A stretch of 37,067 nt of DNA from an uncultured Bacteroidaceae bacterium. Its GTDB lineage: Bacteria > Bacteroidota > Bacteroidia > Bacteroidales > Bacteroidaceae. How positions within the stretch are numbered: the stretch's first letter is position 1; every line of letters begins with the position of its first letter. The position numbers and the translations under genes are program-made. This document shows positions 1 to 37,067 of this stretch, in pieces. The notes beneath the pieces are model-generated. The model worked only from the letters and a program-made list of their open reading frames with translations. It ran no database searches and was not told where the DNA came from. The stretch covers positions 1 to 37,067 of the forward strand of contig CAJOLR010000014.1 in the NCBI GenBank assembly GCA_905235565.1, in the 5' to 3' direction.

Positions 1-1
1 T

Positions 2-829
2 GTAACAAACGGCTGCACAGTCCAGGTAAAGGTCGCCCTGAGCGGCAGGCCGGGAATACATTTCCTGCAAGGCGAAGGGGTGGGGCGTGTAACTCTGCCG
101 GGAATAGGCCTGCCCATAGGCGATCCCGCCGTCAATCCCGTTCCGCGCCGCATGATAACGGAACAGCTGACAGCCCTTTACGAAGGTGGTCTGGATGTAA
201 CCGTCTCGGTACCGAGAGGTGCCCAGCTGGCCCAGAAGACCTTCAATCCCAAACTGGGAATAGTGGACGGCATCTCAATAATAGGCACACTTGGAATAGT
301 GCGTCCGTTCTCAATGGAGGCATTCGTAGAGGCAATACGCCGCGAGGTTGAGGTGGCAAAAGCCGTAGGAGCACCCCGTCTGGTGATAAACTCCGGAGCC
401 AGGAGCGAGCGCTTTGTAAAAGCCCTCTATCCCGACCTGCCGCCCCAGGCATTCGTCCACTACGGAAACTACATAGGAGAGACCCTAAGCGCTGCCAGTG
501 AACTGGGCTTCAAGGAGGTAACCATGGGTCTGATGATAGGAAAAGCCGTAAAGCTGGCCGCCGGAATGCTGGACACCCACAGCCGAGAAGGAGTAATGGA
601 CAAGGGATTCATCAAACAGATAGCTCAGGAATCAGGCTGCCCTGAAAACGTCTGTGACAGTATAGACAACATCACTCTGGCCAGGGAACTCTGGAACCTG
701 ATTCCTCAAGAAAATCAACCGGATTTCTGCAAAACAATAATCCGCCACTGCCACACTCACTGCGATCCCCTCCTAAAAAACGGTTCATTAAAGATAATCC
801 TAATATCCGAAGAAGGAATTCTTTGGTAA
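2..829 (+). CDS. cbiD: Cobalt-precorrin-5B C1-methyltransferase CbiD, 3' part
   Basis: The reading frame is open from base 2, so the gene begins upstream of the window; 275 residues are visible. CbiD methylates C1 of cobalt-precorrin-5B in the anaerobic cobalamin pathway, in the cytoplasm. Family signatures are visible: a GEGVGRVT stretch followed by PGIGLPIGDPAVNPVPRRMI near the left edge, then the conserved RSERFVKALYPDLP and CHTHCDPLLKNGSLKIILIS end. CbiD proteins are usually about 360-380 residues, so roughly 100 N-terminal residues are probably missing; a fusion upstream cannot be excluded. It runs toward the minus-strand cobalamin uptake operon, which fits a combined synthesis and uptake locus. 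An internal GTG at 80 is not the start, because family-conserved sequence lies upstream of it. Confidence 0.9.
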   Translation, partial: VTNGCTVQVKVALSGRPGIHFLQGEGVGRVTLPGIGLPIGDPAVNPVPRRMITEQLTALYEGGLDVTVSVPRGAQLAQKTFNPKLGIVDGISIIGTLGIVRPFSMEAFVEAIRREVEVAKAVGAPRLVINSGARSERFVKALYPDLPPQAFVHYGNYIGETLSAASELGFKEVTMGLMIGKAVKLAAGMLDTHSREGVMDKGFIKQIAQESGCPENVCDSIDNITLARELWNLIPQENQPDFCKTIIRHCHTHCDPLLKNGSLKIILISEEGILW

Positions 830-852
830 AGCAAATGTCAAAGTTTCCAGTT

Positions 853-1140
853 GCACAGAACTTTTTGGGGTATAGGTATCTGAAACCAAAGCACCGCCGT
901 ACTATCCCATTTGGGGACACAGCGCTCCGAGGCTACTCCGCAACCCCTACGGACCCTAAACGCCGAACTCGTCCTCATCGTCCCCTACGGGGCCGAACGT
1001 TCCTCGAACAAGCGGCGTTCTTAACGGGATCCTTCGGGGCGCTCCGCTTACGCCTCTCCACGATGGTCCCCAAATGGGATAGTACGGCTACTGCAAATGG
1101 AAATATTTGTAGTTTCAGATACCTATACCCCAAAAAGTTC
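853..1140. repeat. Nested palindromic repeat element between convergent genes
   Basis: Two perfect inverted repeats are nested: an outer 29-bp pair at 858-886 and 1112-1140, and an inner 23-bp pair at 896-918 and 1066-1088. The roughly 147-bp core contains short direct repeats (GCGCTCCG, CCCCTACGG) and small hairpins. No convincing gene is present; frames crossing it are chance. It fills the gap between the stops of cbiD and the ABC ATPase. A related half-copy occurs at 24946-24979. It may be a miniature transposable element or a repeat that also acts as a bidirectional terminator. Confidence 0.8.
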
Positions 1141-1160
1141 CACCAAATAATGAGCAAGTT

Positions 1161-1961
1161 TTATTTGGTCCGTGGAATGATGCAGAGTGACCCCTCCACG
1201 TCATGGATATCGAAAGAGATTCCCCTCTGAGAGAAGAAACTGTTTAGCGATCCGTTGGATGCCAGTTCCTGAGGCGTACCTATCATGACGCCTTTCTGCT
1301 TATCCATAAGCCAGATAGTATCGGCAATCTGAAGAGCCAGTTCCAGGTCATGTGTAGAGAGGAAAATGGTCTTGCCTGTGGTGCGGGTAAGGTTGCGCAG
1401 CAGCTGCATTATCTCCACCTTGCTGGGAAAATCCAAAAACGCCGTAGGCTCATCCAGGAAAATGACCGGAGTCTCCTGGGCCAGAGCCTTGGCAATCATC
1501 ACCTTCTGCCGCTCGCCGTCACTAAGAGTCTGGATCATGCGGTCCTTCAAAGGCTCAATTCCTACCATCTCTATAGCCTGGGCCACGACACGGCGGTCAT
1601 CCTCATGGAGTGTGCCCCAGAATCCGGTATATGGGCTTCGGCCAAGACCGATAAGGTCCTCCACGGTCATATTCCGAAGATCTGTCTTCTCGGTCAGCAC
1701 CACGCCGATTGTCTTGGCTAGTTCCTTGTCGGTGTAGTCCCCAAGGTTACGGCCCATGATGGTGATATTGCCGCTTACAGGCGGCAGGAAAGCCGACAGG
1801 GTACGCAGCAGGGTGGACTTGCCGGCGCCGTTGGGGCCCAGCAGGCAGGTAAGTTCGCCTCCGTGTATGGTTGCGTTGATGTCACGTGCAACAATGGTAA
1901 CGTTGTTCTTGCCACGGTATCCCGTGCTCAGGGACTCTATCTTAATGGTGGGCTGTTTCAT
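1161..1961 (-). CDS. btuD: ABC transporter ATPase, BtuD/FecE type
   Basis: This is a 266-residue ATPase that powers an inner-membrane metal-chelate or cobalamin importer. The Walker A motif GPNGAGKST is at residues 42-50, the signature LSDGERQ at 146-152, Walker B VIFLDEP at 166-172 and the H-loop histidine at 204. It is the last gene of the minus-strand operon, one base after the permease stop, and so is probably translationally coupled to it. The riboswitch upstream of the operon supports cobalamin or a cobinamide-like corrinoid as substrate; motifs alone would also fit a siderophore or heme importer. Confidence 0.88.
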   Translation of the reverse strand: MKQPTIKIESLSTGYRGKNNVTIVARDINATIHGGELTCLLGPNGAGKSTLLRTLSAFLPPVSGNITIMGRNLGDYTDKELAKTIGVVLTEKTDLRNMTVEDLIGLGRSPYTGFWGTLHEDDRRVVAQAIEMVGIEPLKDRMIQTLSDGERQKVMIAKALAQETPVIFLDEPTAFLDFPSKVEIMQLLRNLTRTTGKTIFLSTHDLELALQIADTIWLMDKQKGVMIGTPQELASNGSLNSFFSQRGISFDIHDVEGSLCIIPRTK

Positions 1962-1962
1962 A

Positions 1963-3000
1963 TCATTCGGCTGAATCTTCTTTACGACGTCTGAACAGGA
2001 CCGATATCACTACGGGGGCGCCAACAAGTGCGGTAACTGAATTGACCGGCAGAGCGCCCTCAATGCCAGGCATTCGGGCTATCAGGCTGCAGGCCAGAGC
2101 AAACAGCGCGCCCATCAGGATGCAGGCCGGAGTTAGTATGCGGTGATCGGATGTACGGAAAACGGCGCGACACAGATGCGGTACAGCCAGTCCCAGAAAG
2201 TTGATGGGTCCGCAATAAGCGGTTACCACGGCCACCAGAATACCCGAGTAACTGATAACCAGCAGGCGTGCGCGTTTTATGTCAAGCCCCAGGTTACGGG
2301 CGTACTGATCGCCCAGCAGGAGCAGGTTCAGCGTCTTGACAAGCAGGAAAGAGAGCGGCAGCAGGATACACATCATAGTGACAAAAAGCGTCATCTGATT
2401 ACCCGATACGCGGCTGAAACTGCCCAAGCCCCAGACAACGTAAGCGCGTATATCCTCCTCGACGCTGAAATACTTGAGTACACCTATTATGGCGTTGGCC
2501 ACATAACCTATCATAACACCTATGATAAGCAGTGTCACATTACCTTTTACACGCTGTGACACATAAACGATGAGTGCCATTACGGCAAGGGCACCCGCGA
2601 TGGCGCCAACCGTCATTGCCAGGTCACCGGCAAATCCCAGACGGCTAAGTGCAACGCCGCCTATGCTGCCCGACAACAGGACTACGAATGCAACGCCCAG
2701 ACTGGCACCTGAGCAGATACCCAGTACCGACGGTCCTGCCAAAGGGTTGCGGAAAACAGTCTGCATGTGCAGACCGCTGATGGCCAGACCTGCGCCGGCC
2801 ACTATAGCCACAAGAGTTTGCGGAACCCTTGATTTAAGAATTATGTTGGTCCAGATGGGATCCTGGTCCGATGCGCCCCATAGTATATTCCATGCCGCAC
2901 GGGTAGGGATGCTCACTGAGCCCAGGGCTACATTGAGCAGAAACAGCACCAGAATCAGTGCCGTGATGATGATCATATTTAATATGACGGAGCGCTTCAT
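1963..3000 (-). CDS. btuC: FecCD-family permease, BtuC-like
   Basis: This 345-residue protein is very hydrophobic, with about ten membrane segments and a first helix at roughly residues 8-27. The family motif GAGLAISGLHMQTVFRNPLA, followed by GPSVLGICSGASLG, is the conserved FecCD signature, and GLAVPHLCR near residue 270 is the usual coupling region contacting the ATPase. It would form the homodimeric channel of the importer. It lies 21 bases after the binding-protein gene and one base before the ATPase gene. Assignment to corrinoid transport rests on operon context. Confidence 0.88.
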   Translation of the reverse strand: MKRSVILNMIIITALILVLFLLNVALGSVSIPTRAAWNILWGASDQDPIWTNIILKSRVPQTLVAIVAGAGLAISGLHMQTVFRNPLAGPSVLGICSGASLGVAFVVLLSGSIGGVALSRLGFAGDLAMTVGAIAGALAVMALIVYVSQRVKGNVTLLIIGVMIGYVANAIIGVLKYFSVEEDIRAYVVWGLGSFSRVSGNQMTLFVTMMCILLPLSFLLVKTLNLLLLGDQYARNLGLDIKRARLLVISYSGILVAVVTAYCGPINFLGLAVPHLCRAVFRTSDHRILTPACILMGALFALACSLIARMPGIEGALPVNSVTALVGAPVVISVLFRRRKEDSAE

Positions 3001-3021
3001 AGAACCGCTAAGATACTAATT

Positions 3022-4155
3022 CTATTTGAGAAGTCGGTAATAATGAGGAGTGTAATCAGGCAGGAGTTCGGGATGGAAAACCTTGATGAAATCACTCAGT
3101 ACAAGTTCCGGCTCCATTGGCATGCTCTCGTAGAACGGAGTCTTGCTCATGTTGCAATAGATGACTCCATGTTGCTTCCATGCCTTGAAATCGGTGTAGC
3201 GGGTGTCGTCATCGGCCAGGACCTGATACGAATAGTCTCCCTGGTAGCTGTTTACTATGCGCCAGTAGTCGGCATTGGCTGCCTGGCTATAGACCACCTC
3301 ATAATCCATTGTGAAACCGCCGGAGTGGGGATCATCTTTAAGGAAATAATCTCCGCCGGCATCCTTGAAAATCTGTGCCAGGAAACTCTGACCGCCCACT
3401 GCATACCAGTTGCCGCCCTGGAGTTCACCGCTGAACACAACCGGTCGGCTGGTAACATTTCCGGTAAGTTTTGTGAGCGCCAGATAGCGCTGCTCGATGC
3501 CGCGGAATATGCTGTCGGCCTTCTCCTCACAGCCCAGCAGCATACCGGCAAACTTTATCCACTCGGCCTGTCCCAGCGGAGTGGTCTCCTTGTAACCCAG
3601 ATGGGGCACAAGTGTTATGTCTACGTTCTTGAGGGCCTCGTAACCGCCGCGCTTGAAAGGTGAAATGAGAATGATATCGGGGTTGACGGCCATAATGACC
3701 TCATTGTCAAAATTGCCCTCAATGCCTATCTTGTGCGTGCGGCCGTCCTCCAGGCGACGGTTCATCTCCTCATTGAAGAGATGCCGGGTGCTGGTTATGC
3801 CTACCACTGCGTCAAGTTCACCCAGTTTTATGAAACTGGATAATTGCAGAGATGTCATGCAGATAACCTTATTGATTGGTACAGGAACGGGGGTATAACC
3901 CTCAGGTACTTCCTGTGTGGTTCCCTGGCGGGGAACGAGAGCATAATGGAAAGACTGGCTCTCCTCTCTCTGCGGGTCCTGCAGGTCAATCAGGCGTATG
4001 TCACCCAGGTATGTCAGGGTAAAGCCCTGAGCATACTTGACGGTTGTACTGTCGGCATGGCCGATGCCCGCACGCGTACCAGCGGAACGGTTTTTGCAGC
4101 CTGCAACCAGCAGAATGCCTGCAGTCAGGCAGATAATGAGAGCCAGTCTTTTCAT
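3022..4155 (-). CDS. btuF: Periplasmic binding lipoprotein, BtuF/FecB-like
   Basis: The 377-residue product starts with a lipoprotein signal peptide; the lipobox LVAGC puts the lipidated cysteine at residue 20. The body matches the TroA-like helical-backbone binding fold, with conserved stretches VICMTSLQLSSFIKLGELD and NPDIILISPF in the first lobe and a second lobe after about residue 200. It would deliver corrinoid captured in the periplasm to the BtuC-like permease. The gene is 9 bases after the chelatase gene and 21 before the permease. Ligand identity is inferred from the riboswitch and the receptor genes. Confidence 0.85.
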   Translation of the reverse strand: MKRLALIICLTAGILLVAGCKNRSAGTRAGIGHADSTTVKYAQGFTLTYLGDIRLIDLQDPQREESQSFHYALVPRQGTTQEVPEGYTPVPVPINKVICMTSLQLSSFIKLGELDAVVGITSTRHLFNEEMNRRLEDGRTHKIGIEGNFDNEVIMAVNPDIILISPFKRGGYEALKNVDITLVPHLGYKETTPLGQAEWIKFAGMLLGCEEKADSIFRGIEQRYLALTKLTGNVTSRPVVFSGELQGGNWYAVGGQSFLAQIFKDAGGDYFLKDDPHSGGFTMDYEVVYSQAANADYWRIVNSYQGDYSYQVLADDDTRYTDFKAWKQHGVIYCNMSKTPFYESMPMEPELVLSDFIKVFHPELLPDYTPHYYRLLK

Positions 4156-4164
4156 AAGATTGAA

Positions 4165-5241
4165 TTATTCCTCGGGGAACATGCTGTGGTAAACCTCTTC
4201 GAGAGTCTCAGCACCTCTGGTGTGCTCTACCCAAAGGTTGCGGATTGACTCAACCTCAAGCAGGCCCTTCATGATGAGTTCATCCTCACCGCAGGAGTAA
4301 CCGTTCTGGCTGAAGAAGCACTTCCAGCTCAGGTCCTCAATCTCACCCTCATCGTTGTACTCATAATCAGCAGGATTCATATCCTCACCATCGTCGCCGC
4401 CCATATCGTTGTGAGCGTGGTCACCGGCGATAGACATGAGCGGGTGCAGATAAACCTTACCGCTGGTGATGCCGGCCTTCTTCATACGCTCCAGAACCTG
4501 AACCTTGTAGTTCTCGGGAGCATCTACGGTACCTACAAAGTAGTTGGGGCTGAACTTCTGGAGTTCTTCTTCCAACTGGTTGTATCGGATGTTGGCCTTG
4601 TATGTGTCATAGCTGTCGGGGTTTCCGTGGCCCATGAAAGCCACAACACCTTCAGCGGCCTTTGTCTTGTAAACGTTGTCGATAACCCTTGCTGTGGTTA
4701 CGATATCCTCCTGGGCTGCCAGCAACGGCATGCCAAGCTTGATGGTAACCTCGCTCAGATACTTGTCATCCAGGTCACCCAGGCTGTTGTTACCAAAGTC
4801 CTTGATGTAGTTTACTACGCGTGAGAACTCCTCACCGGGGATAACCTGCAGCGACTGGACGGTAATCTCCTTGTACTGCTTGGCGCCCAGTCCGTGGAGC
4901 CAGAAGTTGGGAGCGTAATAGTTACGTGAAACGCCGTTTTCGCCTGCAGCTGCGCGGTTGATGCAGATAGCAGAGCTGTAGCTCAGATAAACGTCTGATT
5001 TTGGGAAAGCCTTCTTATAGTCCTCAATTGTCTCATCAAAAGCACCGAATGCCTGCTCCCAGGTTGAACCGAATGCTACCAGAAGGATGGCGCTGTCATT
5101 CTTCTTGTTGATCTGAGCATCAACTGCATCCTGATAGCGGGTGTAGTTGTTCTTGGTCTCATCACTCTCTTTGTCACAGCTTACAAAGCTGAATCCTGCT
5201 ATGGCTACCATAGCTGCCAGAATAAATCTGAATTTCTTCAT
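4165..5241 (-). CDS. cbiK: Exported CbiK-type sirohydrochlorin cobaltochelatase lipoprotein
   Basis: The product is 358 residues from the ATG at 5241; an upstream in-frame ATG at 5265 would only put extra residues before a good signal peptide. The signal peptide ends in a lipobox FVSC with the cysteine at residue 22. The mature part is a class II chelatase: AILLVAFGSTWEQAF near residue 51, GHGNPDS with His205, and HPLMSIAGDHAHND with His266, His275 and His277, which correspond to the metal-binding histidines of CbiK. CbiK inserts cobalt into sirohydrochlorin in the cytoplasm in early cobalamin synthesis; this copy is predicted to be outside the cytoplasm. Periplasmic CbiK is known from Desulfovibrio. 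Here, inside an uptake operon, a role in metal or tetrapyrrole handling at the envelope is plausible but unproven. Confidence 0.88.
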   Translation of the reverse strand: MKKFRFILAAMVAIAGFSFVSCDKESDETKNNYTRYQDAVDAQINKKNDSAILLVAFGSTWEQAFGAFDETIEDYKKAFPKSDVYLSYSSAICINRAAAGENGVSRNYYAPNFWLHGLGAKQYKEITVQSLQVIPGEEFSRVVNYIKDFGNNSLGDLDDKYLSEVTIKLGMPLLAAQEDIVTTARVIDNVYKTKAAEGVVAFMGHGNPDSYDTYKANIRYNQLEEELQKFSPNYFVGTVDAPENYKVQVLERMKKAGITSGKVYLHPLMSIAGDHAHNDMGGDDGEDMNPADYEYNDEGEIEDLSWKCFFSQNGYSCGEDELIMKGLLEVESIRNLWVEHTRGAETLEEVYHSMFPEE

Positions 5242-5281
5242 TTCTTTTCTAAATTGGTTAAACAAAATATCTCAATTCTCA

Positions 5282-7429
5282 TCAGTCATCATCATCCAGA
5301 CTCCCCTTTTCCACATCGCGGGTATTCATCTTGCGGCCCTTTGAGAACTTAAGGCTCAGAGTGCAGTAGAATGTCCTGCCTGGGCTGGTAGTACCGTAGT
5401 GCAGTCCGTGTGGGGTGGTCTCCTTATAATCAAGTATATTGTCAATGCCGGCTTCAACACGCCACGTCATACCGTTCTTGCCGCGGCCCAGGTCATGGGT
5501 GGTGGTAAGTTTCCATATCTGATATGGCTTGCCGTTGCCGTTGTTCTGATAATAGCGTGTGCTGCTGGCGCGCCCGTAAAGGCCGATGCCCATGCGGTAA
5601 GCGTCATTATAGCGGTGCTGCCAGGTTCCGTACAGATTGCCTTTGTGGTGAGCCATACCGTCAATGGTCACTTCACTGAGACGGCTGTGCTTGGTGTCAT
5701 AAACATGCGCCTTGGTATCAAGCCAGCTGTATGATCCGCCCAGGGTGATATCGGACGTAATGCGCCAGGTCAGCGAAGCGTCAATACCCATGGTGCGGGC
5801 ATCCTCCATGTTCATGTACATTCGCGGGGTAACCTGACCGCTGCCGTCGCCCATATATTCAGGCGCCTCGCCTGCAGGAATCTGGCTCAGTGGTACATTT
5901 ACCAGGGTGATCATGTTGTACAGCTCATTGCGGTAGCCGGTGACGGATGCCGAAAACCCTCCGCGGCTGAATTCCACTCCGGCCGACAGGTAATCGGATG
6001 TCTGGGGCTTGAGGTCAGGGTTGCCCATATAAAAGAATGTGGTGGCGCCCATGGTGCGCAGATAGTGGTAACCCTGCTCCTTGGGAGTGGGCGATTTGAA
6101 TCCGCGGCTCCAGCCGGTACGGATCCTCAGGTCTGCCACCTTGAACATGGCGCTTATCTTGGGCGTGGCATGGAATCCGAACGCCTTGTTCTCAATAAGG
6201 CGTATTCCGGCAGTGATGTTGAGCCAGTTTACTCCGGTATACTCATCCTGCAGATAAAGGGCAGTGGTCCAGTCATCGGCCCGTCCTCCCTTTACGCGCA
6301 TTGGGGCGTGCAGATAATCAAAACGGTACTCGGCGCCGGCACTGAGCAGATTCCCGTAGGGCAGACTGAAAACGCCCTTGAGCTCCGCCATAGTGCGCTG
6401 CTGGTCACTCTGCAGATGCTCCTGATCCGGGAAATAGGGATAGTATGGGGTGTATTTGCCGTTTGGGTCATATCCTTCCTCAAGAGTGGTATCGGTGTAG
6501 TGATAGTAGTAGGCGTGGCGGTCCCAGCTTATATCCAGCGTAATGCGGTCTGTCCCCTTCAGCTTATATTCCGATCCAAACGATGCGCCTGCATCACGGT
6601 ATTTCATATCGAAAGTGTTGACATCACATGATGGGTGACGACCGTTGGTGGGGCGGAATATGCGCTTACGGTACAGGTATCCGTCGGCCTCAAAGGAGAG
6701 CCGGTCCGATGGGGCGTAGGTGATGCGCTCTCCAATCTGTCCGTTGGTGTACATGTTGACCGTCTTGTTGCGCGAATCAAATATGTGATACTCAGTCTGG
6801 GCAGGGTCCTCCTCGGCTGTGTTCTGCCAGCCGTCGGTGTGCTGCATCTGGAATGTGGTGAGCGATGTGAACTTGCCCACACTGAACCCTATGCTGTTGT
6901 GCTGGCGCAAATCCATGTATGATCCGCCGCGGGTGGTGTTCTCCAGATAGAGGGCCTGGTCATCGTGACGGCGGGTTATGACATTGATTACGCCGGTCAT
7001 TGCATCGCTTCCGTAGAGCGCGCTGCCTGCACCTTTCACTATCTCAATATGGTCTATGTTGTGCGGGTCAATGCGTCCCAGGTCATTCTCACCGCCGTTG
7101 TCGCCGTTAAGGCGCTTGCCGTCAATCATTATCAGGATGTAGTTGTTTCCCAGTCCGTTCAGGGTCATCTGGCTGCCCATATCACCGGCATTGAAATCAA
7201 AACCGGCGCTTAGCTGGGACAGGATGTCCTCAAACGATGCGGCTCCCAACTGCTCAATCTGGCGTCGTGATATGATCTCGGTCTGGACCGGAACATCCTT
7301 AAGCATATGGGGCGTGCCTGTTGCTGTCACAACAACTTCTTCAAGTTTTTCTGACAGAGTGGTCTCGTTCTGTGCCGAAAGCGGCAGGGAACAGGTCAAG
7401 ACCAGTAATGCAAGCGCCCCCTTTCTCAT
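5282..7429 (-). CDS. btuB: TonB-dependent outer-membrane receptor, BtuB-like
   Basis: This is a 715-residue receptor. A signal peptide ends near residue 19 (LPLSAQ); EEVVVTATG near residue 31 is the TonB-box region; a plug domain with VPVQTEIISRRQIEQLG, YILIMIDGKRLNG, and GSALYGSDAMTGVINVITRR follows; the rest is barrel. It has no N-terminal carboxypeptidase-like domain, unlike its neighbour. The start overlaps the stop of the upstream receptor gene by 4 bases (ATGA), indicating translational coupling. Oddly, the usual terminal aromatic beta-strand (TFYCTLSLKFS) is followed by about 15 polar residues ending DDDD instead of stopping at the barrel. Riboswitch context points to corrinoid uptake. 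Confidence 0.9.
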   Translation of the reverse strand: MRKGALALLVLTCSLPLSAQNETTLSEKLEEVVVTATGTPHMLKDVPVQTEIISRRQIEQLGAASFEDILSQLSAGFDFNAGDMGSQMTLNGLGNNYILIMIDGKRLNGDNGGENDLGRIDPHNIDHIEIVKGAGSALYGSDAMTGVINVITRRHDDQALYLENTTRGGSYMDLRQHNSIGFSVGKFTSLTTFQMQHTDGWQNTAEEDPAQTEYHIFDSRNKTVNMYTNGQIGERITYAPSDRLSFEADGYLYRKRIFRPTNGRHPSCDVNTFDMKYRDAGASFGSEYKLKGTDRITLDISWDRHAYYYHYTDTTLEEGYDPNGKYTPYYPYFPDQEHLQSDQQRTMAELKGVFSLPYGNLLSAGAEYRFDYLHAPMRVKGGRADDWTTALYLQDEYTGVNWLNITAGIRLIENKAFGFHATPKISAMFKVADLRIRTGWSRGFKSPTPKEQGYHYLRTMGATTFFYMGNPDLKPQTSDYLSAGVEFSRGGFSASVTGYRNELYNMITLVNVPLSQIPAGEAPEYMGDGSGQVTPRMYMNMEDARTMGIDASLTWRITSDITLGGSYSWLDTKAHVYDTKHSRLSEVTIDGMAHHKGNLYGTWQHRYNDAYRMGIGLYGRASSTRYYQNNGNGKPYQIWKLTTTHDLGRGKNGMTWRVEAGIDNILDYKETTPHGLHYGTTSPGRTFYCTLSLKFSKGRKMNTRDVEKGSLDDDD

Positions 7430-9669
7430 TTCTTAAGTCTGATGGCCAGGCTGACATATACCGAGCGGCCAGGGTTGATGGTTGAGAAATTGGTGTTCCA
7501 TGGCCTGGTGTCACGCTCGTTAAACAGATTCTCTATACCGATACCGGGCTCGATTATGTAGTCCTCGATAAGGAATGTGTGCTTGGTGTTGAGGTCCCAC
7601 TGGCTGTAACCGGGAGCATATCCGTATGTGCTGGAGTAGCGCTCGCCCTGCATGTGGCCGTTCAGGCTTACGTTGAGGTGGTAACCGCCCCAGTCATGGT
7701 CCCAGCGCAGGGTAGCGTTGCCGCTGTGTTTTACGCTCTTGTCAACCGGATTTGACTTGCCGTCACTCTCAGCCTTGGAGTCTGTATAGATGTAGCTGCC
7801 GGCCAGGTTGATGCCGCCTCCTACATACACGTTGGCATTCACGCTGATGCTCTTGATATTCGCTTTGTCAATATTGTCACGCTGGCGTATGGTCTTGAAT
7901 TCGGCATGCAACTCGTCATATCCCATTGCAGTGATTTCGGCATCGGAGAGGACACGGTAGTTGATCATGTCGGTAATGTCATTGAGCACACCTGTTACGG
8001 ACAAAGAAAGCCTTTGGGTGGCGTATTCGGCATTGAGTGATGCATAACGGCTCTTCTCGGGCTTGAGGTCACGATTGCCAACGGTCGCACGGCTGGCTGT
8101 CTTGGTCTGGTCGGTCGCAAATATCTGACTCAGGGTGGGAGAGCGGTATCCTGTTGCCCACGATGCCCTGAACCTGAAACTGCCCGGCTTGTACATGAGT
8201 GAGAAATCGGGTGTGGCATGACTCTTGAAATTCTCGTTGTACAGGTATCTGACTCCTGCCACAGCCTGCAGGTTCTCAGTAATGGAAAGCTCGTCCTGCA
8301 TGAATGCGGCTGCGGTGAACATGCTTTCAAAGCTTATGTTGTCAGTCTCCGAGCGCAGCTGCTCATTGATATACTGAATACCCACTGAAACCTTGTTCAT
8401 GTTATCCGGCTTGAGTATAGCCTTGATTTTGCCGTCATAGTAATGGGTCTCCTTGCGTTTCTGGAGGTCACCGGGCATCTGGCTGCCGCTCTTGAGGAAA
8501 TAACGGTATGACGATGTAAAGTTGTCATTGTAGAAGTCGGCCTCCAGATATGCCTTGGGGCTTATCATGTAATTGGCGCTTGCTCCGTACAGCCAGGTTA
8601 CATGGTTGAGGTCGTATGTGTATGCCTGGGTCTCCTTGTATATGTAGTTGCCGTCGGTATCCTTATCGGATGACTTCTTGAAATACTTGGCGGTCTGGGG
8701 GCGGTGGGTGTCATAGACGTTGTAGTTGCCGCGGACCGATACGTCCAGTTTGTCACTGAACCTGTATGTGAAACTCTGGCTGATGTTGTCCTGTGTATAG
8801 CCTGCCGACATGGGGCGGCCGGTCTTGTAACCCTCCTCGTCTATGTCATTGACCTGCCAGTTGTCTGCCTCCTTACGCTGGTACGATGTGCTTGATGAGA
8901 ACTTGCCGGTATTGATGTCTGCGTCGATGCTCTCGGTAAAACGGCCGTGGCTTGTATAATGGGTGTAGTTGGTCACTCCTACGCCGTTGTTTGAATCGTC
9001 GGTAATGATGTTTATCACACCGCCTATGGCCTCGCTTCCGTAAAGGGCCGATGCGGCACCGCTCTGAATCTCAATGCGTTTGATATTTGATGCGCTGATG
9101 CGGTTAAGACGCTGGTCGCCTCCCAGACGGTGCCCGTTCTCCATCACTATCATGTAATCCTGACCTGTTCCGTTAAGGTTAAGGAAGGTTCCCATGCCGT
9201 TGGTTACGGTGGTTATGTTGGGCATGAGCCGGGTCAGGGCCTCCTCGACCGATGTCACTCCTGCATTCTGGATATCCTTGGCGGTTATCACCTGGATAGG
9301 GACGGGAGAGTTTGACATACGGCGATGTGTTCCGGTTCCTGTAACCACCACCTGCCCAAGGTTGATGTAGCTCTCATGCATCTTGATGATTATGGCGTTG
9401 TCGGCTGATGTGGCCGTATAGTCGGCCGGCAAATACGATACATGAGTTATCCTGATGCGGTAGTTTTCCTGTCGGGGCAGATTCCTGAGAGAAAACTCAC
9501 CCTTGCTGTTGGTCGACGTGCCGGACAGGCTGTGATCAACACGGATGTTTGCACCCTGGATGGGCTTGCCGCTTTCAGCATCAAGTACAATACCGCTTAC
9601 TGTTACCTGGCTCCATGCCGGTACAACCATGCACAGCGATACTATAGAAAGAAAGATCTTCTTTAGCAT
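7426..9669 (-). CDS. btuB: TonB-dependent receptor with carboxypeptidase-like N-terminal domain, BtuB-like
   Basis: This 747-residue outer-membrane receptor is the first gene after the riboswitch. A signal peptide (to about PAWSQ, residue 21) is followed by a CarboxypepD_reg-like domain (VSGIVLDAESGKPIQGANIRV, residues about 25-105), a TonB-box-like VVVTGTG near 107, a plug domain with GSAASALYGSEAIGGVINII-type sequence, and a barrel ending in an IRLKK strand. It is clearly diverged from the second receptor, so the pair may recognise different corrinoids, as described for multiple BtuB proteins in gut Bacteroides. It lies about 60 bases downstream of the riboswitch aptamer. Confidence 0.9.
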   Translation of the reverse strand: MLKKIFLSIVSLCMVVPAWSQVTVSGIVLDAESGKPIQGANIRVDHSLSGTSTNSKGEFSLRNLPRQENYRIRITHVSYLPADYTATSADNAIIIKMHESYINLGQVVVTGTGTHRRMSNSPVPIQVITAKDIQNAGVTSVEEALTRLMPNITTVTNGMGTFLNLNGTGQDYMIVMENGHRLGGDQRLNRISASNIKRIEIQSGAASALYGSEAIGGVINIITDDSNNGVGVTNYTHYTSHGRFTESIDADINTGKFSSSTSYQRKEADNWQVNDIDEEGYKTGRPMSAGYTQDNISQSFTYRFSDKLDVSVRGNYNVYDTHRPQTAKYFKKSSDKDTDGNYIYKETQAYTYDLNHVTWLYGASANYMISPKAYLEADFYNDNFTSSYRYFLKSGSQMPGDLQKRKETHYYDGKIKAILKPDNMNKVSVGIQYINEQLRSETDNISFESMFTAAAFMQDELSITENLQAVAGVRYLYNENFKSHATPDFSLMYKPGSFRFRASWATGYRSPTLSQIFATDQTKTASRATVGNRDLKPEKSRYASLNAEYATQRLSLSVTGVLNDITDMINYRVLSDAEITAMGYDELHAEFKTIRQRDNIDKANIKSISVNANVYVGGGINLAGSYIYTDSKAESDGKSNPVDKSVKHSGNATLRWDHDWGGYHLNVSLNGHMQGERYSSTYGYAPGYSQWDLNTKHTFLIEDYIIEPGIGIENLFNERDTRPWNTNFSTINPGRSVYVSLAIRLKK

Positions 9670-9683
9670 TTAAAAAAGAAAAA

Positions 9684-9703
9684 ACAGTTCAGACCGGTTC
9701 TGT
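9684..9703 (-). promoter_or_regulatory. Possible expression platform of the cobalamin riboswitch
   Basis: Between the aptamer and the first receptor start, the minus strand carries a short stem-loop region (ACAG pairing with CTGT around an AACCGG core) followed by a run of Ts reaching the start codon. The stem is weak, so this could be a poor terminator or a structure acting on the translation initiation region. I cannot decide between them by eye. Confidence 0.3.
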
Positions 9704-9730
9704 CCCGGAGCCTTAGTCCTGTAATAAAAA

Positions 9731-9912
9731 TGATGCGGCAGGTTTCCTGACTTGGTCCCTCCCTGGAGTGCCTTCCCGCCCGTCCTTTTTATTAAGCAGT
9801 GGCAAATCGATATCTCCGGGATATGGTGGACTTTACAGTAGCGGGCACTGTTCCGGATTCTCACCGGATTCCCTCTATGCTGTCACCGCGGGTGGCAGCG
9901 TCACCGTATCGG
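9731..9912 (-). ncRNA. Cobalamin riboswitch aptamer
   Basis: The minus strand carries the B12-box GCCACTG (plus-strand 9797-9803), the conserved GGGAATCCGGTGAGAATCCG core (9853-9873) followed by AACAGTGCCCGCTACTGT, and the closing GGCAGG-type segment near 9735. These match the cobalamin riboswitch class. Binding of adenosyl- or other cobalamin to the nascent transcript should shut down the downstream receptors, chelatase and importer. Confidence 0.96.
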
Positions 9913-9916
9913 AGTG

Positions 9917-9924
9917 CAAATTTA
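9917..9924 (-). promoter_or_regulatory. -7 box for the cobalamin uptake operon
   Basis: The minus strand reads TAAATTTG, a perfect fit to the Bacteroidota TAnnTTTG box, immediately upstream of the riboswitch. No TTTG at the usual -33 spacing was seen, so the upstream element is weak. Confidence 0.55.
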
Positions 9925-9959
9925 TCTATTTTTTTATAATGGGCTATCTTCCAAAGTAG

Positions 9960-9967
9960 TAATTTTG
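9960..9967 (+). promoter_or_regulatory. -7 box for the antiporter gene
   Basis: TAATTTTG fits TAnnTTTG and lies 20 bases before the antiporter ATG, which would give a leader of about 14 bases. No good -33 element is visible. It lies back to back with the riboswitch operon promoter. Confidence 0.5.
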
Positions 9968-9987
9968 TATTTGCAAACTAAACGATT

Positions 9988-12252
9988 ATGGAAGAAGCCA
10001 ATCTTGTAAAGGACCTTGCGCTGATACTGATTTCGGCCGGAGTCTTTACCATCATATCAAAAGCACTGAAACAACCGCTAATATTGGGATATATCGTGGC
10101 CGGTTTCCTGGTCGGACCTCATATGGGTCTGTTTCCTACTGTTACCAGCACAGTACAGGTAAAGGAGTGGTCCGATATAGGTATCATATTCCTTCTGTTT
10201 GCATTGGGTCTGGAGTTCAGTTTCAAGAAACTCATCAAGGTGGGCAGCAGTGCCCTGATCACGGCAATTACCCAGTGCCTGGGTATGTTCATACTGGGAT
10301 TCCTGGTTGGTGAGGCAATAGGGTGGAGTAATATGGAGTCCATATTCCTGGGTGGTATGCTATCCATGTCATCGACCACAATAATTATCAAGGCATACGA
10401 TGACCTGGGTTATAAGGACCGTCCGTTCGCCCCGCTGGTGTTCGGCGCATTGGTGTTTGAGGACCTGATTGCCGTGGTGCTCATGGTACTGCTGTCAACA
10501 ATGGCGGTGTCAAATAAATTCGCAGGAGGTGAGATGCTTATGGGACTTGCCAAACTGGTGTTCTTCCTGATCCTGTGGTTCCTTATAGGTATTTACATGA
10601 TTCCCACCTTACTTAAGAAAGCCCACAAATATCTGAATGACGAGATACTGCTTCTGGTAAGTCTGGGACTCTGCTTTGTGATGGTGTCATTGGCCAGCCT
10701 GGCCGGATTCTCCGAGGCTCTGGGTGCATTCGTGATGGGTTCCATCCTGGCCGAAACAATGGAGAGCGAGCATATAATGCTCCTTACCAAGGGCATCAAG
10801 GACCTGTTCGGTGCCATATTCTTTGTATCTGTAGGTATGATGGTCGATCCGCACGTGATTGCGGAGCACTGGGGTACGATACTTGTGCTGACCATAACGG
10901 TCATGGCCGGAATACTCTTTTTCTCTACATCGGGTGCAGTGCTTGCAGGTCAGGGATTGGATAACGCGGTACATGCAGGATTCAGCCTTGCACAGCTGGG
11001 TGAGTTCTCGTTCATCATTGCCGGTCTGGGTGTATCGCTGGGCGTGATGCGTGACTTTATCTATCCGGTCGTCATAACCGTCTCGGTCATAACCACCTTT
11101 ACTACACCTTATATGATAAAGGCGGGCACTCCGGCATACCAATACCTTATTAAAATGCTGCCCGCTCAGTTTGTGGAGCGTATCAACGCCTTCTCAACCC
11201 AGGAACGTCAGAATTCGGCGGCTGCCCAGAACGAGTGGAAACGTCTTATAAAAGAGGTGGCACTAAGGGTTCTTCTGTACGGAGTAATCCTGATTGCTAT
11301 AGATCTGGGCTCACACCTGTTTCTGGACAAATACATGATAAGCCGGTTGGACAGTTTCACTCCGTTTGTGCGCAACCTTATAAGTGTGGTTGCCACACTT
11401 GTGGTCATGTCACCGTTCCTGGTGGGCATAGCAATTTCCGGCGATGACATAAACCGCTCATCCATAAAACTCATCAAGGCCAAGCAGGCCAACGTATGGC
11501 CGGTAATATCACTTGCCCTGCTGCGTATCCTCATAGCGATGGGATTTGTAGTTAGCGTGATAGCCAGCCATTTCAACCTGGCTTTCTGGACCATTCTGCT
11601 CATTATTGCATCAGGTGTGGCGTTTTTCTTCATCGGCCGCAGTTCCATCAGCAAGTTCACCATCGTAGAGGATCGTTTTATGGCCAACCTCAATGAGAAG
11701 GAACAGCAGCAGCGCCGCATGACTCCGGTGACATCATCGGTCAGCGACAAGATGTCCCGCTATAACGTAAAGACCGATATGATAACCATATCGGCCGATT
11801 CTCTCTATGCCGGCAAGATGCTCAAGGACCTGCCGTTCCGCCACAAATCGGGCGTGAATATAGTTAAGATTATACGCGGAAGCCGCAGCATTATGATACC
11901 GCGTGGCGAGGAGATGCTGTTTCCGTCCGATAAACTGATAGCCGTGGGAACCAAGGAGCAGTTGGCCGAGTTCCGCAAGGATATGACCGAGAATGTCTAT
12001 GTGCCCGATGAAAAGGATGCCGGAAATCTGTCACCGCGTGCTTTTGAACTGGAGAGCATTACTCTCAAGGAAGATTCCTGGCTTACCGGCAAGACCCTCC
12101 GGGAGACCGATATGCGCTCCTACGGCTGCATGGTGATAAGCGTTGTAAGCGACGGTCAGGTAACCACCAACCCCAAGCCAGACTATCGCTTCAAAGAGGG
12201 CGATTTAGTCTGGCTTGCAGGCGAGAAATCCGCCTGCGAGTGGTGGGACTGA
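9988..12252 (+). CDS. CPA2-family cation:proton antiporter with two TrkA-C domains
   Basis: The 754-residue product begins with about 12-13 membrane segments carrying Kef/CPA2 signatures: GYIVAGFLVGPHMG, FLLFALGLEFSFKK, SSTTIIIKAYDDLG and VFGALVFEDLIAVVLMVL (residues roughly 30-170). A second hydrophobic block spans about 420-550. The cytoplasmic tail has two RCK_C/TrkA_C-like domains, near residues 590-665 (YNVKTDMITISADSLYAGKML) and 684-754 (ESITLKEDSWLTGKTL), but no NAD-binding TrkA-N domain. It probably exchanges K+ or Na+ for protons, gated through the TrkA-C domains. Its stop codon directly abuts the stop of the convergent permease gene. Confidence 0.9.
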   Translation: MEEANLVKDLALILISAGVFTIISKALKQPLILGYIVAGFLVGPHMGLFPTVTSTVQVKEWSDIGIIFLLFALGLEFSFKKLIKVGSSALITAITQCLGMFILGFLVGEAIGWSNMESIFLGGMLSMSSTTIIIKAYDDLGYKDRPFAPLVFGALVFEDLIAVVLMVLLSTMAVSNKFAGGEMLMGLAKLVFFLILWFLIGIYMIPTLLKKAHKYLNDEILLLVSLGLCFVMVSLASLAGFSEALGAFVMGSILAETMESEHIMLLTKGIKDLFGAIFFVSVGMMVDPHVIAEHWGTILVLTITVMAGILFFSTSGAVLAGQGLDNAVHAGFSLAQLGEFSFIIAGLGVSLGVMRDFIYPVVITVSVITTFTTPYMIKAGTPAYQYLIKMLPAQFVERINAFSTQERQNSAAAQNEWKRLIKEVALRVLLYGVILIAIDLGSHLFLDKYMISRLDSFTPFVRNLISVVATLVVMSPFLVGIAISGDDINRSSIKLIKAKQANVWPVISLALLRILIAMGFVVSVIASHFNLAFWTILLIIASGVAFFFIGRSSISKFTIVEDRFMANLNEKEQQQRRMTPVTSSVSDKMSRYNVKTDMITISADSLYAGKMLKDLPFRHKSGVNIVKIIRGSRSIMIPRGEEMLFPSDKLIAVGTKEQLAEFRKDMTENVYVPDEKDAGNLSPRAFELESITLKEDSWLTGKTLRETDMRSYGCMVISVVSDGQVTTNPKPDYRFKEGDLVWLAGEKSACEWWD

Positions 12253-13566
12253 TCATTTCATCTTTATCCAGGCTCCTAAGTCCTTCCAGCTGGGTTTCTT
12301 GCCGTGCATGAATACGCCTACGCGGAATATGCGGGCGGCTACCCAGGTCATTGCGATGAATGAGACGTAGAGTACCACAAGTGATACTGCAACTTGCCAT
12401 ACAGGTATTCCGAAAGGTATGCGGGCCATCATCACTATAGGTGATGTGAACGGTATCATTGAGCACCAGAAAACCAGACTGGAGTTGGGGTCATTCATAA
12501 CGCTCATCATAACCATAATGGCTAAAATTACAGGCATCATGATGATTCCGTTAAACTGGGCTGCATCCTGAGGGGTGTCAACAGACGATCCTATGGCTGC
12601 GTACATGGATGCGTAGAACAGGAATCCGCCTACGATATAGAGCAGCAGTTCCAGGAACAGACCAGCTAGATATGAAACGTCGGTGAACTTGCCTACCATG
12701 CTCAAAACCTCAGGATCGGGTACATTCTGAGCGGCGGCCATTGCGGCTTCAACATTGGTTCCTCCCATTATCAGAGGCATGACGAATGCGCTTGCCCCGA
12801 TAATCAGTACGGCCCAGATCACAATCTGGAGGGCTGCAACTAATGCTATACCCAGGATCTTGCCCATCATGAGCTCGAACGGGGTGCAGGATGTAACCAT
12901 GACGTCCAGCACACGGGTCTGCTTCTCGTCTATGACGGATTGCAGAACCTGCTGACCATATACAATCATGATAAAGTAGAGCAGCATTCCAAGGACGAGC
13001 CCCATCAGCCAGGATGCGGTGGTGGATGTCTTTTCCATATTCTCATCATCCTCCTGCTCGTTGTTCTTGAGTGTCTGCAGGTTGTTTACGCGGACATTGG
13101 CATCGGCCAGTATCTGATCCATATTCTCCAGGTTGTAGCGTTTGAGACGCTCGGTGCGCAATATTCCCTGAATCTGGCTCTGGATATTCTCCTCCACGCT
13201 CATTGATGATGCATCGTTGAGCACCAGCTGGAGGTTCTGGGGATTGTCAAGGATGTCGCTTCCTATAACCAGTATTCCGTATTCTGACTTATGTTGCATA
13301 CGTGCCTTACTCAGAGTCTCGCCTGGTGCCAGAAGACTGAATGACACCGTCTTGCCAGATGTGAGCTGCTTACCTACAAACTGCTCCGGTGAGTTGTCTA
13401 TGACCACCACCTTCTTTGTGTCAGAGTTGCCCTTGAGCATCATGACACTGGGCAGAACCATCATGGCAATCATCAACAGAGGAGTAAGCAGTGTACTGAT
13501 GATGAATGATTTTTTGCGGACGCGCTCAGTAAACTCGCGTTCTACTATAAGACCTGTCTTGTTCAT
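12253..13566 (-). CDS. ABC-2 type permease, NatB-like
   Basis: The 437-residue protein has one N-terminal membrane helix (residues about 18-45), a large extracytoplasmic domain (about 46-180, containing a charged NNEQEDDENMEKT stretch), and five or six further helices. This is the NatB/YhaP layout of exporters in the ABC-2 family. It is the last gene of the six-gene minus-strand operon and follows the ATPase by 12 bases. NatAB of Bacillus exports Na+; the substrate here is not shown by sequence. There is no intergenic space on its 3' side. Confidence 0.87.
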   Translation of the reverse strand: MNKTGLIVEREFTERVRKKSFIISTLLTPLLMIAMMVLPSVMMLKGNSDTKKVVVIDNSPEQFVGKQLTSGKTVSFSLLAPGETLSKARMQHKSEYGILVIGSDILDNPQNLQLVLNDASSMSVEENIQSQIQGILRTERLKRYNLENMDQILADANVRVNNLQTLKNNEQEDDENMEKTSTTASWLMGLVLGMLLYFIMIVYGQQVLQSVIDEKQTRVLDVMVTSCTPFELMMGKILGIALVAALQIVIWAVLIIGASAFVMPLIMGGTNVEAAMAAAQNVPDPEVLSMVGKFTDVSYLAGLFLELLLYIVGGFLFYASMYAAIGSSVDTPQDAAQFNGIIMMPVILAIMVMMSVMNDPNSSLVFWCSMIPFTSPIVMMARIPFGIPVWQVAVSLVVLYVSFIAMTWVAARIFRVGVFMHGKKPSWKDLGAWIKMK

Positions 13567-13578
13567 AGTTTTTGCTGT

Positions 13579-14505
13579 TTAAAGTGTACCGTTCACGGCA
13601 CGGATGAATATATCGTTCATACTGGGAATGATCTCCTGGAAGGAGCGCAGGTTAACGCTGTCATTAAGTGAGCCGATAACCGCACGTACATCGTCATCGG
13701 ACGGGATGTGTATCTTCTGCTGAGTATAACCTCCGATAACACCCTCTGAATCTCCTATCAGGTCGGCCTTGCCTCCGATTGCTGCGTTGAACTCATCCGG
13801 GGTTCCGTTGTATAGAACCTGGAAAGTGTTGCCTCCGGCCTTGCGGCGTATCTCCTCTACAGATCCGGACAGGATGTTGTGCGATTTGTTGATGAGAGTT
13901 ATGTCATCACATATCTCCTCGACCGACTCCATGTTGTGGGTTGAGAATATCACTGTGGCGCCGCGGTCACGCAGACCAAGTATCTCCTCCTTGAGCAGGT
14001 TCTGGTTGATTGGGTCAAAGCCGGAGAACGGCTCGTCAAATATGAGCAGCTTGGGCTCATGAACAACTGTGGCAATGAACTGTACCTTCTGGGCCATACC
14101 TTTGGAGAGGTCTTCCACCTTCTTGTCCCACCACTCGCTGAGTTCCAGACGCTCGAACCACTCCTTGAGCTTGCGGGTGGCCTGCATTCGGCTCATGCCG
14201 CGCATACGGGCAAAGAAAACGGCCTGTTCGCCCACTTTCATCTTCTTGTAGAGACCGCGTTCCTCGGGCATATAACCTATATGGTAAATGTCATCGGCAT
14301 TTATCTCATGGCCTTCAAACCAGACCTTACCGCAGTCAGGTATGGTCATGTGATTCACCACACGTATGAGTGTGGTCTTACCGGCTCCGTTGGGGCCGAG
14401 CAAACCGTAGATGGAGCCGCGTGGGACTTCCATTGATACATCATCAAGAGCCTTGTGCCCGGTATATGTCTTGGACACGTGTTCAATTTTAAGAATCGAA
14501 TCCAT
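13579..14505 (-). CDS. ABC exporter ATPase, NatA-like
   Basis: The 308-residue ATPase has Walker A GPNGAGKTT near residues 38-46, the signature LSKGMAQK near 138, and Walker B LLIFDEPFSGFDP near 160, followed by an H-loop STHNME. A C-terminal extension of about 80 residues resembles the domain found in NatA-type ATPases (DUF4162). It pairs with the permease 12 bases downstream. It follows the SGNH hydrolase gene by 26 bases, so it may share the upstream promoter or have a local one. Confidence 0.9.
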   Translation of the reverse strand: MDSILKIEHVSKTYTGHKALDDVSMEVPRGSIYGLLGPNGAGKTTLIRVVNHMTIPDCGKVWFEGHEINADDIYHIGYMPEERGLYKKMKVGEQAVFFARMRGMSRMQATRKLKEWFERLELSEWWDKKVEDLSKGMAQKVQFIATVVHEPKLLIFDEPFSGFDPINQNLLKEEILGLRDRGATVIFSTHNMESVEEICDDITLINKSHNILSGSVEEIRRKAGGNTFQVLYNGTPDEFNAAIGGKADLIGDSEGVIGGYTQQKIHIPSDDDVRAVIGSLNDSVNLRSFQEIIPSMNDIFIRAVNGTL

Positions 14506-14531
14506 TTTTGATTGTATATATGTTCTATTGG

Positions 14532-15185
14532 TTATTTTTTTCTTTTGGTGAACACTGCATCGAACACTATCCGGGCAATCTGTTTCTGGCCCTCCTCATT
14601 GGGATGGATGGTGTCGGGGAAATACTGACGCTTGCCCTGCATGGGGGTGTTGAGGTCTATAATAGGAATGTTCTCCTCCTGAGCGACCTCTTTGATGTAT
14701 GGAATGACACCGTTAAAGATGACACTGTCGTTAATGCTCCAGGCGTGACCGTATGCGGGAACCGGCAGGCAGAGCCATATCCCGGGTTTGGCAGGAAGGG
14801 CGCGGAATGACTCAATCAGTGTCTTGAGGTCCTTCTTGAAGTGCTCCTGCTCTTTCCAGTTGTAGGGCTTGCTGTCATTGGTTCCCAGCTTGATGGTAAC
14901 AATCTGAGGATTGAATGCCAATGCATCCTTGTATGCCTGCTCGTTCATGTAGGGCATATCGGTGCCCATCATCGTGGTGGTTCCGCTTACGCCGAAATTA
15001 CGTACATCATACTTCTCGCCCAGCATGGTGCTCAGCAGACCGGGGTAGGTGTCATGTTCACGGTCCTTGATTCCGTGACCGTAAGTGATGCTGTCGCCGA
15101 CACAGGCCACACGTACGGGCTCTTGTCGGCAGGCTGAAAGGGTCAGCACTATGGCTGACATCAGGATTAGAATACTCTTTTTCAT
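14532..15185 (-). CDS. SGNH/GDSL hydrolase lipoprotein
   Basis: The 217-residue product has a lipoprotein signal ending in LSAC (Cys19). The catalytic block I is GDSITYGHG with Ser32, block III is GTNDSKPYNW, and the DTIHPN block near residue 190 supplies the Asp and His. This is the esterase fold of sialate or carbohydrate O-acetylesterases and related lipases, predicted to be anchored in the envelope. The start overlaps the upstream DAHP synthase gene by 4 bases. The substrate cannot be read from sequence; deacetylation of a glycan is the likeliest guess. Confidence 0.9.
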   Translation of the reverse strand: MKKSILILMSAIVLTLSACRQEPVRVACVGDSITYGHGIKDREHDTYPGLLSTMLGEKYDVRNFGVSGTTTMMGTDMPYMNEQAYKDALAFNPQIVTIKLGTNDSKPYNWKEQEHFKKDLKTLIESFRALPAKPGIWLCLPVPAYGHAWSINDSVIFNGVIPYIKEVAQEENIPIIDLNTPMQGKRQYFPDTIHPNEEGQKQIARIVFDAVFTKRKK

Positions 15186-16234
15186 TTATCGTTCTTTTTG
15201 TTTATCTGACAACGTATGCTCTCAGCATGAATGGTCTCAAACAGCAGACGGATAAAATCACCGTCAAGTCCCAGTTCCTTTCCCTTTTCAGCCAGTATAT
15301 CCGATATAGCTTTGTAACGGTCCGGCTGAAGTATTGCAAGGTTGTGGGTATTCTTGTATTCGCCTATGCTTCCGGTTATGTGGAACCGGTCGGCAAGGTC
15401 CTGTATGAGTTGCAGGTCTATGTCATCAAGCAGGGCCCGATAAGGCTCCATGAACTTGAGGTCGGCGGGTTCCGGTTCGCGGTGGAATACCAGTTTCCCG
15501 GTCATCCGGCCGAACTGCTCAGGGGTTAGCTGCTGTTTCTGGTCGCTCAGGGCATGGCATGGGTCGGGGTGTACCTCTATAAACAGGCCGTCGGCTTTCA
15601 TGTCAAGCGCCATCTGGGCCAGATGTGGCACAAGGTCGCTGCGGCCGGTCATGTGGCTGGGGTCACATATTACCTGCAGTCCCGGAATACGACGGCGCAA
15701 CTCGATGGGAATCTGCCACTCGGGGGAGTAGCGGTAAATGCGCTCGTAATATGAACTGAATCCGCGGTGAATGGCGGCCATCCGTTTGATTCCGGCACCG
15801 GCCAGCCGCTCAAACGCTCCTATCCAGAGCTCCAGTTCGGCGTTTATGGGATTCTTTACCAATACCGGTATGTCGGTGCCGCGCAGCGCATCGGCCACCT
15901 CCTGAACTGCGAACGGGCTGGTTGTGGTGCGTGCGCCAATCCAGAGCATGTCGATGCCGGCTTTAAGGGCGGCTTCCACATGGCGGGCATTGGCAGCCTC
16001 GGTGGTTACGGCCATTCCGGTCTCGGTCTTTACCGCCTTAAGCCATTCCAGGGCAGGCTCTCCGGCACCTTCAAAATTGCCGGGACGGGTACGGGGCTTC
16101 CATACTCCTGCACGGAATACTTTCACTCCCATAGCTGCCAGACTGCGTGCGCAATCCATTACCTGAGCCTGGGATTCGGCACTGCAGGGGCCTGCAATCA
16201 GTGAACAGTTCTCTATCTTTTGTATCTCAATCAT
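15182..16234 (-). CDS. Bifunctional DAHP synthase / chorismate mutase
   Basis: The first two thirds of the 350-residue protein are a KDO8P-synthase-like DAHP synthase: LIAGPCSAES near residue 13, the phosphate and substrate motif AGVWKPRTRPGNFEG near 42, and VICDPSHMTG near 193. From about residue 265 a helical AroQ-type chorismate mutase follows, with YRALLDDIDLQLIQDLADR and GEYKNT. The enzyme would start the shikimate pathway and commit chorismate toward prephenate, giving phenylalanine and tyrosine. This fusion is common in Bacteroidota, where the mutase domain can serve as the feedback sensor. It overlaps both neighbours by 4 bases. Confidence 0.93.
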   Translation of the reverse strand: MIEIQKIENCSLIAGPCSAESQAQVMDCARSLAAMGVKVFRAGVWKPRTRPGNFEGAGEPALEWLKAVKTETGMAVTTEAANARHVEAALKAGIDMLWIGARTTTSPFAVQEVADALRGTDIPVLVKNPINAELELWIGAFERLAGAGIKRMAAIHRGFSSYYERIYRYSPEWQIPIELRRRIPGLQVICDPSHMTGRSDLVPHLAQMALDMKADGLFIEVHPDPCHALSDQKQQLTPEQFGRMTGKLVFHREPEPADLKFMEPYRALLDDIDLQLIQDLADRFHITGSIGEYKNTHNLAILQPDRYKAISDILAEKGKELGLDGDFIRLLFETIHAESIRCQINKKNDK

Positions 16235-18123
16235 TGTTGTGTGAATATTCTTCCGTCCCTCATCAGAATGTGTCCCTCACCAACCATATAATGGAGTACC
16301 AGGTCAATCTTTTTTCTGTCATAGGGCAGGGAATATACTTTCTGCGGGTTGTCCGGATTGGAGTGGAATGTATCCAGGACATCTCCCATTATTGTATCAC
16401 GTTCACCACGGGTGAGTTCGTTCTGTACCTTTTCCTGGCACAGGTCACAGCACAGACAGGGCCGTTTCTGATGCTCGCCGAAGTATTTTAGCAGCATTGC
16501 GCTGCGGCATCCTGTCTCGCGGGTTACATACTCCATCATGGCACCTATGCGCTCCTTGAACTCCTCCTTGCGCATACGGTAAACCTCAGGATCAAAGTTA
16601 AGCATTGCCGTATCTATACGCTCGCGGGTCCAGGTGATGACCGGAGTGCGTCTCTCCGGGACATAACGGACCACACCCTGACTCTGAAGGTTCATGAGTG
16701 TGGTATAGAGCTTGTCGCGGTCTATCCCTGCGCGTGAGCATATAAGATGCTCGTCTATATAAGCGTAGTCGGTGAATATGCCGCTGTAAAGGCGCAGTAT
16801 GATGTTCATCACCTCCTCGGTTACCCGGTCCTGATGCAAACGGTAAAGGTCATCACGTCCTGCGGTAAAGAGCAGCCGTGCGGAGTAATCCATCTCATCC
16901 ACATACTCTATGTACCCCATTCGGGTAAGAATGCGCAGCGCGCTGTCGGTAGGGATGACCGGCAGTGAGAAATGCTGGCAGAATTCACCCAGTGAGAATG
17001 CAAATGTGCAGCCTCGTCCGTCGCCCACAGCCATCTCGTGCCAATAGCCCAGTTTCTCATAGACATCACAAATGAACTCCTCCTTGGGGAAACTGTCGCT
17101 TATGCGCTTGCTCACTGTACGTTTGTCACCCGGGGAGTGCAGCAAAACCGCGTATGAACGCTGTCCGTCACGTCCGGCACGACCCGCCTCCTGAAAATAG
17201 GCCTCTATGGAACTGGGAATGTCCATATGTATGACGGTGCGTACATCGGGCTTGTCAATGCCCATTCCGAATGCATTTGTGGCCACAACCACGCGGTAAA
17301 TATCCTGTGTCCAGGCTTTCTGGCGCTCATCCTTGAGGGTGGGTTCCAGCCCGGCGTGATAAAATGTGGCGGGTATACCCTCGCTGTTAAGAAAGTCCGA
17401 TATCTCCTTGGTCTGTGCGCGGTTGCGTACATAGACTATGCCGGTGCCCGGCACGCAGTCCAGAATATGCTTGAGTTCCAAAAGTTTGTTCTCTGTCTTT
17501 CGGACCACATAAGCCAGGTTCTGGCGGAAGAAACTCATGCGTATGACATTCTTCTCCCTGAATCCCAGTTTGTCCTGAATGTCATCGGTCACCTGAGGCG
17601 TTGCGGTTGCGGTAAGCGCCAGTACCGGGACTCCCGGCAGGTCCTTGCGTATATCGGCTATGGTAAGATATGACGGACGGAAATCATAGCCCCACTGTGA
17701 TATGCAGTGTGACTCGTCAACGGTAAGCAGGCATATCCTGAGATGACGCAGTTTGGTGCGGAACAGGTCCGATGAAAGCCTCTCGGGCGATACGTAAAGG
17801 AACTTGTAACCGCCGAATATGCAGTTTTCCATGACCGCGATTATCTCCTCACGTTTCATTCCGGTGTGGATGGCGGCGGCTTTTATGCCGTGCTCGCGCA
17901 GATTGCGCACCTGGTCTTTCATGAGAGCTATGAGAGGAGTGATTACCAGACATACGCCATCCATAGCCAATGCCGGAACCTGGAAGGTTATGCTCTTTCC
18001 ACCGCCCGTAGGCATAAGGCCCAATGTGTCACGGCTGCTGCCGATACTCTCTATAATCTGTTCCTGAATGCCTCGGAAACTGTCGTAGCCCCAGTATTGC
18101 TTTAGTATCTCCAGGTAGGTCAT
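16231..18123 (-). CDS. recQ: ATP-dependent DNA helicase RecQ
   Basis: The 630-residue helicase carries motif I LMPTGGGKSITFQVP near residue 36, motif II TVDESHCISQWGYDFRPSY near 135, a VVATNAFGMGIDKPDVR stretch and the motif VI QEAGRAGRDGQ near 313-323. Zinc-binding cysteines follow (GCR, then CLCCDLC near residue 560), then a short RQC-like end. No HRDC domain is evident, making it a short RecQ. It unwinds DNA in recombination and repair and is encoded 9 bases after recJ, matching the RecQ-RecJ partnership in end processing. Confidence 0.95.
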   Translation of the reverse strand: MTYLEILKQYWGYDSFRGIQEQIIESIGSSRDTLGLMPTGGGKSITFQVPALAMDGVCLVITPLIALMKDQVRNLREHGIKAAAIHTGMKREEIIAVMENCIFGGYKFLYVSPERLSSDLFRTKLRHLRICLLTVDESHCISQWGYDFRPSYLTIADIRKDLPGVPVLALTATATPQVTDDIQDKLGFREKNVIRMSFFRQNLAYVVRKTENKLLELKHILDCVPGTGIVYVRNRAQTKEISDFLNSEGIPATFYHAGLEPTLKDERQKAWTQDIYRVVVATNAFGMGIDKPDVRTVIHMDIPSSIEAYFQEAGRAGRDGQRSYAVLLHSPGDKRTVSKRISDSFPKEEFICDVYEKLGYWHEMAVGDGRGCTFAFSLGEFCQHFSLPVIPTDSALRILTRMGYIEYVDEMDYSARLLFTAGRDDLYRLHQDRVTEEVMNIILRLYSGIFTDYAYIDEHLICSRAGIDRDKLYTTLMNLQSQGVVRYVPERRTPVITWTRERIDTAMLNFDPEVYRMRKEEFKERIGAMMEYVTRETGCRSAMLLKYFGEHQKRPCLCCDLCQEKVQNELTRGERDTIMGDVLDTFHSNPDNPQKVYSLPYDRKKIDLVLHYMVGEGHILMRDGRIFTQQ

Positions 18124-18132
18124 ATCGGCCTG

Positions 18133-19869
18133 TCAGGCTTTTTGTTGTTCAGGCATATTGGGCTTGATACTCTCAATCTGGAGCAGAACCTCACCCTGCT
18201 TGAAGTTGTTCTCCTCAATGGTATAGCAAATATCAAAAGACTTTTTGGTTTTGATATAGCTCACGTATGAACTCTGGCCGAACGCAATGCCGTTGAGCGG
18301 ATGGCCGCTCTTGCTGTCTATCAGTTCCAACTTGATGTGTTCATGGCCACGGCCCACTACCTTGCTCGTGCCATAGTCATAGACGTTGTGGGTACGGAAT
18401 ACAGGTTTGCTGTTGTCCGGGCCGAACGGCTGGAACTTCTTGAGGTCACGGAAGAATTTTGGAGTAATATCCTTGAAGTCAAGGTCGGCATTGATTTCAA
18501 TTGAGGCCTCTATCTGGTCCGGTTCAATGTGCTCTGAAACATACTCCTCAAAACGGCGCTTGAATTCCTCCACGTTCTCAACCTTGAGAGAAAGTCCGGC
18601 GGCATATGTGTGACCTCCGAAATTCTCAAGCAGGTCCTTGCAGCTCTCAATGGCCTTGTAGACATCAAAACCCGATACGGAACGTGCCGATCCGGTGGCA
18701 AGATTGCCGGTCTTGGTCAGTACTACGGCGGGTTTGTAGAATACCTCGGTCAGACGTGATGCCACTATGCCGATGACGCCTCGTTTCCAGTTCTCGTTGT
18801 AGAGTACTATGGCGTGGCGGTTCTCGCCGTCTTCCAGATTGGTGACAATCTCATTGGCCTCTTCGGTCATCTCCTTGTCATCCTTCTTGCGGTCATCATT
18901 CTCCTTGTCGATGTTCTCGGCAAGTTCAAGCGCGCGCCCAAAGTCTTTTTCAACCATCAGGTCCACGGCTTTCCTACCGCTGCTCATGCGTCCTGCGGCA
19001 TTCAGACGTGGTCCTATTTTGAATACTATATCATTGATATTCAGATTCTTGTCTGACAGCTTGCAAACCTGGATTATTGCCTTGAGTCCTGTGCAGGGAT
19101 TGCTGTTGAGCTGCTCCAGACCGTAATGAGTAAGCACACGGTTCTCGCCCATTATGGGAACTATGTCCGATGCGGTGCTCACTGCCACCAGGTCCAGACT
19201 GGGCTGAAGTTCGCTGAACGGAATGCCGTTGTCAATCGCGTAAGCCTGCATCAGCTTGAAACCTACTCCGCAGCCTGAAAGGTGCTTGAAGGGGTAGGTT
19301 GAGTCAAAACGCTTGGCATTCAGTATGGCAACTGCAGGAGGCAACTCGTCATCGGGAACATGGTGGTCACACACAATAAAGTCAATGCCTTTCTGCTTGG
19401 CATAGGCTATCTCCTGGATGGCCTTGATTCCGCAGTCCAGCACAATTACCAGTTTTACGCCTGTCTCATAGGCGTAATCCACACCTTGCTCCGACACCCC
19501 GTAACCCTCGTTGTAACGGTCCGGGATGTAGTAGTCCAGATTGTCGTAATCCCTTTTAAGGAAATTATACACCAACGCTACGGCTGTGGTGCCGTCAACG
19601 TCATAATCACCGTAAACCAGAATGCGCTCGCCGCGCTCAATGGCGCTGTTGATACGTGCTACAGCCTTGTCCATGTCGTCCATGAGCCAGGGATCAAGCA
19701 GCTCGTTCAGTTGCGGGTTAAAGAATTTCTGTACTTCGGTCTTGGTTTTTATACCCCTTTGTATCAGTAGCTTACAGAGTATGGGACTAATCCCGACAGC
19801 CTTTGATAGTTCATTGGCTGCCTCTGTCATCTCCTGGGTGGGGGGCTCGTAGTTCCATCTGAAGTTCAT
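18133..19869 (-). CDS. recJ: Single-strand-specific exonuclease RecJ
   Basis: The 578-residue protein has the DHH phosphoesterase signatures: VYGDYDVDGTTAVALVYNFL near residue 83, VLDCGIK, and VCDHHVPDD near 166. The DHHA1-like portion follows, with GGHTYAAGLSL near 413, and an OB-type C-terminal region. It degrades single-stranded DNA 5' to 3' in repair and recombination. It is the first gene of the minus-strand operon. The ATG at 19869 gives a normal N-terminus for the family. Confidence 0.95.
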   Translation of the reverse strand: MNFRWNYEPPTQEMTEAANELSKAVGISPILCKLLIQRGIKTKTEVQKFFNPQLNELLDPWLMDDMDKAVARINSAIERGERILVYGDYDVDGTTAVALVYNFLKRDYDNLDYYIPDRYNEGYGVSEQGVDYAYETGVKLVIVLDCGIKAIQEIAYAKQKGIDFIVCDHHVPDDELPPAVAILNAKRFDSTYPFKHLSGCGVGFKLMQAYAIDNGIPFSELQPSLDLVAVSTASDIVPIMGENRVLTHYGLEQLNSNPCTGLKAIIQVCKLSDKNLNINDIVFKIGPRLNAAGRMSSGRKAVDLMVEKDFGRALELAENIDKENDDRKKDDKEMTEEANEIVTNLEDGENRHAIVLYNENWKRGVIGIVASRLTEVFYKPAVVLTKTGNLATGSARSVSGFDVYKAIESCKDLLENFGGHTYAAGLSLKVENVEEFKRRFEEYVSEHIEPDQIEASIEINADLDFKDITPKFFRDLKKFQPFGPDNSKPVFRTHNVYDYGTSKVVGRGHEHIKLELIDSKSGHPLNGIAFGQSSYVSYIKTKKSFDICYTIEENNFKQGEVLLQIESIKPNMPEQQKA

Positions 19870-19913
19870 TATTTATGTTATTTTTTATTTTATCCATTTT
19901 GAGTATGTCGTGT

Positions 19914-19963
19914 GGTCTTGCCCTTTAATGGGCCGCAATGATGCGGATAGCGGTTGCAAGACC
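19914..19963 (-). promoter_or_regulatory. Structured leader of the recJ operon
   Basis: An 8-bp perfect inverted repeat (GGTCTTGC at 19914-19921, GCAAGACC at 19956-19963) encloses two smaller hairpins: GCCC/GGGC (19920-19933) and CCGCA/TGCGG with a 4-base loop (19933-19946). It falls inside the predicted 5' untranslated region of recJ. No known riboswitch class was recognised. Confidence 0.5.
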
Positions 19964-19979
19964 GGTTTGTTCCAAACTG

Positions 19980-20010
19980 CAAATATATGAAACCGCTCTC
20001 TTATTATCAA
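19980..20010 (-). promoter_or_regulatory. Promoter of the recJ operon
   Basis: The minus strand reads TTG (20010-20008), 20 bases, then TATATTTG (19987-19980), fitting the -33/-7 consensus of the Bacteroidota housekeeping sigma. Predicted transcription start is near 19973, giving a leader of about 100 bases. Confidence 0.65.
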
Positions 20011-20042
20011 TATTTCAATATCATTATTAGTTAGTATTTTTT

Positions 20043-20086
20043 AAAATAATAAAAGGCAGGAGTGCTTCAGAGAGAGCTCCTGCCTT
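20043..20086 (-). terminator. Intrinsic terminator after the cysteine peptidase gene
   Basis: A perfect 10-bp stem, AAGGCAGGAG (20053-20062) with CTCCTGCCTT (20077-20086), is followed on the minus strand by TTTTATTATTTT. It closes the peptidase transcript before the recJ promoter. Confidence 0.9.
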
Positions 20087-20111
20087 AAAGGACTTTTTAT
20101 TATCTGCCGGA

Positions 20112-21248
20112 TTATTTTATGCCCAGTTTCTTCTTTATGTCCTTGGGGAGAGCATCCTTATGGACCAGGATGTTCATGGTCTTGTAAGCCACGTATGCAT
20201 CGCTGGCGTACCAGATACCGTTGTTGCCGGCTGTGGTGTTCCATGAGTTCTTGACCATGAAATACTCCTTGCCGTTCTGGTCCTTTGCTATGCCGAATAT
20301 CTGCATGCCGTGGTCATCGGTGGTCTCCCAGTTGTCATAACCCTCCTGACGCAGTTCCTGGGTGATTACCTTCTCTTCGCCCGGCTCACGCAGTATCTTG
20401 TTCTCCTTGTCGTCATCGGACGGGATTACGCAGACGGCGGGCTTGGAACGGAGAAATCCGGTTTCGGAGACATCGGCACCCCATGCAAATGTGTAACCGG
20501 TCTTGATGGCATTGTGCATGACGGCCATGAATTCGTCAAGCGGCAGGTTGTAGGAGAGACCCCAGCGCCAGTTGTCCTGGATCTCTATGACAAACTGCTC
20601 ATAGAAAGGATGATGAGTGTAGGATGTGAGGGATACGTAGTCATCCATGTTCAGACCTAATGACTCAGCGTATGACCGGGGGGTGTATTCCTTGCCGTTG
20701 TAGGTGAATTTCTCGGGGCACTCGCCTATATAGGCATCATAAATGCCGGAAAAACCTTTCTGCCATACATCGGACAGCTTCTTGATGTTGCCCTTGGCCA
20801 ACGCATTCACGTATGCGGTGGCGACAGCGGTCAGCTCGGTGTGGTTGATACGGTCGCTTTTGTACATGATGCCGGGCATAACCTCCTGCGGAACCATTCC
20901 GTAGTTCTTCCAGCAGTAAACTACATCATAGAAACTGCCGCCCTGTGCAAACTCTATGTCGCCGTGCAGACGTACGGCTGCCTTGGCGCGGTCCTCCATG
21001 GTCTTGTGTACAACGAACATCTCGGCCAGGTCATGCTCGCCCTTGCCCAGACGGAGCAACTCTGACTCAAAGAATCCTATAGATGAGAATGACCAGCATG
21101 TTCCGGAATTGGCCTGATCCTTGACCGATGTGATGCCCAGTGAGTCAACTGTAGTGAAAACGTAGCCCTTGGGCGCCTCATTCTTTTCCTGTGCAGATAC
21201 ACCTGCGCATACAAGTGCTAATGATGCGATAATGAATATTCTTTTCAT
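20112..21248 (-). CDS. Exported C1-family cysteine peptidase, aminopeptidase C-like
   Basis: The 378-residue protein has a cleavable signal peptide ending near AGVSAQ (residue 20). The catalytic cysteine lies in QANSGTCWSFSS near residues 45-56, with the oxyanion glutamine just before it. The histidine is in DDHGMQIFGIA near residue 317 and the asparagine in MVKNSWNT near 335. This is the bleomycin hydrolase/PepC branch of papain-like enzymes, but exported rather than cytoplasmic, as commonly seen in Bacteroidales. It is monocistronic, with its own promoter and terminator. It probably trims peptides in the periplasm. Confidence 0.92.
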   Translation of the reverse strand: MKRIFIIASLALVCAGVSAQEKNEAPKGYVFTTVDSLGITSVKDQANSGTCWSFSSIGFFESELLRLGKGEHDLAEMFVVHKTMEDRAKAAVRLHGDIEFAQGGSFYDVVYCWKNYGMVPQEVMPGIMYKSDRINHTELTAVATAYVNALAKGNIKKLSDVWQKGFSGIYDAYIGECPEKFTYNGKEYTPRSYAESLGLNMDDYVSLTSYTHHPFYEQFVIEIQDNWRWGLSYNLPLDEFMAVMHNAIKTGYTFAWGADVSETGFLRSKPAVCVIPSDDDKENKILREPGEEKVITQELRQEGYDNWETTDDHGMQIFGIAKDQNGKEYFMVKNSWNTTAGNNGIWYASDAYVAYKTMNILVHKDALPKDIKKKLGIK

Positions 21249-21282
21249 ACTTATAAATGATGATTTTTGATTTTCGTGATGC

Positions 21283-21313
21283 CAAATTTATTCTTTTTGC
21301 CCCACTTGGCAAA
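21283..21313 (-). promoter_or_regulatory. Promoter of the cysteine peptidase gene
   Basis: The minus strand reads TTTG (21313-21310), 19 bases, TAAATTTG (21290-21283), an excellent match to the -33/-7 consensus. The leader would be about 30 bases. Confidence 0.75.
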
Positions 21314-21360
21314 GCTTATAGGCCGAAAAACGCTATATTCGCGGGATAATACGAGAACAG

Positions 21361-22464
21361 ATGCTTTATACCTCATATAGTGACAGGAATATTCTGACAA
21401 GAACCGGCAGGTGGATACCGGATGGCACACCCGATTGCGCCGAATCTTTTACAATTCTGTCCCTTACGGATACGCTCATGCAGTTTGACAGGCAGCTGGA
21501 AGTGCTTTCGGATAATCTCAAGAAAGTGATTGAGGATGGTGGAACTCCTGTCCTGATGCGCTTCTTTCTGAGTGATCCAGCCAATCAGACGGAGGCTCTG
21601 CGTGAAAGTATTGTCTATGACTGCCCGGTATCAGTCATCGGCCAGGCTCCGCTTAACGGGACCAAGATAGCCGCGATGGTGTGGTGCCGCCAGAGCGCCG
21701 CAATCTGCCGCGTAGGGGACCGTATGCATAAGGTTACCGGAAGGGGCATAGATGAGTATTGGTTCACTGGTGGTCTTTCAGACAGCGAAGGTTCATACAA
21801 TCAGACTGTCACACTGCTTGATGAGCTCAGCAGCGGGCTGGAATCACAGGGGCTCACACTGCGGGACCACTGTATGCGCACCTGGCTCTTTGTCCAGAAC
21901 ATAGATGTCAATTACAAGGGTGTGGTGGATGGCCGCAATACCGTTTTTGACCGTCACGGACTTACTCCCGATACTCACTTCATCGCCAGCACCGGCATAG
22001 AGGGACTCACATCCGATTGCCGGAACAAGGTCATGCTTGATGCCGTGGCTGTCAAGGGACCTGGCATTCTGGTAAAATATCTTCACGGTGACAGCCACTT
22101 GAACCGTACGTCGGAGTATAGTGTAAGGTTTGAGCGCGGAACTATGGTTGAGTATCCGGACCGCAGGCACGTTTATATATCAGGTACTGCAAGCATCGAC
22201 AATAAAGGTCAGATTCTCTTTGAGAAAGACATTGTGAACCAGACCAACCGCATGATTGAGAATGTGGGTGTGCTGCTGGAGGAAGCCGGATGCGGATTCG
22301 CTCAGGTGGGCGCAATGACAGTATATCTGCGGGATATTGCGGATTATGCTGCTGTTAAGAAAATATTTGACATTAGTTTTCCTGATTGCCCCCGTATCAT
22401 AGTGCAGGCTCCTGTCTGTCGTCCGGGTTGGCTGGTGGAGATGGAGTGCATAGCGATTTACTGA
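21361..22464 (+). CDS. Tandem Rid/YjgF-domain protein, chorismatase-like
   Basis: This 367-residue protein has a C-terminal half resembling YjgF/YER057c/UK114 (Rid) proteins: VYISGTASIDNKGQILFEKD near residue 262 and a closing RPGWLVEMECIAIY. The N-terminal half (residues about 1-200) is consistent with a degenerate second Rid fold, and VDGRNTVFDRHGLTPDTHFIASTGIEG near 190 recalls the FkbO/Hyg5 chorismatase layout of two Rid-like domains. Substrate is unknown; deaminase of reactive enamines or a chorismate-type hydrolase are both possible. It is 4 bases upstream of the asparaginase gene, so they are probably cotranscribed. An imperfect TATATTCG box lies at 21334. Confidence 0.65.
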   Translation: MLYTSYSDRNILTRTGRWIPDGTPDCAESFTILSLTDTLMQFDRQLEVLSDNLKKVIEDGGTPVLMRFFLSDPANQTEALRESIVYDCPVSVIGQAPLNGTKIAAMVWCRQSAAICRVGDRMHKVTGRGIDEYWFTGGLSDSEGSYNQTVTLLDELSSGLESQGLTLRDHCMRTWLFVQNIDVNYKGVVDGRNTVFDRHGLTPDTHFIASTGIEGLTSDCRNKVMLDAVAVKGPGILVKYLHGDSHLNRTSEYSVRFERGTMVEYPDRRHVYISGTASIDNKGQILFEKDIVNQTNRMIENVGVLLEEAGCGFAQVGAMTVYLRDIADYAAVKKIFDISFPDCPRIIVQAPVCRPGWLVEMECIAIY

Positions 22465-22468
22465 TATT

Positions 22469-23497
22469 ATGCTGGACAAAGGCTCATCGGTACTGCTCAT
22501 ATACACCGGCGGAACCATCGGAATGAAAGAGGATGGCCGCGGTGCCCTGACTCCGTTTGATTTTGACGGACTGATGGAGTTCGTGCCCGAACTGGGCAGG
22601 TTCACCTGTAGGATTGACCATTATTCGTTTTCGCCTCTGATTGACTCGTCGGACGTGGAGCCGTCGCTTTGGGTGCGTCTGGCCGAGATAATCCGTGACC
22701 GCTACGATGATTATGACGGATTCGTGATCCTGCACGGAACCGATACTATGGCTTATTCGGCATCTGCCCTGAGTTTTATGCTGGATAACCTTTCCAAACC
22801 TGTAATCTTTACCGGAAGCCAATTGCCAGTGGGTCGCCCGCGCACCGACGGCAAGGAGAACCTGATTTCATCGGTCGAGATTGCCGTAGCCAGGAATCCT
22901 GATGGCGGCGCCGTAGTTCCGGAGGTCTGCATATTCTTCAACTCCCAGCTGCTGCGCGGCAATCGCAGCACCAAGGCTGATTCCACATCGTTCCATGCGT
23001 TCCGGTCGCCCAACTATCCGCCGCTGGCTACGGCAGGAATAGATATCCTCTACAACGACAAGCATATAATGCGTCCAGCATCGGAGGCGTTCTGCATAAA
23101 TACCTCTCTCGATACCCGCGTATCTATATTAAAGGTGCATCCCGGAATCACTCCCCAGGTGGTGCGTGACATCCTGCTTGGTTCCGATACCCGTGCGGTC
23201 ATTATTGAGACCTACGGCTCAGGCAACGCCATATCAAAGGACTGGTTCGTGGATATAGTGAGAGAGTCATCGGCTATGGGTAAGATTCTGCTCAACGTTA
23301 CCCAATGTCTGGCCGGAACGGTCAATATGGACCTGTACACTACAGGCCGCGCCCTGCGTGACGCTGGCGTGGTATCAGGCCGTGACCTCACAACCGAGGC
23401 CGCTCTGGCCAAACTCTTCTGTCTTATGGGCTCAACGCCCGATAACGCTGAGGTCAAGCGACGCCTTGCGCTCAATCTCCGTGGCGAGATTTCCTGA
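22469..23497 (+). CDS. ansA: L-asparaginase, type I
   Basis: The 342-residue enzyme hydrolyses asparagine to aspartate and ammonia. The two threonine motifs are visible: LIYTGGTIGMKE (residues about 10-20) and ILHGTDTMAYSASAL near residue 88, with a family-typical GSQLPVGRPRTDGKENLISS after them. No signal peptide is present, fitting the cytoplasmic type I enzyme. It follows the Rid-domain gene by 4 bases; one product releases ammonia and the other family often handles imine or enamine intermediates, so linked nitrogen metabolism is plausible. Confidence 0.93.
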   Translation: MLDKGSSVLLIYTGGTIGMKEDGRGALTPFDFDGLMEFVPELGRFTCRIDHYSFSPLIDSSDVEPSLWVRLAEIIRDRYDDYDGFVILHGTDTMAYSASALSFMLDNLSKPVIFTGSQLPVGRPRTDGKENLISSVEIAVARNPDGGAVVPEVCIFFNSQLLRGNRSTKADSTSFHAFRSPNYPPLATAGIDILYNDKHIMRPASEAFCINTSLDTRVSILKVHPGITPQVVRDILLGSDTRAVIIETYGSGNAISKDWFVDIVRESSAMGKILLNVTQCLAGTVNMDLYTTGRALRDAGVVSGRDLTTEAALAKLFCLMGSTPDNAEVKRRLALNLRGEIS

Positions 23498-23510
23498 AAT
23501 AGTACAATTG

Positions 23511-23577
23511 GGGACTGTCTTTTAGTCGCTTCGCTTTGTAAAAGCGTCCCTTCGGGCCGGGCGCCCCTTTTGTATCA
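23511..23577. terminator. Hairpin cluster between convergent ansA and epimerase genes
   Basis: A hairpin spans 23511-23550: GGGAC pairs with GTCCC and CTTTTA with TAAAAG. A GC-rich hairpin (GGGC/GCCC) follows at about 23555-23568 and ends in TTTT on the plus strand. It probably terminates ansA. The preceding GTACAATTGGGGAC weakly resembles the inner repeat of the element at 853-1140. Confidence 0.5.
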
Positions 23578-24612
23578 TTTTAGCGGATTAAGGTCTGATT
23601 TGAACCACTCTATGAATTTAGTGATACCGTCGTGCAGGCTGGTGCCGGGTTTGTAGCCGCACTCCTTTTCCAGTTTGGAGGTATCGGCATAGGTCTTGAG
23701 GACATCGCCCTGCTGCATGGGCAGGAATATCTTGTTGGCCTCTACGCCCAGGGTGCTCTCAATCTCGTTGATGAAATCCATCAGCTGCACGGGCTGTGAG
23801 CAACCTATATTATATACCTTCCATGGAACGTTGTTCGGACATTGCTCTGCTGCGGGCTGATGGTCAATAACCTGGATTGTGCCCTCCACTATATCATCTA
23901 TATAGGTAAAGTCACGGCTCAGGTTGCCGTTGTTGAACACCTTGATAGGTTCACCCTTGCTGATGGCTGTGGCAAACAGCATGGGCGCCATGTCAGGGCG
24001 GCCCCAGGGACCATATACGGTAAAGAACCTCAGGCCGGTGGTGGGCAGGCCGTACAGCTTGCTGTAGGAGTGGGCCATAAGCTCGTTGGCCTTCTTGGTG
24101 GCAGCGTACAGGCTCACGGGGTTGTCTACGCGGTCATCCTCACTGAACGGAACCTTGTCATTCATTCCATAGACCGATGATGACGATGCATATACCAGAT
24201 ACTTGACATCGTTGTGGCGGCAGCACTCCAGCACATTCATGAATCCTACCAGGTTGCTGTCCAGATAGGCGTAAGGGTTGGTGATGGAGTATCGGACTCC
24301 GGCCTGTGCGGCCAGGTTCACTACTACATCAAACTTTTCCTGATTGAATAACTCCGCCATCTGCCCGCGGTCGGCCAGATCCATCTTTATAAAGCGGTAG
24401 TTGGGGAACAGGGTGCTCTCACGGACGGAGCCGTCAATGTACCGGCCGCTATGGGAGTGTATTCCGCACTGCTCCAGACGTCCTAATTTAAGGCGCACAT
24501 CATAATAATCGTTGATATTGTCCAGTCCCACTACCTCATCACCGCGCTGAGCCAGCCGGTAAGCCAGTTTTGAGCCGATGAATCCGGCTGCTCCCGTTAC
24601 AAGTATCTTCAT
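23575..24612 (-). CDS. NAD-dependent epimerase, UDP-glucuronate 4-epimerase family
   Basis: This 345-residue extended short-chain dehydrogenase has the NAD motif GAAGFIG at residues 7-13, the catalytic serine region YASSSSVYG near 140 and the YAATKK catalytic tyrosine-lysine motif near 168. NINDYYDVRLK after the first strand and RFFTVYGPWGRPDMAP are hallmarks of the UDP-glucuronate 4-epimerase (CapI-like) branch, which makes UDP-galacturonate for surface polysaccharides. No polysaccharide genes are adjacent; it stands alone with its own promoter. Confidence 0.9.
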   Translation of the reverse strand: MKILVTGAAGFIGSKLAYRLAQRGDEVVGLDNINDYYDVRLKLGRLEQCGIHSHSGRYIDGSVRESTLFPNYRFIKMDLADRGQMAELFNQEKFDVVVNLAAQAGVRYSITNPYAYLDSNLVGFMNVLECCRHNDVKYLVYASSSSVYGMNDKVPFSEDDRVDNPVSLYAATKKANELMAHSYSKLYGLPTTGLRFFTVYGPWGRPDMAPMLFATAISKGEPIKVFNNGNLSRDFTYIDDIVEGTIQVIDHQPAAEQCPNNVPWKVYNIGCSQPVQLMDFINEIESTLGVEANKIFLPMQQGDVLKTYADTSKLEKECGYKPGTSLHDGITKFIEWFKSDLNPLK

Positions 24613-24630
24613 CCTTTTCTATATTTTGTG

Positions 24631-24638
24631 CAAAGATA
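24631..24638 (-). promoter_or_regulatory. -7 box for the epimerase gene
   Basis: The minus strand reads TATCTTTG, a perfect TAnnTTTG box 18 bases before the ATG. It forms the left end of the 81-bp tandem repeat; the other repeat copies carry a version one base shorter (TACTTTG). No clear -33 TTTG is present. Confidence 0.55.
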
Positions 24639-24906
24639 GTGCAAGCCGAGAGGAGAAAAAAGGAGTTCACTCATTTTTTATCCCGAGGCGCAGCCTATCT
24701 AAGACCGAAAGTCAAAGTAGTGCAAGCCGAGAGGAGAAAAAAGGAGTACACTCATTTTTTATCCCGAGGCGCAGCCTATCTAAGACCGAAGGACAAAGTA
24801 GTGCAAGCCGAGAGGAGAAAAAAGGAGTTCACTCATTTTTTATCCCGAGGCGCCGCCTATCTTCAAAGCGAAGCTTTAAAGTGGTGCAAGCCGAGAGGAG
24901 AAAAAA
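24639..24906. repeat. 81-bp tandem repeat, three copies plus a partial fourth
   Basis: Copies begin with GTGCAAGCCGAGAGGAG at 24639, 24720, 24801 and 24884, giving periods of 81, 81 and 83 bases. The first two copies are almost identical; the third diverges at its end and the fourth is cut off after about 23 bases. Each copy contains GGAGAAAAAAGG, a T-run and a GAGGCGC(A/C)GCCTATCT block. The period divisible by three leaves chance frames open on both strands; no start, homology or neighbour supports a protein. Confidence 0.9.
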
Positions 24907-24988
24907 GGCGGTACTATCCGGACCCTCCTGATAATAATCCAAGGAGCACAGAACTTTTGGGGTATCGGTATCGGAAACCATAGCCGCC
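24907..24988. repeat. Diverged copy of the palindromic repeat family
   Basis: GGCGG (24907-24911) and CTAT (24914-24917) pair with CCGCC (24984-24988) and ATAG (24980-24983). Inside lies a close copy (24946-24979) of the outer arm of the element at 853-1140, differing by one missing T and a few substitutions, and a GTACTATCC also found in that element. It appears to be a rearranged or decayed half element. Confidence 0.6.
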
Positions 24989-25029
24989 CGTGGCTCTGTG
25001 ACTTCTTTGAAGACAGGAATACAAAACAG

Positions 25030-25073
25030 GGGGACCGGGTGAAGCCGATTGGCTTGTCTCGGTCCCCTTTTTA
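25030..25073 (+). terminator. Strong intrinsic terminator upstream of gdhA
   Basis: GGGGACCG (25030-25037) pairs with CGGTCCCC (25060-25067), with an inner AAGCC/GGCTT stem, followed by TTTTT. No plus-strand gene lies between here and 24613, so what it terminates is unclear. It may end an unrecognised small RNA from 24640-25030 or insulate gdhA. Confidence 0.8.
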
Positions 25074-25212
25074 TATCCTGACAAAATGCATACCAAAGGT
25101 GACGATATTTGCATATTTATGTTCAAAATGGTGTAAACAATAGCAATATTTTGGGTTTATGCATATCTTTCTGACTTTTTTGCATAATTTCTGTGAAATA
25201 TTTTGCGTAATC

Positions 25213-25244
25213 TTTGCTGGTTTTGATGACAAATAGTAACTTTG
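25213..25244 (+). promoter_or_regulatory. gdhA promoter
   Basis: TTTG (25213-25216), 20 bases, TAACTTTG (25237-25244) matches the Bacteroidota -33/-7 consensus. Transcription should start near 25251, which rules out the upstream TTG at 25214 as the gdhA start and favours the ATG at 25292. Confidence 0.8.
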
Positions 25245-25291
25245 CAAGCGGTTTTGATGACAAATTTACAAAATATACAAAACATTGCATT

Positions 25292-26647
25292 ATGGATAAG
25301 CAAGTAAAGAATTACGTTGACAAGTTCATGGCTGAACTTATGGCCAAGAATCCCGGTGAGAAGGAATTCCATCAGGCAGTCAGTGAGGTTGTAGAGAGCG
25401 TTGCCCCCTATATCCTTCAGAACCCTTACCTCCTGGATCAGAAGATCATGGAGCGTATGGTTGAGCCCGAGAGAGTAATAATGTTCCGTGTTCCATGGAT
25501 GGATGACAAAGGTGAGATTCATGTAAACCGCGGTTTCCGCGTACAGATGAACAGCGCCATCGGCCCGTACAAAGGCGGCGTCCGTTTCCACTCAAGCGTT
25601 AACCTGAGCATCATGAAGTTCCTTGCCTTTGAGCAGACTTTCAAGAACAGCCTTACCACACTGCCTATGGGTGGTGCCAAGGGTGGTTCAGACTTCAGCC
25701 CGCGCGGCAAGTCAGACGCTGAGGTAATGCGTTTCTGCCAGAGCTTCATCAACGAGCTTTATCGTCATATCGGTCCTGACACCGACGTACCTGCAGGTGA
25801 TATAGGTGTAGGCGGCCGTGAGGTTGGTTTCATGTTCGGTCAGTACAAGAAGCTCAAGAACGAGTGGACCGGTACTTACACAGGTAAGGGTCAGTGCTGG
25901 GGCGGTAGCCTTCTGCGTCCCGAGGCAACCGGTTACGGTGCCTGCTACTTTGCACAGGACATGCTTGCCACACGCGGCAAGAGCTTCCAGGGCCAGACAG
26001 TTGTAATCTCAGGTTCAGGTAACGTTGCACAGTATGCTGCCGAGAAGGCAATGCGTCTGGGCGCCAAGGTTGTTACCTTCTCTGATTCAAATGGTTACAT
26101 CTACGATCCCGAGGGCATGACCGAGGAGAAGATTGCATACGTAAAGAACCTCAAGAACGTTATCCGCGGCCGTATCAAGGAGTATGTAAAGCAGTATCCT
26201 AACGCCAAGTACTTTGAGGGCGAGCGTCCCTGGGGTGTCAAGTGCGACATCGCTATGCCTTGCGCTACCCAGAACGAGATTGAGCTCAAGGATGCCGAGA
26301 AGCTGGTGGCCAACGGTTGCTACTGCGTAACCGAGGGTGCCAACATGCCTACCACCCCTGATGCAATCGCTCTGTTCCAGAAGAACAAGATGCTGTACTC
26401 ACCCGGTAAGGCTTCGAATGCCGGTGGTGTATCAACATCAGGTCTTGAGATGTCACAGAACTCAATGCGTCTTAAATGGACTGCCGAGGAGGTTGACGAG
26501 AAGCTGCATCGCATCATGAGCGATATCCACGCTGCCTGCGTCAAGTACGGTACCGAGGAGGACGGCTACATCAACTACGTGAAGGGCGCCAACATCGCTG
26601 GCTTCATCAAAGTAGCCAATGCGATGTGCGAGCAGGGACTTGTATAA
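25292..26647 (+). CDS. gdhA: Glutamate dehydrogenase
   Basis: The 451-residue enzyme matches the hexameric 445-450 residue class. It interconverts 2-oxoglutarate plus ammonia and glutamate in the cytoplasm. Visible motifs are PYKGGVRFH, the glutamate-binding LPMGGAKGGSDF with the catalytic lysine near residue 130, VPAGDIGVGGREVGFM, and the dinucleotide fold SGSGNVAQYAAEKA near 245. The ATG at 25292 (MDKQVKNYVDKF) is chosen because it lies downstream of the promoter and gives the family's usual N-terminus. Its last 34 bases are duplicated exactly at 26730-26763. Confidence 0.96.
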   Translation: MDKQVKNYVDKFMAELMAKNPGEKEFHQAVSEVVESVAPYILQNPYLLDQKIMERMVEPERVIMFRVPWMDDKGEIHVNRGFRVQMNSAIGPYKGGVRFHSSVNLSIMKFLAFEQTFKNSLTTLPMGGAKGGSDFSPRGKSDAEVMRFCQSFINELYRHIGPDTDVPAGDIGVGGREVGFMFGQYKKLKNEWTGTYTGKGQCWGGSLLRPEATGYGACYFAQDMLATRGKSFQGQTVVISGSGNVAQYAAEKAMRLGAKVVTFSDSNGYIYDPEGMTEEKIAYVKNLKNVIRGRIKEYVKQYPNAKYFEGERPWGVKCDIAMPCATQNEIELKDAEKLVANGCYCVTEGANMPTTPDAIALFQKNKMLYSPGKASNAGGVSTSGLEMSQNSMRLKWTAEEVDEKLHRIMSDIHAACVKYGTEEDGYINYVKGANIAGFIKVANAMCEQGLV

Positions 26648-26763
26648 GCCAGTATATTAGCATTGGCTACTTCTGGCTGGAAGCCAGCCGTTCGCGGAGC
26701 GAACTAAAAAAAGGCCGGCTGCCCTCGGCAGCCAATGCGATGTGCGAGCAGGGACTTGTATAA
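26614..26763 (+). repeat. 34-bp direct repeat of the gdhA 3' end around a hairpin cluster
   Basis: The last 34 bases of gdhA (26614-26647, including the stop) recur without mismatch at 26730-26763. Between them are three tight hairpins: CTGGCT/AGCCAG with loop GGA (26673-26687), GTTCGC/GCGAAC with loop GGA (26690-26704), and GGCTGCC/GGCAGCC with loop CTC (26717-26733). A further arm GCATTGGCTAC (26660-26670) is complementary to the gdhA tail at 26612-26622. The arrangement resembles a small palindromic element that duplicated its target, or a duplicated gene end. Confidence 0.85.
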
Positions 26764-26786
26764 TACCTTATAAATTGATAATTTTG
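26755..26786 (+). promoter_or_regulatory. Promoter of the ATP-grasp/receiver gene
   Basis: CTTG (26755-26758), 20 bases, TAATTTTG (26779-26786) fits the -33/-7 spacing. The -33 half lies inside the duplicated gdhA tail. It overlaps the hairpin at 26784-26819. Confidence 0.5.
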
Positions 26787-26819
26787 GGCTGACTTAACAA
26801 AAGCCGGCCCAATTTTTTA
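26784..26819 (+). terminator. Terminator-like hairpin before the ATP-grasp gene
   Basis: TTGGGCT pairs with AGCCggCCCAA (two-base bulge) and is followed by TTTTTT. It could end gdhA transcripts; if the promoter at 26755-26786 is used, part of it would instead lie in that gene's short leader. Confidence 0.6.
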
Positions 26820-26827
26820 TAAGACCT

Positions 26828-29779
26828 ATGGAGGAGAAAGACAATCATCATCCCGAACTCATGGCCCGACGTATCCGCCGGATACTGCTGGTATGCAACA
26901 ATTATGACAGCTACTCACTCGAGGAGGACGGCCATATCGAGGCGCAGATTGCACAGGACTATGCCGAACTCAACCTGAGTAATCCGCCTGACATAATCCG
27001 CGTGGAGACAACCGTTGAGGCGTTGGAACTGGCCCGTACTGATACATCGTTTGATCTGGTCATAACCATGTACAACGTGGGCGAGGTTGATGTGTTTGAA
27101 TTCTCCAAGCGCATGAAGCAGATTGCTCCCGATACCCCCATAGTCCTGCTGGCCACATTCTCACGTGAGATATTCAACCGCATGAAGGACCGCACGGGCA
27201 GCGCCATAGACTGGTTCTTCTGCTGGAATAACTCAACCGACCTGATGATTGCCATCATCAAGCTGCTGGAGGACCGCATGAATGCCGAGCATGACATACT
27301 GGAAGAGGGAGTGCGCGCCATACTGCTTATAGAGGATTCCGTGCGCTACTATTCAACCTATCTGCCGGTGCTTTACAAACTGGTGCTGCAGCAGAACATA
27401 GAGTCCATCCGCGATACCCTGAACGAGAAACAGCAGACCCTGCGCAAGCGCTCGCGCCCCAAGATACTCATGGCCACCTGTTATGATGATGCCGTGGAAC
27501 TGTACGAGCGCTACAAGCAGAACATACTGGGAGTGATATCGGACATAGGATTCGTGATACATAAGGACGATGCACCCGAGCAGGAGAAACTGGATGCAGG
27601 TATAGACCTGGTAAACCATATCCATGCCGACAATCCCACCATGCCCATACTGATGCAGTCATCGCAGGAGAGTATGCGCGAGGTGGCCGAGCAGTTGGGA
27701 GTGGGCTTTGTGGTAAAGACCTCCAAGACCTTGACTCATGACCTTTCAGAATACATAGGCCGTGAGTTCGGATTCGGTGATTTTGTGGTGACTGATCCGG
27801 TTACGGGCGAGGAGTTGCTGCGTGCCAGTGACCTTTACGGATTCGAGAAGATAGTAAAGAACATATCGGACCGCGATTTCCGCCGTCTTAGTGACAAGAA
27901 CTACATATCACGCTGGCTCTTTGCGCGCGGTCTGTTCGCGCTGGGCAAGGAGCTGCGTCCGCTCACCATCCACAACGATGCCGAGCTGCCGGAGATACGC
28001 CGTATCAACCTCAAGATGATACATGATTTCCGTAACAACCAGGGAGTAGGCGTGGTGGCCAAGTTTGATCCCGCCACCTATAACGACACCATAAGGTTTG
28101 CCCGTCTGGGTAACGGCTCACTGGGCGGAAAGGCCCGCGGTCTGGCATTCCTTAACCATATCCTGGTCAAGTATGACCTGTATGACAAATGGGAGGATGT
28201 CCGTATAACCACTCCCCGCACGCTGGTAATAACCACCGAGTATTTTGACCGTTTCATCATAGACAACGGCCTGCAGTATGTCATAAACTCGGACATATCG
28301 GATGATGAGATACTGGCCGAGTTTGTGGCGTCAAGTCTGCCTCGGGACCTGATTGACAACCTGAAGGTATTCATACACAATATCCGCAAGCCGCTGGCCG
28401 TGCGCTCATCATCCAAATTAGAGGACTCTTATTATCAGCCCTTTGCCGGAGTCTATTCAACATACATGATTCCGCGCACCGATAATGAGGACCAGCAGTT
28501 GCGCCTGCTCTCCAAAGCCATCAAGAGCGTCTATGCATCAATATTCTTTGCATCGTCACGTAGCTACATAACCGCTACGGCCAATGTGATTTCCGAGGAG
28601 AAGATGGCCATCATACTGCAGGAGATATGCGGCAGCAGTGACCAGGGATATTTCTTCCCCACGCTGTCAGGCGTAGCCCGCTCCGTCAACTTCTACCCCA
28701 TAGGGCACGAGAAGGCCGAGGACGGAATCGTGAAGGTGGCCTTCGGTCTGGGCAAGGCTGTGGTTGACGGTGACCAGGTGCTCCGTTTCTCGCCCAAGTA
28801 CCCCAAGCACGTGCTTCAGACATCGACCGTGGAGCAGACCATGACCGAGACCCAGAAGTCCATGTTCGCGCTCAACCTCAAGCCCGAGAAGTTCACCACA
28901 TCAATCGATGATGCCGTAAACCTGGAGCGCATACCCATTGCAGACTGCGAGAAGTTCCGCAACCTTAAGCATGTGGTCTCCACCTTTGACCTGGAGAACC
29001 AGCGTATGGTGGATTCGGCATATCCCACAGGTCCCAGGTTCGTCACTTTTGCCCAGATGCTCAAGTACAAGACATTCCCGCTGGCCGAGATTGTGGACGA
29101 GCTGCTTGACATAGCCCGCCGTGAGATGAAATGCGGCGTTGAGATAGAGTTTGCGGCTGATATAGACCGCGGCGGCGACAAGAACAAGCTGCCCAAGTTC
29201 AACGTGCTGCAGATAAGACCAATATCGGTCGATAGCCGCAACGTTGACGTTGACTGGGATGAGATTGATACAGGTGGCGCAATCCTGCAGTCTGAGAGCG
29301 CATTGGGTACAGGCTGGATAAAGGGCCTGACCGATGTGATTTACCTCAGGATGGATGCGTTCGATACCCAGAAGACCGTCCAGATGGCCCGTGAACTGAC
29401 GGCAATGAACAGCCGCATGCGTAAGGAGGGTCGCAATTACGTGCTCATAGGCTACGGCCGCTGGGGCTCCAGCATACCGTCATTAGGCGTTCCCGTGCAG
29501 TGGGGCGATATTTCAGAAGCAAAGGTGATAGTGGAGTGCAGCCTGGAGAATTTCCGCGTGGATCCCAGTCAGGGCACCCATTTCTTCCAGAACCTGACAT
29601 CGTTCAACGCCGGCTACATCAACGTGGATCCGTACTCCGGCCGGGGCGATACATTTGATTATGAAGAGCTGGAAAAACTGCCCGCCATCGAGGAGACCGA
29701 GTTCCTGCGTCACGTAAGGTTTGACCGCGAGCTTGAAATCTGCATTGACGGCCGCTCCAGCAAGGCTATGATAAAGTAA
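26828..29779 (+). CDS. Receiver-receiver-PPDK_N (pyruvate/PEP-binding ATP-grasp) protein
   Basis: This 983-residue cytoplasmic protein begins with two receiver-like domains. The first (about 15-150) has no aspartate at the expected acceptor position (DLVITMYNV). The second (about 165-325) keeps an acidic pair (LLIEDS), an acceptor-position Asp239 (VISDIGF) and a lysine (VVKTSK). From about 430 onward it matches the N-terminal ATP-grasp domain of pyruvate phosphate dikinase/PEP synthase, with LAVRSSSKLEDSYYQPFAGVY near 520 and LIGYGRWGSS near 877. The phosphohistidine swivel domain and the PEP/pyruvate TIM barrel are absent, so it cannot run the full PEP synthase cycle alone. Often annotated as PEP synthase; a phosphotransfer regulator is my preferred reading. 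Confidence 0.8.
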   Translation: MEEKDNHHPELMARRIRRILLVCNNYDSYSLEEDGHIEAQIAQDYAELNLSNPPDIIRVETTVEALELARTDTSFDLVITMYNVGEVDVFEFSKRMKQIAPDTPIVLLATFSREIFNRMKDRTGSAIDWFFCWNNSTDLMIAIIKLLEDRMNAEHDILEEGVRAILLIEDSVRYYSTYLPVLYKLVLQQNIESIRDTLNEKQQTLRKRSRPKILMATCYDDAVELYERYKQNILGVISDIGFVIHKDDAPEQEKLDAGIDLVNHIHADNPTMPILMQSSQESMREVAEQLGVGFVVKTSKTLTHDLSEYIGREFGFGDFVVTDPVTGEELLRASDLYGFEKIVKNISDRDFRRLSDKNYISRWLFARGLFALGKELRPLTIHNDAELPEIRRINLKMIHDFRNNQGVGVVAKFDPATYNDTIRFARLGNGSLGGKARGLAFLNHILVKYDLYDKWEDVRITTPRTLVITTEYFDRFIIDNGLQYVINSDISDDEILAEFVASSLPRDLIDNLKVFIHNIRKPLAVRSSSKLEDSYYQPFAGVYSTYMIPRTDNEDQQLRLLSKAIKSVYASIFFASSRSYITATANVISEEKMAIILQEICGSSDQGYFFPTLSGVARSVNFYPIGHEKAEDGIVKVAFGLGKAVVDGDQVLRFSPKYPKHVLQTSTVEQTMTETQKSMFALNLKPEKFTTSIDDAVNLERIPIADCEKFRNLKHVVSTFDLENQRMVDSAYPTGPRFVTFAQMLKYKTFPLAEIVDELLDIARREMKCGVEIEFAADIDRGGDKNKLPKFNVLQIRPISVDSRNVDVDWDEIDTGGAILQSESALGTGWIKGLTDVIYLRMDAFDTQKTVQMARELTAMNSRMRKEGRNYVLIGYGRWGSSIPSLGVPVQWGDISEAKVIVECSLENFRVDPSQGTHFFQNLTSFNAGYINVDPYSGRGDTFDYEELEKLPAIEETEFLRHVRFDRELEICIDGRSSKAMIK

Positions 29780-29800
29780 TTGTCTTTTTGATTATCTGCA

Positions 29801-29831
29801 TGCAGTCTTTTCTTTGATTGACGGACTATAT
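29801..29831 (+). promoter_or_regulatory. Putative ECF promoter P1, in front of the sigma fusion gene
   Basis: TGCAGTC (29801-29807), 15 bases, GGACTATAT (29823-29831). The same motif with identical spacing precedes the next two transcription units (31568 and 32226). The spacing suits an ECF -35/-10 pair. It overlaps a 10-bp perfect palindrome, TTTCTTTGAT (29809-29818) with ATCAAAGAAA (29830-29839). Confidence 0.7.
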
Positions 29832-29847
29832 CAAAGAAAGGCATTGT

Positions 29848-31545
29848 ATGCTTGCGATGAAGATAACACGGCTGATTGAACGGTGTAGACAAGGGGATGA
29901 AGATGCCCTTGGCGAACTTTATAAGGCATACGCTCCGAGGATGAAGAGCGTATGCCGACGTTATTTCCCGGATGAGCCTACGGTTGAGGATGTGTTGCAT
30001 GACGCTTTCATTATTATACTTACATCATTTGACAAGCTGAACGACACAGAGAAGGCGGAATCGTGGATGATGGCCATTGTAAGGAATGTGGCGTCAAAAT
30101 ACAAGGACAGGCAGAAGGCAAGGCCCACCGTGATGCTGGAAGAGACGGCCGAGGCGGAAACACTGGTAGCGGATGACGAACAGAACGTAGTGCGCGGGGT
30201 CCCGCTGGTGGAAGTGATGCGACTGATAGACAACCTGCCTGACGGATACGGGAAAGTGTTCCGTCTTTCTGTGTTCAAGGGGATGACCCATAAGGAGATT
30301 GCACATTCTCTTGGCATTGAGCCTCATTCCTCATCATCCCAGCTGGCACGTGCCAAGAAGCTGCTCCGCTCACTGATGTCAAAGTATTGGATCCTGCTGT
30401 TGGCGCTGATAGCCAACATCACGTTCTTTATGCTCAAAAAAGACAATCCTGTCCTGGATGAGGAGAAGCCTGGAACAGAAAGACACGACGGTGAAATACG
30501 GCAGCCTGCTGTGCCTGAGGAGAATGAGGGACCGAGGGTTGTGCGTACTCCTGTACAACTGGCGACTATTGCAGATGACACCCTGCAGACTCCTTCTGAC
30601 CAGAATAATGATAATGACACGCCACTTGAAACGGTTAATGTCCTTGCTGCTACTGAAGAGCAGGAAGATACCGTACAATCTGTTTTGAGGATAACAGACA
30701 ATCCAAAGGATGAAACCGCACAATTGACATTCCGGTATAAGGATGTCAAAACCACAGAAAATAAGAGATGGACGATGCTGCTTGCCTACTCCGGAGGGTT
30801 TGACAATCTTGACAGGTTGAATCAGCCTTACAGCATCAAACCGGAACGGAATGTCATGTGGCAGGATCCGGGCGGTCATAGTTCAACCATTCCGTGCAGT
30901 ATAGAGAACTGGAGCGACTATGCGGATTATCTGGCCAATAACCCGGGGGCAGTCAGTGCACAAACCCGAAGCAGTGTGATGCAGATTGCCATAAGGAACT
31001 CCAACATCCCCGGCAGCGAGGAGGACAGGATAAGACGTGACAGCCACCACAGTATGCCGGTAACCTGGTCTGTTTCCTTGAAGTACAGGCTTGATGACCG
31101 TTGGGGCATAGAGACAGGATTGAGCTACAGCTGTCTCAAGTCTGATTTTGAAATGGGCACAGGTGGCAATATGATAAACGAGCACCAGACTATCCATTAT
31201 ATAGGTGTGTCGGTTAAGGGTCTCTACAACTTGATTGAAAAGAAGCACTGGAGCCTGTACGGAGGTCTAGGAGTGACGACGGAGATACCGGTTTACTCAC
31301 AGATACGTTCTGACTACTATCTGGATGGACAGTACAAGGCAAGTGAAGAGACGGTCATAAGTGCTCCATGGCAGTTCTCCGGCACGCTGAGCGTAGGCCT
31401 GCAGTATAAGATAACACCGAGTATAGGACTGTTTACTGAGCCGGGCATGCAATACTTTATACCTACAGACAGCAAGGTTGAGACTTACCGCACGGAACAT
31501 CCGTTCTCATTAACACTGCCTGTGGGCTTGAGATTCACATGGTGA
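29848..31545 (+). CDS. ECF sigma factor fused through a membrane helix to an outer-membrane beta-barrel
   Basis: The 565-residue product contains, in order, sigma region 2 (about residues 5-80: DVLHDAFIIILTSFDKL, ESWMMAIVRNVASKY), sigma region 4 (about 123-178: LPDGYGKVFRLSVFKGMTHKEIAHSLG), one hydrophobic helix (about 180-196), a polar, acidic linker (about 200-300) and a barrel domain (about 305-565) with alternating strands such as WGIETGLSYS, WSLYGGLGVTTE and a final LPVGLRFTW. Bacteroidales often encode such a barrel, carried on a membrane-anchored anti-sigma-like protein, in a separate gene beside the ECF gene (recollection); here both are one frame with no interruption. A TTG at 29818 lies within the promoter and palindrome and is unlikely; ATG 29848 or 29857 is the start. 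Probable autoregulated envelope-sensing transcription factor. Confidence 0.85.
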   Translation: MLAMKITRLIERCRQGDEDALGELYKAYAPRMKSVCRRYFPDEPTVEDVLHDAFIIILTSFDKLNDTEKAESWMMAIVRNVASKYKDRQKARPTVMLEETAEAETLVADDEQNVVRGVPLVEVMRLIDNLPDGYGKVFRLSVFKGMTHKEIAHSLGIEPHSSSSQLARAKKLLRSLMSKYWILLLALIANITFFMLKKDNPVLDEEKPGTERHDGEIRQPAVPEENEGPRVVRTPVQLATIADDTLQTPSDQNNDNDTPLETVNVLAATEEQEDTVQSVLRITDNPKDETAQLTFRYKDVKTTENKRWTMLLAYSGGFDNLDRLNQPYSIKPERNVMWQDPGGHSSTIPCSIENWSDYADYLANNPGAVSAQTRSSVMQIAIRNSNIPGSEEDRIRRDSHHSMPVTWSVSLKYRLDDRWGIETGLSYSCLKSDFEMGTGGNMINEHQTIHYIGVSVKGLYNLIEKKHWSLYGGLGVTTEIPVYSQIRSDYYLDGQYKASEETVISAPWQFSGTLSVGLQYKITPSIGLFTEPGMQYFIPTDSKVETYRTEHPFSLTLPVGLRFTW

Positions 31546-31567
31546 TAATATTTCTTTTGTCTGGAAG

Positions 31568-31598
31568 TGCAGTCTTTCTGATACATGGGGGACTATAT
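31568..31598 (+). promoter_or_regulatory. Putative ECF promoter P2, in front of the lipoprotein gene
   Basis: TGCAGTC (31568-31574), 15 bases, GGACTATAT (31590-31598), identical in both elements and spacing to P1. It also overlaps an inverted repeat, CTTTCT (31574-31579) with AGAAAG (31603-31608). A TATTTTTG box at 31624-31631 fits the housekeeping -7 consensus but lacks a -33 partner, so dual control is possible. Confidence 0.7.
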
Positions 31599-31653
31599 GG
31601 ATAGAAAGTGAATCCAAAATGTTTATTTTTGCATTAGTTTGACAAAAGGAATT

Positions 31654-32214
31654 ATGAAAAAAGTGTTTGAAACCCGCGTGTGGACCATGGTGATAACCAT
31701 AACCAGCGTTCTGATGTCTGTGACGGCCTGCAGCCTTGACAGCGGCGAGCCGGAGAAACCTTTTACTACCGACCCTGTTGAGGGAGCGACAAAGCTTTAC
31801 GTATGTGGCATAGGTTCACCGGAAACAAAGGCTGCCGACAATATACTTTTTACGGAGCATGAGATTGAGTGGTTTGACGTGAACACACGTGAACTGTGTT
31901 TCAGCGGTATGGAGACACCCCTTAAAGAGAGGCTGAGCCTGCTGTCAGGTGTTGAGTTCCGTCTGGCTGACTCTGTGTTGTTTACCGGGAGCACGTTTGT
32001 AGGACTGGAATGTAGTCAGGCGTTTGATGACCTGGTGCTCTGCTACGGAAAGATGGACGGAGAGGTTGTTGATGACGGCAAGTATTATCTCTATGACTGC
32101 TACCCCTTGCAGTACATTGAGGATGAGAGAGTGCAGGCCAACAGGACCAGACGCGCATCACAGTGGAAGACATTCCTGAATTATCTTGAAAAAGCTGGAA
32201 AACTGAAGAAATAA
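31654..32214 (+). CDS. Small lipoprotein of unknown function, candidate sigma regulon member
   Basis: The ATG at 31654 follows AAAGGA and gives 186 residues; the TTG at 31639 is less likely. The N-terminus has a basic start, a hydrophobic stretch and the lipobox SVTAC, so it is an exported lipoprotein lipidated near residue 26. After it come Asp, Glu and Pro residues (SGEPEKP) of the kind seen in surface-exposed Bacteroidota lipoproteins. The rest is mixed alpha/beta by appearance, with a conserved-looking YYLYDCYPLQYI and a basic C-terminus (LEKAGKLKK). I do not recognise a family. Position directly after the sigma fusion and the shared promoter motif suggest it is an output or signal partner of that protein. 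Confidence 0.75.
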   Translation: MKKVFETRVWTMVITITSVLMSVTACSLDSGEPEKPFTTDPVEGATKLYVCGIGSPETKAADNILFTEHEIEWFDVNTRELCFSGMETPLKERLSLLSGVEFRLADSVLFTGSTFVGLECSQAFDDLVLCYGKMDGEVVDDGKYYLYDCYPLQYIEDERVQANRTRRASQWKTFLNYLEKAGKLKK

Positions 32215-32225
32215 TCATTTTTCCG

Positions 32226-32256
32226 TGCAGTAGTTCGTTGCAGTTTAGGACTTTAT
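32226..32256 (+). promoter_or_regulatory. Putative ECF promoter P3, in front of the radical SAM operon
   Basis: TGCAGTA (32226-32232), 15 bases, GGACTTTAT (32248-32256). It differs from P1 and P2 by one base in each element and has exactly the same spacing. It starts 12 bases after the lipoprotein stop and gives a leader of roughly 85 bases to the radical SAM gene. Confidence 0.6.
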
Positions 32257-32266
32257 AAGTGAAGAA

Positions 32267-32320
32267 GCTCCGTTCGGAGCATGCTATCAGAACTTCCGGA
32301 AGGATAGCATCAAGTTTTTT
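32267..32320 (+). terminator. Hairpin leader with terminator-like element
   Basis: Two hairpins lie just downstream of P3: GCTCC/GGAGC (32267-32280) and ATGCTATC/GATAGCAT (32281-32288 with 32303-32310), with an inner CTTCCGGAAG palindrome, followed by TTTTTT. It can terminate the lipoprotein transcript and, if P3 is used, would act as an attenuator in the radical SAM leader. An outer imperfect stem (32241-32250 with 32327-32335) could enclose both. Confidence 0.6.
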
Positions 32321-32347
32321 CACTAATCCTAACTGTAACGATTTTTT

Positions 32348-33409
32348 ATGTATTCTATCTATGACTATGCCCATAATGGGATTCTCTATCTGAACAATAT
32401 TCTTAGACCACGACACAAGCAGCTTTCACAGCTGATGATCTATTCCACCACGGCATGCCAGTCCAGATGCAGGCACTGCAATATATGGAAGAAGGAGGTA
32501 GAACACCTGTTGCTTGATGACATAATAAGGATCATGCAGAGCCGGTGCGTGACCAGACATACTACCGTGGGGCTGGAAGGCGGTGAGTTCATACTGCACC
32601 CTCAGGCCGATGAGATAATGGCCTGGTTCAGGGATAACCATCCCAATTATACGCTGCTGTCCAACTGCCTTGCTGCAGGTAAAGTGATTAACGCCGTACG
32701 GCGTCACAAGCCCAGACACCTGTACGTGTCGCTTGACGGTAATCGCGAGACATACCGGCGAATGCGCGGGCGAGACGGTTATGAACGGGTTATCAGGGTA
32801 GTGGAGGCACTGAAGAATGAGGTGCCGCTTTCGCTGATGTTCTGTCTGTCGCCCTGGAACACGTTTGATGACATGGAGTTTGTAATTGACGTGGCTAAAA
32901 GGTATGGTGTTGATGTACGTATTGGGATATACGGTACGTTGGCTTTCTTTGATACCACAAGCGGGCTGCTGGCTGCAGATGACTTTCTGAAACAGATTCC
33001 GCAGACGATTCACGAAACGAGCGAGAACTTTGACTTTTTGGCGCTTTACGACGAGTGGTGCAACGGGAACCTGCGTCTGCGTTGCCAGAGTATAATGAGC
33101 AGCCTGGTAATACACAGCAATGGTGATGTGCCGCTGTGCCAGAACCTTGATGTTATACTGGGAAATATACACAACCAGACGCTTGATGAGATATTCAACG
33201 GTGAACCATCATGCAAGACGCAGTGCCGATACTCATGCGATTGTAACGGATGCTGGATCAATTTCCACCGGAAGTATGACATTATACTAATGCGTAACCT
33301 GGAGCGGATAATGCCTAAATGGCTGATTGAGAAATTTTATGGACAATATCGGTGGACCAAGGATAACAGAATGACATACAGACAATTTCTAAAGGGGAAG
33401 AGACTATGA
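32348..33409 (+). CDS. Radical SAM enzyme with SPASM-like C-terminal cysteines
   Basis: This 353-residue protein has the [4Fe-4S] motif CQSRCRHC (residues 38-45, CxxxCxxC) followed by NIWKKE, a GLEGGEF glycine-rich strand, and a strand LYVSLDGNRETYRRMRG typical of the radical SAM barrel. The C-terminal part has further cysteines (LRCQS, PLCQN, then CKTQCRYSCDCNGCW near residue 300), consistent with an auxiliary-cluster SPASM or twitch-like domain. The reaction is unknown. It overlaps the Gfo/Idh gene by 4 bases, so the two enzymes likely act together. No small precursor peptide gene is evident nearby, which argues somewhat against peptide maturation and toward a sugar, lipid or small-molecule substrate. 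Confidence 0.85.
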   Translation: MYSIYDYAHNGILYLNNILRPRHKQLSQLMIYSTTACQSRCRHCNIWKKEVEHLLLDDIIRIMQSRCVTRHTTVGLEGGEFILHPQADEIMAWFRDNHPNYTLLSNCLAAGKVINAVRRHKPRHLYVSLDGNRETYRRMRGRDGYERVIRVVEALKNEVPLSLMFCLSPWNTFDDMEFVIDVAKRYGVDVRIGIYGTLAFFDTTSGLLAADDFLKQIPQTIHETSENFDFLALYDEWCNGNLRLRCQSIMSSLVIHSNGDVPLCQNLDVILGNIHNQTLDEIFNGEPSCKTQCRYSCDCNGCWINFHRKYDIILMRNLERIMPKWLIEKFYGQYRWTKDNRMTYRQFLKGKRL

Positions 33410-34440
33410 TAAACAAGTTGATTGAGCGGTATAAGAGAATGCGGACAGAGCACTACCTGAACCAGAGCTACAGCGGACAATATGCATTTGTAGGGATGGG
33501 ACAACATTCAATCTGCAACCTGTATCCGGTGCTAAGGTATCTTGGAGTCAGGTTGAAATATATATGTGTCACGTCTGAGCGCAAGGCCCGGCTGGTAGAG
33601 AGCCGGTTTCCCGATGTGAAAGCTACTGTCTTTCTTGATGAGATTCTGGATGATAAGGAGATTGACGGGATTTTTGTGTCAGCTGCCCCATCAGCTCATT
33701 TCCGTATTGCGTCAAAGGTGCTTCATAGCGGCAAGTCTCTGTTTATCGAGAAGCCTCCTTGTGAGACTCTGGATGAACTGGAGTTGCTGATAGAGCTCCA
33801 GGACATTAAGGGCTCCAATGTGGCGATGGTCGGGCTGCAGAAACGGTATGCACCTGCCATGCAGGTGCTAAAGAAACGGCTGCGCAGGGGGTATGTCACT
33901 AATTATGATCTTCACTACTGCACAGGGACTTATCCTGAGGGTAATGCCTTGCTTGATCTGTATATCCACCCGCTGGATATGGTGACATACCTTTTTGGCA
34001 AGGCCGAGGTTCTTGCATGCCGTAAGGTGGCTGACTGCTCATATATCCTGATGCTGCGCCACGGGAATACAGTGGGGACTCTTGAACTCTCTACTGCTTA
34101 CTCATGGAACGATGCCGAGGAAACTCTTTCAGTTTGCACAAGTTCAGGTATATTCCGCCTGGGGAATATGGAACGGCTGACATACCGGCCAAGACCCGTT
34201 AAACTGTTTTCCGTTCCTATGGAAAAAGTCTTACCGCATCATACGGTTGAGAAAGTTCTATTCCAGTCCTGTCATATTATGGGTGGGCTGATAAATAACC
34301 AGGTCTATACCCAAGGGTTTTACGGCGAGATTAAGGCGTTCCTTGATGCGGTTGAAGGTAAGAGTATTGACGTACGAAGCAGCCTCCAGATGATAAGAGG
34401 AACGTACGGATTGTTGTCGGATAGTGCTTGTTTTTCTTGA
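33406..34440 (+). CDS. Gfo/Idh/MocA-family oxidoreductase
   Basis: The 344-residue protein starts with a basic segment (about 25 residues), then a Rossmann fold with YAFVGMGQHSICNLYPVLR near residue 27. The family's EKP motif is in LFIEKPPCETLDELE near 115, and GLQKRYAPAMQVLKKRL near 143 is the usual start of the second domain. TYPEGNALLDLYIHPLDMVTYLFG carries the conserved Asp and His of the active-site region. These enzymes oxidise or reduce sugars and cyclitols with NAD(P). Coupling by ATGA overlap to the radical SAM gene suggests sequential steps on one substrate. There is no signal peptide, so it acts in the cytoplasm. Confidence 0.87.
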   Translation: MINKLIERYKRMRTEHYLNQSYSGQYAFVGMGQHSICNLYPVLRYLGVRLKYICVTSERKARLVESRFPDVKATVFLDEILDDKEIDGIFVSAAPSAHFRIASKVLHSGKSLFIEKPPCETLDELELLIELQDIKGSNVAMVGLQKRYAPAMQVLKKRLRRGYVTNYDLHYCTGTYPEGNALLDLYIHPLDMVTYLFGKAEVLACRKVADCSYILMLRHGNTVGTLELSTAYSWNDAEETLSVCTSSGIFRLGNMERLTYRPRPVKLFSVPMEKVLPHHTVEKVLFQSCHIMGGLINNQVYTQGFYGEIKAFLDAVEGKSIDVRSSLQMIRGTYGLLSDSACFS

Positions 34441-34447
34441 AAACTGA

Positions 34448-34474
34448 GGACATAACCTTGTGGGCTATGTCCTT
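34448..34474 (+). terminator. Hairpin after the Gfo/Idh gene
   Basis: AGGACATA (34448-34455) pairs with TATGTCCT (34467-34474), 8 bp, just 8 bases after the stop. Only a weak T-rich stretch follows, so it is a possible rather than a clear terminator. Confidence 0.45.
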
Positions 34475-34629
34475 GTATGGTGGTCAGAAAGGCCCAGCTT
34501 GAAATATTGCTTCGAAGGCAGTTGGTTTCACGCCCTCTGACAACAATCTGACAATGCAATAAAAATATATAATAACCAAGACTACCAAATATTTCATAGG
34601 AAAAGTAACTTGAAGATATGTTTTATTCA

Positions 34630-34637
34630 TATCTTTG
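34630..34637 (+). promoter_or_regulatory. -7 box for the small-ORF/retropepsin pair
   Basis: TATCTTTG is a perfect TAnnTTTG box 24 bases before the first ATG. The nearest upstream candidate, CTTG at 34609-34612, is spaced a little short at 17 bases. Confidence 0.55.
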
Positions 34638-34661
34638 CAAAATCATGTTTGAATAAGAATT

Positions 34662-34853
34662 ATGCAGTTAGTCAGCAGCAATGGTATTGTGCTTCTTGAA
34701 CACGAGAAGCATATTAGAAAGAGAGCGGATAATTCAACTCTCCATGTCAGACGTTTGACGCAAGGCATAAAAAAAACCGTTCAACCGGAATTAATGAGTG
34801 AGGAGGATTTTTTCAGAAGAGTTATCAGGAACACAGAAGATGCCAACATTTAA
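34662..34853 (+). CDS. Small protein of unknown function upstream of the retropepsin-like gene
   Basis: A 63-residue, basic-to-mixed charge protein (EHEKHIRKRADN, RRLTQGIKK, then the acidic MSEEDFF segment). There is no signal peptide, membrane segment or cysteine. I do not recognise the family. The ATG lies 24 bases after a good -7 box, and the stop overlaps the next gene's start by 14 bases in another frame, so coupled translation is likely. It could be a partner, substrate or regulator of the protease; a chance ORF is less likely given promoter and overlap. Confidence 0.6.
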   Translation: MQLVSSNGIVLLEHEKHIRKRADNSTLHVRRLTQGIKKTVQPELMSEEDFFRRVIRNTEDANI

Positions 34854-35253
34854 GAAGCAATATCCTACTACCGTGGAAAGCGTTCTTACCGAGTGTGATA
34901 TTTACTCGGATGACGGTCATAAGTTTCATGCCGAATGTGCCATGTGGGATACAGGCGCTGACACCACTATTATTTCTTCACGCATAGTCCGCGAACTCCA
35001 GTTGCAACCGTATAAACAGGGAGGAATATCTGGCATTGGCGGTTCAACGGGTTCAAATGTTTATCTTGTACATGTTCATGTTCCTACTGGCGATGTGGTG
35101 ACATATGTTGAGGTCATGGAAAGTGATTTTGACGACATTGACATACTGATTGGTATGGATATTATTGTATTTGGGGATTTCCTCATTACCAACGCTGATG
35201 GCAAGACCACATTCCAGTTTCGTACACCAAGTCAGGGTGGGGTGGAACTTTAA
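34840..35253 (+). CDS. Retropepsin-like aspartic protease, single domain
   Basis: From the ATG at 34840 the product is 137 residues. The active-site motif DTGAD is at residues 37-41 (CAMWDTGADTTIIS), and IDILIGMDII at 100-109 matches the second conserved retropepsin motif; a glycine-rich flap-like GGISGIGGSTGS lies at 61-72. A single domain with one catalytic Asp must dimerise to be active, as in retroviral proteases. There is no signal peptide, so it is cytoplasmic. An upstream GTG at 34798 is in frame but adds poorly supported residues. Overlap with the preceding small gene suggests a two-gene unit. No other retroelement gene is near. Confidence 0.82.
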   Translation: MPTFKKQYPTTVESVLTECDIYSDDGHKFHAECAMWDTGADTTIISSRIVRELQLQPYKQGGISGIGGSTGSNVYLVHVHVPTGDVVTYVEVMESDFDDIDILIGMDIIVFGDFLITNADGKTTFQFRTPSQGGVEL

Positions 35254-35292
35254 TCCTCAAACATAGCTTTAACGCAGATTGTATTTGAAACA

Positions 35293-35337
35293 AATATCCT
35301 CTCAAGTAATAAAATAGTTACAGAGGGGATATTTTTT
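35293..35337 (+). terminator. Intrinsic terminator after the retropepsin-like gene
   Basis: AATATCC plus TCT pairs with AGA plus GGATATT (two-base bulge), followed by TTTTTT. It separates the protease unit from cstA. Confidence 0.65.
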
Positions 35338-35338
35338 G

Positions 35339-35346
35339 TAATTTTG
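35339..35346 (+). promoter_or_regulatory. -7 box for cstA
   Basis: TAATTTTG fits TAnnTTTG and starts directly after the terminator T-run, 36 bases before the ATG. No clear -33 element is visible. Confidence 0.5.
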
Positions 35347-35382
35347 CGGCTTGTAAGTGAGAATATAGTATAACATAACAAT

Positions 35383-36807
35383 ATGGTAACGTTCGTGATA
35401 GCTTTGATAGTCCTGGTGCTGGGCTATGTGTTCTACGGAAAATTCATTGAGCGTCTGTTTGGGGCCGATCCCAAACGTGAGGTGCCGGCTACGGCTATGG
35501 CCGACGGCGTGGATTATATTGCTATGCCCACGTGGAAGGCCTATATGATCCAGTTCCTGAACATTGCGGGTCTGGGTCCGATATTCGGCGCCATCATGGG
35601 TGCCAAGTTCGGTACGGCATCATACCTGTGGATTGTTTTCGGAACCATCTTTGCGGGTAGCGTGCATGACTATCTGTCGGGAATGATTTCATTGAGGCAC
35701 GGAGGAGAGAGCCTGCCGCAGCTGGTAGGGCGCTATCTGGGGTCATCGGTACAGAAGGTGTTCATGGTGTTCTCCATGATTCTGCTTGTGCTGGTGGGTG
35801 CGGTGTTCGTATCGCAGCCGGCCGATATACTGGTGCGTCTTACAGGCGGCGCTATAGGTATAAATACCTGGATTGCCATCATCTTTGTCTATTATCTGCT
35901 GGCCACACTCTTCCCCATTGACAAAATCATTGGCCGCTTCTATCCCATATTCGGTGCAGCGCTGCTGTTTATGGCAATCGGTATTATGATTGCGCTGTTT
36001 GTCAACCATCCGCCGCTCCCGGAGATGTGGAAGGGATTCGGAGTCAAGTATGACAAGAACCCCATATTCCCCATGATGTTCATATCCATTGCCTGCGGTG
36101 CCATAAGCGGATTCCACGCAACGCAGTCGCCCCTTATGGCCCGATGCATTACCAATGAGAGCCGGGGCAGGGTGGTGTTCTACGGCGCAATGGTATCCGA
36201 GGGTATCGTGGCCCTTATCTGGGCGGCCGCCGCAACGGCTTACTTTGGCGAGCACGGAACGGACTTTACCGCCGCTCAGATTGTGCTTGACATTTCCAAG
36301 ACCTGGCTGGGTAAGGTGGGCGGCATCCTGGCTGTTGTGGGTGTGGTCGCTGCGCCTATCTCATCGGGCGATACCGCTCTGCGTTCGGCACGTCTTATTG
36401 TGGCCGATTTCTTCAAGATCAGGCAGAAGTCCATAGGCAGCCGTTTGGCCATCAGTATCCCGCTGTTTGTAATCACCTTCTTTGCACTCTTCTACAGCCT
36501 GCGTGACAAGGAGGGATTCAATATAATCTGGCGTTACTTTGCGTGGTCCAACCAGACACTTGCGGTATTCACGCTGTGGGCTGTGACCGTTTATCTGACC
36601 AGACACCGTAAGAACGTGCTTGTTACGCTTATCCCGGCCATGTTCATGACCGTGGTAACAGTGACCTACATCTTCATGGCGCCCGAAGGATTCCGTCTGG
36701 CTCCGTGGATTGCCTATATCATTGCCGGCGTAACGGCATTGGCGTTCCTGGCTATTTATCTTACTTGGAAAAGTCGTTTTGACAAACAAAATATCGCAGA
36801 AAAATGA
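35383..36807 (+). CDS. cstA: Carbon starvation protein CstA family transporter
   Basis: The 474-residue protein has about 12-13 membrane segments. Family motifs are DGVDYIAMPTWKAYMIQFLNIAGLGPIFGAIMG (residues about 42-74), a VHDYLSGMISLRHGG stretch near 105, and GAISGFHATQSPLMARC near 243. CstA family members import peptides and, in E. coli, pyruvate. This short version without the long C-terminal extension is usual in Bacteroidota. It overlaps the downstream kinase-like gene by 4 bases (ATGA). Confidence 0.93.
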   Translation: MVTFVIALIVLVLGYVFYGKFIERLFGADPKREVPATAMADGVDYIAMPTWKAYMIQFLNIAGLGPIFGAIMGAKFGTASYLWIVFGTIFAGSVHDYLSGMISLRHGGESLPQLVGRYLGSSVQKVFMVFSMILLVLVGAVFVSQPADILVRLTGGAIGINTWIAIIFVYYLLATLFPIDKIIGRFYPIFGAALLFMAIGIMIALFVNHPPLPEMWKGFGVKYDKNPIFPMMFISIACGAISGFHATQSPLMARCITNESRGRVVFYGAMVSEGIVALIWAAAATAYFGEHGTDFTAAQIVLDISKTWLGKVGGILAVVGVVAAPISSGDTALRSARLIVADFFKIRQKSIGSRLAISIPLFVITFFALFYSLRDKEGFNIIWRYFAWSNQTLAVFTLWAVTVYLTRHRKNVLVTLIPAMFMTVVTVTYIFMAPEGFRLAPWIAYIIAGVTALAFLAIYLTWKSRFDKQNIAEK

Positions 36808-37067
36808 AAGAACCGTTTGTTATAACCATCAGCCGCGAGGTTGGCTCAGGCGGCAGGACTATCGGCCGTAAACTGGCAGAAAAACTGGGCGTACGTTTCA
36901 GTGACAAGGAACTCGTTGATGAGCTCCAGAAGAAACTCAATCTTACTGTAGACAGCATAGAGGAGCTTAAGGGTAAGAAAAAGCGCTGGCTGGATGATTT
37001 CATCCAGATGGTGGCTCCGGTGCCCATGAGCGGCATGCTGGTGGACGGTGACAGCGATTACATAAGC
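36804..37067 (+). CDS. Cytidylate kinase-like protein, 5' part
   Basis: The ATG at 36804 overlaps the cstA stop, and the frame is open to the window end (88 codons). The start FVITISREVGSGGRTIGRKLAEKLG is the P-loop nucleotide-binding motif of the cytidylate-kinase-like family (Cytidylate_kin2), followed by FSDKELVDEL. These proteins resemble CMP kinase but lie outside the canonical cmk locus and are often of unknown substrate. The C-terminal half is outside the window. Coupling to cstA suggests coexpression. Confidence 0.85.
   Translation, partial: MKEPFVITISREVGSGGRTIGRKLAEKLGVRFSDKELVDELQKKLNLTVDSIEELKGKKKRWLDDFIQMVAPVPMSGMLVDGDSDYIS

Follow-up and report, generated by a model that had tools for sequence, protein, structure and literature searches.

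Candidate promoters for the sigma domain of a Dma3-like fusion protein in an uncultured Bacteroidaceae bacterium, and an inverted repeat that may insulate one of them

In Bacteroides thetaiotaomicron, the Dma/Das family protein Dma3 (BT_2778, locus bt_2778-2779) carries an N-terminal sigma domain together with a transmembrane helix, a long tether and a C-terminal beta-barrel, and proteins of this type are thought to connect, as single polypeptides, the outer membrane with RNA polymerase (PMC13088901). The dma3 locus was upregulated in two dma mutants and its role was said to need further study; the sections consulted assign neither a promoter motif nor a regulon to Dma3 (PMC13088901). The same sections describe Das1/Dma1 and Das2/Dma2 (ECF21) of this species as sigma/anti-sigma pairs, in which the anti-sigma factor extends from the outer membrane into the cytosol, and report that the genes most strongly affected by loss of dma2 were those within and next to the dma2 operon together with genes of polysaccharide utilisation loci (PMC13088901). 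Here we analyzed a window of 37,067 nucleotides of genomic DNA from an uncultured Bacteroidaceae bacterium (contig CAJOLR010000014.1), which encodes a fusion protein with the architecture of Dma3 as given in PMC13088901, namely sigma domain, transmembrane helix, tether and beta-barrel. In contrast to the Das/Dma pairs described there, where sigma and anti-sigma factor are separate proteins, the window has a single polypeptide. The locus differs from that of Dma3 in its downstream genes, which encode a lipoprotein, a radical SAM protein and an oxidoreductase rather than a methyltransferase.

One candidate promoter of the locus, site 3, also invites comparison with insertion sequences. IS10/Tn10 is protected from outside promoters because RNA initiated upstream covers the start codon, whereas transcripts that start at the element's own promoter have no 5' arm and can be translated. 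IS10 is a transposon, whereas site 3 would be a chromosomal sigma-specific promoter in which the spacer itself is the 5' arm. In the 5'-UTR of the ISPpu9 transposase, a leader structure makes the ribosome-binding site inaccessible and thereby reduces translation (PMC8450116); the relief there comes from an antisense RNA, whereas at site 3 it would come from the choice of start site.

The sigma domain is located at the N-terminus of the fusion, on the same chain as the other domains, and was recognized by Pfam (Sigma70_r2, E 2.1e-11; Sigma70_r4_2, E 1.2e-10) as well as by the NCBIfam sigma70-ECF superfamily model, above its cut-off. When 19-residue windows were ranked by hydrophobicity, the top six all lay at about residues 172-195, counting from the ATG at 29857; they are followed by a putatively disordered tether of 107 residues of which 73% are polar, Pro or Gly. 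The C-terminal barrel matches lie just above the Pfam cut-offs (OMP_b-brl, 29.9 versus 28.7; OMP_b-brl_2, 29.4 versus 27). An AlphaFold model built on 4 alignment rows was of low confidence (pLDDT 41) and too poor for a fold search, but its secondary structure, including the barrel strands, agrees with this architecture. Distant homologues of the fusion occur in two genomes of 5.2-5.6 Mb (L105 and L106), with 24-36% identity in pieces. A further in-frame ATG of the fusion gene is present at 29848, and its open frame starts at 29818.

The initial annotation had pointed out three identically spaced copies of TGCAGT(C/A)-N15-GGACT(A/T)TAT, each between a stop codon and the next gene, and had found no others in the window by eye. 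Both observations hold. The pattern TGCAGTMN15GGACTWTAT has exactly three matches in the window, all on the plus strand (Table 1), compared to none in 100 dinucleotide shuffles, and the copies follow the stop codons at 29779, 31545 and 32214. The exact form TGCAGT-N16-GGACTWTAT is also confined to these three places in the whole assembly (2,207,173 bases in 91 contigs, 90.9% complete), while the reversed control has 0 matches. A genome search with one mismatch, as the annotation had suggested, returned no place at exactly one mismatch and thus only the three exact ones; with up to two mismatches 22 places were found versus 11 for the reversed control, the 19 extra places all being at two mismatches. 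The spacers of the three sites are unlike one another, and in a close relative (L045) site 1 has another spacer and one changed -35 base while GGACTATAT is kept, so that duplication of a single block does not explain the match and is ruled out; the annotation had already discounted simple duplication of the whole region. A scan for sigma-70 promoters and terminators, which does not cover this promoter type, listed 8 promoters and 4 terminators, versus 7.4 and 3.4 in shuffles. Judging from titles and the beginnings of abstracts, no literature on TGCAGTC as an ECF promoter was apparent; the motif may still be in print, for example in the 2024 Dma1 paper or in the ECF classification paper.

Table 1. 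Features of the sigma fusion locus in the window.
Feature	Position	Strand	Basis or details
Site 1, candidate promoter of the sigma fusion gene	29801..29831	+	-35 TGCAGTC; -10 GGACTATAT at 29823-29831; -35 block before homologous fusions
Dma3-like fusion: sigma (regions 2 and 4), transmembrane helix, polar tether of ~107 residues, outer-membrane beta-barrel	29857..31545	+	Profile matches, hydrophobicity
Site 2, candidate promoter of the lipoprotein gene	31568..31598	+	-10 GGACTATAT at 31590-31598; motif before homologues
Small putative lipoprotein	31654..32214	+	Cys after hydrophobic start; no Pfam or NCBIfam match
Site 3, candidate promoter of the radical SAM operon	32226..32256	+	-10 GGACTTTAT at 32248-32256; motif before census homologues
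Inverted repeat, 5' arm (TCGTTGCAGTTTAGGA)	32235..32250	+	Takes up the greater part of the -35/-10 spacer and extends into the beginning of the -10 block; pairing in relatives
Extra loop sequence (lineage of the window, L045 and L099)	32257..32326	+	Two hairpins, 32267-32280 and 32281-32310; closed by GTGAAGAA (32259-32266) with TTTTTTCAC (32315-32323)
Inverted repeat, 3' arm (TCCTAACTGTAACGA)	32327..32341	+	Followed by T6 (32342-32347) and ATG at 32348
Radical SAM / SPASM domain protein	32348..33409	+	Profile matches
Gfo/Idh/MocA-type oxidoreductase	33406..34440	+	4-base overlap with the radical SAM gene

To this we added the intergenic regions of relatives, a comparison that the annotation had likewise proposed. 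The census comprised 72 loci (the window, L042, and 60 plus 10 fetched regions), which represent a subset of the homology matches. With up to two mismatches, a -35-like block was present upstream of 68 of 71 fusions, all 36 radical SAM genes, all 20 genes for the alternative methyltransferase and 16 of 18 lipoprotein genes; near-copies remain among these, the distinct 60-mers numbering 61 of 68, 31 of 36, 18 of 20 and 16 of 16, respectively. Three fusions (L076, L102, L113) had no motif within 110 bases upstream. The census loci contain 109 exact copies of the 10-mer TGCAGTCTTT on the strand of the fusion (101 of them at census sites) and a single copy on the opposite strand. At site 3 of the window, TGCAGTAGTT departs from the family consensus TGCAGTC(T/A)TT at two positions. 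Outside the census, the motif was present at all four radical SAM genes that lie beside a fusion and had not been found via the motif. Among the loci of this comparison, L151 and L152 share their upstream sequence, and L153 is nearly identical to L042 around its site; L158 and L159, picked with a pattern that contains the motif, are not counted as independent. The motif was absent from all seven radical SAM homologues with no fusion within ~3.7-4.3 kb upstream on either strand, a set that leaves out L157 with its 88 upstream bases. L147 is an exception, having a radical SAM gene with the motif and no fusion nearby. Across 301 genomes, TGCAGTCTTTN15CTNTA was found at 41 places versus 3 for the reversed control, and by position 32 of these 41 fall within fusion loci. 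In L105 and L106, the distant fusion and the next, methyltransferase-like gene both bear the same -35 block.

While TGCAGTC is constant, the -10-like block varies with the sigma clade. The three -10 types A, B and C, which were defined after the sites had been seen, require two changes on a tree of 68 sigma domains, the minimum possible. The promoter of the fusion and the downstream promoter share their -10 type in 63 of 70 pairs and disagree in 7, counts in which related loci are not independent. Two genomes (G207 and G094) each have one A-type and one B-type fusion, and the downstream promoters match the type of their own fusion. A pseudoknot in which AGTC from the -35 block would pair with GACT from the -10 block was considered and rejected, as the match is gone in types B and C though TGCAGTC remains.

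Placement before the sigma gene and its neighbours, strand bias, the tracking of the sigma tree by the -10 type, the own types in G207 and G094, the absence of the motif from the seven fusion-free radical SAM genes and the few matches elsewhere in 301 genomes lend comparative support to the proposal of the initial annotation that the motif is a -35/-10 pair read by the fused sigma factor, with autoregulation and a compact regulon. The three elements are therefore, as far as sequence comparison can tell, very probably promoters recognized by the sigma domain of the Dma3-like fusion encoded next to them, which would define a local, autoregulated regulon. TGCAGTC(T/A)TT would be the -35 element contacted by region 4 and GGACTATAT the -10 element contacted by region 2, and the envelope part of the fusion would release or permit the sigma domain, which would then transcribe the fusion gene itself, the gene for the lipoprotein and the radical SAM/oxidoreductase operon.

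An inverted repeat surrounds site 3 and has the -10 core in its loop; the -35/-10 spacer forms its 5' arm, and its 3' arm stops shortly before the start codon. This repeat around the candidate promoter is new here; judged from titles and the beginnings of abstracts, no literature on a promoter inside a hairpin over a start codon was apparent. The duplex was significant (shuffle p <= 0.05) at 25 of 36 radical SAM sites, 20 of 23 in the clade of the window and 5 of 13 outside it, the sites lacking significance being L042, L052 and L056 within the clade and L083, L086, L087, L091, L093, L094, L100 and L103 outside. The repeat was significant at 8 of 66 fusion, 1 of 16 lipoprotein and 2 of 20 methyltransferase sites (as classes not significant, not significant and weak, respectively), and thus is not a general component of these promoters. 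A repeat common to all three sites was rejected: a 10-bp repeat at site 1 of the window is absent in L045, and the fusion-site class is not significant. In 13 alignment rows of the 36 radical SAM sites, 96.7% of the stem cells are paired, compared to 18-45% when slid, in a selection (clade of the window, no inserts, deletions or foreign stems, duplicates dropped) that favors structure. In the same rows, double-changed pairs were reached by 77 of 500 shuffles and pair types by 301 of 500, so that neither measure of covariation beats the shuffles.

Since the site 3 spacer can pair with the sequence immediately preceding the radical SAM start codon, RNA begun upstream is expected to fold over that codon. 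With the position of the sigma-dependent start assumed throughout the folding and opening calculations, opening the start codon cost a median of 13.6 kcal/mol more in upstream-initiated RNA, whereas the median difference was 1.7 at 211 starts used as controls and 2.2 when arms were swapped, and the difference exceeded every arm swap at 34 of the 36 radical SAM sites. It was also above the control median, less strongly, at the fusion (4.5) and lipoprotein (3.7) sites. The window RNA 32226-32360 folds with -43.6 kcal/mol (z -5.0), and RNA from 32263 loses the outer stem. The IS10-type feature, an inverted repeat that spans the promoter and occludes the start codon solely in upstream-initiated RNA, is thus predicted for the window and its clade, and at 5 of 13 sites outside the clade. 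RNA begun upstream would form a stem burying the radical SAM start codon, and in this genome the T6 after the stem might terminate it; RNA begun at the site 3 promoter would start inside the loop, lack the 5' arm and leave the start codon open.

The sites could be promoters of the fused sigma factor while the repeat at site 3 is merely the intrinsic terminator of the upstream gene, overlapping the promoter by chance. The repeat does lie after the lipoprotein stop codon, and T5-T7 follows the 3' arm in the window, L047, L051, L062, L064 and L065. However, many relatives (L048, L050, L057, L058 and others) lack the T run, the loop of ~14-18 bases or far more is unlike that of usual terminators, and the arms keep their positions relative to the -35, the -10 and the ATG despite a different stem sequence in L085, L088, L097 and L108. 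We consider a chance terminator unlikely; our terminator scan, being restricted to loops of 3-8, could not have listed this repeat. Alternatively, the palindrome might act as DNA, a cruciform under negative supercoiling opening the -10 and so aiding the sigma start. The position of the -10 core in the loop and the fact that the clade of the window keeps the pairing rather than the exact sequence would fit, but the repeat is clear only at the radical SAM promoter and not at the fusion's own, the large loop has inserts in the lineage of the window and in L049, and hiding of the start codon better accounts for the short distance to the ATG, which makes a cruciform quite improbable. Two blocks at a fixed spacing, with a palindrome at one site, would also be compatible with the operator of a DNA-binding repressor or activator with the palindrome as a dimer site. 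Such an operator is very improbable in view of the -10-like block tracking the sigma clade and, in the two genomes with two fusions, the sigma of each fusion, of a palindrome that varies between lineages and is not common to the three sites of one genome, and of a location suiting a -35/-10 pair with short leaders. An RNA element such as a protein-binding leader in place of a promoter, which the conserved flank, the loop and the covarying stem of site 3 resemble, is extremely improbable, as most fusion and lipoprotein genes have the same blocks without a significant stem, TGCAGTC stays constant while its partner block follows the sigma factor, and a cobalamin riboswitch elsewhere is the sole Rfam match in the window at gathering scores.

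Promoters read by the fused sigma factor, with an insulator layer at site 3, are therefore the explanation that we regard, on this comparative basis, as probable as a whole. For the insulator itself, folding and covariation incline us slightly towards a repeat that shields the operon from read-through and has it expressed by sigma-dependent initiation. If the regulon is co-transcribed from site 1, insulation at site 3 would bring no obvious benefit. With slightly less than even odds, the radical SAM gene might be gated by its start site, translation of its mRNA depending on the point at which transcription began, with a chromosomal sigma-specific promoter whose spacer doubles as a hairpin arm over the start codon. 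Such an arrangement would serve the effector operon of a sigma factor spanning both membranes and would have been retained across several genera of one family. If true, the site 3 hairpin would be a compact means for a gene to obey one sigma factor and ignore read-through. A conserved promoter code with a short target list would make the role of Dma3-type proteins directly testable in B. thetaiotaomicron and its relatives.

The motif TGCAGT(C/A)-N15-GGACT(A/T)TAT, which combines a -35-like and a -10-like block, occurs three times on the forward strand of the window, each copy lying between a stop codon and the next gene as the initial annotation had claimed, and 100 dinucleotide shuffles of the window contained no match. 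The strict pattern was found at only these three places in the whole assembly. Allowing up to two mismatches added 19 places, all with exactly two, and a reversed control pattern gave 11 places at the same tolerance. Within the genus, 4 of 37 genomes (G000, G011, G025 and G035) carry the exact pattern, in every case next to a homologous fusion.

The fusion protein begins with sigma regions 2 and 4; a transmembrane helix then leads, via a polar tether some 107 residues long, to a C-terminal outer-membrane beta-barrel domain. The genes behind it encode, in order, a putative lipoprotein for which no family match was found, a radical SAM/SPASM protein and an oxidoreductase of the Gfo/Idh/MocA type. 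This architecture is already known, being shared with Dma3 (BT2778) of B. thetaiotaomicron, a protein that carries its own sigma domain, has been assigned to the dual membrane-spanning anti-sigma family and whose role its authors leave for further study (PMC13088901). In the text covered, a transcriptome study gives BT2778 a value of 2.3, direction unstated, in its iron-stimulon table (PMC10434189). Fusion homologues (E <= 1e-40) are present in 71 of the 301 genomes of the family. The four cluster proteins of the window and of the related locus L045 are 94-98% identical, yet immediately before site 1 the DNA of L045 appears unrelated to that of the window and L099; the cluster may be mobile as a unit.

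Coordinates of the promoter-like sites, inverted repeats and other features in the window.
Feature	Position	Strand	Remarks
Site 1	29801	+	Upstream of the fusion gene
Inverted repeat around the -10 of site 1	29808-29839		10 bp, TTTCTTTGAT/ATCAAAGAAA; not conserved in L045
Site 2	31568	+	Upstream of the lipoprotein gene
Site 3	32226	+	Upstream of the radical SAM operon
Outer stem at site 3, 5' arm	32235-32250		
Outer stem at site 3, 3' arm	32327-32341		
Radical SAM start codon	32348		ATG
Open frame directly upstream of site 1	26828-29779		983 residues; PPDK_N nucleotide-binding domain; response-regulator-like match below cut-off
Retroviral-type aspartyl protease domain protein	34798-35253		Downstream of the cluster
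CstA-like carbon starvation protein	35383-36807		Downstream of the cluster
Cobalamin riboswitch	9720-9923	-	Rfam RF00174, 93.6 bits; upstream of open frame 7426-9669

The -35-like block recurs upstream of the corresponding genes in relatives. We oriented 72 related loci and sought TGCAGTC(T/A)TT with up to two mismatches upstream of every gene start. Of 71 fusions, 68 have the block (62 without mismatch), as do all 36 radical SAM genes (24 without mismatch, the window's site 3 counting among those with two), 16 of the 18 lipoprotein genes (all 16 without mismatch) and all 20 methyltransferase genes (15 without mismatch; two have two mismatches and may be chance matches). The SAM-dependent methyltransferase replaces the radical SAM cassette after the fusion in other lineages with the same -35 block (L066-L071, L074, L092, L095, L096, L105, L106 and others; that of L105 is a Methyltransf_23 protein). 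Copies of the exact 10-mer TGCAGTCTTT number 109 on the fusion's strand of these loci, 101 of them at the sites just counted, against one on the opposite strand. The fusion genes of L076, L102 and L113 have no motif within 110 bases upstream; in L076 the 10-mer lies about 1.3 kb upstream.

Across the 301 genomes, TGCAGTCTTTN15CTNTA matched 41 places, compared to 3 for a reversed control; 32 of the 41 are at fusion loci by position and 9 are elsewhere or unplaced. An independent search found radical SAM homologues in 44 of the 301 genomes. Among the homologues fetched from outside the 72 loci, all four that adjoin a fusion carry the motif (L153-L156), and it is absent from seven that have no fusion on either strand in about 3.7-4.3 kb upstream (L145, L146 and L148-L152, two of which share the same upstream sequence). 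L158 and L159, which have both motif and fusion, were not counted since they had been found via the motif, and L157 was left out for having too little upstream sequence. Upstream of L146, L148, L149 and L150 we noted a TAxxTTTG-like sequence, of the kind known from housekeeping promoters of Bacteroidota. A further radical SAM homologue (L147, G086:C93) carries the motif although the 3.8 kb upstream of it contain no fusion; the two fusions of its genome lie on other contigs, and L147 is a candidate target in trans.

Three classes of partner block, all at roughly the same spacing, were defined after the sites had been seen: A resembles GGACTATAT, B TATCTATAT and C CTCCTTTAAT. On a tree of 68 sigma domains these classes require two changes, the least possible, and none of 200 label shuffles required as few, near-copies helping any label to cluster. 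The class before the fusion is also that before the downstream gene in 63 of 70 within-locus pairs. In each of two genomes, G207 (L059, L066) and G094 (L064, L071), an A-type fusion coexists with a B-type one, and the downstream promoters of each fusion carry that fusion's own type; the two fusions of G086 are both B-type and hence uninformative. Such agreement is expected of a sigma factor and the promoters it reads, and it would be hard to explain by another regulator. Autoregulated ECF regulons are known; a published description of this promoter motif or of a Dma3 regulon was not found, the likeliest sources lying outside our search. Beyond the observed motif, its distribution and its co-variation with the sigma domain, we infer that the sites function as promoters dependent on that domain, which would involve a release step of the fusion.

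At the radical SAM gene of relatives, the spacer between the -35 and -10 blocks can pair with the bases immediately preceding the ATG, as ATTCGTTGCAGTTTC does with GAAACTGCAACGAAT. An alignment of 13 rows was drawn from the window's clade, leaving out sequences that had inserts, deletions or foreign stems. Of its cells in the 14-bp stem, 96.7% pair, versus 18-45% with one side slid, and three pairs have changed on both sides (C-G to G-C, G-C to A-U and A-U to U-A). Cells paired, double-changed cells and the covariation score were each reached by none of 500 shuffles of these rows; the count of double-changed pairs alone (reached by 77 of 500) and that of pair types (301 of 500) did not exceed them. 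In a duplex test, 25 of the 36 radical SAM sites scored positive. They comprise 20 of the 23 sites of the window's clade, with L042, L052 and L056 missing p 0.05, and 5 of the 13 that lie outside it (L085, L088, L097, L108 and L114), whose stems differ in sequence. Combined over ten stem types, the test gives p 1e-5. At methyltransferase sites the signal is weak (2 of 20, combined 0.016), and fusion sites (8 of 66, 0.26) and lipoprotein sites (1 of 16, 0.51) show none. The outer stem is retained around inserts in L049 and in the window's lineage.

For RNA beginning 30 bases before the -35 block, we compared the predicted energy needed to open the start-codon region with that for promoter-started RNA, whose first base was assumed to lie 36 bases downstream of the first -35 base. 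The median difference was 13.6 kcal/mol at the 36 radical SAM sites, compared with 1.7 for 211 control starts taken from the same loci (95th percentile 7.6, maximum 15.6); 30 of the 36 exceeded the control percentile. With 5' arms taken from other lineages instead (up to 12 per site), the difference fell to 2.2, and 34 of the 36 sites exceeded every swap. Methyltransferase sites gave 6.6 (9 of 20 above the control percentile, 6 of 20 above every swap), fusion sites 4.5 and lipoprotein sites 3.7. The window's upstream-initiated RNA has a predicted fold of -43.6 kcal/mol (z -5.0) that includes the outer stem; in RNA from 32263 only inner hairpins remain. In the literature searched we found no sigma promoter whose spacer forms a hairpin arm over the start codon. 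IS10 guards itself against outside promoters by a trick similar to the arrangement proposed here. The simplest reading is that the site 3 repeat is an insulator favoring sigma-initiated transcripts, which would act by blocking translation of transcripts initiated otherwise; in lineages with a T run, termination may also contribute.
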